Program-made: the position numbers and the translations under genes
Part shown: piece by piece, positions 1-64,000 of the stretch
How positions within the stretch are numbered: the stretch's first letter is position 1
Layout of the letters: each line of letters starts with the position of its first letter
Notes under the pieces: generated by a model
Databases searched by the model: none
The model's input: the letters and a program-made list of their open reading frames with translations, nothing else
Told to the model about the DNA's origin: nothing
Assembly (NCBI RefSeq): GCF_026011795.1
Contig: NZ_BRVS01000004.1
Coordinates: 248,001 to 312,000 of the forward strand
From: Arthrobacter mangrovi
GTDB lineage: Bacteria > Actinomycetota > Actinomycetes > Actinomycetales > Micrococcaceae
DNA length: 64,000 nucleotides
Direction: 5' to 3'

Positions 1-505
1 GGCTCATCCGGGCCGTGGCTATGACGGTGATGATCCAGACCACCGCGGCCAACGTGGCATTGACGTCGAAGTAGGCCAGGGTGCGCTCCGGCGACGCCCC
101 GGAGCCCGGCACCAGCAAGGCCGTCGCCCCGGCCAGCAGGCCCATCAGGACGGGATATTCGAAGGAACTGCCCGGCGTTATGAACGGCAGCACGCCGTCG
201 GCCAGGCCGCGGGAATCGAACAGCACCGGCCAATCCGAATAGCAGCCCATGTAGAAATAGTCGGGCAGCGCCCAGCCAGCCACCCGGCACGGCGTCTTGG
301 CCAGCACCGACAGCAGCGCGGCCAGCGTCGTCAGCAGGATCAGCACGCGTTCCACGGTGAAGAAGCCGGGCCGGACGATCCCGGGTGCGGTGCGGCGCCC
401 CAGCGGGCCACCGGCCGATTCGGTCAACCGCCTCAGCAGCGGGTCATTGCGGCTGGGCACCACGATGCGCAGCGGCAGGCGACGGCGGGAGGAGTGCCCG
501 GGCAT
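1..505 (-). CDS. Membrane glycosyltransferase-like protein, N-terminal part (runs off window)
   Basis: The minus strand is open from an ATG at 505 to the first base of the window, giving 168 N-terminal residues. About 35 Arg/Pro-rich cytoplasmic residues are followed by a hydrophobic helix (VERVLILLTTLAALLSVLA), a loop with DYFYMGCYSDWPVLFDSRGL, a second hydrophobic stretch (YPVLMGLLAGATALLVPG) and a third (LAAVVWIITVIA). The Cys/Tyr/Asp/Trp-rich loop after the first membrane helix resembles actinobacterial polytopic mannosyltransferases of the GT87 type that use polyprenyl-phosphate sugars; this is inference from layout only. It is transcribed divergently from the sialic acid operon, with 122 bases between the starts. 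The C-terminus is outside the window, so the family is not certain. Confidence 0.6.
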   Translation of the reverse strand, partial: MPGHSSRRRLPLRIVVPSRNDPLLRRLTESAGGPLGRRTAPGIVRPGFFTVERVLILLTTLAALLSVLAKTPCRVAGWALPDYFYMGCYSDWPVLFDSRGLADGVLPFITPGSSFEYPVLMGLLAGATALLVPGSGASPERTLAYFDVNATLAAVVWIITVIATARMS

Positions 506-627
506 GGCATCAACACTACTTGCGCCGGCTGGTTATCACCGCAGGTTAACAAAACGTTGACTGGCGGCCACCTCCCCGTAACCGTTAGCTCACCGTCCGG
601 CCATTGAGCCTCCCTACGGTTGAGCCA

Positions 628-1821
628 ATGAGCAATGCCCACCCCCACGAAGTACTGGTGGTGATCCCCGCCCGCGGCGGTTCGAAGGGGATCCCCTTCA
701 AGAACCTCAAACCCGTTGCAGGACGCTCCCTGGTGGCCCGTGCCGTCGAGGCCGCACGGAACGCCGCCCGGGTGACGGACGTCGTCGTCAGCACCGATTC
801 GCCGGACATCCGGTTCGAGGCCGAGCGCTTTGGCGCCCGCGTCATTGAGCGGCCCGCGGAGCTCTCGGGCGACACCGCCACCAGCGAGTCGGCCGTGCTG
901 CACGCCCTCCAGAGCAGCGGCACCCTGCCCGAGGTCACGGTGCTGATGCAGTGCACCTCCCCGTTCATCGATTCCGCGGACCTGGACGCGGCCATCGCCT
1001 CCGTGCTCGACGGCGGTGCGGACGTGGCCTTCTCCGTCGCAGAGAACCATAACTTCCTCTGGGCCAGGGACGCGGACGGCGCCGTCACCGCGGTCGGCCA
1101 CAGCGCCGACTTCCGTCCGCGCCGGCAGGACCGCGAGCCGCAGTACCGCGAGACCGGGGCCTTTTACGCGATGCGCACTTCAGGGTTCGTGGCCCGCGGG
1201 CACCGCTTCTTCGGCCGTCTCGAGTTCCAGGTCGTCCCGGCGGAGCACGCCATCGAGATCGACTCGATCGAGGACCTGGAGATCGTCCGGGCGATGGATT
1301 CGCGCCAGGAATCCACCGGGATCGACGTGGACGCGCTCGTCATGGACTTCGACGGGGTGCACACCGATGACCATGCCTTGGTCAACTTCCAAGGCGAAGA
1401 ATTCGTCCGGGTCAGCCGCTCGGACGGAATGGGGGTGGCCCGGCTGCGCCGCGCCGGAGTCCCCCAGCTGATCCTCTCCACCGAAACCAACCCGGTGGTG
1501 ACCGCCCGGGCGACCAAGCTCGGGGTCGACGTCGTCCAGGACGTCTCGGACAAGGCGGCCGCGGTGACCGAATGGATCACCGCGTACGGACTTGATCCGG
1601 AACGCGTTGCCTTCGTGGGCAATGACGTGAATGACCTGCCTGCCATGGGCCGGGTCGGTTGGCCGGTGGCCGTGGCGGATGCCCGGCCCGAGGTCAAGGC
1701 CGCAGCGCGCGTCGTGCTGCAGCACAACGGCGGCGAGGGCGCGGTCCGCGAAATCTGCGAACGCGTCCTGGCCGCACAACCGGCAGCCCAACCGGCAGCC
1801 ACAGCAATTCAATCCCGATGA
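628..1821 (+). CDS. neuA: CMP-nonulosonate (sialic acid) synthetase fused to a HAD phosphatase
   Basis: The first ~228 residues are an acylneuraminate cytidylyltransferase, which activates sialic-type sugars as CMP-sugar; the nucleotide-binding signature IPARGGSKGIPFKN is at the N-terminus. The C-terminal ~160 residues are a KdsC-type HAD phosphatase with an intact DFDGVHTD nucleophile motif (near residue 239) and VGNDVNDLPAM metal-binding motif. The same two-domain order is known from animal CMP-sialate synthetases. I chose the ATG at 628; an in-frame TTG at 604 is possible. It is the first gene of a tight operon, and the next gene follows within 20 bases. If the HAD domain is active it could remove the 9-phosphate from a NeuB product (inference). 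Total 397 residues. Confidence 0.9.
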   Translation: MSNAHPHEVLVVIPARGGSKGIPFKNLKPVAGRSLVARAVEAARNAARVTDVVVSTDSPDIRFEAERFGARVIERPAELSGDTATSESAVLHALQSSGTLPEVTVLMQCTSPFIDSADLDAAIASVLDGGADVAFSVAENHNFLWARDADGAVTAVGHSADFRPRRQDREPQYRETGAFYAMRTSGFVARGHRFFGRLEFQVVPAEHAIEIDSIEDLEIVRAMDSRQESTGIDVDALVMDFDGVHTDDHALVNFQGEEFVRVSRSDGMGVARLRRAGVPQLILSTETNPVVTARATKLGVDVVQDVSDKAAAVTEWITAYGLDPERVAFVGNDVNDLPAMGRVGWPVAVADARPEVKAAARVVLQHNGGEGAVREICERVLAAQPAAQPAATAIQSR

Positions 1822-1838
1822 CAGAAAGAGCTTCGCTG

Positions 1839-2744
1839 ATGACCACCGAAACCACCGCCCCCGCCGGAGCCCCGGCACCCGTAGCCATCGGCGACGTCCA
1901 GGTCGGCGCCGGCCAGCCCGTCTACGTGATCGGCGAGATCGGCATTAACCACAACGGCGACATCGAGATCGCCAAGCAGCTGATCGACGTTGCTGCCGCC
2001 GCCGGCGCCAACGCCGTGAAGTTCCAGAAGCGCACCCCGGAAATCTCCACCCCGGTCGACATGCGCGACAAGATGCGCTCCACCCCGTGGGGCGAAATGA
2101 CCTACCTGGACTACCGCTACCGCGTCGAGTTCGACATGCCGATCTACCAGAAGCTGATCCAGCACGCGGCCGACAAGGGCCTGCACTGCTTCGCTTCGCC
2201 GTGGGACGTCCCCTCGGTCGCGTTCATGGAAGAAGCCGGCGCGCTGACCCACAAGGTCGCCTCCGCCTCCGTCACCGACATCGAACTGCTGACCGCCCTG
2301 CGCGAGACCGGCAAGCCGATCATCCTCTCCACCGGCATGTCCACCATCGAGCAGATCGATAAGGCCGTCGAGACCCTGGGCACCGACAAGCTGATCCTGA
2401 TGCACGCCACCTCCACCTACCCGCTGCCCCCGGAGGAGGCCAACCTGCGCATGATCACCACACTGCAGGAGCGCTACCAGGTTCCGGTCGGCTACTCGGG
2501 CCACGAGCGCGGCCTGCAGATCTCCCTCGCCGCCGTCGCCCTCGGCGCCGTGACCGTGGAGCGCCATATCACCCTGGACCGCACCATGTGGGGCTCCGAC
2601 CAGGCTTCCTCGCTCGAGCCCAAGGGCTTCGAAGCGCTGATCCGCGACATCCGCATCCTCCAGGACGCCCTGGGCGACGGCGTCAAGAAGGTCTTCCCGG
2701 GCGAGCTGGCCCCGCTGTCCCGCCTGCGCCGGGTGGACGGCTAA
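1839..2744 (+). CDS. neuB: N-acetylneuraminate/nonulosonate synthase
   Basis: NeuB-family TIM-barrel enzyme that condenses phosphoenolpyruvate with an N-acylmannosamine-type sugar (or its 6-phosphate) to make a nine-carbon acid. The N-terminal GEIGINHNGD motif and later YSGHERG and ERHIT segments are typical. At 301 residues it ends soon after the barrel and lacks the C-terminal antifreeze-like (SAF) domain found in the ~340-residue enzymes. The ATG at 1839 has AGAAAGAG eight bases upstream; an in-frame ATG at 1818 overlaps the neuA stop as ATGA and would add seven residues, but shows no ribosome-binding site. Lies between neuA and the glycosyltransferases of the same operon. Confidence 0.9.
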   Translation: MTTETTAPAGAPAPVAIGDVQVGAGQPVYVIGEIGINHNGDIEIAKQLIDVAAAAGANAVKFQKRTPEISTPVDMRDKMRSTPWGEMTYLDYRYRVEFDMPIYQKLIQHAADKGLHCFASPWDVPSVAFMEEAGALTHKVASASVTDIELLTALRETGKPIILSTGMSTIEQIDKAVETLGTDKLILMHATSTYPLPPEEANLRMITTLQERYQVPVGYSGHERGLQISLAAVALGAVTVERHITLDRTMWGSDQASSLEPKGFEALIRDIRILQDALGDGVKKVFPGELAPLSRLRRVDG

Positions 2745-2753
2745 GTTAGCCCT

Positions 2754-3728
2754 ATGAACCAGCCATTACTGAGCGTCATCGTTCCAGCGAAGGACCAGGC
2801 CCCTTTCATCCGTGACTCGATGACCAGCCTGACGCGCCAGTTCGATGATCCCTCCGTAATGGAAGTCATCGTCATCGACGACGGTTCAACCGACGGAACC
2901 GGGGAGCTGGCTGCCGCATTCGCCAGCCGGCTCCCCGGCCTGCAGATCCTCCGCAACGAGGCTGCCACCGGCGTCGCCTCCGCCCGCAACCGCGGGCTGG
3001 ACATCGCGACCGGCCGCTTCATCACCTTTCTCGACCCGGACGACTGGTACGCCCCCGGGCACCTGTCCCGGATCACGGACGAGATCGCCGGGCTGGGGGT
3101 CGATTTCCTGCGGGTCGACCACATCCGGCACACCGGCGGCGTGCGCACCGTCCACAAGGCGCCCCAGGCGCGCCGCGGAACCAAGCTGGATCCGCGCAAC
3201 GACATTGCGCCGCACGACCAGTCCACGATGGTCGACTATTGCTTCCCGCCGTTCGGAATTTTCGACGGCGGACTCAAGGATGCGGGCTTGCTCCACTTCC
3301 TGGACGGCCGGCACACCGCCGAAGACCGCCCGTGGGTCTGGCGGCTCCACCTGAAGGCCGCCTCCTACGCCGTCAGCAACCAGCTCGGCGCGTTCTACCG
3401 GCGCGGCGTCGCCAGCTCGCTCACGCAGGTCTTCGACCGCCGCCAGCTGGATTTCCTGCCGTGCTTCGCCGAGGTCTTCCGCCTCGTCGGCGAGGATCCG
3501 GAAGCAAGCCGCTTCTGGCCCAAGGCCGTCCGCCAGTTCCTCGCCATCGCCTGCCACCAGCTGGACCGCTCCGCCGACATGGACAAGCAGGTTGTGGCGG
3601 AACTCCACGCCGGCATCAACGCCGCCCTCGCGGGCCTGCCGGAGGACGTGCGCGGGCAGGGCCTGGCCGGCCTGGACAACAAGCGACGCAAGTTGCTCAA
3701 ACCTGTGCTCCGGAGAGCTGCCGCATGA
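2754..3728 (+). CDS. Family 2 glycosyltransferase
   Basis: GT-A fold glycosyltransferase of 324 residues. The start (LLSVIVPAKDQ), the nucleotide-binding DDGSTDGT near residue 44, the SARNRGLD segment and the metal-binding FLDPDDW near residue 95 are classical GT2 motifs. The donor and acceptor cannot be read from sequence; the context (directly after neuB, overlapping a polysialyltransferase-like gene by four bases) suggests it builds the glycan that carries the nonulosonic acid. Teichoic or teichuronic acid-type polymers are the usual wall glycans of this group (inference). Confidence 0.88.
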   Translation: MNQPLLSVIVPAKDQAPFIRDSMTSLTRQFDDPSVMEVIVIDDGSTDGTGELAAAFASRLPGLQILRNEAATGVASARNRGLDIATGRFITFLDPDDWYAPGHLSRITDEIAGLGVDFLRVDHIRHTGGVRTVHKAPQARRGTKLDPRNDIAPHDQSTMVDYCFPPFGIFDGGLKDAGLLHFLDGRHTAEDRPWVWRLHLKAASYAVSNQLGAFYRRGVASSLTQVFDRRQLDFLPCFAEVFRLVGEDPEASRFWPKAVRQFLAIACHQLDRSADMDKQVVAELHAGINAALAGLPEDVRGQGLAGLDNKRRKLLKPVLRRAAA

Positions 3729-5173
3729 AAGAACTCTTTGTCGTTTCCACGCTGTACCAGTGCATCTCGCTGGCATCCGCCATCGACGCCGGCCGGATCC
3801 CGGATCGGGGCGCCGAGCGAATCCTGGTCCTCGCCAACAGCGCCCTGATCCCCGAGATCACCGTGCCCTTCCACGAGGCTCCCGGCTTCGCGGAGGCGGC
3901 GGCCCGCTTCGACCGCACCGTAAACCTGAGCCAGCTGCTCTGGCCGCGCCGGCCCGGGCAGTTCGCCCCGCGGGCCGAAGAGCTGGATCTCTGGGAGCGC
4001 CTGCTCCGGGCCGAATGGAACCTTGGCGACAGCTCCGTGAGCCTGTTCGTCGAGTCCATCCAGGTCAACCCGGCGGTCGCGCTGTGCCGCGTCTTCGCCG
4101 ACGCCGGCATCAGCGTGCACTCGGACGGACTGATGAGCTATGGCCCCACCCGCAATCCGCTGCCGCGCGAACTGGCACAGCGGCTCGAGACGCTGGTGTA
4201 CGTGGACCTGGTCCCTGGCCTCGTGCCGCAGCTGCTGCGCGAACACAATCCGGCCCTGGTGCCCGTGGACCGCGCCGACCTGCGCCGCGGCATGGAAGCG
4301 CTGGCGCGGACGCTGCCCGAGGACGATGCAGTGGCCGCCGCCATCAGCGGGACCCCCGCGGCGGAGCTGGAGAAGCACAGCGCGGACCGCGGCGCTTCCC
4401 GCAGCGCACTGATCCTCGGCCAGTACCTCTCCGAGCTCGGCATCCTCTCCGCCGAGGAGGAGGTCGGCCTGCACCGGGACATGCTGCGCAAGGCGCTGGA
4501 CCGGGGCATCCGCCACTGCGTGTTCAAACCGCACCCCAGCGCCGGTCCAGGCGCCGTCACCTCCATCCAGGCCGCCGCCGCGGAACTCGGCCTGCAGCTC
4601 GAAGTACTGACCTCGAGCAGCCCGGCTGAGGTCGTCATGCAGCGGCTGCAACCGGACCTGGTGGTCAGCTGCTTCTCCACCGCCCTGATGACGGCAAAGT
4701 ACCTCTTTGGCATCGACGCCGCGGCCGTCGGCACCGAGATCCTGCTCGAGCGGCTCACGCCGTACCAGAACAGCAACCGCATCCCGGTCACCATCATCGA
4801 CGCCCTGCTGGAACGCGGCTACGCCGCCCCGGCCGAGGCACCGGAGGAGGCGTCTGCCGCGGCATCGGAGGCGCTCGGCGCCGCGCAGACACCGGACGCT
4901 TCGCCCGGGCGCGCGGCCCCGCTGCAGCAGCTGGTCGAGGCCGTCTCCTACTGCATGCAGCCGCAGACGCTTGAGCTGGCCCGGCCCGCGGCCGAGGCCT
5001 TCCTGGCCGGCGCACAGCACACCGGGGACATGCGCTACTTCAAGCGCCGCCGGCTGACCAAGCTGGAGCTGCCCGGTGCCCTGCCCGCCGCCAAGGTACT
5101 CCACCCGCTGGGCCGGGTACGGCGCGCCGGCACCCGGCAGGTCAAGCGCGTCCTGACGGTGCTGGCGAAATGA
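3725..5173 (+). CDS. Alpha-2,8-polysialyltransferase-like protein
   Basis: Protein of 482 residues. The opening KELFVVSTLYQCISLASAI, the KPHPSAG segment near residue 267 and SCFSTAL near residue 314 correspond in type and spacing to the HP and VS/SS motifs of bacterial sialyltransferases of the polysialyltransferase (POLYST, PF07388) group. It probably transfers the CMP-activated nonulosonate made by the two upstream enzymes. The ATG overlaps the previous stop (ATGA), showing translational coupling. Linkage and whether it polymerises cannot be decided from sequence. An Ala/Pro/Glu-rich insertion near residues 365-400 looks like a flexible linker. Confidence 0.75.
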   Translation: MKELFVVSTLYQCISLASAIDAGRIPDRGAERILVLANSALIPEITVPFHEAPGFAEAAARFDRTVNLSQLLWPRRPGQFAPRAEELDLWERLLRAEWNLGDSSVSLFVESIQVNPAVALCRVFADAGISVHSDGLMSYGPTRNPLPRELAQRLETLVYVDLVPGLVPQLLREHNPALVPVDRADLRRGMEALARTLPEDDAVAAAISGTPAAELEKHSADRGASRSALILGQYLSELGILSAEEEVGLHRDMLRKALDRGIRHCVFKPHPSAGPGAVTSIQAAAAELGLQLEVLTSSSPAEVVMQRLQPDLVVSCFSTALMTAKYLFGIDAAAVGTEILLERLTPYQNSNRIPVTIIDALLERGYAAPAEAPEEASAAASEALGAAQTPDASPGRAAPLQQLVEAVSYCMQPQTLELARPAAEAFLAGAQHTGDMRYFKRRRLTKLELPGALPAAKVLHPLGRVRRAGTRQVKRVLTVLAK

Positions 5174-6201
5174 TGCAGGAAATCCTCCCTTCGATGCTGG
5201 TCGCCCGGCCGCGCTTCGGCCGGGCCACGGTCTGGGCCGAGTCTCCGCTGCAGCTGCTCAGCGCCGTGGAAGCCCACGGCGCCGGGCTGCTGGGCAACGA
5301 AACGGTCATCCACTCCCGCAGCGACGCGGTCGGCATGGACGCCACCCTGGCCGAGCTGCTGAGCCAGGTCCCGGACGGCGTCAGCTTCGCCGAGCCCGGG
5401 TCCTCCGTGCCGGCGCTGCGCGCTCCGGACCTGGACCGCTGGGTCATCGGAGACGCCTACTCCGGCGTGGCGCAGGCGGAATTGCTGCGCGGAGCGGCGG
5501 ACAAAGAGATCGTGATTGTCGACGACGGGCTGGCAACGCTCAAGCTGCTGGCCACGCTGGCGAGAGACTCCGCGGCCCCGCTGGTGCGCCCGCGGGCGGC
5601 GGCTTCCTCGGTCCGCAAGGCGCTTGGCCTGGCGGTCTGGTTCCTGCTGCGCCGGCTCGCCCGCCAGAACCGCCTGCTGGTGGTCACCGCGCTGCCGGTG
5701 CCGCTTGACCTCGAGCAACGTTTCCGCGCCGTCGGCGGCCAGTTGGAGCGCCACCGCTTCGAATGGCTGGGGACGCAGCCGGTGACGGAAGAAATCAACG
5801 AGCCCACCGTCGTCGTTGGTTCGGCCATGGCCGCGGACGGACTCATCCGCGAGGACCCCTACCTGGCGTGGGTCGAATCGCTGACGGAGGACGGGCCGGT
5901 CAGCTACTTCCCGCACCGGCGGGAAACCCCGACCTCCCTTGCCAAGCTGGACCGGCACCCCCTGATCCGCGTCAACCGCCACACCATTCCCGTGGAGATG
6001 CGCCTGCGCGGACTCCGCGCCGGACAAGTCGTGCGGGCGCTGCCCTCCACCGTGCTGGCCTCGCTCCGCCTGATCCTCGGGCCCAATGGGGTTCCGCTGA
6101 AGGGCCACGCCGTGCCGGACAGCTGGTGGCTGCCGCAGGCCTCGGACTCATTGCGGCGCCACCTGAGCAGTTCCCTCGACGATGGCGGCTCGCCCCAATG
6201 A
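5170..6201 (+). CDS. Putative sialyltransferase-like protein
   Basis: A 343-residue protein starting at an ATG that overlaps the upstream stop (ATGA). It is diverged, but shows an early VWAESPLQLLSAVEA segment like that of sialyltransferase/polysaccharide polymerase families, a YFPHR segment near residue 246 and PSTVLASL near residue 291, in the order HP then S/T-rich, as in bacterial GT-B sialyltransferases. No signal peptide; one moderately hydrophobic segment (ALGLAVWFLLRRLA). Operon position between two related proteins supports a role in the same glycan. The enzymatic assignment is inference. Confidence 0.6.
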   Translation: MMQEILPSMLVARPRFGRATVWAESPLQLLSAVEAHGAGLLGNETVIHSRSDAVGMDATLAELLSQVPDGVSFAEPGSSVPALRAPDLDRWVIGDAYSGVAQAELLRGAADKEIVIVDDGLATLKLLATLARDSAAPLVRPRAAASSVRKALGLAVWFLLRRLARQNRLLVVTALPVPLDLEQRFRAVGGQLERHRFEWLGTQPVTEEINEPTVVVGSAMAADGLIREDPYLAWVESLTEDGPVSYFPHRRETPTSLAKLDRHPLIRVNRHTIPVEMRLRGLRAGQVVRALPSTVLASLRLILGPNGVPLKGHAVPDSWWLPQASDSLRRHLSSSLDDGGSPQ

Positions 6202-7466
6202 GCGCCGAAACTGCGAACCCCCTGAAGGCGGGACGGAAGATGCGCATTGTCGCCATCGCTGACAGCGACTCGTACCTGAAGTTCGCCTGCGCCACGCTGG
6301 ACGCCCTCGGCCCGGAATGGGAGCGCGAGGTCCTGCTGGTCCGCTCCCCCATCCAGCCGACCCTGGAGCAGATGACGGCGGCCACCGCCGGGACCTTCCT
6401 CCACGGCCGCGCCACCGCGGTGATCCCCGCCTCCGGCCTGCGGACCGCACTGGCCGGCGCCGACGTCGTACTCGCCGCCGCCACCGGCCCCGTGGTCGAA
6501 GAGGTATACCTGCATGCCGCCGCGCTGACCCCGCGCCCGGCGCTGGTGTCCGGGCTGCCCGGCGTCGCCTTCCCCGCCACCAAGAAGGCGCTGCGCTACC
6601 GGGCGCTCGGAGACGCCTTCGTCACGCACAGCCACGCGGAATGCCGCGCCTTCAGCGAACGGGCCGAAGACCTCGAGTTGCCGCAGCGCATCCTGGTCTC
6701 CCGGCTGCCCTTCCTCTCCTCCCCCGCGGCCCCGATGCCCGATCCCGCTCCCCTGCAGCGCGTGGTGTTCGCCCCGCAGGCCAAGGTGCCCGTGGAGAAG
6801 GACGAGCGCGTCGCCATCCTGCAGGCGCTGGCTGCGCTGGCCCGCCGCACCGGCTTCACGGTGCGGGTCAAGCTGAGGGCCTGGGCCGGGGAACCGCAGA
6901 CCCACCTGGAGCAGTACCCGTTCGACACCCTGTGGAACGACATGGTGAAGGCCCGCGCGGTGGCCGGACACGAACTGGAGTTCTGCACCGGCTCGATGGC
7001 CGAGCAGCTGGTGCCCGGAACGGCCATGGTCACCGTCAGCTCCACCGCCGCCCTGGAAGCGCTCGACGCAGGCCTGCAGGTGCTGATCCTGTCCGACTTC
7101 GGGGTCAGCGACGAGATGCTCAATAAGGTCTTCGACGGCTCCGGGCTGCTCGGCACCCTTGAGGACCTGAAGGCCGGCCGTTTCTTCCACCCGGAGCACA
7201 GCTGGCTGCGGGACAACTATTTCCACCGGCAGGACGTGCCCCTGGGGCACGTTCTCGCTATCTACGCCGAGTGGGCCCGGGCCGGCAAGCTCACGCTGGA
7301 CACGGACCGGCTGGCTGCCACGCGGAAGCGGCGGGTGCGGCTGCGCCTGCGCACCCTGCTGCCGACGCCGGCGCTGAAGGCCATCCGCTGGGTCCGCCAG
7401 CAGCAGCGGGACAGCGACGCCCGCCGGATGGAGGCCGAGCGGGCCGCCCAGGGCCTGCCCGCCTGA
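6198..7466 (+). CDS. DUF6716-type putative glycosyltransferase
   Basis: Last gene of the nonulosonate operon, 422 residues, again with an ATGA overlap. The sequence resembles actinobacterial proteins annotated as DUF6716 putative glycosyltransferase, which are repeatedly seen beside neuA/neuB. Visible features are an N-terminal MRIVAIADSDSYLKFA, a SGLPGVAFPATKKALRYRA segment, RVVFAPQAKVPV in the middle and VSSTAALEAL near residue 279, a serine/threonine pair like that of GT-B sialyl- and glycerophosphotransferases. The C-terminus is basic (RKRRVRLRLR) and could contact the membrane. A strong terminator hairpin follows. Confidence 0.68.
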   Translation: MSAETANPLKAGRKMRIVAIADSDSYLKFACATLDALGPEWEREVLLVRSPIQPTLEQMTAATAGTFLHGRATAVIPASGLRTALAGADVVLAAATGPVVEEVYLHAAALTPRPALVSGLPGVAFPATKKALRYRALGDAFVTHSHAECRAFSERAEDLELPQRILVSRLPFLSSPAAPMPDPAPLQRVVFAPQAKVPVEKDERVAILQALAALARRTGFTVRVKLRAWAGEPQTHLEQYPFDTLWNDMVKARAVAGHELEFCTGSMAEQLVPGTAMVTVSSTAALEALDAGLQVLILSDFGVSDEMLNKVFDGSGLLGTLEDLKAGRFFHPEHSWLRDNYFHRQDVPLGHVLAIYAEWARAGKLTLDTDRLAATRKRRVRLRLRTLLPTPALKAIRWVRQQQRDSDARRMEAERAAQGLPA

Positions 7467-7529
7467 CCATCCCGCAGCCCGTCCGAACCTTAGCGGCCGG
7501 GTGTAGCGGCCGGGTTTTACCGGACCGAG

Positions 7530-7560
7530 CCGGGGGCCGGCCTTGGCGGCCGGCCCCCGG
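7530..7560. terminator. Hairpin between convergent operons
   Basis: Perfect 13-bp stem (CCGGGGGCCGGCC at 7530-7542 against 7548-7560) with a five-base loop, lying between the end of the nonulosonate operon and the end of the convergent catalase gene. There is no T-run, so it may act in both directions as a GC-only terminator. Confidence 0.75.
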
Positions 7561-7570
7561 CGGATGGACC

Positions 7571-9805
7571 CTAGCGGAGCGTTCCTTGCTCGGCGCCGGC
7601 CGGGAACCGCTCCCAGACCCGGTGCTTCGACAGCAGTTCCGCCACCTTCTCCAGCACCTGCGGGCCGCTGCCCAGTACGACGCCGGCGGCATCCTCGGGC
7701 ACGGAGGCTGCGGCCAGTGCCTGGCCGGCGCTGTCCCAGCCGCCGATGGCTTTGCAGTGCCGGTACGCCTCGGCCAGCAGCAGGGTGACCCGCGGGTCCA
7801 CCCCCGGGTAGCCGGAGGGATCGCCGGCCTTGGCATCCAGCCCCGGGGCCGCGTCCGGCGCCGGCTTGGCGGATCCGGCGACCACGACGGCGTCGAACTC
7901 CACGGACCGCGCCGTCAGGTAGGTCCGCTGGACCGGCAGGCCGCCGGGGAGCTTGCCGCCGTGCGGTGCGATGATCAGCGGGACCATGCCGCCGGCGTGG
8001 ATGGCCTCGCGCGCCGTCGCCAGCGCCTCCTGGTCGCTGTTTTCGTCAGCGATGATGCCCACGGTCCGGCCGGCCAGCGGCCAGCTTCCGCGCAGCTGCG
8101 ATAGCGCCGCGCTGGGCTCCGGATCGCCAAGCTCCACGGTTGGCGCGGGCGCCTCCAGTCCCAGTCCCGCGGCGACCTTGGCGCAGAGGTCGGCGTCGAT
8201 GTTCGCCAGGGCCTGCAGCTGCCGCTTGCGGATGTTCTCCTCGTAGCACTTGCCCAGTTCGAACGTGTACGCCTGCGCCACGTGTTCCTGCTCCACCGGT
8301 GCCAGCGAGAGGTAGAAGAGCCGTGCCTGGCTGAAGTGGTCGTCGAAGCTCGCCGGCTTCTCCCGCTTCTTGGCCGAGGCCGGCAGTTCCTGCGGGACCT
8401 CGATGTAGGCGCTCATGTCCTCGCCCGCCAGGAAGGGACAGCCGCCGTCGATCGAGTTGGGCCGGTACGGTGCCGCCCCCGCATGCACCGCCGTCTGGTG
8501 GAAACCGTCGCGGAACATGTCGTTGACCGGAGCCTGAGGCCGGTTGATCGGGATCTGCGAAAAGTTCGGCCCGCCCAGGCGCGTGAGCTGGGTGTCCAGG
8601 TAGGAGAACAGCCGGGCCTGCAGCAGCGCATCGTTGGTCACGTCGATGCCGGGCACCAGGTGGCCGGGGTGGAACGCCACCTGCTCGGTCTCCGCGAAGT
8701 AGTTCGTGGGGTTCGCGTTGAGGGTCATGGTGCCGATCACCTGCACCGGCGCCAGCTCCTCCGGCACGATCTTGGTGGGATCCAGCAGGTCGATCCCCTC
8801 GAACGTCTCGTCCGGGGTATCCGGGAACGTCTGGATGCCCAGCTCCCACTCGGGGAAGGCGCCGGCCTCGATCGCATCCGCCAGGTCCCGGCGGTGGAAG
8901 TCCGGGTCGGTGCCGTTGATCATCAGCGCCTCCTCCCAAACCAGCGAGTGCACGCCCTGCTTCGGCTTCCAGTGGAACTTCACCAGCGTGGTCTCGCCGG
9001 CGGCATTCTGCAGCCGGAAGGTATGCACGCCGAAGCCCTCCATGGTCCGGTAGGAGCGCGGGATGCCTCGGTCAGCCATGAACCACATGGTGTGCGCCTG
9101 CGCCTCGGTATGCAGCGAGACGAAATCCCAGAACGTGTCGTGCGCGCTCTGCGCCTGCGGAATCTCCCGGTCCGGGTGCGGCTTGGCCGCATGCACCACG
9201 TCCGGGAACTTGATGCCGTCCTGGATGAAGAACACCGGGATGTTGTTGCCGACCAGGTCGAAGGTGCCCTCGTCCGTGTAGAACTTGGTGGCGAAGCCGC
9301 GGGTGTCGCGGACCGTATCGGCGGAACCGCGGGAACCGACCACCGTGGAGAAGCGGACGAAGACGGGGGTTTCGACGCCGGACGCCAGGAAGCCTGCCTT
9401 CGTCACGCCGGCGGCGGCGCCGTTGGCCACGAACGTGCCGTGCGCGCCGGCGCCGCGGGCGTGGACCACGCGCTCCGGGATGCGCTCATGGTCGAAGTGC
9501 ATGATCTTCTCGCGCAAATGGTGGTCCTGCAGAAGGCTGGGCCCGCGGGCCCCCGCCTTCAGCGAATGATCCGTATCGTACAGCCGGGCACCCTGTGCCG
9601 TCGTCAGCCAGGCACCGCTCTGGCTGTGCAGCGATTTCTGCGCGCCCGTCGGAACACCGGTTGGCGTAACCGTCTCCGGCGCGTCCTGGTCCGGCTTGGG
9701 CGGCAGCGGCTCGTGAGGCTCGGTAGGCTCGGCGAGCGCGGGCGGTTCCACGCCCGGCACTCCCGGAATCGGAATCTCGTTGGCCGGCGTGCTGTTCGTT
9801 GCCAT
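7571..9805 (-). CDS. katE: Large-subunit (clade 2) catalase
   Basis: Monofunctional haem catalase of 744 residues, the length of the large HPII-type enzymes that carry an extra C-terminal class I glutamine amidotransferase/DJ-1-like domain. The catalytic His is in RVVHARGAGAHG (His115), the Asn in VGNNIPVFFIQD, and the haem-ligand Tyr in RLFSYLDTQLTRLGG near residue 400. The last ~150 residues (from RTVGIIADENSDQEAL) form the amidotransferase-like domain. AGGGAGA lies upstream of the ATG at 9805. It destroys hydrogen peroxide in the cytoplasm. Divergent from the topoisomerase gene and sharing a 121-base intergenic region with it. Confidence 0.96.
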   Translation of the reverse strand: MATNSTPANEIPIPGVPGVEPPALAEPTEPHEPLPPKPDQDAPETVTPTGVPTGAQKSLHSQSGAWLTTAQGARLYDTDHSLKAGARGPSLLQDHHLREKIMHFDHERIPERVVHARGAGAHGTFVANGAAAGVTKAGFLASGVETPVFVRFSTVVGSRGSADTVRDTRGFATKFYTDEGTFDLVGNNIPVFFIQDGIKFPDVVHAAKPHPDREIPQAQSAHDTFWDFVSLHTEAQAHTMWFMADRGIPRSYRTMEGFGVHTFRLQNAAGETTLVKFHWKPKQGVHSLVWEEALMINGTDPDFHRRDLADAIEAGAFPEWELGIQTFPDTPDETFEGIDLLDPTKIVPEELAPVQVIGTMTLNANPTNYFAETEQVAFHPGHLVPGIDVTNDALLQARLFSYLDTQLTRLGGPNFSQIPINRPQAPVNDMFRDGFHQTAVHAGAAPYRPNSIDGGCPFLAGEDMSAYIEVPQELPASAKKREKPASFDDHFSQARLFYLSLAPVEQEHVAQAYTFELGKCYEENIRKRQLQALANIDADLCAKVAAGLGLEAPAPTVELGDPEPSAALSQLRGSWPLAGRTVGIIADENSDQEALATAREAIHAGGMVPLIIAPHGGKLPGGLPVQRTYLTARSVEFDAVVVAGSAKPAPDAAPGLDAKAGDPSGYPGVDPRVTLLLAEAYRHCKAIGGWDSAGQALAAASVPEDAAGVVLGSGPQVLEKVAELLSKHRVWERFPAGAEQGTLR

Positions 9806-9926
9806 AGCTGTCTCCCTTTCGCAGGACTTGGTTTGGCCGGCGCCATCGCGCCCTGCTCAGCACCCTACTAGAGTTAGTAAGCAAGCTGAACAACTTGGAC
9901 GGGATGCGCTGGCGGTGAGGAGAACC

Positions 9927-10937
9927 ATGGCGACACAACAGGAGCGGCCGGCACCGAAAGCAAGGAAGCCGCGCCTGCGCCGCAGCAACTGCAACATGCC
10001 CGGCTTCAGCCGGCGCCGTCGCGGCAAGGGTTTCAGCTACGCCGCGGCGGACGGCAGCCGGATCGATGACCGGGAGACGCTGGAGCGCATCAACCAGCTC
10101 GCCATCCCGCCGGCCTGGCGCGACGTCTGGATCAGCCCGGTTCACAACGGCCACATCCAGGCCACCGGCGTCGACGATGCCGGCCGGCGCCAGTACATCT
10201 ACCACCCGCGCTGGCGGGAGCTGAAGGACCGCGAGAAGTTCGACCGCGCCCTGGACTTCGCCGATACCCTGCCCCGGGCCCGCCCGGCGGTGACCCGGCT
10301 GCTGCGCGGGAGCGAGCCGACCGAGGAGCGGGCCTACGCCGCGGCCTTCCGGCTGATCGACGAGGGCTCGCTGCGAATCGGCAACGAAGAGTACGCGCAG
10401 ACCAACGGCTCCTTCGGGGTCACCACCATCCGGATCCGCCACATCCGGCTGCGCGGGGAGATTGTGGAACTCGATTTCCCCGCCAAGAGCGGCCAGCAAT
10501 GGAGCGGGCAGCTCAAGGACGCGGACCTCGCCCACGCCCTCGAACCGCTGCTCGAGCGAGGCCCCGAGGAGCCGGCGCTTGCCTACCGCACGGACGACGG
10601 CGAGTGGTCGCCGATCAGTTCGGCCGGCCTCAACGACTTCATCCGCGAGCAGTGCGGCGGGGACTTCACGGCCAAGGATTTCCGGACCTGGCAGGGCACA
10701 GTGGAAGCCGCGCTGGCGCTGGCCCGGCACGCTCCGGCGCGCACAAGCGAGACCGCGCGCAAGAAGGCCGTCGCCGCCGCCATGCGGGATGTCTCGGAGC
10801 GGCTCGGCAACACCCCGGCCATCGCCCGCAAGTCCTACGTGGATCCGCGGGTGGTGGACCGGTTCATGAACGGGGACGTGCTCGACGCCGGCTCCTACCG
10901 GGCGGCCGAGCGTTCCCTCCGCGACCTGGTCACCTAG
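9927..10937 (+). CDS. Type IB DNA topoisomerase (poxvirus-like)
   Basis: Compact 336-residue type IB topoisomerase, which relaxes supercoils by a single-strand nick through a 3'-phosphotyrosine. The catalytic Tyr is in KSYVDPRVV (Tyr304); catalytic basic residues are visible in RIRHIRLRG and KDFRTWQGT. The basic N-terminus (KARKPRLRRSN) is typical of the actinobacterial members. The ATG at 9927 follows GAGGAGAACC, a good ribosome-binding site. A single gene, divergent from the catalase. Confidence 0.93.
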   Translation: MATQQERPAPKARKPRLRRSNCNMPGFSRRRRGKGFSYAAADGSRIDDRETLERINQLAIPPAWRDVWISPVHNGHIQATGVDDAGRRQYIYHPRWRELKDREKFDRALDFADTLPRARPAVTRLLRGSEPTEERAYAAAFRLIDEGSLRIGNEEYAQTNGSFGVTTIRIRHIRLRGEIVELDFPAKSGQQWSGQLKDADLAHALEPLLERGPEEPALAYRTDDGEWSPISSAGLNDFIREQCGGDFTAKDFRTWQGTVEAALALARHAPARTSETARKKAVAAAMRDVSERLGNTPAIARKSYVDPRVVDRFMNGDVLDAGSYRAAERSLRDLVT

Positions 10938-11050
10938 GCCTGCCCGCCCCGACCTGTTCCTTCCCGTTGGACCGGCAGGTTCCCCGGCAAGTCCTGCCGC
11001 GTCCGGCACGGAGCAGTACGGTAGGGACAGAACGTAAGGAGGCTTAGCTT

Positions 11051-11473
11051 ATGGACCACAAGCCGCACCGCAGGAGCGGACCGCGGGTGCTTGCCGGCGT
11101 CGCACTGGCCCTGTCCCTGGCCGGCTGCAGCAGCCTGAATCCGGGCACGGCCGAAGCCGCGGACGTCGCCTCGCGGTTCCACGCGGACCTGGCCTCCGGC
11201 GATTTCCAGGCCGCCTGCACGCTGCTGGCCCCGGGCACGGTCGAGAAACTCGAAGACGGCGCCGCCGGAAGCTGCGCCCGGAAGCTCGCGGACCTGGGCC
11301 TGCCCGGCGCCGGCGGGGTGCGCAGCAGCCAGGCCTACGGCAGCAACGCGCAGGTGCAGCTCGAAGCGGACACGGTGTTCCTCACGCTCTCGGGCCGGCA
11401 CTGGAAGATCACCGCGATCGGCTGCACGCCGCGCGGCGAAAAACCCTACGACTGCGAAGTGGAGGGAAACTGA
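11051..11473 (+). CDS. Small secreted lipoprotein
   Basis: A 140-residue protein with a lipoprotein signal peptide: basic start, hydrophobic VLAGVALALSLAG and lipobox LAGC with Cys26 as the likely lipidated residue. The remainder contains ADVASRFHADLASGDFQAACTLLAP, typical of the NTF2-like fold in actinobacterial lipoproteins that accompany membrane operons, and three later Cys that could form disulfides. AAGGAGG precedes the start. Function unknown. First of three consecutive genes with the 27-residue peptide and the DUF6766-type protein. Confidence 0.82.
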   Translation: MDHKPHRRSGPRVLAGVALALSLAGCSSLNPGTAEAADVASRFHADLASGDFQAACTLLAPGTVEKLEDGAAGSCARKLADLGLPGAGGVRSSQAYGSNAQVQLEADTVFLTLSGRHWKITAIGCTPRGEKPYDCEVEGN

Positions 11474-11474
11474 T

Positions 11475-11558
11475 ATGCGGTGGGCATTCTGGATCTGCCT
11501 GGGCGTCATCGCCCTCGGCCTGGCCTACATGCTGACCATCGGGGTGCTGGCCCGATGA
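11475..11558 (+). CDS. 27-residue single-pass membrane peptide
   Basis: Short frame beginning one base after the lipoprotein stop and overlapping the next gene by ATGA. It encodes a basic N-terminus and one hydrophobic helix (FWICLGVIALGLAYMLTIGVLA) ending in Arg. The overlap on both sides and the clear membrane helix argue that it is translated. Function unknown; perhaps a small subunit of the neighbouring membrane protein (inference). Confidence 0.6.
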   Translation: MRWAFWICLGVIALGLAYMLTIGVLAR

Positions 11559-12232
11559 AGCACAATCCCCTGCTGACCAACGGGCTGAGCATTGCTTTCA
11601 GCCTCCTGTTCGCGTTCTCGCTGCTCGGTCAGGCCTTTTCCGGGCTGGCCTACTTCAACGACCAGCAGCAGGCCTCGCAGCTGGAGCCGGTGGGCTTCTG
11701 GCAGTACGTGACGTCTTCGAGCTTCGCGGTGGACGTCGCCGAGAACTGGCAGTCCGAGTTCCTGCAGTTCCTGCTCTACATCTGGCTCACCGTCTGGCTG
11801 GTCCAGAAGGGATCCCCGGAGTCCAAGGAGATCGACAAGCGCGGCACGGAGTCGGACAAGGAGGAGCTGATCGGCCGGTTCGCCAGGCCGGACTCTCCGA
11901 AGTGGGCCAAGGCCGGCGGGCTGAAGACCCACATCTACTCGAACTCGCTGATCCTGGTCATGGGCGGCATCTTCCTGGGCTCCTGGTTCGTGCAGTCCGT
12001 CGCGGGCTTCAGCGCGTTCGCCGAGGAGCAGTTGGCGAACCTCCAGGACCCGGGGACCTGGGGCGAGTACGTGCTCTCTCCGGAGTTCTGGAACCGGACC
12101 CTGCAGAACTGGCAGTCCGAGTTCCTCGCCGTCTGGGCCATGGTGATCCTCTCGGTCTACCTGCGCCAGCGGGGCTCCCCCGAGTCCAAGCCCGTGGGCG
12201 AGCCGCACGACTCCACCGGCGCGAGCAACTAG
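11555..12232 (+). CDS. DUF6766-type membrane protein with internal duplication
   Basis: A 225-residue integral membrane protein with about four transmembrane helices. It consists of two similar halves: the WQSEFLQFLLYIWLTVWLVQKGSPESK region of the first half reappears as WQSEFLAVWAMVILSVYLRQRGSPESK in the second. Each half is a hydrophobic helix, a loop and a second helix ending in GSPESK. The start overlaps the 27-residue frame (ATGA). The family is known from many actinobacteria and proteobacteria, without assigned function. Confidence 0.78.
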   Translation: MKHNPLLTNGLSIAFSLLFAFSLLGQAFSGLAYFNDQQQASQLEPVGFWQYVTSSSFAVDVAENWQSEFLQFLLYIWLTVWLVQKGSPESKEIDKRGTESDKEELIGRFARPDSPKWAKAGGLKTHIYSNSLILVMGGIFLGSWFVQSVAGFSAFAEEQLANLQDPGTWGEYVLSPEFWNRTLQNWQSEFLAVWAMVILSVYLRQRGSPESKPVGEPHDSTGASN

Positions 12233-12311
12233 CCCTGCCCGGACGCACCCCGGCCCGTCACCCGGGGGAGGGTCCGCACGGAGGCTGCATGCCGCCGTCG
12301 TCCGTGCAACA

Positions 12312-12354
12312 ATTCCCGCCGGGAATCGCAGCAGTAAGGTGAACGTTGCGCAAC
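12312..12354. promoter_or_regulatory. Two palindromes in the ino1 upstream region
   Basis: A perfect 15-bp palindrome ATTCCCGCCGGGAAT (12312-12326) and a perfect 10-bp palindrome GTTGCGCAAC (12345-12354) lie 70-110 bases before the ino1 start in otherwise non-coding sequence. They look like operator sites for dimeric regulators; the regulator is unknown. Confidence 0.45.
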
Positions 12355-12422
12355 AAAGTAAGCTAGAGAGGTTGCCTGCCCTCCGCCGGGCGGCATTCCA
12401 GGATTGTTGTTGAAGGAGAACC

Positions 12423-13508
12423 GTGGCAGAGAACCCCATCCGGGTCGCGATCGTCGGCGTTGGCAACTGTGCGGCTTCGCTGGTGCAGGGCGTCCACTAT
12501 TACCGGGACGCCGATCCGGAGTCGACCATTCCCGGGCTGATGCATGTGCAGTTCGGCAAGTACCACGTCAACGATGTGCAGTTCGTTGCCGCGTTCGACG
12601 TGGACAGCAAGAAGGTGGGGCTTGACCTCGCGGACGCGATCGGCGCCAGCGAGAACAACACCATCAAGATCGCCGACGTGCCGGAAACCGGCGTGAAGGT
12701 CCAGCGCGGCCACACCCTGGACGGCCTGGGCAAGTACTACCGCGAAACCATCGTCGAGGCGGACGAGGATCCGGTGGACATCGTCGCCGCCCTGCGCGAG
12801 GCCAAGGCCGATGTCATGGTCTGCTACCTGCCGGTCGGCTCAGAGCAGGCCGCCAAGTTCTACGCCCAGTGCGCGATCGACGCCGGCGTGGCCTTCGTGA
12901 ATGCGCTGCCGGTCTTCATCGCCGGAACCAAGGAGTGGGCGGACAAGTTCACCGCCGCGGGCGTGCCGATCGTCGGCGACGACATCAAGAGCCAGATCGG
13001 CGCCACCATCACCCACCGCGTGATGGCCAAGCTGTTCGAAGACCGCGGCGTCACGCTGGACCGCACGTACCAGCTCAACGTCGGCGGCAACATGGACTTC
13101 AAGAACATGCTCGAGCGGGACCGCCTCGAGTCCAAGAAGATCTCCAAGACCCAGGCCGTCACCTCCAACACCTCGGCAGAACTGGGCGCCGACGACGTGC
13201 ACATCGGCCCGTCCGACTACGTCGCCTGGCTGGATGACCGCAAGTGGGCGTTCGTCCGCCTCGAGGGCCGCAACTTCGGCGACGCCCCGGTCTCGCTGGA
13301 GTACAAGCTGGAGGTCTGGGATTCCCCCAACTCCGCCGGCGTGATCATCGACGCCGTGCGCGCCGCCAAGATCGCTCTGGACCGCGGCGTCGGGGGCCCG
13401 ATCCTCTCTGCTTCGAGCTACTTCATGAAGTCGCCGCCGGAACAGTACAACGACGACGTCGCCCGCGAGAAGGTCGAGGCCTTCATCCGCGGTGACGTGG
13501 AGCGCTAG
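12423..13508 (+). CDS. ino1: Inositol-3-phosphate (myo-inositol-1-phosphate) synthase
   Basis: NAD-dependent enzyme that cyclises glucose 6-phosphate to inositol phosphate, the precursor of phosphatidylinositol and of mycothiol, the main thiol of actinobacteria. The N-terminal [19 protein letters not shown] is the NAD-binding loop; [14 protein letters not shown] and [14 protein letters not shown] are catalytic-core motifs, and [13 protein letters not shown] is near the end. Length 361 residues is normal for the actinobacterial type. GTG start at 12423 with GAAGGAGAACC upstream. Monocistronic, with a strong terminator after it. Confidence 0.96.
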
Positions 13509-13569
13509 CGCTTTGCGGCCTTCCCCTGCACTGACACCTGCAGCGGGGCCCACGGCCGCCCGCGACTCC

Positions 13570-13607
13570 AGCCCCCGCGCCTGCCTCGGCCGGCGCGGGG
13601 GCTTTTT
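13570..13607 (+). terminator. Rho-independent terminator after ino1
   Basis: Perfect 12-bp stem (AGCCCCCGCGCC at 13570-13581 with 13592-13603), ten-base loop, followed by a T-run. It ends seven bases before the next ATG, so the following gene must either be leaderless or start from a promoter inside or beyond this hairpin. Confidence 0.9.
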
Positions 13608-13613
13608 CGCGCC

Positions 13614-14696
13614 ATGACCCGCAGCACGGAAGCCGTCCCCGCCACCAAGGTCCAGCGGAATTACGCGCTGGACATCCTGCGGATCGTCAGCATCGTCGGC
13701 GTCGTCGCCATCCACGCCTACGGGGAAATTGCCGGGGATCCGGACCTCCGCGGGCAGCCAAGCTGGCTGGCCGCCGCCATCATCGACATCGCGTTCATCT
13801 GGGTGGTCCCGGTCTTCGTCATCATCTCCGGCACGCTGACGCTGGCCCCCCGCGCGCACCGCGATGGCGCCCTCGCGTTCTACCGGAAGCGGGCGCTGCG
13901 GCTGCTGCCCGCCCTGGTCTTCTGGCATCTCGTCTACATCTTCGTCGGCCGCGGCCTGCTCGTGGGCCAGGAGCTCGAGCCCGGCGCCATTGCCGACGCC
14001 GTATTCAACACCAAGCTGGCCCCGCACCTGTACTTCCTCTGGCTGATCCTCGGCCTCTACCTCGTGGCCCCGCTGCTCGCCCGCTTCCTGCGTTGCGTGA
14101 GCCCGCGGACGGCGGGACTGACGACGGCGGCAATGCTGCTTCTGTGCCTGGCCATCTTCAGCGCGCAGGCAGTCAGCATCCAGTACGGTTTGGACTGGCG
14201 CTACCCGTGGAACGTGCTGACGCAGTGGTTCCCGTACGTCGGCTACTTCATGGCAGGCTGGGTCCTCGCCCAAATCAACCTGCGCAAAAGGTATGCCGCC
14301 CTCCTCGGAGGCGCCGCCGTCGTACTTTCCGCCTTCAACATCTGGCACTGGATCCACCGCGACAGCACGCCGCTGCTGAATATCCTCACGCCGTCCAGCT
14401 ACCTCGGCCTCGGAGTCATGGCCGCCTCCCTCGCCATCTTCACGTCGGCCTACCACCTGCTCCGCGGCTGGCAGCCCCGGCCCGCCGCGGGGAAAGCCAT
14501 CGTCGCGCTCTCCAACGCCTCCTTCGGCGTCTATCTGGCCCACTACCTCATCCTGCTCTGGCTCACCTTCGCCGTCTTCGACGGCGCCGAACCCACTCTC
14601 GCCCTCGTCACCCTCAAGTTCGCGATCGCCGCCCTCGGCTCCTTCGCCCTCTCCCTCGCCGCCCTCCGCATCCCCCTGGCCCGCACCCTCATATAG
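13614..14696 (+). CDS. Acyltransferase 3 family membrane protein
   Basis: A 360-residue polytopic protein with about ten transmembrane helices. The opening NYALDILRIVSIVGVVAIHA, with its conserved His at the end of helix 1, and the RKRALRLLPALVFWHL segment are hallmarks of the OafA/WecH acyltransferase 3 family, which O-acylates exported glycans or other envelope acceptors. The ATG at 13614 lies just after the ino1 terminator and has no ribosome-binding site, so leaderless translation is possible. The substrate is not predictable. Confidence 0.85.
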   Translation: MTRSTEAVPATKVQRNYALDILRIVSIVGVVAIHAYGEIAGDPDLRGQPSWLAAAIIDIAFIWVVPVFVIISGTLTLAPRAHRDGALAFYRKRALRLLPALVFWHLVYIFVGRGLLVGQELEPGAIADAVFNTKLAPHLYFLWLILGLYLVAPLLARFLRCVSPRTAGLTTAAMLLLCLAIFSAQAVSIQYGLDWRYPWNVLTQWFPYVGYFMAGWVLAQINLRKRYAALLGGAAVVLSAFNIWHWIHRDSTPLLNILTPSSYLGLGVMAASLAIFTSAYHLLRGWQPRPAAGKAIVALSNASFGVYLAHYLILLWLTFAVFDGAEPTLALVTLKFAIAALGSFALSLAALRIPLARTLI

Positions 14697-14765
14697 AGTG
14701 GCTGACCCAAGGGCGGTGGACCACCGAGGCCGATATCCTCGCCGCCGCCAAAGCCATCGCCGGGG

Positions 14766-14820
14766 CCGGCAGCCCTCCCGGCGGATGGTCGGGCCTGCTC
14801 CCTGCCGGGAGGGCTGCCGG
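14766..14820. terminator. Bidirectional terminator hairpin
   Basis: A perfect 17-bp inverted repeat (14766-14782 with 14804-14820) separates the convergent acyltransferase and MFS transporter genes. Confidence 0.8.
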
Positions 14821-14828
14821 CTATCGTG

Positions 14829-16190
14829 CTATGTCGCGGCGTCGCGTACAGCCTTGTCTTCTTCCTCGAAGGACTTCCTGGAGGTTTCCGGCATGAAGAA
14901 GGTTGCGATGAGGGCGCCGGCCGCGATGACGGTCAGGTAGATGGCTGGCGCCAGCTTGTTGTCCGTGAGGGAGATCAGGAAGGTCGCCACGAACGGTGCC
15001 GTACCGCCGAAGATCGCGTAGCTGACGTTGTAGGTGACCGCGGATGCGGTGTAGCGCACAGCGGTCGGGAAGGCCTCGCTGAGCAGCACGGCCGTGACGA
15101 CGTTGGCGGTGACGGCTCCGACGGCGAGCAGCAACTGGCCGCCCAAAGCGTTGGCGAAGCTGCCGCCGCCGGCCAGCAGGTAGGCGGGAATGGCCAGCCC
15201 GCCGAGCAGCACGGAGGAGGCGAACATGGTCCGGCGGCGTCCTACCTTGTCGCAGATGCGGCCGATGACCGGGGCGATGAGGGCCGCGAACGTCAGTGCC
15301 AGCACGTTGCTCATCAGCACCAGTTCCGAGGGAAGTCCAACGACTTCGCTGAGGAAAGTGGTCATGTAGGTGGAGAACGTGTAGAAGGACAATGCGGTGA
15401 GGCTGATGTAGCCGGTGAGGATGGCGATCGGCTTCCACTGCTTCTTCAGCGTGGAGCTCAACGGCGTGTGCGTGGCTTCGGAGCTTTCGGATACCTCCTT
15501 GAACAGCGGACTTTCGTCGAGTTTGCGCCGGATATAGAAGGCGATGAGCCCCATCGGAGCCGCGACGAGGAACGGAATGCGCCATCCCCAGCTGTCCATC
15601 GCCTCTGCGGGAAGGTTGGCCGTGAGCAGGTAGCAGAGCAGCGCCGCGCCTGCGAATGACGCAAAGGTTGAGGCAGGCATCCAACTGCTGTGTCGTGAAC
15701 GCTCGTTTTGCGGTGAGTGTTCGATGACGTATGTCACGGCACCCGCGTATTCGCCGCCGGCCGAGAGGCCCTGCATGCTGCGTGCCAGCGTCAGCAGGAT
15801 CGCGGCCCAGATCCCGATTGTTTCGTACGAGGGGAGCAGGCCGATGCTCATTGTAGCTCCGGACATGAGCAGGACGGTCAGGGCCAGGACCCGTTTGCGG
15901 CCTATCCGGTCACCGAGCATGCCGAAGAATGCGCCGCCGATGGGCCGCAGGGCGAAGGCGACTGCGAACACCGCGAATGTCTGTAGGAGTGCGACCACGG
16001 TGTCGCCCTCCGGGAAGAAAGTTCTGGCAATGATGGGGGCCAGGAACCCGTAGACGGCGAAGTCGAACCATTCGACGACAGTGCCGGCAGAGGCCGCGAA
16101 GGTCACTTTCCGCAGCGTGGCAGGAGAGACGTTGGCCGCTGCTGCCGAGGAGGCCGAAGTGGAAGTTGATTTGTTGTGGTCCAGTTGCAT
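14829..16190 (-). CDS. MHS-family MFS transporter (metabolite:H+ symporter)
   Basis: A 453-residue 12-helix major facilitator. The SAGTVVEWFDFAVYGFLAP opening and GDRIGRKRVL loop are typical of the metabolite:H+ symporter group (relatives of ProP, ShiA and KgtP). The start is the ATG at 16190, which has GGGAG six bases upstream; the frame is open further but that extension is not family-like. It is divergent from the first IclR regulator, and its promoter overlaps the 17-bp palindrome at 16352-16368. Given the adjoining genes it may import creatinine, N-methylhydantoin or a related compound (inference). Confidence 0.85.
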   Translation of the reverse strand: MQLDHNKSTSTSASSAAAANVSPATLRKVTFAASAGTVVEWFDFAVYGFLAPIIARTFFPEGDTVVALLQTFAVFAVAFALRPIGGAFFGMLGDRIGRKRVLALTVLLMSGATMSIGLLPSYETIGIWAAILLTLARSMQGLSAGGEYAGAVTYVIEHSPQNERSRHSSWMPASTFASFAGAALLCYLLTANLPAEAMDSWGWRIPFLVAAPMGLIAFYIRRKLDESPLFKEVSESSEATHTPLSSTLKKQWKPIAILTGYISLTALSFYTFSTYMTTFLSEVVGLPSELVLMSNVLALTFAALIAPVIGRICDKVGRRRTMFASSVLLGGLAIPAYLLAGGGSFANALGGQLLLAVGAVTANVVTAVLLSEAFPTAVRYTASAVTYNVSYAIFGGTAPFVATFLISLTDNKLAPAIYLTVIAAGALIATFFMPETSRKSFEEEDKAVRDAAT

Positions 16191-16555
16191 AGCTGCTCCC
16201 GATAGGAGGTGCCTTGCCGGCACCCGGCTTTGTGGAGAGGACGAATTTGAGGACATTGGCCACGCGCCGTGTCCCTCGCTGTGCCTTGTTATGGAGTGGA
16301 ATCTTGCCTGTGTGATCCAACCCACTCTTCAGTTGCGTTCTGATCAATATAGTTGCCTCACCAGCAACAGGTAAGAGTTTTCCTACGTTTTTTGGCTCGT
16401 CTGCCGGCATTTGCAGGGGTGCCGCAGCTCGGGTGCCACGGGGATGACACATCTTCTCGGCACCTGCCCTGCGGGATCTTCCCCATCACCGCCCCGGCTG
16501 GAGCATATGATGGCCAAAAGAGTGGCGGGAGGTCACGCCACGCGAAAGGATGCAG
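16191..16555. promoter_or_regulatory. Divergent control region of transporter and IclR regulator
   Basis: Non-coding stretch between the two divergent starts. It holds the 17-bp palindrome described separately and a GTTGC half-site near 16332. No small gene is credible here. Confidence 0.6.
16346..16374 (-). promoter_or_regulatory. Sigma-70-like promoter with a 17-bp palindrome filling the spacer
   Basis: Read on the minus strand: TTACCT (-35), then a spacer of exactly 17 bases, then TATATT (-10). The spacer is the imperfect palindrome GTTGCC-N5-AGCAAC (plus-strand 16352-16368), which matches the palindromes in the amidase/hydantoinase region. This fits a promoter controlled by an IclR protein in front of the MHS transporter. 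Confidence 0.6.
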
Positions 16556-17353
16556 ATGGCAGGCAGGCCGAGGCAGGAGAACGGGCAGGTCCAGGGAGCT
16601 GCGGCTTCGCTGCTGAACGGTCTCGCCGTGCTGGAAGCCTTTTCCGTTCAAAAACCGGTGCTAGGCGTCACCGAGGTCGCTCAGCGCGTGGGACTCCACA
16701 AGAGCACGGTGTCCCGCATTCTCGGCGGGCTGACAGACGCCGGATATGTCCAGCGGGACGAGGAGACGGGCCGGTACCGGCTCGGGCTGGGCCTGATTGC
16801 GCTGTCCGGCCCTTTGCTGGCGGATCTGGATGTTCGCCGTGCCGCCCTTCCCTATCTGGAGCAGTTGACCGAAAGCACCCAGGAGACCAGCGCGATCTCG
16901 GTCTGGAATGGCCATGAGGCGATCGTCGTGGAGCAGGTCGCCAGTCCGCACCAGGTCAAGCACACTGCCAGCATCGGCACCCGGTACAACAAATTCGCGA
17001 GCTCCTCGGTGCGGGTGTTCCTGGCGGAGCTGGCCCCGGGCCTGGCAACCGAACTGATCGAATCCGGCCGGATACATCGCGCGGCAGGAGACAGCCTGCC
17101 GTTGGATCACACCTCCCACCTGCAGGAAGTCGCCCGCCAGGCATACGCCGTCAACGACGGCGCGACTACGGATGAGGAGTTCGGAGTCTCCGCCCCGGTT
17201 CGCGATTACCGGGGCAAGGTGGTCGGCTGCATTACCGCATCAGCTCCCCGGTCCCGCGTGCACAAGCACGCCACCGGGGAGGCCCTGGTTCGGGCCGTGC
17301 AACACGCCGCCTCGGAAGTATCCGTCCGGCTGGGCTGGTCGGCCGCTAGCTGA
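16556..17353 (+). CDS. IclR-family transcriptional regulator 1
   Basis: A 265-residue regulator: an N-terminal winged helix (LGVTEVAQRVGLHKSTVSRIL, residues ~38-60) and the C-terminal IclR effector-binding domain with the SIGTRYNKFASSSVRVFLAE and VSAPVRDYRGKVVGCI segments. I chose the ATG at 16556, which has AAAGGA five bases upstream, over an ATG six bases earlier. Divergent from the MHS transporter and convergent with a close paralogue: the two stop codons are adjacent with no base between. A natural candidate for the protein that binds the 17-bp palindromes. Confidence 0.9.
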   Translation: MAGRPRQENGQVQGAAASLLNGLAVLEAFSVQKPVLGVTEVAQRVGLHKSTVSRILGGLTDAGYVQRDEETGRYRLGLGLIALSGPLLADLDVRRAALPYLEQLTESTQETSAISVWNGHEAIVVEQVASPHQVKHTASIGTRYNKFASSSVRVFLAELAPGLATELIESGRIHRAAGDSLPLDHTSHLQEVARQAYAVNDGATTDEEFGVSAPVRDYRGKVVGCITASAPRSRVHKHATGEALVRAVQHAASEVSVRLGWSAAS

Positions 17354-18232
17354 TCACCGTACACCGGCTGCGGGAAGCAAAGGCGCGGGGCACTTCCCCC
17401 CAGGGTCCGTGACGGCGGTCGCCGTACCGGGTGCTTTTTCCGCCGGCCAGTTGCCTAGCCGGGCGGACATTCGGTCGGCGGCCCGGAGCACCGCATCGCG
17501 CAGGATCAACTGGCTCTGCTGGTATTGCACCCGGGATCGGGGCGCGCTTACCGTGACGCAGCCTACGGCCGCGCCCCGGTAGTCCCGGACGGGCGCCGAG
17601 ACGCCATACTCCTCGAAGGTGGTCTCGCCGTCGTTGACGGCGGACCCCTGGTCCCGCACCGCTGCAAGCTGTTCGTGGACCGGGTCCTCGAACCCCCGAT
17701 AGCCGTCCCGCACCACTATCCGCGCGGCAAGCAGGCGGCCGGCCTCCTCTGGCGGCAGCTCGGCGAGGAAGACCTTGACCGAGGAGCTGGCGAATTTGTT
17801 GTAGCGCGTGCCGATCGCCGCGCTGTGCTTGACCTGGTGCAGGCTGGCCGTCTGTTCCACGACGATCGCATTGGTGCCATTCCAGACGGCGATCGCTGCC
17901 GTTTCCCCCGTGGTCTGTGTCAGTTCTTCCAGATGCGGCAGCGCGGCCCGGCGGACGTCGAGCTCGGCAAGCAACGGGCCGGCCAGGCCGATCATCCCTA
18001 GGCCGAGCCGGTACCGGCCTGTGTCGTCGTCGCGCTGGACGTAGCCGGCTTCGGTCAGGCCGGTGAGCATCCGGGAGACGGTGCTTTTGTGCAGCCCGAC
18101 CAGCTCGGAAATCTCCGTAACGCCCAGGAGCGAGCGCTTGGCGACGGAGAACGCCTCGAGGACCGCTAGACCGTTGAGCAGCGATGCCGCCGCCCCCTGC
18201 GGTTTCTCAGCGGTAATGTGTGGGTCCAGCAT
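17354..18232 (-). CDS. IclR-family transcriptional regulator 2
   Basis: A 292-residue paralogue of the neighbouring IclR protein; both share QGAAASLLNGLAVLEAFSV, GLHKSTVSR and IGTRYNKFASSSV. The winged helix is followed by the effector domain, with an additional ~25-residue Pro/Ala-rich C-terminal tail. The ATG at 18232 follows GGGAGGGAGAACTT, a very strong ribosome-binding site. It lies downstream of the carbamoylsarcosine amidase on the same strand, but a long hairpin separates them. It may sense a pathway intermediate (inference). Confidence 0.9.
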   Translation of the reverse strand: MLDPHITAEKPQGAAASLLNGLAVLEAFSVAKRSLLGVTEISELVGLHKSTVSRMLTGLTEAGYVQRDDDTGRYRLGLGMIGLAGPLLAELDVRRAALPHLEELTQTTGETAAIAVWNGTNAIVVEQTASLHQVKHSAAIGTRYNKFASSSVKVFLAELPPEEAGRLLAARIVVRDGYRGFEDPVHEQLAAVRDQGSAVNDGETTFEEYGVSAPVRDYRGAAVGCVTVSAPRSRVQYQQSQLILRDAVLRAADRMSARLGNWPAEKAPGTATAVTDPGGKCPAPLLPAAGVR

Positions 18233-18399
18233 AAGTTCTCCCTCCCCGTTGCCCAGGGACGTGGGCCGCCGGCTGCAGCCGCACCGTCCCCGGCTCCGAG
18301 GCTCGTCGCGATTCGCCTGCCATCGTCGGTCCTCTTCTGCTGAACGCGCGTGCCGGCCCCCTGCACGGATGCCTGGCGCCCCCTGGTCCTCGCAGTTGT

Positions 18400-18439
18400 G
18401 CGGCAGCCCGGCACCCATCGAGGGGTGCCGGGCTGCCGC
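18400..18439 (-). terminator. Strong hairpin after the amidase gene
   Basis: Perfect 17-bp stem (18400-18416 with 18423-18439) and six-base loop, just downstream of the amidase on the minus strand. It probably ends that transcript before the second IclR gene. No T-run. Confidence 0.75.
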
Positions 18440-18488
18440 CGGGTCGGCCTGAGGATGCCAGCCCGAGGAACCCCGACAGTGCAGTGGA

Positions 18489-19259
18489 TCAGGCCGGATC
18501 CGCGGGGGCCTCGACCTCAGGCTGGGGATCCGAGAGCGTCTTCGGGACAGTGTCCTCGAACTGCGGGAGGGCGTTCAGGTACTCCACCACCGAGTCCGTG
18601 GACTCCACATCGCCGAACTTGTTATCGATGTCGTAGAGGTTCCACTGCACGACCCCCGGGACACGGTCGCCGATGGTCTCCCTGGCGATGATCGGGCGGA
18701 AGCCCTTCGCGATAGCGTCCTCGACGGTGTGGCGCACGCACCCGGCCGCGGTCGCACCGGTCACGATCAGAGTGTCGATGCGGTTGGAAGTCAGGAAGAG
18801 CTCGAGGTTCGTCCCCGGGAACGCCGAGGCGCGGTTCTTCTCGATCACGACCTCGCCCTCCGCGGGGGCGATGCGGTCGTCGATCTGCGCCCAGTAGGAA
18901 TCCGCCGGCAGGGTTTCCACGGGGATCTTCGAGTACCACAGGCCCATGTCGTTCGTCCCGGAGGTCGCATCGCGGTTCCGGTACACGTTTGTGGTGTAGA
19001 AGACCGGGACCCCTTTGGCGCGCGCGGCTTCGTTGATCCGCTGGACGTTGGGGATGATTTCCTCCATGCCCGGGCAGCTGAACGGATGACCCGGGCGGGT
19101 CCAGGCGTTCGCCAGGTCGATGTGGATGACGGCGGGACGGTTGCCGTAGCCGATCCGGCGCTTGAAGCCGCGGTCGTTGTAGATGCTCGTGCCGGCTTCG
19201 AACGCCTCCTCCAGCACTGCTGCAAGACGGGCTTCGATGTCGTTGGTCGTGACTGTCAT
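18489..19259 (-). CDS. N-carbamoylsarcosine amidohydrolase
   Basis: Isochorismatase-superfamily cysteine hydrolase of 256 residues that splits N-carbamoylsarcosine to sarcosine, CO2 and ammonia, the last step of creatinine breakdown through N-methylhydantoin. The sequence is recognisably very close to the crystallised Arthrobacter enzyme (GYGNRPAVIHIDLANAW, GATAAGCVRHTVEDA). The catalytic triad is visible as Asp48, Lys141 and Cys174. The C-terminus (EVEAPADPA) appears a few residues shorter than I recall for that enzyme. I chose the ATG at 19259, preceded by GGAGAGAGCC. It is divergent from the fused hydantoinase that should make its substrate. Confidence 0.93.
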   Translation of the reverse strand: MTVTTNDIEARLAAVLEEAFEAGTSIYNDRGFKRRIGYGNRPAVIHIDLANAWTRPGHPFSCPGMEEIIPNVQRINEAARAKGVPVFYTTNVYRNRDATSGTNDMGLWYSKIPVETLPADSYWAQIDDRIAPAEGEVVIEKNRASAFPGTNLELFLTSNRIDTLIVTGATAAGCVRHTVEDAIAKGFRPIIARETIGDRVPGVVQWNLYDIDNKFGDVESTDSVVEYLNALPQFEDTVPKTLSDPQPEVEAPADPA

Positions 19260-19285
19260 GGCTCTCTCCATTCTGGATATTCCTT

Positions 19286-19302
19286 GTTGCTAACCGAGCA
19301 AC
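19286..19302. promoter_or_regulatory. 17-bp palindrome (putative IclR operator A)
   Basis: GTTGCT-aaccg-AGCAAC, perfect six-base arms with five-base spacer, about 30 bases upstream of the amidase start. A further GTTGCT follows four bases later. Confidence 0.6.
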
Positions 19303-19535
19303 TGGGTTGCTGTGGGGACTACGCTAGCGCAAGGATCGGCGGAACACCAGAGGTTCGCCAAATCTGTTTTCCTTCGGACCAACGGCTCGGATCGGGACGA
19401 GCAGCGGCGAGTGCGTCACGGAGCGGCCGGACCGGGCTGATCCCAGCCCTTGGGGCGCAGGTTCTTGGGATCAGAAGAAGCGGGCCCCAAAAAAGAGGCG
19501 TCATAACCATTGCGTGTTGTTGGCAGGGGAACTAA

Positions 19536-19558
19536 ATTGCTTAGCAAGCAACTATAAG
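19536..19558 (+). promoter_or_regulatory. 17-bp palindrome abutting a -10 box (operator B)
   Basis: ATTGCT-tagca-AGCAAC (19536-19552) is followed at once by TATAAG (19553-19558), a good -10 hexamer for the hydantoinase transcript. No convincing -35 is present, so activation or repression by a bound regulator is plausible. The same geometry occurs in front of the MHS transporter. Confidence 0.6.
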
Positions 19559-19727
19559 TGAGCTAGAGCACATCAAGTTGCGGGAATGTATTCCGGCCCG
19601 GGGGATTCGGGCTCCAATCCGGGGCAGAGCGGACCGGCCCCCAAGCCTTTTCCTCGACCCCAGGTCTTCCCTTCAACCACAACTTCCGTCCAACCCAGTC
19701 CTGAGCCCAACTTCCGAAAGGATCATC

Positions 19728-22700
19728 ATGAAGCGCATCGGAGTAGACGTCGGCGGCACCTTCACCGACTTGTATTTCTCGGACGACGACCAGCGCATAG
19801 CCGTTGTGGAGAAAGTTCCGTCCACTCCACACGACCCGTCCGAGGCGGTGGTCAACGGCATCAAGAAGCTCTGTGCAAAGGCCGGGGTGGCACTGTCGGA
19901 GATCGACCAACTGGTGCACGGGACCACGGTGGCAACGAATACCGCGCTGACGCACACCGGGGCGGAGGTCGGGATGATCACTACCGACGGTTTCCGGGAC
20001 ATCCTGCACATCGCCCGCCACAAAAAGCCGCACAACTTCTCGCTGCAGCAGGACATGCCGTGGCAGACCAAGCCCCTGATCAAGCGCCGTCATCGTCTTA
20101 CCGTCAAGGAACGCATCACGGCCCCGAACGGCGACGTCCTGGTCCCCCTGGACGAGGACGAGGTCCGGGAGCGGGTGCGCGAGCTCAAGGCTGCCGGTGT
20201 AGAGGCCATCGCCGTCTGCCTGCTGCACTCCTACCTGAACTCCGCCCATGAGCAGCGGATCGGAGAGATCGTCGCGGAGGAATTCCCCGAGGCTTACCTC
20301 TCCCTATCCAGCGACATCGTGCCCCTGTACCGGGAGTATGAGCGCTTTTCCACCACCGCTTTGAACGCCTATGTGGGACCTAGGGTTTCGCGCTACCTCT
20401 ACCGTCTGCAGGAGCAGGCCGAAAGCCTGGGCTACCAGCGCGAGATCCTTCTGATGCAGTCCTCCGGCGGGATGGTTCCGATCAAGGAGGCTGCCAAGCG
20501 GCCCGTGACGCTGATGATGTCCGGACCGGTCGGCGGCCTGATCGGCGGCATGTGGGCAGGCCGGCAGTCCGGCTTCGAGAATGTCGTCACCTTGGACATC
20601 GGCGGCACGTCGGCGGACATCGGTGTGGCCTACCAGGGTGAATTGCGCATGCGCCACCTGCTGGACACCAAGATCGGCGACCACCAGGCCATGGTCCCCA
20701 TGGTGGATATCGACACCATCGGTGCCGGCGGCGGCTCCATCGCCTACGTCGACGCCGGCGGGGTCTTCCGCGTCGGGCCCCAGTCGGCCGGCGCCGACCC
20801 GGGCCCGGTTTGCTACGGCCGGGGCGGCACCGAGCCGACGTCGACCGACGCCCAAGTGCTGCTGGGCCGCATGCGCCCGGACCGTGTCCTCGCCGGTTCG
20901 GGCCTGGACATGGACCTCGACGGCGCCCGCCACGCCATGGAAGGACTGGCCGGAAAGCTGGGCATGTCCGTCGAGGAGGCCGCTCTCGGCGCCCTCCAGA
21001 TCCAGAAGTTCGGCATGACGCAGGCCATCGAGCAGAACTCCGTCCGCCGCGGCTACGATCCGCGCGACTTCACCCTCGTGGCAGCCGGCGGCGCGGGCGC
21101 CCTGTTCGCCTGTGAAATCGCCGCAGAGCTCGAGGTACCAAACGTGCTGATCCCAGCCCACCCCGGCATCATCGCTGCGACCGGCCTACTGGCCACGGAC
21201 GAGCAGTACGAGTTCGTCGCCACCAACCGGTTCACCTTCCGCGACGCCGATCCTGCTGCCATCCAAGCCTCTTTCGAGCAACTGGAGCGCGAAGCTAATG
21301 CCCAGTTGGACGCCGAGGACGTCCCCGCCGGCCGACGCCGGCTGGACTGGCTGGCCGACGCCCGTTACGAGGGCCAGGGCTACGAGATCCGCTTCGACGT
21401 CCCGGAGGGCCCCGTTACCTCGGCCTGGCTGGACCAGGCCGAGGCCGCCTTCCACGATGCCCACTTCGAGGAATACGGCCACCGTTTCAAGAACGGAACC
21501 GTCGAGGTCATCAACATCCGGGTCGAGGCCCGCGCGGTGATGGACGAGCTGCCCACGCCGGAGCCGACGCAATCCGGATCCCTCGAGGATGCACTCGTGG
21601 AGACCCGCCCGGTGACCTTCGACCAGGACGGCAAGCCCGTCACCGTGGACACCGGCTTCTATGACCGCGAAAAGATGGGCGTTGGCACCTCTTTCGAAGG
21701 CCCGGCGATCATCGAGCAATACGACTCCACGGTTGTTATTCCCCCGGGCTTCTCCGGAACCGTGGACGCTGCCGGCAACCTCGTCATCGCCTGCCCCGCA
21801 GCCGCCGAAACCGCTGAGAAGCTGGCCACGCCGATCCTGATGCGCGTGATTGGCGGCGCCCTGAACTCCGCCGCCAAGGAGATGGCCTCGGTGCTGTTCC
21901 GTATGGCCTACTCCTCGATCATCCGCGAGTCGGAGGACCTCGGCGCGGGCCTGTTCGACAGGGACGGCAACGTGCTGGCCGAGTCGGACTCCACGCCGAT
22001 GTTCATGGGTTCCATGCCCAAAATTGTCAAGGGCGTGATCTCGGTCCTCGGCGACGACATTCACGAGGGCGACGTCATCCTGCACAACGACCCGTATCTG
22101 GGGGCAACCCACTCCCCGGACGTGGCCATCATCGAGCCGATCTTCCACGCCGGAGAACTCGTCGGCTTCGCCGGCGCCTCGGGCCAGCTGATTGACAACG
22201 GCGGTGCGTTCTCCGGCCTGATGGTGGATATCCAGGACGTCCAGTCCGAGGGCACGATCTTCCGGGCCGTGAAGATCTATGAGAAGGGGGTCCGGCAGGA
22301 ATCCTTGATCCGGCACATCCTCAACAACACCCGGACGCCAACCTCGAACGAAGGCGACTTCCAGGCGATGATCGCCGCCTGCGAACTGGCCAAGTCCCGC
22401 TACCTCGCCCTTATCGAGCGCTACGGCTTCGGGTCGGTGCGCGAGGCAGGCCAGAGCTGGATCGATTACTCGGAGCGGATGCTACGCCAGGAGATCGCCA
22501 AGATCCCGGACGGCGTCTACGAGACGGAGGTCGGCTACCTCGATGACGACGGCCGGAACTACGGCAAGAAGCTGCCGATCGTCGTGAAGGTGATCGTCGA
22601 GGGTGACGAGATCACCTATGACCTCACGGGGTCCTCCGAGCAGGTGCCGACCGCTTACAACTGCGCCTTCGAGGGAACGACGGTCTCGGCGTTCACATTC

Positions 22701-23594
22701 ATTACCCGCATGATGTTCCTGGACGAGGTTGCCTTCCCGGTGTTCGTGCCGCAGAACGAGGGCATGCTCAAGCCGCTGAAGGTGATCGCTCCGGAGGGCA
22801 CCATCTTCAATCCCAAGTACCCGGCCGCAACCTTCTCACGGTTCTCCCAGGTGCAGCGCGCCGTCGACCTGGCCTTGCGGGCCCTCGCGCCGGTCATCCC
22901 CGACCGTGTCACGGCCGGCAACTCCGCCCACATCCACTTCATCTCGTACTCGGGATGGGACGAGAAGCAGGGCGAGTACTGGGTCTACCTAGAGGTCAAC
23001 GAGGGCTCCTATGGCGCCCGTGCCACCAGCGACGGCCCAGACTCCGTGGACAACCTCATCGCCAACACCCGAAACAATCCGATCGAGGAGCTCGAATGGC
23101 GGTTCCCGATGCGCACCGACCGCTATGAACTGCGCTCGGATCCGGCGGCGGCAGGCGAATTCCGCGGCGGAATCGGCATCGTCCGGGAGAACACCTTCCT
23201 GACCGACACCGTGATCACCTGCGAAGGCGAACGCCATGAGTCGGACGCACCGTGGGGCGCCTACGGCGGCCACGACGGCCTCAACGGCTCACTCGTGAAG
23301 AACCCCGGCCGCACCGGGGAGGAGTCCTGGCCGTCCAAGGTCACCGGCCGTCAGTTGCTGGCCGGAGACTCGCTCCAGATCACCGTGCCCAGCGGCGGCG
23401 GCTTCGGCGACCCGCTCCGGCGGGACCCGCTGAAGGTCCTCGAGGACGTCCTCGACGGCTTCACGACGGCCGAGGCGGCCGCCCGGGACTACGGCGTGGT
23501 CCTCAGGGAGATCGACGGTCAGCTCACCGTTGACCTGAAGGCCACAGCCGAGCGTCGGGAAAACGCAACGTCCGAGCTGGCTCCAACCCGCTGA
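19728..23594 (+). CDS. ATP-dependent N-methylhydantoinase, HyuA-HyuB fusion
   Basis: A 1288-residue protein with both subunits of the hydantoinase/oxoprolinase family in one chain. Residues ~1-690 are HyuA-like, with an actin-fold ATPase start (GVDVGGTFTDL), HGTTVATN and DIGGTSADIG; from ~699 (ILMRVIGGALNSAAKEMASV) to the end it is HyuB-like, with HNDPYLGATHSPDV and SGGGFGDP. Family members hydrolyse cyclic amides using ATP; beside a carbamoylsarcosine amidase the likely substrate is N-methylhydantoin, giving N-carbamoylsarcosine (inference). The ATG at 19728 has GAAAGGA upstream. 5-Oxoprolinase or acetone carboxylase activity is less likely given the neighbours. Confidence 0.88.
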   Translation: MKRIGVDVGGTFTDLYFSDDDQRIAVVEKVPSTPHDPSEAVVNGIKKLCAKAGVALSEIDQLVHGTTVATNTALTHTGAEVGMITTDGFRDILHIARHKKPHNFSLQQDMPWQTKPLIKRRHRLTVKERITAPNGDVLVPLDEDEVRERVRELKAAGVEAIAVCLLHSYLNSAHEQRIGEIVAEEFPEAYLSLSSDIVPLYREYERFSTTALNAYVGPRVSRYLYRLQEQAESLGYQREILLMQSSGGMVPIKEAAKRPVTLMMSGPVGGLIGGMWAGRQSGFENVVTLDIGGTSADIGVAYQGELRMRHLLDTKIGDHQAMVPMVDIDTIGAGGGSIAYVDAGGVFRVGPQSAGADPGPVCYGRGGTEPTSTDAQVLLGRMRPDRVLAGSGLDMDLDGARHAMEGLAGKLGMSVEEAALGALQIQKFGMTQAIEQNSVRRGYDPRDFTLVAAGGAGALFACEIAAELEVPNVLIPAHPGIIAATGLLATDEQYEFVATNRFTFRDADPAAIQASFEQLEREANAQLDAEDVPAGRRRLDWLADARYEGQGYEIRFDVPEGPVTSAWLDQAEAAFHDAHFEEYGHRFKNGTVEVINIRVEARAVMDELPTPEPTQSGSLEDALVETRPVTFDQDGKPVTVDTGFYDREKMGVGTSFEGPAIIEQYDSTVVIPPGFSGTVDAAGNLVIACPAAAETAEKLATPILMRVIGGALNSAAKEMASVLFRMAYSSIIRESEDLGAGLFDRDGNVLAESDSTPMFMGSMPKIVKGVISVLGDDIHEGDVILHNDPYLGATHSPDVAIIEPIFHAGELVGFAGASGQLIDNGGAFSGLMVDIQDVQSEGTIFRAVKIYEKGVRQESLIRHILNNTRTPTSNEGDFQAMIAACELAKSRYLALIERYGFGSVREAGQSWIDYSERMLRQEIAKIPDGVYETEVGYLDDDGRNYGKKLPIVVKVIVEGDEITYDLTGSSEQVPTAYNCAFEGTTVSAFTFITRMMFLDEVAFPVFVPQNEGMLKPLKVIAPEGTIFNPKYPAATFSRFSQVQRAVDLALRALAPVIPDRVTAGNSAHIHFISYSGWDEKQGEYWVYLEVNEGSYGARATSDGPDSVDNLIANTRNNPIEELEWRFPMRTDRYELRSDPAAAGEFRGGIGIVRENTFLTDTVITCEGERHESDAPWGAYGGHDGLNGSLVKNPGRTGEESWPSKVTGRQLLAGDSLQITVPSGGGFGDPLRRDPLKVLEDVLDGFTTAEAAARDYGVVLREIDGQLTVDLKATAERRENATSELAPTR

Positions 23595-23614
23595 TCAAGG
23601 AGCTGCGGCAATAA

Positions 23615-23662
23615 GGGGGCGGCCTGGAGGCCAGCTAGCAACGCTGGCCCCGGGCCGCCCCC
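23615..23662 (+). terminator. Compound terminator after the hydantoinase
   Basis: Outer 10-bp stem (GGGGGCGGCC at 23615-23624 with 23653-23662) enclosing an inner 7-bp stem (GGCCAGC at 23629-23635 with 23643-23649). It lies between the hydantoinase stop and the next transporter gene. Confidence 0.75.
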
Positions 23663-23717
23663 TCTTCGTTCCGGAATCACCACATCGCTACCCCTATCAC
23701 CGTGAATAGGAACCGTC

Positions 23718-25085
23718 ATGTCCACTGTTCAAACGTCCCAATTCGTCGAATCCGATATCAGGCCCAAGGACGTCCGGCTGGCCACCTGGATCTGCTTTTT
23801 CGCCTGGACCTTCGCCGTCTACGACTTCGTCCTGTTCGGCAATCTCCTGCCGCAACTGGCGGCAGACCTCGGCTGGAGTGCGGCTCAGTCTACGGAGGTC
23901 AACACCTGGGTGACGGCCGGCACCGCGATCGTCGCCTTCGCCATCGGACCGGTCGTCGACCGGATCGGCCGCCGCAAGGGCATCCTGATCGCCGTCGCCG
24001 GTGCCGCTGTCGCCTCGCTGCTGACCGCCATGGTCGGCTGGGTCGCCGGCATCGCTGCCGGCCTCGGACTCGTCTTCCTCGTCCTGGTGCGTTCGCTCGC
24101 CGGCCTCGGCTACGCCGAGCAGGCCATCAACGCCGCCTACCTCAATGAGATGTTCGCCCACAGCCATAGCGACCCGGCCAAGGCCCGCCGGCGCGGGCTC
24201 ATCTACTCGCTCGTCCAGTCCGGCTGGCCCGTCGGCTCCGTACTCGCTGCCGGCTCCGTCTACCTGCTTTTCCCCATTGGCGGATGGGTGCTCTGCTTCA
24301 TCGTCGCCGCCATTCCAGCCGTCTTCATCATGATCGCCGGGCGCTGGCTCAAGGAAAGCCCCCAATTCGCCCACCGTCACCAGATCGACAAGATGATGAA
24401 GGAGGGCCGGCGGGAAGAGGCGCAGCAACTTGGGGACAAATACGGCATCGACGTCTCGGAGAAGGCCAGTCCGCTCGTCTCCGTCTTCCGCGGGGAGTCG
24501 CGGAGGTCCGCCCTGACGATCGGCGGCGCCTTCCTGCTGAACTGGCTGGGCGTCCTCGCCTTCGCAATCCTCGGCACGTCGCTGCTTTCGGCCCCGGACG
24601 GCAAGAACATCGAGTTCGACAACGCGCTGCTGATCCTCATCATCTCCAATGCGACGGCCTTCGCCGGATACCTGTTCCACGGCTGGCTCGGTGACCGGAT
24701 CGGACGCCGCAACGCGATCGGCATCGGCTGGATACTGTGTGCCGTCTCGTTCTTCACCATGCTCCAGGCCCCCAACGGGAACTTCCCGCTTATCGTTGCC
24801 CTGTACAGCGCCGGGCTGTTCTTCCTCATCGGGCCCTTCTCCGCCCTGCTGTTCTTCACCGGCGAAAGCTTCCCCGTCCACACCCGGGCAACGGGAAGTT
24901 CCATCATCAACGCCTCGGGCCAGATCGGGGCGATCCTCGGCGGCCTGCTGATCACCGCCACTCTCGCTGCCGGTGGCGGCTGGATCAACGCCGGCCTCTG
25001 GTGGGGCGTGCTGCCCATCCTGGGCTCCGGCCTGCTGATCTTCGCCGCCCGGAACGTCGACCCGCGTACGGTCCGCAAGGACTGA
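23718..25085 (+). CDS. MFS transporter 2
   Basis: A 455-residue, 12-helix major facilitator with the sugar-porter/MHS-like signature VDRIGRRKGI after helix 2 and GDRIGRRNAI in the second half, plus a central cytoplasmic loop rich in charged residues. It follows the hydantoinase on the same strand after a terminator and a short promoter-sized gap. The family imports small organic solutes; uptake of the pathway substrate (creatinine, N-methylhydantoin or sarcosine) is inferred from position. It differs clearly from the MHS transporter at 14829-16190. Confidence 0.85.
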   Translation: MSTVQTSQFVESDIRPKDVRLATWICFFAWTFAVYDFVLFGNLLPQLAADLGWSAAQSTEVNTWVTAGTAIVAFAIGPVVDRIGRRKGILIAVAGAAVASLLTAMVGWVAGIAAGLGLVFLVLVRSLAGLGYAEQAINAAYLNEMFAHSHSDPAKARRRGLIYSLVQSGWPVGSVLAAGSVYLLFPIGGWVLCFIVAAIPAVFIMIAGRWLKESPQFAHRHQIDKMMKEGRREEAQQLGDKYGIDVSEKASPLVSVFRGESRRSALTIGGAFLLNWLGVLAFAILGTSLLSAPDGKNIEFDNALLILIISNATAFAGYLFHGWLGDRIGRRNAIGIGWILCAVSFFTMLQAPNGNFPLIVALYSAGLFFLIGPFSALLFFTGESFPVHTRATGSSIINASGQIGAILGGLLITATLAAGGGWINAGLWWGVLPILGSGLLIFAARNVDPRTVRKD

Positions 25086-25101
25086 CAGGACCGGCACGGC
25101 T

Positions 25102-25152
25102 CCATCCGCCGGCGGCAACTCTCCGTTCCCAGGGAGATCCGCCGGCGGATGG
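25102..25152 (+). terminator. Hairpin after MFS transporter 2
   Basis: Perfect 14-bp stem (CCATCCGCCGGCGG at 25102-25115 with 25139-25152) starting 16 bases after the transporter stop. Confidence 0.75.
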
Positions 25153-25278
25153 CGTTAAGGTCCGAACACGGACACCGCGGCAAGCCTATGCGGATTGTCA
25201 CACTGGAGGCCGGGAATAGCCTCGGGGTCGAGGACGCTGTACACCATTCATCCACCTTGAGAAAAGAGATCACACCAA

Positions 25279-25585
25279 GTGGCAACCGATTATGATGAGG
25301 TCCGGGCCGACGTCAAGGAGTCCCAGGACAAGTCCCTGCAGGCAGTACGGTCCGTAAATGCGCCCGCCGGGCGCGCGCAGTGTCGTCATGGAGCTGGACG
25401 AGGCCGACGGCCTTGACGGAGCCGGCGTACCCGGCGGCGAGTTCATCGCAGAGGAACTCAACGTCCAGGTCATCCCGCAGGCCGACGACGAATTCACCTG
25501 CTACTCATGCTTCCTTGTCCGGCACCGCTCCCAGATCGCCCGGCAACAAGGCTCCCACGCCTACTGCACCGACTGCGAAGGCTAA
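25279..25585 (+). pseudogene. DUF4193 protein gene with an apparent frameshift
   Basis: From GTG at 25279 the frame reads VATDYDEVRADVKESQDKS and then runs into nonsense, ending at 25416. The next frame over, from about 25379, reads SVVMELDEADG and continues through LNVQVIPQ and a zinc-binding-like CYSCFLVRHRSQIARQ with CTDCEG to a stop at 25585. Joined, the two parts give a ~101-residue DUF4193 protein, the normal length of this conserved actinobacterial family. A one-base loss (or two-base gain) within the GC-rich 25360-25380 stretch would explain it. Either a sequencing error or a real inactivating mutation; the rest of the sequence looks intact. Confidence 0.72.
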
Positions 25586-25607
25586 AAACGCACGGCGTTC
25601 GATTCAA

Positions 25608-25985
25608 CTACTCAGCCGCCCGTCCACCCGAATTCGCAGGCAGCTGCTCTTCCTTCCCCTGCCACGGCCACCTGCCGGTGATTTCGAGCTCCAGCGACCA
25701 GCTCAGGAATGTACGGATCAGCACGATCACGGCCAGCGCAGCTACGCTTTCCAGCGTCGGACTGACGGCCACGGTGCGGATGATATCCGCCGCCACGAGC
25801 AGTTCGAGCCCCAAGAGGATCGAACGTCCAAGGAACCGGCGGAACCCCTCGTATACCCCGGCCTGCCTGCCGAGGAGCTTTGGCACAGCGAATGCTGCAG
25901 CCAGGACGGCACCGATCACCATGGCAGCGACACCGGCAGCATCAATAACGCGGCCGGCTGTCTCGATCAGTTCTCTGAAGTCCAT
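25608..25985 (-). CDS. DUF1622 membrane protein
   Basis: A 125-residue protein with about three transmembrane helices: DAAGVAAMVIGAVLAAAFAV, ILLGLELLVAADIIRTV and SVAALAVIVLIRTFLSWSLELEI. The RSILLGLELLVAADIIRT and LIRTFLSWSLE segments are characteristic of DUF1622, a widespread family of unknown function. It converges with the DUF4193 gene. Confidence 0.88.
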   Translation of the reverse strand: MDFRELIETAGRVIDAAGVAAMVIGAVLAAAFAVPKLLGRQAGVYEGFRRFLGRSILLGLELLVAADIIRTVAVSPTLESVAALAVIVLIRTFLSWSLELEITGRWPWQGKEEQLPANSGGRAAE

Positions 25986-26070
25986 GCGCCCACGCTACAA
26001 CTGAGATGCGCCCGCACAACCCCTGGCAGCGCTGCCAGTGCCGGCCAACAGGGACTCGGGTGCCTGCAGC

Positions 26071-26940
26071 TCAACTCCAGTCGAAAAAACCCTTACCGGT
26101 CTTGCGGCCCAGTTCGCCACGGGCCACCTTGTCCCGGAGGATCTGCGGCGGCGCAAACCTGTCGCCGAGTGTCTTGTGCAGGTACTCGGCGATCCCTAGG
26201 CGGACGTCTAGGCCCACGATGTCGGTGGTCCGCAGCGGTCCGGTGGGGTGTTTGTACCCCAGCACCATAGCGTTGTCGATATCCTCGGCGGAGGCCACGC
26301 CCTCCTCGACCATGCGCATAGCCTCGAGCGCGATCGCGACGCCCAGCCTTGAGCTGGCGAATCCCGGTGCATCATTGACGACCACGGCCGTCTTGCCCAG
26401 CGCCTGCACCCAGCCTCGCGCCGCCTCTACCAGCTCCGGCCGGGTCTGTTCTCCAATAACGACTTCGATCAGCGTGGAGGCGGGGACCGGATTGAAGAAG
26501 TGCAGACCGAGGAAGTCCTGCGGCCGGGACAGTTCCCGCGCCAGATCGCTCACGGACAGCGAGGACGTGTTGGACGCCAGTACGGCGCCGGCGGCCAGGC
26601 GTTCCTCGACGGCGCGCAGCGAGGCCACTTTGAGGTCCCGGTCTTCGGGCACGGCCTCGACGACCAGTTCCCGGTCCGCGAAATCAGCATAATCCACCGA
26701 CACGGCCAACCGGGAGGCCATCTCGTCGAGGTTGGCATCCTCCACGCCGCGCTCGATCGATTTCGCAGCCGACGATTCGATCCGTTCCCGGGCCGCCTCC
26801 GCAGAGGCTTCGTCGCGCTCGACCACCACGACATTCGCGCCTTTGAGCAGGAATGCGTGGGCGATTCCCGCCCCCATGCGGCCTCCGCCCAGAACGCCGA
26901 CTTTGGCGGGAAGCCCCGCAGGATGTTCGAAGTTGCCCAT
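26071..26940 (-). CDS. 3-hydroxyacyl-CoA (3-hydroxybutyryl-CoA-type) dehydrogenase
   Basis: A 289-residue NAD-dependent dehydrogenase. The N-terminal Rossmann motif is VGVLGGGRMGAGIAHAF; NTSSLSVSDLA, GLHFFNPVP with the catalytic His, and VVNDAPGFASSRL are family signatures; DPTGP-like HPTGPLRTTDIVGLD lies near the C-terminus. The single-domain length fits the PaaH/Hbd type used in fatty acid, phenylacetate or polyhydroxybutyrate metabolism. No partner genes of those pathways adjoin it, so the physiological substrate is open. Confidence 0.93.
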   Translation of the reverse strand: MGNFEHPAGLPAKVGVLGGGRMGAGIAHAFLLKGANVVVVERDEASAEAARERIESSAAKSIERGVEDANLDEMASRLAVSVDYADFADRELVVEAVPEDRDLKVASLRAVEERLAAGAVLASNTSSLSVSDLARELSRPQDFLGLHFFNPVPASTLIEVVIGEQTRPELVEAARGWVQALGKTAVVVNDAPGFASSRLGVAIALEAMRMVEEGVASAEDIDNAMVLGYKHPTGPLRTTDIVGLDVRLGIAEYLHKTLGDRFAPPQILRDKVARGELGRKTGKGFFDWS

Positions 26941-27231
26941 TTTTGCTTCTTCTTCCTGTCGAGGAACGCGTGCACGCGTTCAAATCTTGCCGGACACTGA
27001 AAGAGCCTGCCCGAAGCCAGCGTACCGATGAGGGGCTGGACTTCGCGCGGGGTACGGCTGAGTCCAGCACCCAAGCCAAGCCCTTAACAACGCTGCTCTA
27101 GGCCGGCTGGCACGAGGCAGAGTCGGAATGCCCTATCGGCATTGGGTACGGACGCGGACGCTGGATGCAGGAGGGCCACTGCGGCCTATTCGGCCTGCTC
27201 ATCTCCTCCGCATCAATCGAGAGGAAGTCAG

Positions 27232-27474
27232 ATGGACGTGCGAATCGTCGAGAGCGTAGCAATGTTCGGCATCGGCGACGGGTTGCTCACCGTGCTCCTG
27301 CCTGACGAACACTGTTCCCGCTGGGCGGCCGGCCCGTTCCGGCCAATCATGGAGTGGTGCCGCCTGCACCCTGGACTAACGCGGGCACTTGGGGCTGTGC
27401 AACTCGTCGCCTGTGCAGCCCTCGCCGCGAGCCTGTCGACGGAACCCGGGCCGGCCAAGCTGCGTTCCAGGTAA
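27232..27474 (+). CDS. Hypothetical 80-residue membrane protein
   Basis: The ATG at 27232 has GAGGAAG six bases upstream. The product has a C-terminal hydrophobic helix (ALGAVQLVACAALAASL) and a weaker N-terminal one (MFGIGDGLLTVLLP), resembling small DoxX/DUF-type membrane proteins. No family recognised. A terminator-like hairpin follows. Confidence 0.6.
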   Translation: MDVRIVESVAMFGIGDGLLTVLLPDEHCSRWAAGPFRPIMEWCRLHPGLTRALGAVQLVACAALAASLSTEPGPAKLRSR

Positions 27475-27481
27475 AGCGGGA

Positions 27482-27518
27482 CGGGACCGCGCTCCATAGA
27501 GGGAACGGTCCCGCCCTT
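27482..27518 (+). terminator. Terminator-like hairpin between convergent genes
   Basis: Stem CGGGACCG (27482-27489) with CGGTCCCG (27506-27513), followed by CCCTTTCC. It ends the 80-residue gene and lies 55 bases from the end of the formate-THF ligase gene. Confidence 0.6.
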
Positions 27519-27574
27519 TCCTGTTCGAGCTGCAGCTTGGACTGCCGGTAACCGGTCCCCTTCCCCGAGGTGCG

Positions 27575-29263
27575 CTAGAAGAGGCCGGTGATCTCGCCGT
27601 CGTCGTTCACGTCCATGCGCATGGCGGCAGGTTCTTTGGGCAGGCCCGGCATGGTCATCACGGCGCCGGTGAGCGCGACGATGAAGCCGGCGCCGGTCCG
27701 GGGGATCAGTTCGCGCACGGTAATGGTGAAACCGGACGGCGCACCGAAGCGGGTGGCGTCATCGGTGAAGGAGTACTGGGTTTTGGCCATGCAGACCGGC
27801 AGCTTGCCCCACCCGTTGGCGTCGATCTCGGCCAGCCGGTTCTTTGCGAGGGTCGAGAACTCGACATGGTCGGCGCCGTAGATCTGCTGGGCGACAGTCT
27901 CGATCTTCTTGTCCACCGACAGGTCCAGGTCGTACAGCGGCGCAAAGTGCTGCACCGCGTCGAGCGCCTGCGCGACCTTGGCGGCCAGCTCGTCGCCGCC
28001 GTCGCCGCCGCCGCCATGCCCCCAGACGTCCGCCGCCGCGGCCTCGACGCCCTTCTGCCGGCACCACTCAAGCACCCAGTCGACTTCCTCGTCCGTATCC
28101 GATGTGAAGCGGTTGAGGGCGACGACGGGTGTGATACCGAACTTCGCGGCGTTGTCGAGGTGCCGCTCGAGGTTTGCGGCGCCCTCCTGCAGCGCGGCAA
28201 GGTTGGGGACAGACAAGTCCTCCTTGGCGACGCCGCCGTGCATCTTCAGCGCGCGGATGGTGGCGACGATGACGATCGCCGACGGGGCGAACCCGGCGGA
28301 GCGCGCCTTGATGTCCATGAACTTCTCGGCGCCAAGGTCCGAGCCGAATCCGGCCTCGGTGACGACGACGTCGGCCAGCCTGCGGGCGGTCTGGGTGGCG
28401 ATGACGGAGTTGCAGCCGTGTGCGATGTTGGCGAACGGGCCGCCGTGGACAAGTGCCGGCGTTCCCGCGATGGTCTGGACGAGGTTGGGTTTAATGGCGT
28501 CCTTGAGCATCATGGTCATGGCGCCCTCGGCCCCGAGCTGGGCGGCGGTCACGGGCTTCTTGTCATAGGTGTAGCCGAAGGTGATCCGCGACAGCCGCCG
28601 CTTGAGGTCCTTCAGGTCCGTGGCGAGGCAGAAGACGGCCATCACCTCGGAAGCGACGGTGATGTCGAAGCCTGCCTCGCGCGGGATGCCCTGCCCCGGC
28701 CCGCCAAGACCGATCACTATCTGCCGCAGCGCCCGGTCGTTCATGTCCAGCACGCGGCGGAAGGTCAGCCGCCGCGGATCGATGTTGAGCTCGTTGCCCT
28801 GGTAGATGTGATTGTCCACCAGCGCCATCAACGCGTTGTTGGCGCTGGTGATGGCGTGGAAGTCTCCGGTGAAGTGCAGGTTGATCTGGTCCATCGGCAG
28901 CACCTGGGAATAGCCGCCGCCGGTGGCCCCGCCCTTCATGCCAAGGATCGGCCCGAGCGAGGGCTCGCGCAGCGCGATCATGGTGCGGTGGCCGGCCTTG
29001 GCCAGGGCGTCCCCCAGACCCACGGTCACGGTGGACTTGCCCTCTCCGGCCGGTGTTGGAGACATGGCGCTGACCAGCACCACCTTCCCGCGGGGCTGGG
29101 CTTGGTCCGGGCCGAGCCTGGCCGGGTCGATCTTCGCCTTGTAGTTCCCGTAGAGTTCGACGGCGTCGCCCGGGATTCCGGCGGCCAAGGCCACCTCGGC
29201 GATCGGCTTCAGCGTGGCGCGACGGGCAATTTCAAGATCGGAAAGCGGAGCCGGGTCAGACAT
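27575..29263 (-). CDS. fhs: Formate-tetrahydrofolate ligase
   Basis: A 562-residue enzyme that joins formate to tetrahydrofolate with ATP to give 10-formyl-THF. The P-loop is [18 protein letters not shown] near residue 70; [21 protein letters not shown]-type and [16 protein letters not shown] segments are standard. Two adjacent ATG codons exist (29266 and 29263); the second sits better behind GGAGGACA. Sarcosine demethylation yields one-carbon units, so a metabolic link to the creatinine island is possible but the genes are not adjacent (inference). Confidence 0.96.
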
Positions 29264-29365
29264 CATTGTCCTCCAAACTGGTGCGTCAGCGAGTGGCGGC
29301 CGGGGCCGTCACAGCCAACGTACCAGCCGATCCAGACGTCGTCACGGGCGGGGGAACCGGGAGAT

Positions 29366-29719
29366 TCAGCGGATGAGCTGCCGGTACGCCAGCAGTTCGT
29401 CGCGGGCCTCGTCCAGTTTCTGCTCGTCGATGCTTGTGCCCTGTATTCGCTTCCAGTAGGAGTAGCTCTGGCTGAGTTTGCGGATCACGATGTTCACCTC
29501 CTCCCGTTCCAGGTAGTTCGGCATGGCGGGGCCGGGGCTCGTGGAGCCATCCAGCCCCTCCAGGGAGCCGGCGATAATCAGTTCTCCGTGGGGTTCCTGG
29601 CCGCTGCCACGGGATTCATGGCTGGCTTGCTGGGCGGACTGCGCCGCTATCATCGGTTGGATGTCGGGGCGGATGGATTGTTCGGGGGCCGGACGGACAG
29701 CGCTGTCCAACGGTTTCAT
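29366..29719 (-). CDS. Hypothetical protein, 117 residues
   Basis: The ATG at 29719 has GAGGAACC nearby. The first ~65 residues are Pro/Ser/Gln-rich and probably disordered. The last ~50 (YLEREEVNIVIRKLSQSY, YWKRIQG, DEQKLDEARDELLAYRQLI) are predicted helical and charged. No known domain recognised. It lies 102 bases upstream of fhs on the same strand. Confidence 0.6.
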   Translation of the reverse strand: MKPLDSAVRPAPEQSIRPDIQPMIAAQSAQQASHESRGSGQEPHGELIIAGSLEGLDGSTSPGPAMPNYLEREEVNIVIRKLSQSYSYWKRIQGTSIDEQKLDEARDELLAYRQLIR

Positions 29720-30294
29720 GAGTGGTTCCTCTTTCGGGCAGGACTCCGAAGGCAGACCCCGGTTTAGGACCGGCCGGCCGACGGATTGATGCGAATACGG
29801 CAAGCCCAAACGTGGCCACGGACTTGCACAGAAGGCGCCGGCAAACGCAGGCCCCTGAGGGGCTACGAGCGGGAGCCGAAGGAGGCTGGCTTTTCAGCTG
29901 GGCGGGCCCGGCGGGCAGCCGGGGCGGCGATGGAAAAGCTAGTGCGCAGCGAGGACGGAGGCAGCCCGGAGTCGGGCAGCAACGGCATGGAATCCGGCTG
30001 GCGTGGCGATAATCTTCACGGGGCCCACCTCTCTTTCCCTCACGGCGTCGATCATGAAAACGTCCCGGCCATCTCTTGATTGAGAAAGCTCAATCGGACA
30101 AGAGAGAGGCTACTCCACCCGCAAGGCTCTTGGCCAGCAAGAGATCGGTAATTCTTTGGGATTTGTGTCTCCGGCGGCGTGTCGGCTTCGACACGCCGAC
30201 ACTTGTGTCCGGGCTGGCGCAAGTTTCGGTGGGACGGTGCTTGCTGTTAGTGGCTCTCTGCCATCGGCCGGGTTGCCACAGTCACCAACAAGAG
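29720..30294. other. Intergenic region without a credible gene
   Basis: 575 bases between the hypothetical gene and the HAD phosphatase. It contains a short palindrome GATTGAG-aaag-CTCAATC at 30078-30095 and the hairpin at 30175-30198; nothing else is recognisable. Confidence 0.5.
30175..30198. terminator. Hairpin downstream of the tetritol operon
   Basis: Perfect 10-bp stem CGGCGTGTCG/CGACACGCCG with a GCTT loop, about 100 bases after the end of the last minus-strand gene. No T-run, so a terminator role is only likely. Confidence 0.5.
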
Positions 30295-30984
30295 TCACGA
30301 CACGGTCTCCAGGCGCAGCCCGCCCGCAGCGTTCACGGCCCGGATGCCGCCCAAGCCGAGGAGCACCGCATCGGCCACGAGTTCGGCCGAAGAAAACGTG
30401 CCGGCCACAGCCAGGGTCACACAGCCAGCGGCCCTGCCCGCGGCCAGCCCGGCCGGGGTGTCCTCGATAACCAGACAGCGGTCGGGCGCAACCCCGAGCC
30501 GGCGTGCGGCCAGCAGGTACCCCTCCGGGTGCGGCTTGCCGTTCTCGATATCGTCGAAACTGATCAGGACGGGCGGAGCATTGAGCCCGGCCGCCCGCAG
30601 GCGGACCTCGGCCAGCCCGCGCGTGCACGAGGTGACAATGGCGCACTGGTGCGGCGGAATCGAACCGAGTAGGGCGGCCGCACCCTCAAGGGCGTGAATG
30701 CCGTCCGTTTCCTGGGTCTCGATTTCGATCACCCGAGCCAGGCATTCTTCGACCTGATCGGGCGCGACCATGGCCGACACAATATCCCTGGCCGGCTTGC
30801 CGTGATCTGTATGCCGGTAGGTGTCGCCGAATCCCAGTTCGTTCGCCCACCGGGCCCAGCCGCGTTCGACGGCGCCAGTGGAGTCGATGAGGGTGCCGTC
30901 CATGTCGAATAGCACGGCCTCGAAGACGTGTTGGCCGAGGCCGGCCAACACCGGACGTTCCGTACCGGAATTAGAGCGATTCAC
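30295..30984 (-). CDS. HAD-superfamily sugar-phosphate phosphatase
   Basis: A 229-residue HAD subfamily IA phosphatase. Motif I is LFDMDGTLIDS, motif II VTSCTRG, the Lys is in GKPHPEGYL and motif IV is VIEDTPAG. I chose the GTG at 30984, which has AAGGAG just upstream, rather than an ATG at 31056 that has none. Last gene of the sugar operon, following the FGGY kinase. Such enzymes often remove toxic or dead-end sugar phosphates (inference). Confidence 0.88.
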   Translation of the reverse strand: MNRSNSGTERPVLAGLGQHVFEAVLFDMDGTLIDSTGAVERGWARWANELGFGDTYRHTDHGKPARDIVSAMVAPDQVEECLARVIEIETQETDGIHALEGAAALLGSIPPHQCAIVTSCTRGLAEVRLRAAGLNAPPVLISFDDIENGKPHPEGYLLAARRLGVAPDRCLVIEDTPAGLAAGRAAGCVTLAVAGTFSSAELVADAVLLGLGGIRAVNAAGGLRLETVS

Positions 30985-31062
30985 TTTTCTCCTTGAGGTA
31001 TTGCCGTTGCATGACGCCGCCGTCCAGCTGGCAGCTTGCGGGCCCCGGGCGCTCATTTGCGT

Positions 31063-32466
31063 CTAGATCCCGTACAGCCGCTCGCGTGCCTCGCCGAATC
31101 GGCCGCGTACGGCGGCCGACCAGTCGACAGAGGAGCTGGACGGGCTGATGGTGCGTTCGGTCCGGCGCTCCCAAGCCGGCGGCTCGTCGGCTTTTGACAG
31201 CGCCCAGGCGGCCTGGCGCGCCGCGCCGAGGGCGACGTATTCCCCGGGCTCGGGGATGACAACTTCGGCTTGGAATATGTCCGCGGCCGCAGCCTGAAGG
31301 GACCGCGAACGCGATCCGCCACCGACCAGGACAATCCGTTGCGCTTCGATGTTGCGGGCCCGCAGCTTGTCCATCGCATCGGCCAAGAGGCATAGCAGGC
31401 CCAGCACCGAGGCACGGGCCACGTTTTCCGGTTTCATCGCCGCACGGGTCAGGCCGACGAGGCTGCCGCTTGCGTGGGGCAGGTTTGGCGTCCGTTCCCC
31501 GTCCAGGTACGGCACCAGCGTCAGGCCGCCGGCATCGACCGGGCCCGCCGATGCCAGGGCGTCGAATTTCTCCAAGCTGACATCCAGAAGGTCCGCGGTC
31601 GAGCCAAGGACACGGGCACCGTTGATGGTGGCCAGCAGGGGCAGCTGCCGGCCCGTAGCGTCGGCGAATCCGGCGATGGCGCCGGAAGGATCGCTGATCT
31701 TGGTATCGGTGGAGGTGAAGACCGTCCCGCTCGTTCCGATCGACACCGCCACTTCGCCCGGACGCAGCGCCAGGCCAAGCGCCGCTCCCGCATTGTCGCC
31801 GCAGCCCGGCCCCACCAGCATGCCGGACGGCGTTGTGCCGGCGGTCGCGGAAGGCCCGATCACCGTCGGCAGATCGGGGGACCTACCGAAGGCCCATTCC
31901 AGCAGGTCAAGCCGATAGGCCTCGTCGCAGACCGAGTAGTACCCGGTCCCGGAGGCATCGCTACGATCCGTCGTCGGGTAGCCGGCGCGCCCCAGGATCT
32001 GCCAGGTGAGCCAGTCGTGGGGCAGCATGACCTTGCTGACCCTGTCGGCAAGGTCGGGATGGTTCTCGGCCAGCCAGGCAAGCTTGGTGATGGTGAAGGA
32101 CGGGACCGGCACGATCCCGATTTCATCCGCCCACACCTGCGCCCCAAGTTCGTCCCGCAGCCGCTGGGCCTGCGGTGCGCTGCGGACATCGTTCCACAGC
32201 AGGGCATCGAAGACCGGGGCATCGTCCGCGTCCAGGGCGACCATCCCGTGCTGCTGTGCACTGACGGACACCGCTTCGATGTCGCCCAGATCCGCTCCCC
32301 CGGCCGCTTGGAAGGCCTCCCACCAACGGTCGGGATGGACCGCTGTGCTGTCCGGGTGCGGAGCGGAGGAACTGCTCAGGATTTGCCCGGTTTCCGCATC
32401 GACCCGGACAATCTTGCAGCTCTGGGTGGACGAGTCGATCCCCGCGACAATGGTGCGAGAGGCCAT
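31063..32466 (-). CDS. xylB: FGGY-family carbohydrate kinase (xylulokinase-like)
   Basis: A 467-residue kinase with the acetate/sugar kinase fold. It opens with VAGIDSSTQSCKIVRVD, contains SVSAQQHGMVALD with the catalytic-side motif, WNDVRSAPQA, a ribose/xylulose-type GCGDNAGAALGL and the second phosphate loop VLVGGGSRSRSLQ. Closest in pattern to D-xylulokinases. The ATG at 32466 follows AGGAGA. In this operon it may phosphorylate a ketose made by one of the dehydrogenases, rather than xylose-derived xylulose: no xylose isomerase is nearby (inference). Confidence 0.85.
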   Translation of the reverse strand: MASRTIVAGIDSSTQSCKIVRVDAETGQILSSSSAPHPDSTAVHPDRWWEAFQAAGGADLGDIEAVSVSAQQHGMVALDADDAPVFDALLWNDVRSAPQAQRLRDELGAQVWADEIGIVPVPSFTITKLAWLAENHPDLADRVSKVMLPHDWLTWQILGRAGYPTTDRSDASGTGYYSVCDEAYRLDLLEWAFGRSPDLPTVIGPSATAGTTPSGMLVGPGCGDNAGAALGLALRPGEVAVSIGTSGTVFTSTDTKISDPSGAIAGFADATGRQLPLLATINGARVLGSTADLLDVSLEKFDALASAGPVDAGGLTLVPYLDGERTPNLPHASGSLVGLTRAAMKPENVARASVLGLLCLLADAMDKLRARNIEAQRIVLVGGGSRSRSLQAAAADIFQAEVVIPEPGEYVALGAARQAAWALSKADEPPAWERRTERTISPSSSSVDWSAAVRGRFGEARERLYGI

Positions 32467-32739
32467 GGGCTGTCTCCTATCAGTTTCTCGGCCGGATGGC
32501 AGCTGGCACCGGAACCGCAGGGCAGGAGGCACCGGCAGCTGCCTGTGCCCGGCCCCGTCAGCATCATTAGTTCCAAGCTGGCGTGCCGCCGGAAGGCGGG
32601 CCCGTCCGGGCCGCACGGAAGGTCATCCTATGCGACAGTCGGGCAGGCCAGCGATCCTGCCGCCTCGCCGGTGAATGCGGTCCAGCCCAGGGACAGCCCG
32701 CTTCGACGGACACCCGGGCCTTCGCCGCGGCCGCCGCGC

Positions 32740-33489
32740 TCAGATGCTCGAGTAGCCACCGTCGATAAGGATGTTTTCGCCCGTGATCATTCCGGCCTTG
32801 TCACCGGCAAGGAAGGCGATCAGGGCGGCGACCTCGTCCGGCTGGGCAAAGCGCCCCACCGGGATGAGCTTCTTCATCTCATCGCCCTTTTCGCCGGCCC
32901 AGGCCAGCTTGCCCAGCGGGGTCTCGACGACCGTAGGCGAGACCGCATTGACGGTCACGCCCTGCGGCGCCCATTCCATCGACAGCACCTTGGTCATGCC
33001 GACCACGCCCGCCTTGCTCGCGCAGTACGCCACGTGCTGGTCCAGGCCGATAACGCTGGCCTGCGAAGCCAGATTGACGATGCGGCCGTGGCCCTTGTCC
33101 GTCATCACGCGGCCTGCCGCCTGCGCCATTTTGAAGCTGGCGCTGAGATTGACGCTGATGGTCGTTTCCCACATCCGCTCGGACAGCTCGAGGGCCTTGT
33201 CCAGCATCACCACACCGGCCGAGTTGACCAGGATGTCCACGGTCCCGGCCACGCTGACCGTCTCGTCCACGACTTTCTGCGCCGCACCCTCGTTCGTCAA
33301 ATCCTGCGCGATGCCATGGTGGCCCTCGCCGGGCAGTTCCGCCATGGCCGCGGTGACCGAATCATTCAGGTCCACGCCGACGATCCTGGCGCCCCGCTCG
33401 GCGAAATACCGCGCCACGGAATTGCCGATGCCGCTGGCGGCGCCGGTGATGATGGCTACTTTGCCTCGGAATTCCTGCTCCACGCTCAT
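32740..33489 (-). CDS. Short-chain dehydrogenase, D-threitol dehydrogenase-like
   Basis: A 249-residue classical SDR. NAD-binding [15 protein letters not shown] (NAG-type), catalytic Ser in LASQASVIG and YCASKAG (YxxxK) are all present. The sequence and neighbourhood resemble the D-threitol dehydrogenase of the Mycobacterium smegmatis tetritol pathway, which oxidises D-threitol to D-erythrulose. The ATG at 33489 overlaps the stop of the upstream RpiB-type gene (ATGA). Other polyol substrates cannot be excluded. Confidence 0.85.
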
Positions 33490-33944
33490 CCTTCGTAGCT
33501 GCTGATCGCGCCGACCTTCGCCGCGGAGGCGCTCTCCGGGTCGAAGGTGTAGGTCAGCCATTCGCGCACCAGTCGGCGGGCCAGCTCGATACCGACCACC
33601 CGCTGGCCCATGCACAGTACCTGCGCATCGTTGCTCAGGACCGAGCGTTCGACCGAGAAAGAATCGTGGGCGGTGACGGCGCGGATGCCCTTGACCTTGT
33701 TGGCCGAGATCGCCACCCCGAGCCCAGTGCCGCAGATCAGCAGGGCGCGGTCGGACTTGCCCTCGGCCACCAGGGTGGCCGCTTCAACGGCGATGTGCGG
33801 GTAGGCGGTGTGCCCGTCGGCGTCCACTCCCACATCCACCACGGACTCAACGCCGGGGTTTTCCTGCAGGTCCCGTTTCAGGATTTCCTTGTAATCGAAG
33901 CCGGCATCGTCGCAGCCGACGACGAGGCGTAGTTTCCCGTTCAT
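33486..33944 (-). CDS. RpiB/LacAB-family sugar-phosphate isomerase
   Basis: A 152-residue isomerase of the ribose-5-phosphate isomerase B fold, with GCDDAG near the start, the active-site Cys in [11 protein letters not shown] and NDAQVLCMG. Next to a DhaK-type kinase and threitol-like dehydrogenases it is probably a D-erythrulose-4-phosphate isomerase (the DerI role), which would send the four-carbon sugar to D-erythrose 4-phosphate and the pentose phosphate pathway. AAAGGA precedes the ATG at 33944. Confidence 0.85.
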
Positions 33945-33967
33945 ACGTTTGATTCCTTTCGTGGCCG

Positions 33968-35671
33968 TCAGCGACGGCCGAGTGCGGTAACAATGAGGGC
34001 CAGCGACGTCGCTCCCGCATCGGGAGTCCCTAAGCTCTTTTCGGCCAGCGGCCTGGCGCGGCCCAGCCGGGGTTTGAGGTTGGCGGTGGCATCGGCCGCC
34101 TCGGTGGCCGTCCCGGCCGCCGCTGCCCAGGCCTCGGACAAGGCCGTCCCGGCGTCGACCGCCGCGCGCAGCTCCTCGGCAAACGGCAGCAACGCATCCA
34201 CCAAGGTCTTGTCGCCGATCACCGCCCGGCCCAGATCCGTCATCGCCCCGGCGAAGGCGGACACAGCGTCGACCGCTTCGGCAGCGGCGTAGCCATCGCG
34301 CCCGTCGGTGAGGCTGGCGCCGGCCGCTTCGAGAGCCGCACCCCACAGCACTCCGGAGGTTCCGCCGGCCGAGGCGGCCCAGGCCTGGCCGGCACGGGTC
34401 AGCAACCAGGCTCCGCCGGCTCCGTCCGCCGCGGCGGACTGGGCCGCGGCCACGGCTGCGTCGATGCCCTTGACCATGCCGCGTCCATGGTCACCGTCGC
34501 CGGCGACGGCGTCGATCTCGCCCAGCTTCGTCTCGTTGGCGTGCAGGGTGCTCTGGGCTGTCCCCAGTCCGGCCAGGACCAGCTGGGCCAGGTCCCGGGC
34601 CGCGGGCGTCGCCTGCGGCGCCTCTGCCTGCTCCGCTTCCTGCCCCGCCTGCTGCTGCTCGGCGGAGATCAGTCCCGCCGTGCCGGCCTTCTGCTTGCGG
34701 TAGGCCGGCGTGTACGCGTCGGCCGTCCAGTAGGCCTCCAGTTCGTCGGTGAGCCACATCAGGGTCAGCGAGCAGCCGCCCATGTCCAGGCTGGTAACCA
34801 GTTCGCCAACCTCCGGGTCCACGGGTTCCAGGCCGGCTTCGGCCAGTTGCCGGGACACGGTGTTCCAGAGCAGGAAGAGTTCCTCGTACTTGGTGGTGCC
34901 CAGCCCGTTCAGGATCACCCCGACCCGCCTGCCGGCCTGGTCCGGCGCCTCCTTGAGCAGGGAGGAAACCAGCAGCCGGCCTAGTTCCTCGGCCGTGGGC
35001 AGCGGCTCATCGCGGATGCCCGGTTCACCGTGGATGCCCAGGCCCAGCCCGAGATGCCCCTCCGGGACGGTGAACAGCGGCTTGTCTGCCCCGGGCATGG
35101 TGCAGCCGGAGAAGGCCACGCCTAGGGTGCGGGTGGCGGCGTTGGCTGCCCGGCCGACCCGTTCGACGCCGTCGAGGTCCAGTCCCGCGGCCGCAGCAGC
35201 ACCCATCGCCTTGAACACCGTGAAGTCACCGGCGATCCCGCGGCGCTTATCCTCTTCCGGCGCGGAGGCGACGTCGTCGGTCACGACCACGATGCGGGTG
35301 TCGATCCCTTCCTTCCGGAGACGCTCGGCCGCAATGCCGAAGTTCAGGTTGTCGCCGGCATAGTTGCCGAAGGTCAGGATTACGCCCCGGCCCTGGTCGG
35401 CAGCCTTGGCCACAGAGTAGACCTGGGCCGCGGACGGGGAGGTGAAGATATTGCCGACCACGGCGCCGGCGGCCAGCCCCGGCCCGACCAGGCCGCAGAA
35501 GGCAGGATAGTGGCCCGAACCACCGCCGACGACGACGGCGACCTGGGGTTCGCCGGAGCGCAGGGCCACGGCGCCTCCGGGCACCCCGCGCAGCCGGTCC
35601 GCATACAAGGAGAGGAAGCCGGAGAACTGTTCTTCTGCGAACTCGGCCGGGTCATTGAATAGCTTGGTCAA
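33968..35671 (-). CDS. Dihydroxyacetone/erythrulose kinase, DhaK-DhaL fusion
   Basis: A 567-residue single-chain ATP-dependent ketose kinase. The N-terminal DhaK domain has [12 protein letters not shown] and [11 protein letters not shown], with the His that binds the substrate covalently; the C-terminal DhaL domain, from ~residue 370, has the nucleotide/Mg loop [14 protein letters not shown] Gln/Glu/Ala-rich linker lies between. In tetritol pathways such kinases phosphorylate L- or D-erythrulose. It is separated from the binding-protein gene upstream by a very stable hairpin. Confidence 0.9.
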
Positions 35672-35711
35672 GGAACGCTCCGCTGTGGTGGTTGGTGCTG
35701 GCCTGCCGGGA

Positions 35712-35754
35712 CCTGGCCGGGGTCCCGGGCGATGCGCCCGGGACCCCGGCCAGG
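35712..35754 (-). terminator. 20-bp perfect hairpin between binding protein and kinase genes
   Basis: Perfect inverted repeat, 35712-35731 with 35735-35754, three-base loop, no T-run. It lies 8 bases after the end of the substrate-binding protein on the transcribed strand, inside the operon. It likely stabilises the upstream mRNA or attenuates transcription into the enzyme genes. Confidence 0.7.
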
Positions 35755-35761
35755 CTCGTGC

Positions 35762-36841
35762 TTACTGCTGTTCCTGGCCCGGGAGGCCCTCGTAGGCGAT
35801 GTTGCCGTTCTGGAGGTTCTCGTCAACCATCTGCGGCAGCTTCTCCAGGAAGGCCTCGCGGTCGGTGACCACGTTCTTCATGGCCGCGTCCACATTCTCC
35901 GTGGTGATGGCGGGCATGATGTACTTCGGGGTCGCCTCCACGTTCTCGCCGCGGGCCAGCTTGGCCGCCACGGCCAGGCCGGCGGCCATCTCCACGGTGC
36001 CGTGCTGCAGCGAAGTGCCGATGAAGTCGCCGCTCTTGACCGCCTTCAGGCCGTCCTCGATGCCGTCGATGCCGACGATCTTGACGTCCTTGAGGCCGGC
36101 CTCGTTTAGGGCCTGCAGGGCGCCCAGGCCCATGTCGTCGTTCTGCGAGATCACGCCGTCGATGTCGGATCCGAAGGCGGAGATCCAGTTCTTCATCTTG
36201 TTCACGGCCTCGTCACGCTTCCAGTTGGCCGTGTCCTTGGCCAGAACCTTAATGTCCGGGTTCTCCTTGAGGACCTTATCGATGCCGGCGCCGCGGTCGA
36301 TCTGGCCGGAACCACCGATCGGGCCCTCCAGGATGACCACGTTGCCCTTGCCGCCGAGGGCCTCGACCATCATCTTCGCTTCCTGCTCGCCGGCGGCGAC
36401 GTCGTCGGGCTGCACGGAGCCGGCCAGCTTGTCGCTCTTCAGGGCGGAGTTGACGTCGATGACCGGGATGCCCTTCTCCTCGGCCGCGGCGATCTGCGGC
36501 TGCAGGGAATCGGCCTGGACCGGGTTGATCAGGATGGCGTCGACGCCCTGGTTGATGTACTGGTCCACCTGGTTGGCCTGGGTGGCGACATCGAGGTTCG
36601 CCGAGTTCCACAGCATGTTGATGTCGTTGGCCTTGGCGTAGGCGTCCATGCCTTCCTTGCCCTGCGTGACGAAGGAGGACATGTCGTACACGGTGACGCC
36701 CACGGTGACGGCGCCGTCGCCGCCGTCGGTGGCCCCGCTGCCGGCCGAGGTGTCGCCAGCGCCACAGCCGGCCAGCACCAGCGCCGCGGCGGCACCGAGG
36801 CCTGCGACCTGCAGCATTTTCGAGGTACGGGTGATCTTCAT
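35762..36841 (-). CDS. Sugar ABC transporter substrate-binding lipoprotein
   Basis: A 359-residue periplasmic-binding-protein-like lipoprotein of the ribose/LacI-type (Peripla_BP_4) group. The signal peptide ends in LVLAGCGAG with lipid-attached Cys26. The mature part starts with [26 protein letters not shown], and [30 protein letters not shown] and [15 protein letters not shown] are typical ligand-pocket segments. It delivers a polyol or sugar, here probably a tetritol, to the adjacent permease. AAAGGAACCCAA precedes the ATG. Confidence 0.93.
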
Positions 36842-36852
36842 TTGGGTTCCTT

Positions 36853-36882
36853 TAACTAGGTATCTGCTAACTAGGTATCTGC
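36853..36882. repeat. Tandem duplication of a 15-base unit
   Basis: TAACTAGGTATCTGC occurs twice in immediate succession (36853-36867 and 36868-36882), between the permease and binding-protein genes and just upstream of the latter's ribosome-binding site. Confidence 0.9.
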
Positions 36883-36897
36883 GGAAGGTGCGAAGTT

Positions 36898-37920
36898 CTA
36901 ACTGGTCCGGCGCTTGGCTGCCCAGACATCGATGGCCACGGCGAGCACGATCAGCACGCCCTTGATCACGTCCTGCCAGTAGGAGGGCACGATCAGCAGG
37001 TCCAGGCCGTTGTTCAGGGTCTGGATCAGCAGCAGGCCGATGGCGGTGCCCCAGATGGTGCCGCGGCCGCCCATGAGGCTAGCCCCGCCGATGACAACGG
37101 CGGCGATGGCGTCCAGCTCGTAGCCCTGTCCCAGGTTCGGTGCGCCGGAGATGACGCGGGAGGCGAGCATCAGGCCGGATACGCCGGCGAGGACGCCGCT
37201 GATGGTGTAGACGCTGAACAGCACGCGCTTGGACTTCACGCCGGCGATCTCGGCCGCCAGACGGTTGCCGCCGACGGCGTAGACGCGCATGCCGTAGGAG
37301 GTCCGCTTCATGATGATCGCGAGGCCCACGATGGCCAGGATCATCAGGAGCACGGGAATCTTCAGCCCCAGGACCTCGGTGTTGGCGATGGCGCCGAAGT
37401 TGGCCGGCAGGCCGTTGATCGGCGCGCCCCCGCCGATGACATAGGCGACGCCGGAGGCCAGGGTCAGCATGCCCAGGGTGGCGATGAAGGGCGGCACGTT
37501 CATCCGGCTGACCACAAAGCCATTGATGGCACCGGCCGCCAGCCCCACGAGCACCGCGACAAGGACCGTGAGCAGCAGGTTGCCGTCCGAGGCCTTGGCC
37601 ACGTAGGCGGCCGCCATGGCGCTGGCCGCGATGACGCTGCCCACGGAAAGGTCGATGCCGCCGGTCAGAATGACCAGGGTCTGCCCCAGGGCGATCAGGG
37701 CGAAGGGCGCGGCCGCGATCAGGATGGTGGTCATGTTCTCGAGCGTCCCAAAGCGCGCGCTCTTGTAGAGGAAGAACGCCACCACGAACAGCATGACCAC
37801 GACCATGGCGTGGCGGACGGCGAATCCCTGGAGCCATTGCCAGCTGAACCGCCTGGTCGGGTCCTTGGTGGCCGTTCCGCCCGGTGAGGGTTCGAGCATT
37901 GTGCTTCGGTCAGTCGTCAT
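36898..37920 (-). CDS. Sugar ABC transporter permease (RbsC type)
   Basis: A 340-residue permease with 8-10 transmembrane helices. [20 protein letters not shown] and [16 protein letters not shown] are the classical BPD_transp_2 signatures of the ribose/xylose importers. Its start overlaps the end of the ATPase gene by 11 bases, so the two are translationally coupled. It forms the membrane channel of the importer whose binding protein is encoded next. Confidence 0.94.
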
Positions 37921-39475
37921 TGTTCTCGGTTTCCTTCTTTGTGGAGGCTTCCAGACCGGAGGCCAGCCGGAAAATCTTGTCCTGCGCGGAGGATTCCAGC
38001 AGTTCTGTCTTGCTCAGTTCCCCGGCCACGGTCAGCCCGCGCATGACGAGGGCGCGGTGGGAGAGGCTGAGGATCTCGGGCATGTCGCTGGAGGCCATGA
38101 CGACGGCCATGCCCTGCTCCGCAAGGTCGACGATGATCCTGTAGATCTCGCTGCGGGCCCCGACGTCTACCCCACGGGTGGGTTCGTCCAGCAGCAGCAC
38201 GTCCACCGGACCTGTCAGCCACCTGCCGAAGACCACCTTCTGCTGGTTGCCGCCGGAGAGCGTTTCCATGCTCTGCCCGAGGCCGCGGCTCTTGAGGTTC
38301 ATCGACTTCATGATGTCCCCGATGCTGCCCGACCGCTTCCGGTTGTTGATCCAGCCGGCATTGCTGAAGGACTTGATCCGCGGCAGCGAGGCATTGTCCA
38401 GCACGCTCATGGACAGCACTGCGCCGGCGCCCTTGCGGTCCTCCGGCACGAGGGCGATCTTCGAGGCGATGGCGGCCGCGGGGTTGCCCAGGGCGACCTT
38501 CCGGCCACCGACGGCCACGGAACCGGCGGCGGGATGGCGCATCCCGAAGATGCTCTCCATCAGCTCGGTGCGCCCGGCGCCGACCAGCCCGGCCAGACCG
38601 AGGATCTCGCCGCGGCGGACCGAGAAGCTCACCGGCTCGGTGCCGTGGCCGATGACCAGGTCCTGGACGGTCAGGGCGACCTCGTCCTTCGGGACACCGA
38701 TCTCCGGGAACATGTCCTCCAGCTCGCGGCCGATCATGGCCTCGACGATGTCGTCGTCGCTGAGCTGGTCCAGCGGCTTGTCCTCGACCAGATTGCCATC
38801 CCGAAGGACGATGACGCGGTCCGCCATCGCCCGAATTTCCTCCATCTTGTGAGTGGTAAAGAGCATGGCCACGCCCTGGTCGCGCAGCGAGCGCACGACC
38901 GAGTAGAGCCGCTCGACCTCCTGCTCGGCAATCGCGCTGGTAGGCTCGTCCAGCAGCAGGACCTTGGCGCCCCGGCTGGTGGCCTTGACGATCTCGATGA
39001 TCTGGCGGATGCCTACCGGCAGGGAGCCCATCCGCGCGGCGGGGTCGATCTCGAGACCGAACGGCTTGAGGAACTCCCGGGCCTGGCGCATCATGGCCCG
39101 GCGGTTCAGCAGGCCCACCGGCGAGCGCAGCTCGCGGCCGACGAACAGGTTCTCGTAGACGGTCATTTCCGGGATCGAGGCCAGCTCCTGGGGAACGATG
39201 GCGACCCCGAGCCGGTGCGCGGCCTGGATGTCCCCGGCGTGCAGGTGCTCGCTGCGGACCTCCACGGTTCCCTCGTCGGGCTTGTACTGCCCGGAAGCGA
39301 TCTTCATCAGGGTAGACTTACCGGCGCCGTTTTCGCCGGCCAGGGCAGTGACCGTCCCCGGCTCGAGGACGAGCGAAATACCCTTCAGGACGGGGATGCC
39401 GCCAAAGCTCATGCGGATGCCGTGGCATTCAATCGCGGCGGTGGCGACCGCCTCTGGGGTGTGCGTGGTGTGCAT
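37910..39475 (-). CDS. Sugar ABC transporter ATPase, two-domain
   Basis: A 521-residue protein with two ABC domains, as in RbsA/XylG. The first has a full Walker A (GENGAGKST, residues ~47-55) and LLLDEPTSAI; the second has the degenerate GLVGAGRTEL loop usual for the family, the SGGNQQKVVFG signature and LLLDEPTRGVDVG. It energises import through the adjacent permease. It lies four bases downstream of the zinc dehydrogenase on the same strand. Confidence 0.95.
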   Translation of the reverse strand: MHTTHTPEAVATAAIECHGIRMSFGGIPVLKGISLVLEPGTVTALAGENGAGKSTLMKIASGQYKPDEGTVEVRSEHLHAGDIQAAHRLGVAIVPQELASIPEMTVYENLFVGRELRSPVGLLNRRAMMRQAREFLKPFGLEIDPAARMGSLPVGIRQIIEIVKATSRGAKVLLLDEPTSAIAEQEVERLYSVVRSLRDQGVAMLFTTHKMEEIRAMADRVIVLRDGNLVEDKPLDQLSDDDIVEAMIGRELEDMFPEIGVPKDEVALTVQDLVIGHGTEPVSFSVRRGEILGLAGLVGAGRTELMESIFGMRHPAAGSVAVGGRKVALGNPAAAIASKIALVPEDRKGAGAVLSMSVLDNASLPRIKSFSNAGWINNRKRSGSIGDIMKSMNLKSRGLGQSMETLSGGNQQKVVFGRWLTGPVDVLLLDEPTRGVDVGARSEIYRIIVDLAEQGMAVVMASSDMPEILSLSHRALVMRGLTVAGELSKTELLESSAQDKIFRLASGLEASTKKETENNDD

Positions 39476-39479
39476 GGGA

Positions 39480-40490
39480 TTACCGTCCCGGCCGTACGAT
39501 CGTCTTCAGGCTGCTGGACTTGGTCGAATCGACGAGTGCCTGGGCCACGTCCTCGATGCCGTAGATCCCGGTGACCAGGCCGTCCAGGTCCACGCGGCCG
39601 GTGCGCACCAGTTCGATGGCGATCGGCCAGGTATTGGCGTAGCGGAAGATCCCGGTGATGACCAGTTCGCGGTTCTGGATCAGCGAGACCGGCAGCGCCA
39701 CCTCGTCGGCGCCCATCCCGACCAGCACGACCCGGCCGGCCGGAGCCACATTGCGGATGCCGGTCAGGATCGCCGGGGTGGCCCCGGACGCCTCGATGAA
39801 GGCGTCGACCTCCAGGCCCAGGTTGGCCACGTCGTCGGTCCTGGGATCGATCACGCGGTCGGCACCGAAGGAGAGGGCCTTCCGGCGGCGCTCCTCATCG
39901 AGGTCGGAGACGATGACCTCGGTCGCGCCGAAGGCCTTGGCCACCTGGGCGCAGATGATGCCGATCGGACCGGCACCAGTGATGAGCACCTTCGAGCCGG
40001 GCGTGACCTGCGCCTTCTGCATGGCGGCAATACCCACGGACAGCGGCTCCATCAGGGCCGCGGCCTCGTCGCTGATGCTGTCGGGCACCGCGAAGGCGAA
40101 GTGGGACTGGATCTTGACGAATTCCATGAACGCTCCGTCAACCGGCGGGGTCGCATAGAACTGCATGGCCGGATCCAGGTTGTAGCAGCCGGCCAGCGAC
40201 TGCTTGGAGTGCGGATCGGGCCGCTGGGGCTCGATCGAGACGCGCTCCCCCACCCGCGCCGGATCCACCGCGCTGCCGACGGCGACGACGGTTCCGGCGG
40301 CCTCGTGCCCGAGCACCATCGGAGATTCCACGACGAAATCCCCGATCCTGCCTTCCTTGAAGTAATGCACATCCGAACCGCAGACACCCACTGCGGAAAC
40401 ACGGACCAGGACCTCGTCGGCGTCCAGGGCGGGCACGGGCCGGTCTTCGACCACCACGGACTGCGGCTGCACCAAGACACTGGCCTTCAT
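39480..40490 (-). CDS. Zinc-type medium-chain polyol dehydrogenase
   Basis: A 336-residue MDR-superfamily dehydrogenase like sorbitol/xylitol dehydrogenase. The catalytic zinc site is seen in VCGSDVHYFKEG and GHEAAGTVV; the NAD loop is ITGAGPIGIICAQVA. The lobe that usually holds four Cys for structural zinc reads RPDPHSKQSLAGCYNLD, with only one Cys, so structural zinc is probably lost. An in-frame GTG at 40514 with AAGGGAAG upstream is a possible alternative start. In the M. smegmatis pathway a comparable enzyme oxidises L-threitol to L-erythrulose; that role is inferred here. Confidence 0.87.
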   Translation of the reverse strand: MKASVLVQPQSVVVEDRPVPALDADEVLVRVSAVGVCGSDVHYFKEGRIGDFVVESPMVLGHEAAGTVVAVGSAVDPARVGERVSIEPQRPDPHSKQSLAGCYNLDPAMQFYATPPVDGAFMEFVKIQSHFAFAVPDSISDEAAALMEPLSVGIAAMQKAQVTPGSKVLITGAGPIGIICAQVAKAFGATEVIVSDLDEERRRKALSFGADRVIDPRTDDVANLGLEVDAFIEASGATPAILTGIRNVAPAGRVVLVGMGADEVALPVSLIQNRELVITGIFRYANTWPIAIELVRTGRVDLDGLVTGIYGIEDVAQALVDSTKSSSLKTIVRPGR

Positions 40491-40598
40491 GGTTTCCGGC
40501 AAGACTGCTTCCACCGATTGACTTCCCTTCGTACTCAAGCCGCCGCAGGAAGGTCTCGGAATTGAGTCCAGCAGACCGCGGCGGCCGATCCAGCAAAA

Positions 40599-40647
40599 GT
40601 ATGACCCACCTCTCAACATATGTGCAACCTCTTGCTCACATGAGCAA
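40599..40647. promoter_or_regulatory. Divergent operator/promoter of the tetritol operon
   Basis: A perfect 16-bp palindrome TTGCTCA-ca-TGAGCAA (40632-40647) and an imperfect copy around ACATATGT (40616-40623) lie 20 bases apart centre to centre. On the minus strand, TTGCAC (40622-40627), a 17-base spacer and TCATAC (40599-40604) form a possible promoter whose -35 overlaps the second copy. These are likely sites for the SorC-type regulator encoded divergently. Confidence 0.6.
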
Positions 40648-40707
40648 ATTTTGGGAAGGTAGTCTTGCAACCAGACGGGGTGGCAACAGGAAAGACAAGA
40701 GACACGG

Positions 40708-41649
40708 ATGGCACAGCTAGGACCGGATGCGCTCGTGCGCACCGCGTACATCGCCCAGCAGCATTTCATCGAGGGAAAGACCCGGATCGAGATCGCTGCC
40801 GAGACGGGCCTGAGCCGTTTCAAGATCGGCCGGATCCTCGAGCAGGCAATCGCCACGGGGGTGGTCAGGTTCGAGATCGCAAGCCCGTCCTCCCTTGACC
40901 TGGAACTGTCGGTTAAGCTGCAGAAGGCCTACGGCCTCGAACGGGCCATCGCGGTCAATGTGCCCTCGGAAACGCCCGAGGTCGTCCAGCAGCACCTGGG
41001 CAGCACCGCCGCCGACCTGCTGACGGAGATCCTGACCGATGACGACGTCCTCGGCCTGACCTCGGGCCGGACGGTGAACGCGCTGGCCCGGTCGCTGCGC
41101 TCTCTACCGCGCTGCGAAGTCGTGCAGCTGGCAGGGATTGCCGGCCCCATCCAGGAGACCGGGATCGAAACCATCCGCAGGGTCAGTGCCGTCGCCGGCA
41201 CCAGGCCATGGACGATTTATGCCCCCTTGATCGTCAGCGACGCCGCCACCGCCGAGGGCCTGCGCCGGCAGCACGAGCTGGTGGATACCTTCGCGCAGTA
41301 CGCGCGCGTGACCGTCGCCGTCGTCGCCGTCGGCAGCTGGTCGCCGCCCGATTCGCAGATGGTCGAGAATCCAGCCCTAGCGGGGCCGGAACGGGACGCC
41401 CTCATCGGCCGCGGGGTCAGGGCGGAAATTTGCGCGACCCTCGTGAATGACCAGGGGCAGGTCATCGACGACGTGGATGACCGCTGCATCGCCATCCCCG
41501 AGGTGCAGCTGCGCCGGATCCCGCACGTCATCGCCGTGGCGGGCGGCGCAACCAAGACCCAGGCCATCCGCGCCGTGCTGGTCTCCGGGCTGGCTCACTC
41601 GCTGATTACCGATGCCGGCACCGCCCGCAGGCTTCTCGACATGCAGTAG
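40708..41649 (+). CDS. SorC/DeoR-type sugar-responsive regulator
   Basis: A 313-residue SorC-family regulator. The N-terminal helix-turn-helix covers HFIEGKTRIEIAAETGLSRFKIGRIL (residues ~18-43), followed by the sugar-phosphate-binding domain with LGLTSGRTVNALARSL, VQLAGIAGP and AVAGGATKTQAIRAVL. It is divergent from the nine-gene operon. SorC proteins usually repress until a phosphorylated sugar binds; the ligand here may be an erythrulose phosphate (inference). Confidence 0.9.
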   Translation: MAQLGPDALVRTAYIAQQHFIEGKTRIEIAAETGLSRFKIGRILEQAIATGVVRFEIASPSSLDLELSVKLQKAYGLERAIAVNVPSETPEVVQQHLGSTAADLLTEILTDDDVLGLTSGRTVNALARSLRSLPRCEVVQLAGIAGPIQETGIETIRRVSAVAGTRPWTIYAPLIVSDAATAEGLRRQHELVDTFAQYARVTVAVVAVGSWSPPDSQMVENPALAGPERDALIGRGVRAEICATLVNDQGQVIDDVDDRCIAIPEVQLRRIPHVIAVAGGATKTQAIRAVLVSGLAHSLITDAGTARRLLDMQ

Positions 41650-41705
41650 CGGCCCCGGGAAGCGTGCCGCCCGCGGAACGCGCAGGCAGGATGGAAGCGG
41701 CTGTG

Positions 41706-42326
41706 CTACACGTTCCAGCCGGTAACCGCGGGCGTCTTCTTATCCCACCCCAGGCTGCAGACCGCAGCGGTGTCCAGGACGAAGCGGCGCCCCTCAACCG
41801 GCGGCAGGTCCAGCCAGCGGGCGGCGAGGACCCGAAGGAAATGGCCATGCGCCACGAGGAGGACGTTGCGTTGGTCCGCGGAATCGGTGTGGAACGGCGG
41901 ATCTGAAGGACTGTCTAGCACTTTGGCAATGACATGGTCAGCCCTGTCCGCCACCTGCTCGAGCGTCTCTCCGCCGCGCACCCCGTGGGTCCAGATCAGA
42001 TACGCCGGGTCCTTGGCGCGGATGTCAGCGCTGCGGAGACCCTCATACTCGCCGTAGTCCCACTCATGCGCATATGGAACCACTTCTGGATCTGCGAACC
42101 CCGCCAGCTGGGCGGTCCGGACCGCGCGCCTGAGAGGGGAGGACAGTACTGTCGAGAATTTCAGTCCTGACAGCTTTTTTCCTGCTTCTTCGGCCTGGCG
42201 CACACCGTTTTCGGTTAGGTCGAGGTCGGTCAGCCCTGTGTACTGCCCGCTCCTGGACCAGTCCGTCTCGCCGTGGCGCAGAAGCCAGAGCTTGGGGTGG
42301 TCATGGCTAACAGGCAGATAGCTCAT
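41706..42326 (-). CDS. Histidine phosphatase (phosphoglycerate-mutase-like)
   Basis: A 206-residue member of the histidine phosphatase superfamily. The phosphorylated His is in LLRHGETDWSRSGQYTG; SSPLRRAVRTAQ, WDYGEYEG and VAHGHFLRVLA carry the remaining pocket residues. The ATG at 42326 overlaps the stop of the CCA-adding enzyme (ATGA). The members closest to this type are phosphatases rather than glycolytic mutases; the substrate is unknown. Confidence 0.9.
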   Translation of the reverse strand: MSYLPVSHDHPKLWLLRHGETDWSRSGQYTGLTDLDLTENGVRQAEEAGKKLSGLKFSTVLSSPLRRAVRTAQLAGFADPEVVPYAHEWDYGEYEGLRSADIRAKDPAYLIWTHGVRGGETLEQVADRADHVIAKVLDSPSDPPFHTDSADQRNVLLVAHGHFLRVLAARWLDLPPVEGRRFVLDTAAVCSLGWDKKTPAVTGWNV

Positions 42327-43786
42327 GACTCCTCCGGCAGTGTTGCGGATTCGGGCTGCCGGCTCCACCACTCCAGGAGCTTCTTCTCTGCAACCTCGGG
42401 CTCCTGCGGCCCGTTCTCCATCCGCTCGTCGAGCAGGAACTTGTACGCCCTTCCCACCACCGGGCCGGGTTTGATCCCGAGCAGCGACATGATCCGTTGC
42501 CCGTCCAGATCCGGCCGCACGGAATCGAGCTGCTCCTGCTCCTTCAGCGCCGCAATGCGCTGCTCCAAGTCGTCATACGCGAACGCCAGCCGCTCCGCCT
42601 TGCGCCGGTTGCGGGTGGTGACGTCCGAACGGGTCAACCGGTGCAGCCGCTCGAGCAGCGGCCCGGCGTCCGTGACATACCGGCGGACCGCCGAGTCCGT
42701 CCAGCCCGCCTCGCCATAGCCATAGAACCGCATGTGGAGCTCCACGAGCCGCGAGACGGCCTTGATCGTGTCATTGTCGAAACGCAGCTTCTTCATCCGC
42801 TTGGCCGTCAGCTTCGCGCCCACCGCGTCGTGGTGCCGGAAGCTGACCGCGCCCGAAGGCTCGAACCGCCGTGTGGCCGGCTTGCCGACGTCGTGCATTA
42901 GCGCCGCGAACCGCAGGACGAAGTCCGGTCCGGGCACCGCACCGTCGTCGTCCGTTTCCAGCTCGCACGCCTGCTCCAGCACGGTGAGCGAATGCTGGTA
43001 CACGTCCTTGTGCCGATGATGCTCGTCGATTTCAAGCTTGAGCGCCGCGACCTCCGGCAACACGTGCGCGGCCAGTCCGGTTTCCACCAGCAGATCGATT
43101 CCGGCCCGCGGGTCCTTGCCGTTGACCAGCTTGACCAGTTCATCGCGCACGCGCTCCGCCGAAATAATCTCGATCCGCTCGGCCATATCCGTCATGGCCC
43201 CAGCCACCTCGGGGGCTACCGACACCTTGAGCTGGGAGGCGAACCGGGCGGCGCGGAGCATGCGCAGCGGGTCATCGGAGAACGACGCCGATGGCTCCCC
43301 CGGGGTGCGGACCATACCGGCGTGCAGGTCGCGGACGCCGCCATACGGGTCGACCAGCTCCAGCGAGGGCAGCCTCAGCGCCATGGCGTTCATGGTGAAG
43401 TCTCGGCGGAACAAGTCATCCTCCAGCGACGTGCCGAATGCGACCTGCGGCTTTCGCGAATCCGCGTCATAGGCGTCGGCGCGGTAGGTAGTGACCTCGA
43501 TGGTGTAGTCGCCCTTGCGCATCCCAATGGTCCCGAAGTCACGCCCGATTTCCCAGAAGCTGTCCGCCCATTTGCGGATGACGGCGATGATGGCGTCCGG
43601 GTCGGCGTCGCTCGTGAAGTCGAGATCCGGAGACACCCGGCCAAGGAAGAGATCGCGCACCGGGCCGCCCACCAGGGACAGCTCGTGGCCGGCGTCCACA
43701 AAACGCTGCCCCAATTCCATGACGACGTCGGGCAGCTGCAGGGCGGAAGTCCCGGGGGCGTTTGCCGGGCCAAAAACGTGAACCAT
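42323..43786 (-). CDS. CCA tRNA nucleotidyltransferase
   Basis: A 487-residue class II nucleotidyltransferase that adds or repairs the 3' CCA of tRNA. The head domain has LVGGPVRDLFLGR and the catalytic DLDFTSDA carboxylates; RRDFTMNAMAL and DDPLRMLRAARFA follow. An HD domain is present (HHRHKDVYQHS, ALMHDVGKP), as usual in actinobacterial members. Followed by the phosphatase in an ATGA overlap; divergent from the Nudix gene. Confidence 0.95.
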   Translation of the reverse strand: MVHVFGPANAPGTSALQLPDVVMELGQRFVDAGHELSLVGGPVRDLFLGRVSPDLDFTSDADPDAIIAVIRKWADSFWEIGRDFGTIGMRKGDYTIEVTTYRADAYDADSRKPQVAFGTSLEDDLFRRDFTMNAMALRLPSLELVDPYGGVRDLHAGMVRTPGEPSASFSDDPLRMLRAARFASQLKVSVAPEVAGAMTDMAERIEIISAERVRDELVKLVNGKDPRAGIDLLVETGLAAHVLPEVAALKLEIDEHHRHKDVYQHSLTVLEQACELETDDDGAVPGPDFVLRFAALMHDVGKPATRRFEPSGAVSFRHHDAVGAKLTAKRMKKLRFDNDTIKAVSRLVELHMRFYGYGEAGWTDSAVRRYVTDAGPLLERLHRLTRSDVTTRNRRKAERLAFAYDDLEQRIAALKEQEQLDSVRPDLDGQRIMSLLGIKPGPVVGRAYKFLLDERMENGPQEPEVAEKKLLEWWSRQPESATLPEES

Positions 43787-43887
43787 AGTGACTTAAGCGT
43801 GCCAGAAACCCCTCCCTCGCGCTGAAGAATTCCGGCGGCCCGCAGTGTCATCATCCGCGGCTACCAAAAATCGTTAGAGTGGACTGC

Positions 43888-44412
43888 ATGGCATATCCGG
43901 TCCCAAGCGCACCAAAGCGCACTCCGCTAACAGCGGCAGTGGGCAGTGCCGCGCCCGGACACCATGCCCTGCCCACCGTGGAGGAAGTTTCCGCTGGCGG
44001 CGTCGTCGTGGACACAGCCACGGAGGAGCTCCGCGTCGCCATCATCGCGCGGTTCAACCGCGGCGGCCGGCTTGAGTGGTGCCTGCCGAAGGGCCACCCC
44101 GAGAACGCGGAGACCAATGAGGAAGCGGCAGTCCGCGAGATCGAAGAGGAAACCGGGATCCAAGGCAAGGTCCTGGCCACCCTCGGCAGCATCGACTACT
44201 GGTTCACGGTGAGCGGCCACCGCGTCCACAAGACCGTTCACCATTTCCTGCTGCGCGCGACCGGCGGCCAGCTGACCATCGAGAACGACCCGGACCACGA
44301 GGCCGTCGATGTCGCGTGGGTTCCGCTGGCCGAACTGGGCCGGAAGCTCTCCTTTCCGAATGAGCGCCGCATCGTCGATCTGGCCCGCGAAGTCCTGCCC
44401 GAGTACCTCTAA
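43888..44412 (+). CDS. Nudix hydrolase
   Basis: A 174-residue Nudix protein. The 23-residue Nudix box runs from GHPENAE through EEAAVREIEEETGI and all its conserved Gly and Glu residues are present. The chain has an N-terminal extension of ~45 residues before VEEVSAGGVVV. It hydrolyses a nucleoside diphosphate derivative or related compound; MutT-like clean-up is possible. In the mycobacterial origin region a Nudix gene also lies between the CCA enzyme and MurJ. The ATG at 43888 is chosen over a GTG nine bases upstream. Confidence 0.92.
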   Translation: MAYPVPSAPKRTPLTAAVGSAAPGHHALPTVEEVSAGGVVVDTATEELRVAIIARFNRGGRLEWCLPKGHPENAETNEEAAVREIEEETGIQGKVLATLGSIDYWFTVSGHRVHKTVHHFLLRATGGQLTIENDPDHEAVDVAWVPLAELGRKLSFPNERRIVDLAREVLPEYL

Positions 44413-44515
44413 ACTGCGGGCTGATCTGCCGCCGGCGGGCCCACAGCCCCGGGACACGATCAGCTGGGTGTTGTCTGGACGGCCGCGGCGGCCCTAAATG
44501 AGACGATAGACAACG

Positions 44516-46189
44516 ATGCCTGCTTCCCGTCCCCATAGCACAGCCCGCGCCAGCGCCATTATGGCCGCCGGCACCATGGTCTCCCGCGTGCTCGGCTTCG
44601 TCCGCACGTCGCTGCTCGCCGTCGCCATCGGCGCGAACACGACCATGGGCGACATCTTCGAAAAAGCCAACACCATTCCGAACATCATCTACCTGCTGCT
44701 CGCAGGCGGCGTCTTTAATGTGGTGCTGGTGCCGCAGATCATTAAGGCCAGCAACAATAACGACGGCGGTGCGGACTATGTCTCGCGCCTGCTGTCCCTC
44801 ACGGTGCTGGTTTTGGGAGGCATCGCCCTCGCGGCGACGGCGCTGGCCGGGCCCATCATTTCGACGCTGACCAAGGGCTGGACCCAGCCGATGCTGGAAC
44901 TGGGCACGATCTTCGCACTCTGGTGCCTGCCGCAGATCTTCTTCTACGGCCTGTATGCCGTCCTCGGCCAGGTGCTCAACGCCCACGGACGCTTCGGCTG
45001 GTACATGTGGGCCCCGGTGGTCAACAACGTCGTCGCCATCTCTGTCCTGGTGCTGTACATCTTCCTCTTCGGCACGTATACCCCAGAGGGTGACCATCCG
45101 GAGGCCTGGACGTCGCCGCAGACCCTGGTGCTGGCAGGCGGGACCACTCTCGGGATCGTGCTGCAAAGCCTGGTCCTGCTGTGGCCGCTGAGCCGGCTGG
45201 GCCTTGGCCTGAAGCTGAAGTTCGGCTGGCGCGGAATCGGGCTGCGGCAGGCAGGCAAAGTTGCCGGCTGGACGCTGGGCACCATGATCATCGGCAACTC
45301 CGCCTACCTCCTCTACGGCACCATCGCTTCCGCGGCCACCGCCGGCCGGCAGGAACTGGCCAACGGCGGAGCCGGCGTTGCCGGTGAATACGCGCTGAAC
45401 ACCGGCACCCTGATCGCGATGCTGCCGCACTCCGTCTTCGTGCTCTCGCTGGCCACTGTCCTGTTCAACCAGCTCTCGCGCTCCCAGGCGACGGGCGACC
45501 TGGATGCGGTACGCGGGACCATCAACTCCGGCCTGCGCACCATCGGAGTGGCCACCATGTTCGGCGCCGCGGTACTAGTGGTCCTGGCCGGCCCGCTGGC
45601 CAGGCTCTTTGCCGGTTCCGGTCCGACGGCGGAGGCCTCGGCGGGCGCAATGGGCCAGATCGTTGCGGTACTGGGCGCCGCCATGCCCTTCATGAGCATC
45701 TACTTCTTCCTCAGCCGCGTCTTCTACGCCGAGGAAGACGCGAAGACGCCGCTGATCATGCAGTCGATCCTCTCCGGCAGCTGCGCCGTCATCGCGATCG
45801 TCCTGGGCCGGCTGCTGCCCTCCACCCAGATTGTCTTCGCGCTGGCCGTCCTGTTCGCGGTCTTCCACCTGTTCTCCGCCGCCCTCGCGCACTTCTTCGC
45901 CGTCCGCCGCCTCGGGGACTACGGCACCGCCGGCGTCGCTGAAAGCTATATCCGCCTTGGCTACGCGGCACTCGGGGCTGCCGCCGCCGGCGCGGCCGCC
46001 CTGTGGCTGCTCGGCGGATACCAGTCCGGCGGCTTCGCCATGGGGAGCATCGTCAGCGCCGTCATCAGCCTCGCCATCTGCGGCACGGTCATGGCCGCCG
46101 CCTACCTGCTGCTGCTCAAGCTGCTGCGTGTCTCCGAGCTGGACGAGTTCCTGGCCCCGATTCTCGCGCGGCTGCCGGGACGCGCCTGA
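44516..46189 (+). CDS. murJ: Lipid II flippase MurJ
   Basis: A 557-residue polytopic protein with about 14 transmembrane helices, the MurJ/MviN family that moves lipid II across the membrane for wall synthesis. The opening IMAAGTMVSRVLGFVRTSLLA, ANTIPNIIYLLLAGGVFNVVLVPQI and YAVLGQVLNAHGRFGWYMWAPVVNN are diagnostic. Unlike the mycobacterial protein it stops after the membrane part; a kinase-like domain is encoded separately just downstream. Confidence 0.95.
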   Translation: MPASRPHSTARASAIMAAGTMVSRVLGFVRTSLLAVAIGANTTMGDIFEKANTIPNIIYLLLAGGVFNVVLVPQIIKASNNNDGGADYVSRLLSLTVLVLGGIALAATALAGPIISTLTKGWTQPMLELGTIFALWCLPQIFFYGLYAVLGQVLNAHGRFGWYMWAPVVNNVVAISVLVLYIFLFGTYTPEGDHPEAWTSPQTLVLAGGTTLGIVLQSLVLLWPLSRLGLGLKLKFGWRGIGLRQAGKVAGWTLGTMIIGNSAYLLYGTIASAATAGRQELANGGAGVAGEYALNTGTLIAMLPHSVFVLSLATVLFNQLSRSQATGDLDAVRGTINSGLRTIGVATMFGAAVLVVLAGPLARLFAGSGPTAEASAGAMGQIVAVLGAAMPFMSIYFFLSRVFYAEEDAKTPLIMQSILSGSCAVIAIVLGRLLPSTQIVFALAVLFAVFHLFSAALAHFFAVRRLGDYGTAGVAESYIRLGYAALGAAAAGAAALWLLGGYQSGGFAMGSIVSAVISLAICGTVMAAAYLLLLKLLRVSELDEFLAPILARLPGRA

Positions 46190-46284
46190 ATGCGCCCCGT
46201 CCCCCGAGTACCACCCGGTAGCATGGAAACAAAGTACCTACTCATCGGCGCCAGCCTGCCGACTACCCGCCTGGAGGAACACCC

Positions 46285-47925
46285 GTGCCACTACCAGTAG
46301 ATGTGGGGACCTTGCTTGGAGGCCGCTACAAGGTTACCGGCCAAGTTCTCGCATCCGCCGAACAGGACCTGGTGCTCAACGGCATCGACCAGGTGCTGAA
46401 CCGGCCGGTAAGCATCCTGGTGGCCGCCCCGGAGAACGCCAGCCAGGCGGCCATGAGCGCGCGGGAAATCGCCACGGGTGAGCGGGCCGGCAACGTCCAG
46501 GTGCTGGATCTTGGCATCACGGACGGCTACACGTACCTCATCACCAACCAGGCCGAGGCAGCTGACCTGCTGGATCTCGTCATCCAGCAGGACGCCCCCT
46601 ACGTCGAACCCTTCTTCACCGAGACCCTCGGTTCGGAAATCTTCGGCCACGCCCGTACCTACGAGCCGGAGACCTACGAGGATGAGGACTACTACGACGA
46701 AGAGGAAGAGGACGAGCCCCGCACCAGCCTGCGGGAGCGCCTGAACCGGCTGGAGCTGCCCAAGCTGGGCCGGGGCAACACTGACGACGGCGGCGGCAAG
46801 CCGTTGTTCGGACGTCGCCCGGGTGCCGGCGCGGCTGCCGGAGCCGGCGTTGCCGGAGCTGCTGCGGCGGCGGCCTCCGCTGCAGGACAGGGCCGGGCGG
46901 ACACCGGGCAGTTCGACCGTGTGGAGACCGGTTGGCAGGACCATGCGGAGACCGGACGCCATGAACCCGTTGCCTCGTCACGGCAGACCGTCGCGCCGCC
47001 GCCTCCTGCTTCCCCTCCGCACATCCCTGCGGATGCCGACGCCCCTGCAACGGCGCCCGTCGGCCGGCAGACCACCGAGCGTCCCAAAGTCAGTCTCTGG
47101 CAGGACCAGGAAGACCATGCCCCCGCTGCCGGGCCTGCCCTCCCCGCTGCACGCCGCGGCGGGGATGATCACGGCCGCGCCGCCTCCGCGTTCCCCGCGG
47201 GTTCCGGCGGCGGTCCGACGCAGCCGGATGACTATGACTACGATTACGACGACGACGAGCGCAACCGCCCGCGGACCTCGCGTCTGCTGGTCGGCGGGCT
47301 CCTCGCCGTGCTCCTCATCGTCGCCGTCGTCATCGCCGTGAATCAGCTCAACCTGTTCCGCGGCGGCCCTGTAGCCGGGGACACCCAGGAGACGAACAAC
47401 TCCGCTCCGGCGACCGAAGCCCAGGGCGGCAAGGAGACCAGTGCCCCCGCGGAGGAAGCCGTCGAACCGGAAATTGCCGGACTGACCCGCCTCGTCCCGG
47501 ACATGCCGGCACTGGATGCCGAAAACGACGGCCGCCTGCCCCAGGCCATCGACGGGAACCCGGCAACCTACTGGACGAGCTTCCAATACCAGTCGGATGA
47601 CTTCGGCCGCTACGCATCGAACCTCGCGCTGGTCGTCGAACTGAAGGAATCCTCAAGCATCAGCTCCATCGAGCTGACCCAGCTCAGCGGCAGCGGCGGA
47701 AAGTTCTCCGTGATGCTCAATGACACGGCATCCCTTGAGGGCGCCACACCAGTTGCCCAAGGCAGTTTCACGGCCCAGAACACCACCATTCCGGTGCCTG
47801 AATCGGACGGCGCGGCTCCCAAGGCCCAGTACGTCATCATCGATTTCACCCAGTTGCCCCGCTTGGCCAACCCGCAGGGCGGGCCGCCCTTCGGCATCCG
47901 CATGGCGGAGATCGAAATCTCCTGA
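46285..47925 (+). CDS. Pseudokinase-like membrane protein with external discoidin-like domain
   Basis: A 546-residue protein starting at GTG 46285 behind GGAGGA. Residues ~1-110 resemble a degenerate serine/threonine kinase N-lobe ([26 protein letters not shown]) without a visible catalytic loop. Then comes an acidic run (~132-150), a long Ala/Pro/Asp-rich stretch, one transmembrane helix at ~333-352 and an external C-terminal domain (from ~385, [22 protein letters not shown]) like F5/8C or NPCBM carbohydrate-binding modules. In mycobacteria the kinase-like part is fused to MurJ and regulates wall synthesis; here it is a separate gene 95 bases after murJ. Confidence 0.75.
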
Positions 47926-48061
47926 CCCCGCAGGCAGCCGCTGCACCTGCATGATGGCGCGGAATAAGCTGGGCAGGCCGCTCGTTGTGAGGAGTGGCTG
48001 CCCGGGCCGCAATGCCAGGCCCCATCGCAACGTAAGCAGAACAGGAAGAGGTTCACACGCA

Positions 48062-49045
48062 GTGAGCACAGAAACCAACCAGTCCGTGCGCGACGTTATC
48101 ATCGTCGGCTCCGGTCCGGCCGGCTACACGGCCGCCGTGTACACCGCACGAGCCAATCTGAAGCCGCTGCTGATCGCCAGCTCCGTTGAAGCCGGCGGCG
48201 AGCTCATGAACACCACCGACGTCGAGAACTTCCCGGGCTTCCCCGGCGGTGTGATGGGCCCCGACCTGATGGACCAGTTCCAGAAGCAGGCCGAGCGCTT
48301 CGGCACCGAGATCCTCTTCGAAGACGTAACGTCCGTGGACCTCCAGGGCCCGGTCAAGCGCGTCACGATCGGGACCGGCGAGACGTTCGAGGCCAAGGCC
48401 GTCATCATCTCCACCGGCTCTGCCTACCGCGAGCTGGGCCTCGAGGACGAGAAGCGCCTCTCCGGCCACGGCGTCAGCTGGTGCGCGACCTGCGACGGCT
48501 TCTTCTTCAAGGGCCAGGACATCGCCGTCATCGGCGGCGGGGACTCCGCGATGGAGGAAGCCCTGTTCCTGACCAAGTTCGCCAACTCGGTCACCGTCGT
48601 CCACCGCCGCGACTCGCTGCGCGCGTCCAAGATCATGCAGGACCGCGCCCTCGCCCACGAGAAGATCAACTTCCGCTGGAACTCCGAGGTCGTGGGCATC
48701 GACGGCACGGACAAGGTCACCGCGCTCCGCCTGCGAGACACCACTGACGGCACGGAAAGCACGCTCGCGGTCACCGGTGCCTTCGTCGCTATCGGAAACG
48801 ACCCCCGTGTCGCCTTGGTCAAGGACCAGCTGGAGCTGACTCCTGAAGGCACCATCGCCGTCCAGGGCCGCTCGTCCAGGACCTCCATTCCCGGCGTTTT
48901 CGCCGCCGGTGACGTCATCGATCCGACCTACCGCCAGGCAATCACCGCCTCGGGCTCCGGCTGTGTGGCCGCGATCGACGTCGAACACTACCTTGCAGAG
49001 GTAAGCGACCTGCCCGAGCTGGTCACCGAGACTGCTGCGGTCTGA
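48062..49045 (+). CDS. trxB: Thioredoxin reductase
   Basis: A 327-residue low-molecular-weight flavoprotein that reduces thioredoxin with NADPH. FAD-binding [16 protein letters not shown], the redox pair in [12 protein letters not shown]-binding [13 protein letters not shown] and the C-terminal FAD motif [15 protein letters not shown] are all intact. GTG start at 48062 with AGGAAGAGG upstream; an earlier open frame does not match the family. It forms a pair with trxA. Confidence 0.97.
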
Positions 49046-49072
49046 CACTCAACCCCGGAAAGAGAGATAGCC

Positions 49073-49399
49073 ATGAGCACTGCAAAAGACGTTACTGACG
49101 CCAGCTTTGACGCGGACGTCCTGAAGTCGGACAAGCCCGTCATCGTGGACTTCTGGGCTGAATGGTGCGGCCCCTGCCGCATGCTGACGCCGATCCTCGA
49201 CGACATCGCGAAGGAGCACGCAGGCAAGGTCGAGGTCGTCAAGCTTAATGTAGACGACAACCCGGCCACCGCAGCCCAGTACGGCATCACCTCCATCCCG
49301 GCCGTCTACGTCTTCAAGGACGGCCAGGTCGCGGCAACCTCCATCGGCGCTAAGCCGAAGCAGGTCATCGAGCAGGAATTCGCTGAGTTCCTCGGCTAA
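49073..49399 (+). CDS. trxA: Thioredoxin
   Basis: A 108-residue thioredoxin with the active site WCGPC in [14 protein letters not shown] and cis-Pro segment [19 protein letters not shown] precedes the ATG. It is 27 bases after trxB, which should reduce it, and five bases before the CwlM-like gene; the three-gene order equals trxB-trxC-cwlM in mycobacteria. Confidence 0.97.
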
Positions 49400-49403
49400 T
49401 TGG

Positions 49404-50594
49404 ATGATGGAATCTGACGCTGCAGACCGCAGTCTGCGCCGTTCCGACAATAGCCCGCGCGTAGTAGCCCTCCGTGAGAGGCTGCTGCGCGCGGGCGTTT
49501 CCATGGCCCATCTGGCGCCGGATCAGGTTAACGACGCCGCCATCTTCGACGACCATGTCGACGCTGCCGTCCGGACTTTCCAGCAGGCGCGGGGCCTCAT
49601 GGTGGACGGAGTCGCCGGCCCGGAGACTCTGCGGGCTCTCTCGGAGGCACAGTTCAACCTAGGCGACCGCCAGCTTGCCTGGTTCCCAGGCGCAGACGTG
49701 ATCCGCGGAGACGACGTCGCCGAGCTGCAACGACAGCTGTCCTACCTGGGCTTCTACTACGGCCATATCGACGGCGAATTCGGCGAACGCTGCTACTTCG
49801 CCGTGCGTGAGCTCCAGATGAACCTTGGCCTGGAAGTAACGGGAGTCTGCGACGCGCCGCTGATCGGCGCCATGGCCCGCGTCAGCCGGACCATCAGCCC
49901 GAGCCAGGCCTTCTCCCTGCGGGACTACGAACACCTCCATCAGTCCTCGGCCGCACTGAAAGGCCGCGTCGTCTGCCTAGGAGTGGGGCAGGGGTCGGCG
50001 ACGGCCGAACATGCCATCGACAGGGCAAGCGGCAGGGCATTGTCCCAATGGTCCGTGGCATCGGACATCACGCACCGCATCGAAAGCATCCTGTCGGCAC
50101 TCGGCGCCGACGTGACCGTCATCGGGGACACGGCCGAGATGCCCCACGCAGAGCGCACGCGAAGAATCAAGGAATCTAACGCGAGCCTCAGCGTGACAAT
50201 CAACTGTGACTGGTTGGATCAACCGGCGGCTAACGGCATATCAGCCTTCTATTGGGGCAGGCCGGAAACCGGAGAGATCCGTTCTCCCATCGGGCACCGT
50301 GCAGCCGAGCTGGTCCTCAAAGAGGTCCTGGCACGAACGTCCATGACCGACCTTGGTATCCACGGCAGAAGCTGGGATATCTTGCGCATGACGTCCGTGC
50401 CGTCCATTGAACTGGATCTTGGCTACCTCAGCAGCCCTGTCGACAGCGAGCGGCTCGCCGACCCAGTCTTCCGCCAGGTCCTGGCGGATGCCGTAGTCAT
50501 TGCGATTCAGCGGCTCTACCTCTTGGAAGACGAGGATGAGCCGACCGGCACGCTCGCTCTCGACGACGTCCTACGCTTCAATCCCGGCCTCTGA
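49404..50594 (+). CDS. cwlM: CwlM-like peptidoglycan-binding protein with degenerate amidase domain
   Basis: A 396-residue protein with two peptidoglycan-binding domains (VDAAVRTFQQARGLMVDGVAG near residues 52-75; LGFYYGHIDGEFGERCYFAVRELQ near 115-140) and a C-terminal amidase_3 fold (187-375). The zinc/catalytic sites are changed: DPGHGG reads GVGQGS (Gln196 for His), SIHAN reads TINCD (Asn267 for His) and the last Glu is Asp338. Enzymatic activity is therefore unlikely. In mycobacteria the syntenic CwlM regulates MurA instead of cutting the wall, and a similar role is inferred. No signal peptide; cytoplasmic. The ATG at 49404 has no clear ribosome-binding site. Confidence 0.85.
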   Translation: MMESDAADRSLRRSDNSPRVVALRERLLRAGVSMAHLAPDQVNDAAIFDDHVDAAVRTFQQARGLMVDGVAGPETLRALSEAQFNLGDRQLAWFPGADVIRGDDVAELQRQLSYLGFYYGHIDGEFGERCYFAVRELQMNLGLEVTGVCDAPLIGAMARVSRTISPSQAFSLRDYEHLHQSSAALKGRVVCLGVGQGSATAEHAIDRASGRALSQWSVASDITHRIESILSALGADVTVIGDTAEMPHAERTRRIKESNASLSVTINCDWLDQPAANGISAFYWGRPETGEIRSPIGHRAAELVLKEVLARTSMTDLGIHGRSWDILRMTSVPSIELDLGYLSSPVDSERLADPVFRQVLADAVVIAIQRLYLLEDEDEPTGTLALDDVLRFNPGL

Positions 50595-50737
50595 GATCCT
50601 CCCTAGGGTAGTTGCGACTCACTCTGATGCACGCGCAGTCAGCTTCCGACATCGCCCCGAAGAAGTGACCATCCCGTAGGGGAAACTGCAGGCCGCTTGG
50701 AGGCTGCGAGGGCTGCTGGATCGCTTGCAGTTGCTCT

Positions 50738-50751
50738 GTTCCACGTGAAAC
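50738..50751 (+). other. parS site 1
   Basis: GTTCCACGTGAAAC, one base from the perfect palindrome, preceded by T. It lies 143 bases after the cwlM stop and is the outermost site. Confidence 0.9.
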
Positions 50752-51415
50752 GCTGATCGTTCAGCTGCACATGGCTCCGTAGTATCAGAATGCGGATGGC
50801 CTCTCTGGCGAGTGGAAGGCATCTTCTGACGGGAAATCCGCGGAATTCCCTTTGGTCCTTACAGGCACGGTCGCCTTCATGGACGCACTCGGTACGGCCC
50901 TTTGATACACCTACTTCCCGTTTACACATCGGGCTGTCTCGCAACTCCGCCTGCTTGGGTGCATCAGAGCCACGTCGTTGATCTGAGCAGAAACCGCTAT
51001 CTAGCTGCTTTTTGCTTGATCTACCCTTTATCAGTCCCGCTACACAAGCAGGGGTTTACTGGTCGAACGCAAAGTAGCGCCACAGCGGGACGCAACCAAA
51101 CAATGGTCCGCCTTCTGGAACGCGAACATATACGAGCGTGGGCAGCTTAAGATCAAGATCATGATCGCGACAGACAATGGGTCAGCCAGTTCATAGGACG
51201 CTTGAGCCCGGGAGACGCACTAGCGATGTCATCCCGCTATCGGCTTATCCGCCCAGACGTGTCAACTCCGAATCCCTGCCATATAGGCGCAAAAGTCCCG
51301 AAAGGAACAGCCCTGGAGGAGTCACGGTCAGCGCGAGAAGAGGAGCGGCCTGCGCGAATCAATGGCGCAGACCCACCGGGTTCGACAAAAACCTTTGGCT
51401 CTCGTCGATTCCGGC

Positions 51416-51429
51416 GTTTCACGTGGAAC
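51416..51429 (-). other. parS site 2
   Basis: GTTTCACGTGGAAC on the plus strand, i.e. the consensus variant GTTCCACGTGAAAC on the minus strand. Confidence 0.9.
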
Positions 51430-51848
51430 GCGCAAAATCACTCCACGTCCGCCCGTAGGATCGCATCAGGAACTAGCAAGCGAATGTCACCGACACCTTT
51501 TTGCTGTTTCTGCCGGGGGCTGCCCCTAGATAGGGCTTCCACAGACGCGTCTTAGCCTGTGGCGACGACGAAAGTCGCCCCATCAAACCCCTTCAGAGTA
51601 CGTCCGGCGCGCCCGCGAAAAGCTACCGTGATTTGTCACTGCCGGCTACTCATCGAAGTGGCGAAAGGCCATCGCACTGATAACGGCGCGTGACCCGAAG
51701 GAGAGGGGTCTACTGGACCAGATATCGGTCAGCGGTACACGTACAGCATGCCCGGGTTCTCGGAGCCTGTTCGGTCAGGCCATGAAAAACTCGGGCTCAG
51801 CGGACTGCGAACAAGCGATCCATAAGGGCAGCACGGTCCCGTGGTCCA

Positions 51849-51862
51849 GTTCCACGTGAAAC
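51849..51862 (+). other. parS site 3
   Basis: GTTCCACGTGAAAC, exact copy of the local consensus. Confidence 0.9.
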
Positions 51863-52319
51863 CACCGCGCCAGAGAAGCCGGCATAGGCGGAAGGCATCG
51901 TAGGCGTGAGCGGACTGCCGGCGATCAGCTCGACCCAATTCCGTCAGCAGTGACCGGTCGGAAGCGACGCCGCAACTTTAGCTGCCCGAGCTAGGTCAGT
52001 GAAGCATCCGCCAGGGTACATGCTCGGCTTGCTAAGAGGACCGTAGTGCCGTCGTGCGTTCCAGTGGGCTTCGAACGTGCATATCACAGACGATTGCGTA
52101 CGTGCGAGTGATTTCCCTGCGCCTATTCACCATCGGATCGAAAATCGGTCTGCCACTGCGTGTATCTATCGGGCGAAGAAGCAAAACATGAGTATCGTCC
52201 TTCACCCGCGCCAGGACGATCTATCGCCCGTCCGTTTCGGTGGAGCAGAAGCGGTCTGCACGAGGAAGACCTCGCACTGACTAGTCCCGGACCCATCCTT
52301 CTTGAACGCAAGGCGGCCC

Positions 52320-52333
52320 GTTCCACGTGCAAC
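52320..52333 (+). other. parS site 4 (one-base variant)
   Basis: GTTCCACGTGCAAC, differing from the local consensus at position 11 (C for A); probably a weaker site. Confidence 0.75.
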
Positions 52334-52595
52334 TTGGAGGCGCCCACGCTGGGACCATGAACGGGTGCGACCGGAACCCCTGCAACAGGTCACTTGGCGC
52401 GCGCCGTCCAGAGCATGCGTCGCACAGAGCTCAGGCCGCTTAAAGAGCGGATGGTCCGACGGTTGCCCGCCAGCCGGAGCTTTTGGACGCTCGTCCGTTG
52501 TGCACATCCACGGAGCTGTCGAACTCTGCACCCGCAGCGGGCCACTCCGCTCGCGGGCAGTCGTGCTGACTACGCGCCTCAAAGTTTTAGTGGCT

Positions 52596-52609
52596 GTTCC
52601 ACGTGAAAC
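52596..52609 (+). other. parS site 5
   Basis: GTTCCACGTGAAAC, exact consensus, flanked by T on both sides. Confidence 0.9.
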
Positions 52610-53496
52610 TTTGCACCTGCATGGCATACAGCTACGGCACACAAGGCCACGACGAAGCCAGCGTCGTCATTTACATATTCGTAGCCCGATTCTCGCGGCG
52701 GAAGATCGTGAGTAGGCCGGCCCGACTGATCATGATCCATGCGCCCAGTTGTGCATAAAACGATGCACCTATTCGCCGGGAGCGCTCTGGCACCGTCCGA
52801 GTCCCGGTAGGGGCACGACGACGAGTGTTGTAGGAACATGGATGAGTCCTGACGCCATGGACCAACCACCACAGCTTAAGCGAGCACTCCCTAGAAGCCG
52901 AAGGTTCCTTGACTCTTGACACGGGATCGGCCCGACTTAGCCATGTCGATCGGACATTACTTCGGATGATTCGGTCGCCATGCCGTGCCGCCTAGTCCCA
53001 TCGGGTCAAAGCTCTTCGACTGGCCAGTGCCGAGTGAAATGGCCATGGTCAGGTGAAGGCTCAGCAACTCTCCGGCTCAAGGAGTAGATCCTGCCGGTGA
53101 CGGAGCTGCTAACCAAGCTCTGTGCCCTTGCGACCGCGACAACTCAGGGAGAGGGCGAAAGTGCTGTGTAACGAAACTAGGTGGCAATGCACCGGATATG
53201 CGATTTGCAGCATAGTCGGACTCGGAATGACCTGGGTGTGCGCACCGATCATGGCTGAGCAGACCCACTCCCGGATCCACCAACACTAAGAACCCTCTCC
53301 GGCGTGATGCGATGCTGAGCCTATCTGGCGTGGTCTGCCCATGATATCGACCAGTCTTTCTGAGTTCAGCTAGGTCGCACTCGATCAGCAGCCTGCCTAC
53401 AAACCCAACCACCGGGGACGGCTAGTGGCCGAGATCGGATCGGCGGCGGTCGATGCTCACGTTTGTGCTCCACTTGAGCCTGGGATTGTTGGTGCG

Positions 53497-53510
53497 GATT
53501 CACGTGAAAC
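53497..53510 (+). other. parS site 6 (variant)
   Basis: GATTCACGTGAAAC: right half perfect, left half with one change from GTTTCACGTGAAAC. A 10-of-14 match (AAACGACGTGCAAC, 53507-53520) overlaps its right edge. Confidence 0.75.
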
Positions 53511-54001
53511 GACGTGCAACTTTGTTCACTATCGCTGGCGGACGACAGCATCGCTGCTGAGAGGCCCGCGGCGACGGTGTTCCCGACTCGCAGGTTTGAT
53601 AGCTGAGAAATACAATTGCTGTGACTACTCAGTGCCGAGCCCACGCCGTACATCAAGCTGCTGGCGACCCAGCGGGTAGGTCGAGAATGGGGTTGCATTC
53701 GACTTCGAAGCCTGAGGCGTCGGCAAGCATCTACCAGAACTACACCTGGGGCGGCTAGCATCTGCAGTAAAGGAGTTCGGGACGCGGGTCCGTCCCGAAC
53801 ACTACACCTAAGCCCTGCCAGAGACGATTACACCCCCGCACCACTTCGGGCACTGACCACCGCATGAATGCAGTGCAGGTTTCCAGCCTGACCTAGCAGA
53901 GTCATGAATAGCAGACAGCCGTAGTAGTTACATGCCAGGCGCACCTGCTTCTCGTCGCCCTTCCGCTCCGTGACGCAACTACACAGGGCCTCGGCGGCGT
54001 C

Positions 54002-54015
54002 GTTTCACGTGGAAC
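54002..54015 (-). other. parS site 7
   Basis: GTTTCACGTGGAAC on the plus strand, the consensus variant in minus orientation. Confidence 0.9.
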
Positions 54016-54287
54016 CAGCTGGTAAGCCCGCAATGAGCGTCCAATGAACCAACGTCGAGGTCTGCGAGTGCCACTGGACATGGGCCAAGCTGCTGGGTTC
54101 GCGTCTGCTACGCAGGTGAGCCAGTTGAAAAAGCCTGGCTGATCGAAACTTGACCAAATCGGCCACAGCTCGGACGTCGACATCCATCAGACCTGGCAAG
54201 GGCACAGCACCGGAATAACCCACTCGCACGCAACCGGAAAAATCAGTATCGTCGAGACACCTAGGCGACCGATATGCTCCCACAGGC

Positions 54288-54301
54288 GTTTCACGTGGAA
54301 C
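54288..54301 (-). other. parS site 8
   Basis: GTTTCACGTGGAAC on the plus strand, the consensus in minus orientation, 286 bases after site 7. Confidence 0.9.
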
Positions 54302-54704
54302 GGTGACAAGACCCAACGCGGTCTTACGTCCAGGTGACACTCGACCTCGACTACTGAAGAGTTGAGCCGGAGCCATGGCCCCGAAACTCCTGGCGCCTCA
54401 CCTAGCTACGGATAGACGATATGAAGATCCAGCTGCGTGAAGTCAGCTCTTTGACTCCCGCAGCGCAATAGGAGCCGTTCCCCAGATGATCCGCTCCTGG
54501 AGGCCGTCTATATAGCTGGGCCAATAGGGAGTGGCGTCAGGATCGGCACACGCCGTGGGCTAATGAATAGCGACGACGCTTCGCTCTTCTCCATTTGGAG
54601 CCATCAATCTGACCTGCACCCGCGGACAGTGGGGAGTTTCAGTAAAACCGTCCCCACTAAATTGACGAGGCAATTGACCCTTCCGGGGGAACTGAGACGT
54701 CATC

Positions 54705-54718
54705 GTTTTACGTGAAAC
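54705..54718 (+). other. parS site 9 (variant)
   Basis: GTTTTACGTGAAAC: one base of the central CACGTG is changed (T for C), so affinity may be reduced. Confidence 0.7.
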
Positions 54719-54836
54719 ACCATCACTCTTCGAAGGGAGGATAGACATGCATTGGAAAGCGCGGCACTGAATTCGATCAACGCAACGACGGCGTGATCAT
54801 GTAGTACTTCGGGAGCTTCAGTTGCTCCTAACGCTG

Positions 54837-54850
54837 GCTTCACGTGGACG
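54837..54850. other. Weak parS-like site
   Basis: GCTTCACGTGGACG, 11 of 14 matches to GTTTCACGTGGAAC with the central core intact. Likely a decayed or low-affinity copy. Confidence 0.4.
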
Positions 54851-55001
54851 CGGGCGTGCGTCGCCTCGATCACCCATGGTCCGAAAGGTCTGTACCGCAG
54901 CGGCCCTAGGCATGGGTTGGCCGTCGTGGGGGTGGGAACCCCTCGCTCCAAGACCAGTGATTCGGCCGGCCCGGGCTTGGATGAAGAATTATCCCGAGTT
55001 G

Positions 55002-55015
55002 GTTCCACGTGAAAC
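55002..55015 (+). other. parS site 10
   Basis: GTTCCACGTGAAAC, exact consensus, nearest of the intergenic sites to parB (138 bases from its stop codon). Confidence 0.9.
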
Positions 55016-55098
55016 AGCAACGACCGTTTTCGCAGACCGATCAGCTGCCCTCGCGTGTCCAGGACATCGGCCATGTTCGGTAGGCAAGTCGTGCTACG

Positions 55099-55142
55099 CA
55101 GAAGGAGGGTGGCTCCGCCTGCGCGGAGCCACCCTCCTTCTG
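55099..55142 (-). terminator. Terminator after parB
   Basis: Perfect 20-bp stem (55099-55118 with 55123-55142) and four-base loop, ten bases after the parB stop. It marks the boundary between the parAB operon and the parS array. No long T-run. Confidence 0.8.
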
Positions 55143-55152
55143 CTGATACGAC

Positions 55153-56469
55153 CTAGTTCTCCGAAGGACTCAGCACACCCATAATGCGATTGAGGTCGTC
55201 AACACTAGCGAACTCGATGCTGACGCGTCCCTTTTTGGCACCCAATGTGATCTTCACGTTAGTATCCAGTCGATCCGATAAGGATGTTGCCAGGAAATCA
55301 AGTCTCTCATGGCGGGCACCCAAGCGAGGCTTCGTGTCGCGCTTCGGGCGGCGGAGACTGTCGCTGAGGGCAACAATTTCCTCGGTTGCCCTCACGGATA
55401 GTCCCTCGGCCACAATCTTCTGCGCAAGCTTCTCCATTTCGGCAGGATCCGCCAAGCCAAGCAGCGCACGCGCATGCCCTGCCGAGAGCACACCCGCTGC
55501 TACTCGACGTTGCACCAACGGCGGCAGCTTCATCAGACGGATTGTGTTAGAGACTTGAGGCCGTGAACGACCGATACGATCGGCCAGCTCGTCGTGTGTG
55601 CACCCGAAATCATCGAGCAATTGCTGATAAGCAGCTGCTTCTTCAAGCGGATTGAGTTGGCTTCGGTGGAGGTTCTCGAGTAGGGCATCACGTAGCAGGT
55701 CATCATCCGAGGTAGAACGGATGATTGCAGGCACTGCTTCGAGTCCCGCCTGCTGGGCTGCACGCCAACGGCGCTCACCCATGACCAGTTCATACTCCTG
55801 ATCACTTTGTTCAGACGAAGGCCGAACAACGATGGGCTGAAGGATACCGATCTCCCGCACCGAATGAACGAGCTCGGCCATGTCCTCTTCATCGAAGACC
55901 GACCTGGGCTGTTTGCGGTTGGGGTGAATAGAACCCACAGGGACTTCGGCGAACTTTGCACCCGGGACTTCCACGAGAGTTTCACGTGAATCCTCCGAAC
56001 CGACGTTCGACTGAGCGCCGGCGCCGCTGGGTGCAGCGTTCTCCACTTTCCCACTGAACTGGCCAGGAACCACCGTGCTGGGCGAGGCGGGTTGGAGATT
56101 GGTCTCCGCCTCAAGCGCGTCCGCATTCGCGTCTTCTACCGACTCCTGTGCCGTCTCGCTCTTGCCGACCTTCGCGGCCTTGGCCCCGCCCGCAGTGCCG
56201 CTCTTGCGGCCTCCCGCGGCGGTTCGGCGGGGCCCGCGCAGTACTTCTGCGACCTGAGCGGCTGATGAAGAGGGACGTCCCGCTGCACGGTCAGTCTCTC
56301 CCGTTCCCTCGAGATAGGGACGAGTGCCAGCTGAGGGGAAGAAGACGTCGACAGGCCGCCCCTTCGGAGCGTTCGAACCACCCTCCGTGGTTGAGTCTTC
56401 CGTGGCCGTTGCAGCATTCGGAATCAAAGCGCCTAGGCCCCTGCCCAAACCGCGGCGTTTCTCACTCAT
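55153..56469 (-). CDS. parB: Chromosome-partitioning protein ParB
   Basis: A 438-residue ParB/Spo0J CTPase-clamp protein that binds parS. The N-terminal [12 protein letters not shown] is the ParA-contacting motif. After a long Ala/Ser/Pro-rich linker (~25-170) comes the N-engaging CTPase domain with [12 protein letters not shown] and [14 protein letters not shown], then the helix-turn-helix ([26 protein letters not shown]) and the C-terminal dimerisation segment. Longer than most ParB proteins because of the linker. I chose the ATG at 56469; AGGAAGGATCC lies upstream. The gene itself contains a parS site in the linker. Confidence 0.96.
55979..55992. other. parS site within parB
   Basis: GTTTCACGTGAATC, one change from the perfect palindrome. 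On the parB strand it encodes part of DSRETLV in the linker. Confidence 0.8.
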
Positions 56470-56555
56470 CAAGGATCCTTCCTGAATGCATGCCTACATG
56501 CATTGTTGCGATCTAAGCAGTCATTCTACTGGGGGCACTTGCCACCAATACGGAA

Positions 56556-57539
56556 CTAAACACCGCGTTCTGCTATTTCCGCAGCCGCTTCCTGATACGA
56601 AAGTGCACCGCTAGACGATGGATCGTATGTAATCACGGTTTGCTGGTAGCTGGGAGCTTCGGAAATGCGGACCGACCGCGGTACGACCGCGCTAAGGACT
56701 TGGTCCGGGAAGTGCTCCCGAACTTCCGCGGCCACTTGGGCGGCCAGATTCGTCCTTCCGTCATACATGGTCAGGAGAATGGTCGACACAACCAGTTCAG
56801 CGTTCAGGTGCTTCTGGATCATTTCGATGTTGTTCAGAAGCTGGCTGAGACCTTCCAGGGCGTAGTACTCACACTGGATGGGGATGAGCACCTCTTGGGC
56901 CGCAACGAAAGCGTTGACTGTCAGCAATCCGAGGCTGGGCGGGCAGTCGATGAAAACATAGTCCAAGCGCTCCAGGCCGGCCTTCTCGCGCTCACGCCCA
57001 TAGACTTCGATGGCCCTTCGCAACCGCTGTTCCCTGGCGACGAGAGAGACCAGCTCGATCTCGGCTCCGGCCAAGTGGATGGTTGCAGGAGCGACGATCA
57101 GATTCCTGATATCCGGGCAGGGGGCAACCACGTCCGCGAGCGGCATGTCGTTAATGAGTACATCGTAGATGCTGTCCACCTCAGCGTGGTGCTCTACGCC
57201 CAATGCCGTCGAGGCGTTGCCCTGCGGATCGATGTCCACTACGAGGACGTTGAGGCCCGCATTCGCGAGGGCAGCGGCGAGATTCACCGTCGTAGTCGTC
57301 TTGCCGACTCCACCCTTTTGATTGCTGACAGTCAGCAGGCGGGTCCTGGTCGGCCTTGGCAGGGGACGGCCCCGGAGTCGTTCGCGACGTCGGTTCTCAT
57401 TGGCCAGTTCCCGCGCCAGTGGAGTAGTTTCGTCGATCGTATCCATAACGTTGGGAACCATAACCTCTGCTGTGTGTATATCGCCCATGTCTTGTGTTTC
57501 ACGTGAAACGGCCGATTCATTCACCGCAAACAACCCCAT
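56556..57539 (-). CDS. parA: Chromosome-partitioning ATPase ParA
   Basis: A 327-residue deviant Walker ATPase that moves ParB-bound origins. Walker A with signature Lys is SNQKGGVGKTTTTVNLA, switch region VDIDPQGNASTALG, Walker B DYVFIDCPPSLG. The ~65-residue N-terminal extension carries VSRET, encoded by a parS site; the same peptide occurs in the mycobacterial ParA extension, which supports the ATG at 57539 even though no ribosome-binding site is obvious. Stop is 86 bases from the parB start, so both are co-transcribed. Confidence 0.95.
   Translation of the reverse strand: MGLFAVNESAVSRETQDMGDIHTAEVMVPNVMDTIDETTPLARELANENRRRERLRGRPLPRPTRTRLLTVSNQKGGVGKTTTTVNLAAALANAGLNVLVVDIDPQGNASTALGVEHHAEVDSIYDVLINDMPLADVVAPCPDIRNLIVAPATIHLAGAEIELVSLVAREQRLRRAIEVYGREREKAGLERLDYVFIDCPPSLGLLTVNAFVAAQEVLIPIQCEYYALEGLSQLLNNIEMIQKHLNAELVVSTILLTMYDGRTNLAAQVAAEVREHFPDQVLSAVVPRSVRISEAPSYQQTVITYDPSSSGALSYQEAAAEIAERGV
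57496..57509. other. parS site within parA (perfect palindrome)
   Basis: GTTTCACGTGAAAC, the only fully symmetric parS in the window, encoding VSRET in the ParA N-terminus. Confidence 0.92.
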
Positions 57540-57577
57540 CTAGTTGTCTGCGGCCGGGACGATCGACAGTCTTAGCC

Positions 57578-57594
57578 ACTGGCTGGCAGCCAGT
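57578..57594. promoter_or_regulatory. 17-base palindrome upstream of parA
   Basis: ACTGGCTG-g-CAGCCAGT, perfect eight-base arms, in the 200-base gap between rsmG and parA. Operator-like; regulator unknown. Confidence 0.4.
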
Positions 57595-57739
57595 TTCAAA
57601 GATGGTTAACTCGAATCGCACCTGAACCTGCTCACTTCCGTTCTCGTGGCCTCAGTGTCTATAGCCTATCCGCATATACCCAAGGAGCCGTCCAAGCACG
57701 CCGTCCGGCCCTAGCAGAGAGTCGCGGAGCGCCAGGGAA

Positions 57740-58375
57740 TTAGTGGCCGACTACGATACGGACCACTGTCGTCGGTTCTTCGAGCAGCGCGGATCCGACG
57801 CTCAAGACAGACGTGTCGACGCCGCCCAATTTCCTGATCACCTTCGCCGCTTTTTCAAGCTCTTCGGCAGCGCTCCTCCCCTTGATCGCGAGCACTTCGC
57901 CTTTACCCTCAAGCAGCGGGATGGTGAGCGGGGCGAGCTTATTCAGCGCGGACACGGCCCTCGCGGTAACAACGTCAGCTTTGACCTGGCCAACTGCAGC
58001 CTCTGCACGTGCACGCAATACACTGACATTCTCAAGTCCGAGGTCCTCGATAACCTCATTCAGCCAGTTGACGCGCCGTTCCAAGGGTTCAATGAGAGTG
58101 ATCTTCAGATCAGGACGGGCCAACGCGAACGTCAGGCCGGGAAGCCCGGCCCCACTGCCGACGTCGGCGACGAATGCATCGGCCGGAATCAGGTCCGCGA
58201 CAACCGCACAATTGAGGACATGGCGCCCCCACAGACGCGGAACTTCGCGAGGACCCAACAGCCCCCGCTCCATGCCTGAAGTCGCCAAATGTCCGACATA
58301 GCGTTCCGCTAGGTCCAGACGGTCCTTGAACACTACTTCGGCAGCAGACTTCTCCTGTGCCGTAATTTCGACCAC
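57740..58375 (-). CDS. rsmG: 16S rRNA 7-methylguanosine methyltransferase RsmG (GidB)
   Basis: A 211-residue SAM-dependent methyltransferase that modifies G527 of 16S rRNA. The SAM loop is VADVGSGAGLPGLTFAL; LWGRHVLNCAVVADL and VTARAVSALNKL are family motifs. It sits between jag and parA as in other actinobacteria. Confidence 0.95.
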   Translation of the reverse strand: MVEITAQEKSAAEVVFKDRLDLAERYVGHLATSGMERGLLGPREVPRLWGRHVLNCAVVADLIPADAFVADVGSGAGLPGLTFALARPDLKITLIEPLERRVNWLNEVIEDLGLENVSVLRARAEAAVGQVKADVVTARAVSALNKLAPLTIPLLEGKGEVLAIKGRSAAEELEKAAKVIRKLGGVDTSVLSVGSALLEEPTTVVRIVVGH

Positions 58376-58409
58376 GCGCAGACTTTCTCCCGTTAAGCGG
58401 ATCTGAGGA

Positions 58410-58967
58410 TCAGGAATCGACGGATACGACGATGTGGCGGTTATCGCCCTCGCCCTCGGACTCGCTCACAAGCCCAAGATCCGCCACTGCGTCGTGAACG
58501 ATCTTCCGTTCGTAGGCACTCATCGGCTCCAGGGCAACATCCTCGCCGGATTCCTTGGCCTTGGCGACAGCCTCTTCCGCAATGCGATGCAGTTCGACGC
58601 TGCGCTCTTTGCGGTAGTCGCTCACGTCCAGGACGAGCCTGGAACGGTTGTCCGTTGCCGTCAGGACTGCCAGGCGCGCGAGCTCCTGGAGGGCCTCCAG
58701 CACCTCGCCATCGCGGCCAATAAGTCCCTCCAGAGCCTCATTGTCGTCCTCTTCGGAGACGATGGAAATATAGGTCCTGCCATTGCGGACTTCGATGTCA
58801 ATATCGCCGTCGATATCAGCGATGTCCAGCAGTTCTTCGAGATAATCGGCTGCAACGTCGCCTTCTTCTTCCAGACGGCCCGCCGCTGAACTGCTCGTGG
58901 CTTCCTCGTCAGCAATTTCCGTTACCGTCGGCTCAGCCGACGTTTCCGAGACGCTCTCAGTGCTCAT
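58410..58967 (-). CDS. jag: KH/R3H RNA-binding protein Jag (KhpB/EloR)
   Basis: A 185-residue protein with an acidic N-terminus, a KH-type domain (NGRTYISIVSEED, EGLIGRDGEVLEALQELARLAV) and a C-terminal R3H domain (DYRKERSVELHRIAEEAV, EPMSAYERKIVHDAVAD). It binds RNA and affects cell elongation and division in Gram-positives. The start overlaps the yidC stop (ATGA). Confidence 0.94.
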   Translation of the reverse strand: MSTESVSETSAEPTVTEIADEEATSSSAAGRLEEEGDVAADYLEELLDIADIDGDIDIEVRNGRTYISIVSEEDDNEALEGLIGRDGEVLEALQELARLAVLTATDNRSRLVLDVSDYRKERSVELHRIAEEAVAKAKESGEDVALEPMSAYERKIVHDAVADLGLVSESEGEGDNRHIVVSVDS

Positions 58968-59929
58968 TTTCTCTTCCTGTTCTTACGCTGCGGCTGCTGG
59001 CGCTGGATTTTCGGACCGGCCGGCGCCTCGACTGCGGGTTCCTCGGACTTCTTCTCACCGAGCAGGGGGACCATGGGCAGACCCTTCTTGGCCCGACGTT
59101 CGGCAAGTGCCTTGGCGGCTGGCGATCCCGGCGTAGGCATGCGGCGGATCACGATGAACTGCTGCGCCATGGTCCAGAGGTTAGTGGTGGTCCAGTAGAT
59201 CAGCACACCGATGGGGAAGTTGATGCCACCGATGCCGAAGACCAAGGGCAGGATGTACAGCATCATCTGCTGCTGTCGCATAAAGGGGCTCGCCAAAGCC
59301 TCTTCGGACATGTTCTTCGCCATGATCTGCTTCTGCGTAATGAACTGCGACGCTGTCATTGCCAGGATCATGAGGATGGAGAGGACGACGACGTTGACCT
59401 GGTTCTCGCCTCCGCCCCCATGAAGCAGTGAAGCCGACAGGGGCGCGCCGAAGATGGACGATTCGTCGAACTGGCGGATGTCTTGGGGAGTCAGCGCACC
59501 GATGCCCTCACCGCCCCCGCTCGCCTTCGACGTGTTGTTCAGGACATTGAACAGTGCGAAGAAGAACGGCATCTGGATAAGCAGCGGCAGGCAGGCGGAG
59601 AACGGGTTGGTGCCGTGCTTCTTATAAAGAGCCATCTGCTCTTGGGTCATAGCCTGACGCGAGAGCTGATCGGTCTTGCCCTTGTACTTCTGCTGGAGCT
59701 TGCGCAAATCGGGCTGCAGGGCCTGCATGCCGCGCTGCGCCTTGATCTGCTTGACGAAGACAGGGATCAAGGCAGCCCGGATAACCAGAACCAGGCCGAT
59801 GATGGACAGGGTCCAGGTCCAGCCGTTCGCGGGATCCATACCCAGCCAGCTGAAGGCCTCGTGGAAGGCCTTCAGGATCCAGGACACGACCCACGTGAAT
59901 GGCGTCAGTAGCGCGTTGATGAAGTCCAT
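58964..59929 (-). CDS. yidC: Membrane protein insertase YidC
   Basis: A 321-residue Oxa1/YidC-type insertase with about five transmembrane helices, without the large external domain of Gram-negative YidC. LVLVIRAALIPVFVKQIKAQRGMQAL contains the conserved positive Arg of the hydrophilic groove; NPFSACLPLLIQMPFFFALFNVL and INFPIGVLIYWTTTNLWTMAQQ are typical. The C-terminus is Lys/Arg-rich (QPQRKNRKRK), as in ribosome-binding Gram-positive forms. Confidence 0.96.
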   Translation of the reverse strand: MDFINALLTPFTWVVSWILKAFHEAFSWLGMDPANGWTWTLSIIGLVLVIRAALIPVFVKQIKAQRGMQALQPDLRKLQQKYKGKTDQLSRQAMTQEQMALYKKHGTNPFSACLPLLIQMPFFFALFNVLNNTSKASGGGEGIGALTPQDIRQFDESSIFGAPLSASLLHGGGGENQVNVVVLSILMILAMTASQFITQKQIMAKNMSEEALASPFMRQQQMMLYILPLVFGIGGINFPIGVLIYWTTTNLWTMAQQFIVIRRMPTPGSPAAKALAERRAKKGLPMVPLLGEKKSEEPAVEAPAGPKIQRQQPQRKNRKRK

Positions 59930-59947
59930 GATTTTTCTTCTAGCTCC

Positions 59948-60340
59948 TCAGGCCGCGGGGCGGCCATCATCGTCAGCCGGAATCACCGGGTGGTTGAGTA
60001 CCAAAATCCGTGGGGTCAGCGAAGGATTCTCCCGCAGTTTCCGTTCGAAACCGGGAGAGCTCGGCACGTGGTCCACGCCGCCCGCATTCCACGGATGGCA
60101 GCGCAAAATCCGTCTTCCAGCAAGCCAACTGCCCTTGACGGCGCCGTGTACGGTCACTGCTTCCAGTGCATAAGCGGAGCAGGAAGGGAAAAACCGGCAG
60201 ACCTGCCCGTAGAGGGGCGAAACCGTTTTACGGTAGCCCATGAGCAGGAGGATGAGGGCCTTCTGGGGCAGGGACCAGATGAACCGCGCGACGGTCTTGC
60301 CATCAAGCGCGTGCTCCGGGGAATGGCCTGAAACGGTCAT
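59948..60340 (-). CDS. yidD: Membrane protein insertion efficiency factor YidD
   Basis: A 130-residue YidD protein with the conserved YRKTVSPLYGQVCRFFPSCSAYALEAV and ILRCHPWNAGGVDHVP segments. Its start overlaps the rnpA stop (ATGA). Confidence 0.94.
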   Translation of the reverse strand: MTVSGHSPEHALDGKTVARFIWSLPQKALILLLMGYRKTVSPLYGQVCRFFPSCSAYALEAVTVHGAVKGSWLAGRRILRCHPWNAGGVDHVPSSPGFERKLRENPSLTPRILVLNHPVIPADDDGRPAA

Positions 60341-60720
60341 TCGGCGGATCCCTTCTGTTCAACTCGCGGCGCGGCCGGCCTGGCTTTCGAGACTACTGTA
60401 GAGAACGCCTTACGGAAGTCCTTTGCTAAAGCGTTGAAATCGGCTGCACCCGCCGCCGGCAGCGCACGCACGACTACGGAGAGTCCACGGGGATATTCTT
60501 CCAGAATCTGTGCAGCTATTTCCCGAAGTCTCCTCTTAACGAGGTTCCGGGTTACGGCGTTCCCGATCGCTTTGGACACGATGAAGCCAAAAGCTGAGGG
60601 CAGGTCGGCTTGCCGACTTGTCGCATATAACACTAAGTTCCGGCGCCCAGAACGGGCGCCGGAACGTACAGTATGGGAGAAGTCCGTCGAACGCCGCATC
60701 CGGTTCCTGCTGGAAAGCAT
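60337..60720 (-). CDS. rnpA: Ribonuclease P protein component
   Basis: A 127-residue basic protein that assists the RNase P RNA in tRNA 5' processing. The conserved RNR-type motif appears as GNAVTRNLVKRRLREIA, preceded by FIVSKAIGNAV. It lies downstream of rpmH as usual. Confidence 0.95.
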   Translation of the reverse strand: MLSSRNRMRRSTDFSHTVRSGARSGRRNLVLYATSRQADLPSAFGFIVSKAIGNAVTRNLVKRRLREIAAQILEEYPRGLSVVVRALPAAGAADFNALAKDFRKAFSTVVSKARPAAPRVEQKGSAE

Positions 60721-60785
60721 GACCGCCTATCTGATGCCGGGCCGCAGTTGGAAGGTAGCGGCCTGATTCGACAAACTGCCGCTAA

Positions 60786-60923
60786 TTAGGCCGACAGTTC
60801 GCTGCGGCCCTTGCTGCGGCGTGCGGCCAGGATGGCGCGGCCTGCACGGGTACGCATGCGAAGGCGGAAGCCATGCTTCTTGGCACGACGGCGGTTATTC
60901 GGCTGAAAAGTCCGCTTGCTCAC
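60786..60923 (-). CDS. rpmH: Ribosomal protein L34
   Basis: A 45-residue protein, [18 protein letters not shown] and the rest of the invariant L34 pattern ([25 protein letters not shown]), starting with GTG at 60923. It heads the rpmH-rnpA-yidD-yidC-jag operon. Confidence 0.98.
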
Positions 60924-61351
60924 GGTGGTTACTCCAAGACGATCGACAGATTTGCCTGATCCCGCGCTGCTCCGGAGGTGCAGGAACGGGATGGCGCTCT
61001 ATTGGGCATCTGAATCAGTGACCCTCAAAAGGCATGCATGAGCGCACGAAACAGACACAAGGACTACATAACGTTAGGGGTTGGGCGGCCTCCCCGTCAA
61101 ATGAGGCGTCCACAACACATTATCCACCAGTGGATTAACACCTGTGGACAACTAGAGCGGTCTGAACCTGCCCGGGCGACGAAGGCGCCCCTTCCCGCCC
61201 TAAACTGCCCGGCTGTCTTATGCCTGATTCATCATCTACCCTTGCAGGAGCACTTTATCCACTGTCTGTGCATAACTCTGTGGATGAAGGCCCCGAATCC
61301 GGTACAACCGGACGTGGAGGTTTATTGCACGACAGTTATGAGGGGTACTAG
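60924..61351. other. oriC part 1: rpmH-dnaA intergenic region with DnaA boxes
   Basis: Non-coding region with DnaA-box-like 9-mers: TTATCCACC (61120-61128), TGTGGACAA (61143-61151, minus-strand TTGTCCACA), TTATCCACT (61255-61263), TGTGCATAA (61267-61275) and TGTGGATGA (61279-61287). It also holds the divergent promoters of rpmH and dnaA. Confidence 0.8.
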
Positions 61352-62770
61352 GTGGACGCGGACCAGATCAACGACGTCGGAAGTTCCTGGCGCAAAGTGG
61401 TTCGGACGCTGGAGCGCGACGACAGGATCAGCCCGCGAAACCGCGGTTTCGTGGGGCTTGCCCAGGCCAAAGGCCTCATCGGCACGACACTGCTGGTAGC
61501 GGTTCCCAATGAGTTGACCCGAGAGGTCTACCAGTCGCAGCAGCTTAAGAGCCCACTGCAGGAAGCACTGCGGGAGGTTTTCCAAGACGACATCCTCTGC
61601 GCTTTTTCAGTCGACACCGACATGATGGCGGCGGAACCGGAACCCGAACCGGAGCCGGTTCCCGTTCCAAACCGTGCCTCGGCGGCCGCCGAGAACCGCG
61701 CCCAGCCTTCACCGCCCAGCACTTCGCAGGAGTTCGGCCGGCTCAATCCGAAGTACATTTTCGACACGTTCGTTATTGGCTCTTCCAACCGCTTTGCCCA
61801 CGCCGCTGCCGTCGCGGTGGCCGAGGCGCCCGCGAAGGCCTACAACCCGTTGTTCATCTACGGGGATTCCGGGCTGGGGAAGACCCACCTGCTTCACGCG
61901 ATCGGCCACTACGCCAGGCATCTCTACAACGGCATCCGTGTCCGCTACGTCAATTCGGAAGAATTCACGAACGACTTCATCAACTCGATTCGCGACGACG
62001 AGGGTGCAAGCTTCAAGCACCTTTACCGCAACGTAGACATTCTCCTCATCGACGACATCCAGTTCCTTGCCAACAAGGACGCGACGCAGGAAGAGTTTTT
62101 CCACACCTTCAACGCGCTCCACAACCACAACAAGCAGGTGGTCATCACCTCCGACCTGCCGCCGAAGCAGCTGTCGGGTTTCGAAGAGCGGATGCGTTCG
62201 CGCTTCGAGTGGGGACTCCTGACCGACATCCAGCCGCCCGAACTGGAAACCCGGATCGCGATCCTCCGCAAGAAGGCAATCAGCGAAGGACTGTCGGTAC
62301 CTGACGAAGTCCTGGAATACATCGGCACCAAGATCTCGACGAACATCCGGGAGCTCGAGGGCGCCCTGATCCGCGTCACGGCCTTTGCCAGCCTCAACCG
62401 CCAGGCGGTGGATATGGGCCTGGCCGAAATCGTCCTCAAGGACCTCATCACGGACGACGGCGCCCAGGAGATCACGTCGGCCACGATCCTGGGGCAGACT
62501 GCCGCCTACTTCAAGCTGAGCCTCGATGAACTGAAGAGCAAGTCACGGACCCGCACGCTGGTCACGGCCCGCCAGATCGCGATGTATCTGTGCCGCGAGC
62601 TGACCGATATGTCCCTGCCCAAGATCGGTCAGGAACTTGGAGGACGCGACCACACCACGGTGATCCACGCGGACAGGAAAATCCGCGAACTGATGGCGGA
62701 GCGGCGTGCCATCTACAACCAGGTGACGGAACTAACCAACCTGATCAAGCAGCAGCAGCGCGACAGCTGA
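61352..62770 (+). CDS. dnaA: Chromosomal replication initiator DnaA
   Basis: A 472-residue AAA+ initiator. Domain I (~1-90) is followed by a Pro/Glu-rich linker with a [14 protein letters not shown] run; domain III has Walker [12 protein letters not shown], Walker [14 protein letters not shown] and the arginine-finger region [12 protein letters not shown]; domain IV ends with the box-binding helix [20 protein letters not shown] start at 61352. It is flanked by DnaA boxes on both sides, so it may regulate itself. Confidence 0.98.
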
Positions 62771-63538
62771 GACTTCGGAGCGGCCGGCAGTGGCGGTACC
62801 TCAAACGCTCCCCGGTTCCGGATCCTGGCGTTCGCCGGGCGCAGGTGGCCCAAATCCTGGCCGCCACGAATAGACCCTTCCATTACTGAAGGAATCCTTC
62901 TGTGTTCCAGCGCGCCTCTGCATTCCTGTTCGGGCCGATGCACGGGAAGCCGCTGAACCAACACTTTGGCTTGAGCTACCCGGACGAAGGGGACGCAACA
63001 ACGTCCCGGAGGCCGAGGTCCGGCCTCTGCCGAGTCCTCCGCCTGCCTATCCGTCCCCTCGCTGCTCCACGCAGGCCGAAATTAACAGGTGTGGACAAAG
63101 CTGTGGATTCTTAAGTGGAGAACCACGGCCCGTCGAGGGAAAACCGAGGGGGTCTCTGTGGATCTGCGGAACGCCGGGATTTTCCATCCACAAGATGTGC
63201 CTCTTGAACCCCTCTATGGATGCACATCTTGTGAACACCCGAATTTCGCGCCCTGACGGGCCCAAGTTGGGTTATCCACAGTTTCCACAGTAGTTATTAA
63301 CACTACGAATCCCATTTTTTGGGCTTTGCCAAATAACATCTGCGCTCCCACCTGCCTCGAACCTTTCCGAACCCCCAGACCGCTACCCCTCGATGCGTGA
63401 ACCGCCGCGCGGCGGCTAAGCTTGCACAGAGAATTGTTGTCATCGGCCCTTCCACTGCCGCTCCGCCCCAACCGGCGTCGGCGGAGGAACGCCGGTGACC
63501 TTCCCCGGCATGTTCGTTGCGAAAGGCGGCACACTTCA
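62771..63538. other. oriC part 2: dnaA-dnaN intergenic region
   Basis: A 768-base non-coding region. DnaA-box-like sites: TGTGGACAA (63090-63098), TGTGGATTC (63102-63110), TGTGGATCT (63157-63165) and the perfect consensus TTATCCACA (63272-63280). A 10-bp inverted repeat CAAGATGTGC/GCACATCTTG spans 63191-63200 and 63222-63231. The AT-rich stretch from about 63290 to 63350, next to the perfect box, is a candidate unwinding element. Confidence 0.82.
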
Positions 63539-64000
63539 GTGAAGTTCAGAGTTGATCGGGATGTCCTGGCTGAGGCCGTTACGTGGACAGCCCGCTCGCT
63601 GTCTCCTCGCCCACCTGTCCCCGTGCTTTCGGGTCTGCTTATCAACGCCGAAAACGGCACGGTGAGCCTGGCCAGCTTCGACTACGAAATCTCGGCACGT
63701 CTCCAGATCCCCGCCGAAGTCAGCGAAGAAGGAACGATTTTGGTCTCGGGACGGCTGCTGGCCGATATCTCCCGCAGCCTGCCGTCGGCGCCGGTCGATA
63801 TCGAAACGGACGGATCCAAGGTCACGCTCACGTGCCGCAGCAGCCGGTTCAACCTGGCCACCATGCCGGTCGCGGACTACCCCGAACTCCCTGCGCTGCC
63901 GGAAACCAGCGGAATTGTCGACGGAGACGCCTTCGCCGAAGCCGTCAGCCAGGTCATCATCGCTGCCAGCCGCGACGACACTCTGCCGATCCTCACCGGC
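63539..64000 (+). CDS. dnaN: DNA polymerase III beta clamp, N-terminal part (runs off window)
   Basis: From GTG 63539 the frame is open to the window end and gives 154 residues: MKFRVDRDVLAEAVTWTARSL, ASFDYEISARLQIPAEV, GRLLADISRSLP and NLATMPVADYPELP, the first domain of the sliding clamp. It follows dnaA, as in nearly all actinobacteria. The C-terminal two domains are outside the window. Confidence 0.96.
   Translation, partial: MKFRVDRDVLAEAVTWTARSLSPRPPVPVLSGLLINAENGTVSLASFDYEISARLQIPAEVSEEGTILVSGRLLADISRSLPSAPVDIETDGSKVTLTCRSSRFNLATMPVADYPELPALPETSGIVDGDAFAEAVSQVIIAASRDDTLPILTG

Follow-up and report, generated by a model that had tools for sequence, protein, structure and literature searches.

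The genome of Arthrobacter mangrovi contains, between parB and a convergent peptidoglycan amidase gene, a gene-free interval of 4.56 kb with ten parS sites of no more than one mismatch, and this block is very probably the centromere of the chromosome, a dedicated platform for predicted ParB loading at the ten sites. The sites span 4.28 kb and therefore form a compact cluster of the Myxococcus type, with at least ten parS sites within a few kilobases. The features of the window, by which we mean the whole 64-kb stretch of DNA analysed, are given in Table 1.

Table 1. Features in and around the parS block of the window; parS mismatches are counted against the consensus GTTYCACGTGRAAC.
Feature	Position	Strand	Mismatches or evidence
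Gene-free block between two convergent genes, ten parS	50595..55152	.	sequence, GC-frame, Pfam/Rfam
parS GTTCCACGTGAAAC	50738..50751	+	0 mismatches
parS, GTTCCACGTGAAAC reversed	51416..51429	-	0 mismatches
parS GTTCCACGTGAAAC	51849..51862	+	0 mismatches
parS GTTCCACGTGCAAC	52320..52333	+	1 mismatch
parS GTTCCACGTGAAAC	52596..52609	+	0 mismatches
parS GATTCACGTGAAAC	53497..53510	+	1 mismatch
parS, GTTCCACGTGAAAC reversed	54002..54015	-	0 mismatches
parS, GTTCCACGTGAAAC reversed	54288..54301	-	0 mismatches
parS GTTTTACGTGAAAC	54705..54718	+	1 mismatch
Weak parS-like match, probably chance	54837..54850	+	3 mismatches
parS GTTCCACGTGAAAC, closest to parB	55002..55015	+	0 mismatches
parS within parB	55979..55992	+	1 mismatch
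parS within parA, symmetric GTTTCACGTGAAAC	57496..57509	+	0 mismatches
Peptidoglycan amidase gene, far side of block, convergent with parB	49404..50594	+	Pfam Amidase_3, PG_binding_1
Perfect 21-bp inverted repeat 3' of parB, likely terminator	55098..55143	.	inverted-repeat and folding analysis
parB	55153..56472	-	Pfam ParB_N, HTH_ParB, ParB_C
parA	56556..57539	-	Pfam AAA_31, CbiA
dnaA	61352..62770	+	Pfam Bac_DnaA

parS sites and neighbouring genes

The ten 14-mers had been listed in a sequence-only reading of this DNA; a sequence check found each of them in place, and the seven copies described as identical are all GTTCCACGTGAAAC, four in forward and three in reverse orientation. The same reading added a weak copy at 54837, which we excluded from the site count because 6.3 matches with up to three mismatches are expected by chance in the window. 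Two parS sites that it did not list lie just beyond the block, one within parB and one within parA.

Scanning of the genome (4,426,898 bases in 52 contigs, 4.43 Mb) with up to two mismatches placed all 12 parS sites of zero or one mismatch within 6.8 kb (50738-57509 of the window), and no other locus has such a site. About 0.04 perfect and 1.6 one-mismatch sites are expected by chance from base composition, with G+C set to 65%. The scan returned 44 forward matches, 32 of which have two mismatches and are at background level, a reversed control pattern giving 36. The enrichment of the consensus near parAB and oriC is that of a ParABS system, and the adjacent parA and parB genes have the Pfam domains expected of a chromosomal one. 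Genes for ScpA and the SMC hinge, the SMC-ScpAB partner, were also found in the genome.

TTRTCCAC sites at 61120, 61144, 61255, 63091 and 63272 flank dnaA on both sides, and these DnaA-box-like sites probably mark the origin region. The block had been placed 6-12 kb from oriC, and the measured distance to these sites, around 6-13 kb, agrees. It had also been described as bounded by the parB terminator. A strong hairpin (-59.2 kcal/mol, z -10.65) does stand behind parB and is likely to act as a terminator; that role is the less secure part of the claim, the hairpin having no U-run and being absent from the output of the terminator scan.

Absence of coding sequence

GC-frame, periodicity, Pfam and Rfam analyses all support the earlier statement that the block is free of genes. 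Its GC-frame spread is 0.103, compared with 0.084 in shuffled DNA and 0.31-0.34 in the amidase gene and parA, and the longest low-periodicity run of the window (50550-55410) covers it. None of the nine open reading frames of at least 100 amino acids that overlap the block matches Pfam, and an Rfam search of the block gave no match at the gathering thresholds; hidden genes or RNAs were rejected on these results. A search for sigma-70-like promoters between 50400 and 55300 found none, with 1.7 expected. Artificial or shuffled DNA was likewise rejected, the dinucleotide bias of the block being close to that of the blocks of seven relatives.

It is very improbable that the block serves mainly as a small RNA locus, in replication control or as a mobile element, with the parS sites as passengers. 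RNA genes can hide in gene-free stretches, and the DnaA-box-like GTGGATAA is modestly over-represented in relatives' blocks (5 of 28). However, the block in the window has neither an Rfam match nor a DnaA-box-like site, a search of it for phage and plasmid similarity gave no match, and its spacer sequence is not conserved. With the amidase gene and parB as neighbours and no such similarity, it does not have the character of a mobile, phage or plasmid centromere.

Recurrence among relatives

The sequence-only reading regarded a dense, gene-free parS block as unusual, but it is not peculiar to this genome: by a fixed GC-frame rule, parS-bearing non-coding blocks are present in 21 of the 31 sampled genera of the Micrococcaceae (one genome per genus, from 70 family genomes). 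They lie either downstream of parB or between parA and parB. The gap length varies among relatives, from about 1.2 to 8.5 kb (gene gaps being taken from hit spans), and the non-coding parS-bearing runs beside parAB are about 1-6 kb long. In other families of the order the same rule found blocks in 12 of 40 genomes and 6 of 18 families (58 genomes of the order had a ParB match), downstream of parB or upstream of parA, so that three positions are known in all. The remaining 10 genera and 28 genomes have no block by this rule, and the block is therefore not indispensable for ParABS. In two genomes that GTDB assigns to the same genus as the window (L019 and L042) the corresponding DNA is mostly gene-like and the parS sites are spread over 20-24 kb.

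Our tree comprises 82 of 84 loci; L064 and L073 had too few aligned residues and were left out. At least three perfect parS sites are found downstream of parB in 52 of these loci and at least four sites between parA and the ParB DNA-binding core in 19, none having at least four in both positions and 11 fitting neither pattern. Positions in the tree were measured from this core, as the parA-parB gap between whole matches is inflated when the ParB match starts late. Two of our locus sets overlap in part, so their counts are not summed. The GTTCCACGTGGAAC form is absent from the downstream arrays of this clade.

Sites and spacers

In five species pairs the spacers are 49-69% identical (0.69, 0.55, 0.65, 0.57 and 0.49), compared with 96-100% for the parS columns (0.98, 0.96, 1.00, 1.00 and 1.00, in the same order). 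The first member's sites that share a column with a site of the second number 11 of 13, 7 of 10, 7 of 7, 5 of 5 and 6 of 7. Alignability was compared among the 43 loci that have parA and, downstream, a closed gap of more than 1 kb. Once parA DNA identity drops below about 90%, hardly any pair retains more than a near-zero alignable fraction of the block; in L010 and L011 (parA identity 91.8%), 0.86 of the shorter block can still be aligned. When 28 hand-picked blocks (with 24 hairpins) were searched for a shared motif in a k-mer scan, nothing convincing emerged besides parS.

The locus nearest to the window, L086, has flanks that are 91.1% and 88.7% identical to those of the window, but the block itself is not alignable: homology breaks off sharply at 50611 and resumes at 55102. 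Site order and orientation nevertheless agree between the two, since, under an alignment score that also penalises opposed orientations, as high a value was reached in only 2 of 200 shuffles of orientation and in 1 of 200 sets of randomly placed sites. The window agrees with L001 (90 of 200) and L003 (124 of 200) no better than shuffled arrays do and with L002 weakly (26 of 200 shuffles as high), and L086 compared with these three is near chance. The sharp loss of homology suggested that the whole block had been replaced by foreign DNA. We do not favour this interpretation for the block as a whole, because L086 shares the window's site order and orientation, because other pairs too lose alignability with divergence, and because searches of 395 family genomes, of phages and of plasmids revealed no source; in those family genomes, outside its own, the block has three matches, of 26-64 bp. 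Replacement of part of the block is possible, as L010 and L011 are alignable at a similar parA identity.

These observations bear on whether the block is a passive leftover, in which genes were lost, only parS is under selection, and neither the lack of genes nor the spacing serves a function in itself. The free drift of the spacers, the lack of any motif other than parS in the k-mer scan and the varying gap lengths all speak for it. Bacteria, however, usually delete useless DNA, and non-coding parS runs nevertheless persist beside parAB in two-thirds of the sampled genera; blocks occur also in alternative positions and in other families, and in most Arthrobacter groups the sites are more evenly spaced than expected at random. 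We consider a passive origin rather unlikely.

Spacing of the sites

The spacing of the ten sites in the window has a CV of 0.41, compared with 0.87 for random placement (P 0.006); the seven perfect sites taken by themselves are not significantly even (CV 0.50, P 0.11). Across 43 downstream arrays the mean CV is 0.60, compared with 0.79 in the null, and none of 1000 null sets is as low. This set consists of loci that have five or more perfect sites downstream of parB, including L019, L042 and open-ended loci, and differs from that used for alignability; related arrays in these statistics are not independent. Most Arthrobacter groups are spaced more evenly than random and several other groups are not, in a comparison that used 20 hand-chosen representatives and seven other-family arrays hand-chosen from 40 loci. 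Spacing is uneven in Glutamicibacter/Paeniglutamicibacter (mean CV 1.04, null 0.73), in L019/L042 (1.22, null 0.73) and in L051 (1.81); L058, grouped with L051, is evenly spaced when taken by itself (0.38, P 0.035).

Two explanations of the evenness do without a preferred period or a function of it. It may reflect avoidance of close parS copies, through steric interference or deletion between copies, which we regard as possible if somewhat doubtful. Among 250 spacings in the downstream arrays, only 22 are below 100 bp and 53 are at 300-400 bp, and the median differs by group, from 202 bp between parA and parB to 344-512 bp downstream in the Arthrobacter groups, as such avoidance would allow. 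Some arrays, though, look too regular for a minimum distance alone, namely L150 (CV 0.08, five sites) and, by perfect sites, L032 (0.13) and L034 (0.14). The evenness could instead be a relic of growth, a unit of parS plus spacer having been duplicated in tandem and the spacers having then diverged beyond recognition. In L086 some parS copies do follow one another in tandem at 35-bp intervals, and a stretch of 0.2-0.3 kb is self-similar, but the distance between these copies is 35 bp and not 300-400 bp. With parS masked, 36 of 45 closed blocks have no self-match at E 1e-3, and the self-matches found besides those of L086 (in L001, L003, L039, L041, L051, L053, L054 and L068) are mostly single or inverted. 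Tandem growth is thus improbable.

Predicted function

The block is most likely a dedicated platform that would load ParB and recruit SMC. Our inferences on how ParB occupies the block and its clamps behave, on transcriptional silence, on SMC loading and on why the spacing is even are as follows. Each parS site would load ParB-CTP clamps, which would slide into the spacer up to the territory of the next site. Fairly evenly placed sites, on DNA presumably without promoters, RNA polymerase or bound regulators, could then give one continuous, dense ParB coat of about 4.5 kb. ParA would pull this coated segment soon after replication of the origin, and the segment would be a single loading point for SMC-ScpAB. 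Selection would act to keep the parS sites and, with less certainty, the distances between them and the block's freedom from genes, whereas the spacer sequence would not be kept. ParB-CTP sliding from parS and ParB-dependent recruitment of SMC at parS have been reported in other systems (PMC7333895). In Corynebacterium glutamicum one parS site is enough and ParB spreads up to 16 kb from parS (PMC7083940), so ParB would not stay confined to the block.

A broader reading, which we advance tentatively but regard as quite possible, is that of a 'regional centromere' recurrent in this order: an untranscribed scaffold with parS at a lineage-specific even pitch and free turnover of spacers, the array having repeatedly arisen or moved among the three positions. 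The pitch would be about 200 bp between parA and parB and about 340-510 bp downstream of parB in the Arthrobacter groups. If this is true, spacing would be a selected and testable parameter of ParB-clamp loading. The likeness to eukaryotic regional centromeres is limited to a function that outlives its sequence.

Comparison with known systems

The sequence-only reading regarded parS sites as typically dispersed within coding DNA across tens to hundreds of kilobases, a view that the clusters of C. glutamicum and Myxococcus xanthus do not support. Compact parS clusters are already known: in M. xanthus, 22 parS sites form a cluster of 3 kb, which lies about 4 kb upstream of parA (PMC3899335). Like the block in the window, this cluster packs many parS sites into a short stretch near parAB and oriC. 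In vitro, a 3.12-kb probe containing it is shifted by ParB. M. xanthus differs in belonging to an unrelated phylum, in its parS consensus, TGTTCCACGTGGAACG, and in site density (about 7 per kb, compared with 2). The block in the window is gene-free and, counted over all ten sites, evenly spaced; the accessible part of the M. xanthus description mentions neither property, nor spacer conservation (PMC3899335).

C. glutamicum, also an actinobacterium, has ten sites (parS1-10) on one side of oriC, nine of them intergenic, and ParB-dependent SMC loading, which in the window genome is predicted (PMC7083940). In contrast to the block, its cluster extends over 35 kb, lies 73 kb from oriC and, in the accessible text, is not described as a single gene-free block. 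The strongest parS sites of Caulobacter crescentus, too, fall within a 5-kb segment around 8 kb from ori, but inside essential or high-fitness-cost genes (PMC5815017). Streptomyces, another actinobacterium, has many parS sites near oriC (16-17 in S. venezuelae), but the text available does not describe them as gathered in one gene-free block (PMC12511625). Among the matches listed from the open-licence literature, none describes how parS sites are arranged in Arthrobacter or elsewhere in the Micrococcaceae.

A 2020 review of ParABS names the varying number of parS sites, their close placement and what drives their clustering among the open questions (PMC7333895). The Micrococcaceae offer a natural series, with arrays even or uneven, in several positions, and with sites kept inside spacers that soon become unrecognisable. 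This series helps to separate constraint on sites from constraint on spacing and on gene-free length, and parS density and pitch become testable against models of ParB clamps and SMC collision.

The parS block and its sites

The A. mangrovi genome (4.43 Mb in 52 contigs; the window is C4:248001-312000) has its closest ParB relatives in Arthrobacter and its kin. The amidase gene and parB (Table) enclose 4558 bases, in which 10 parS sites with no more than one mismatch to GTTYCACGTGRAAC were found, seven of the 10 having the asymmetric form GTTCCACGTGAAAC. Genome-wide, no parS with zero or one mismatch was found beyond the block and the single sites in parB and in parA, where composition alone would predict roughly 0.04 perfect sites and 1.6 with one mismatch. 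The parS block is a real feature of the genome. An eleventh, weak copy at 54837, counted in the sequence-only reading, has three mismatches, which is chance level, and does not stand. Coding sequence, too, seems to keep parS sites in parB and parA. Many relatives have parS at similar places in these genes. A distant second ParB-like match (G000:C27:78822-79367; 31% identity over query residues 198-390) perhaps comes from a mobile element.

Table. Genes enclosing the block and parS sites outside it
Feature	Position	Strand	Remark
Peptidoglycan amidase gene	49404-50594	+	Convergent with parB
parB	55153-56472	-	Convergent with amidase gene
parS within parB	55979-55992		One site
parS within parA, near its start	57496-57509		One site

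The GC difference between codon positions is 0.103 in the block, close to the 0.084 of shuffled DNA, compared with 0.31-0.34 in the amidase gene and parA; no other low-periodicity stretch in the 64-kb window is as long as the block. None of its nine ORFs of at least 100 aa matched Pfam, nothing in it exceeded the Rfam gathering thresholds, and no sigma-70-like promoter was found in it, against 1.7 expected in shuffles, although the organism's promoters may be of other types. A perfect 21-bp hairpin lies behind parB. In 23 of 24 hand-picked ParB loci, the 100 bases that follow parB fold better than sampled block windows do on average (only barely in L013, with L034 the exception), and in 10 of the 24 they surpass the best sampled window.

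Spacing of the sites

The ten sites of the window are more evenly spaced than random placement in the same span would give (coefficient of variation, CV, 0.41 vs 0.87, P 0.006); the seven perfect sites alone give 0.50 vs 0.80 (P 0.11). Over 43 arrays downstream of parB the mean CV is 0.60 vs 0.79, and none of 1000 null sets was as low, figures that, like all those on spacing here, are inflated by the relatedness of the arrays and are set against random placement without a minimum distance. CVs were 0.53 vs 0.85 in the window's own clade with L045, 0.51 vs 0.80 in the luteolus/citreus/gandavensis clade, 0.31 vs 0.78 in other Arthrobacter, and 0.61 vs 0.77 (P 0.0095) in arrays between parA and parB. 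The opposite trend is seen in Glutamicibacter/Paeniglutamicibacter (1.04 vs 0.73) and in L019/L042, loci of the window's GTDB genus (1.22 vs 0.73). The high value of the L051/L058 pair (1.10 vs 0.80) is due to L051 (1.81 alone), L058 (Sinomonas) being even (0.38, P 0.035). In the full set of 63 arrays, spacing is more regular in 22 (P<0.05) and more clumped in four (P>0.95), and 20 representatives hand-picked across clades give 0.48 vs 0.79. The blocks of L053, L039, L051 and L054, from groups with irregular spacing, carry repeats within them, inverted or direct, that reach 0.3-0.5 kb.

Distribution in the family and order

One ParB locus was surveyed per GTDB genus in 31 genera of Micrococcaceae, together with 40 loci from 18 other families of Actinomycetales. 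A non-coding run by GC frame of at least 0.9 kb, with at least four parS of zero or one mismatch, was found in 21 of the 31 genera and, outside the family, in 12 of the 40 loci (six of the 18 families). This rule is rough: several loci show little GC contrast (0.24-0.28 in the parA control), and part of parB falls within some of the runs. Blocks within the family lie downstream of parB (14) or between parA and parB (eight), with one genome (L145) having both; those of other families lie downstream of parB (six) or upstream of parA (seven).

The named set comprised 80 loci, the window and three fetched relatives, and its tree has 82 loci. At least three perfect parS occur downstream of parB in 52 of these 82, and at least four between parA and the ParB DNA-binding core in 19; none has at least four in both positions at once, and 11 have neither array type, some owing to an early contig end. 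The downstream type is that of Arthrobacter sensu lato, Sinomonas, Glutamicibacter and Paeniglutamicibacter; the parA-parB type comprises records of Nesterenkonia, Yaniella, Enteractinococcus, Micrococcus, Citricoccus, Galactobacter, Pseudoglutamicibacter, Kocuria and Zhihengliuella, whose gaps are non-coding by the same GC measure where length allows testing (L066 least clearly). Zafaria and the A. rhombi group carry sites in both positions, two or three in each, suggesting that the array has shifted between them. L019 and L042 lack a gene-free block. Most of the DNA that follows parB there is gene-like, and the perfect parS are scattered across 20-24 kb; in L019 (genome G005) a 1-kb stretch holds five of the nine. 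Two to three DnaA-box-like TTRTCCAC sites occur in the blocks of L007, L051 and L058, and none in that of the window.

Site retention and spacer turnover

In five pairs of loci, parS columns are 96-100% identical and spacers 49-69%, of which the lowest barely exceeds the 0.45 of forced alignment of unrelated blocks; the aligner may itself draw parS sites together. How much of the gap can be aligned was compared over 43 closed-gap loci: the fraction is 0.9-1.0 at >95% parA identity, 0.26-0.64 at 92-95% and about zero in almost every pair below 90%, the exceptions being 0.89 in one pair at 86%, 0.16 in one at 88%, and up to 0.21 below 80%.

Between the window and its nearest relative, L086, the flanks are 91.1% and 88.7% identical right up to the block (70% at four-fold sites of the flanking genes), and no spacer alignment was found except 37 bases at the hairpin. 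Ten sites of the two loci pair up collinearly, seven asymmetric ones co-oriented and none opposed, the last being partly built into a score that penalises opposed orientations. For agreement with the window, 200 orientation shuffles and 200 random placements were scored; those reaching the observed value numbered 2 and 1 for L086, 7 and 1 for L082, 12 and 9 for L081, 26 and 12 for L002, 124 and 47 for L003, and 90 and 103 for L001; L086 agrees with L001, L002 and L003 near chance. This agreement in site order and orientation supports vertical descent with retained sites only between the window and L086, L082 and L081, and inside the group made up of L081, L082, L002 and L003.

In seven downstream arrays of the window clade, 59 of 66 perfect sites combine a GTTCCAC half with a GTTTCAC half, seven are symmetric with T and none with C, where independent pairing of halves would give 13.2 symmetric-C sites. 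The remaining downstream gaps hold 281 perfect sites, of which 246 have T in both halves and two have C in both. Because the sites are related by descent, this pattern shows retention and not repeated selection. L086 (G009:C2:813000-829000) has 35-bp tandem parS steps in a self-similar stretch about 4.0-4.4 kb behind parB, a possible route for growth in parS number.

Known systems and proposed role

Compact parS clusters are already known, the nearest found being that of M. xanthus, described as 22 parS in 3 kb (PMC3899335). The literature searched gave no description of gene-free, evenly spaced parS arrays, or of alternative array positions, in Micrococcaceae. ParB is reported to load at parS in a CTP-dependent manner, then to slide and recruit SMC (PMC7333895). 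Around a single parS of C. glutamicum, ParB is described as maximal within 2-kb windows on either side and as reaching up to 16 kb (PMC7083940); for Caulobacter ParB, assayed in E. coli, a spread of up to 2 kb around individual parS is given (PMC5815017). The A. mangrovi genome has genes for SMC and ScpA. The parS block is probably functional and lineage-wide. Evenly placed loading sites in transcription-free DNA would yield one continuous ParB-coated segment, and the same array may serve as one SMC loading point.
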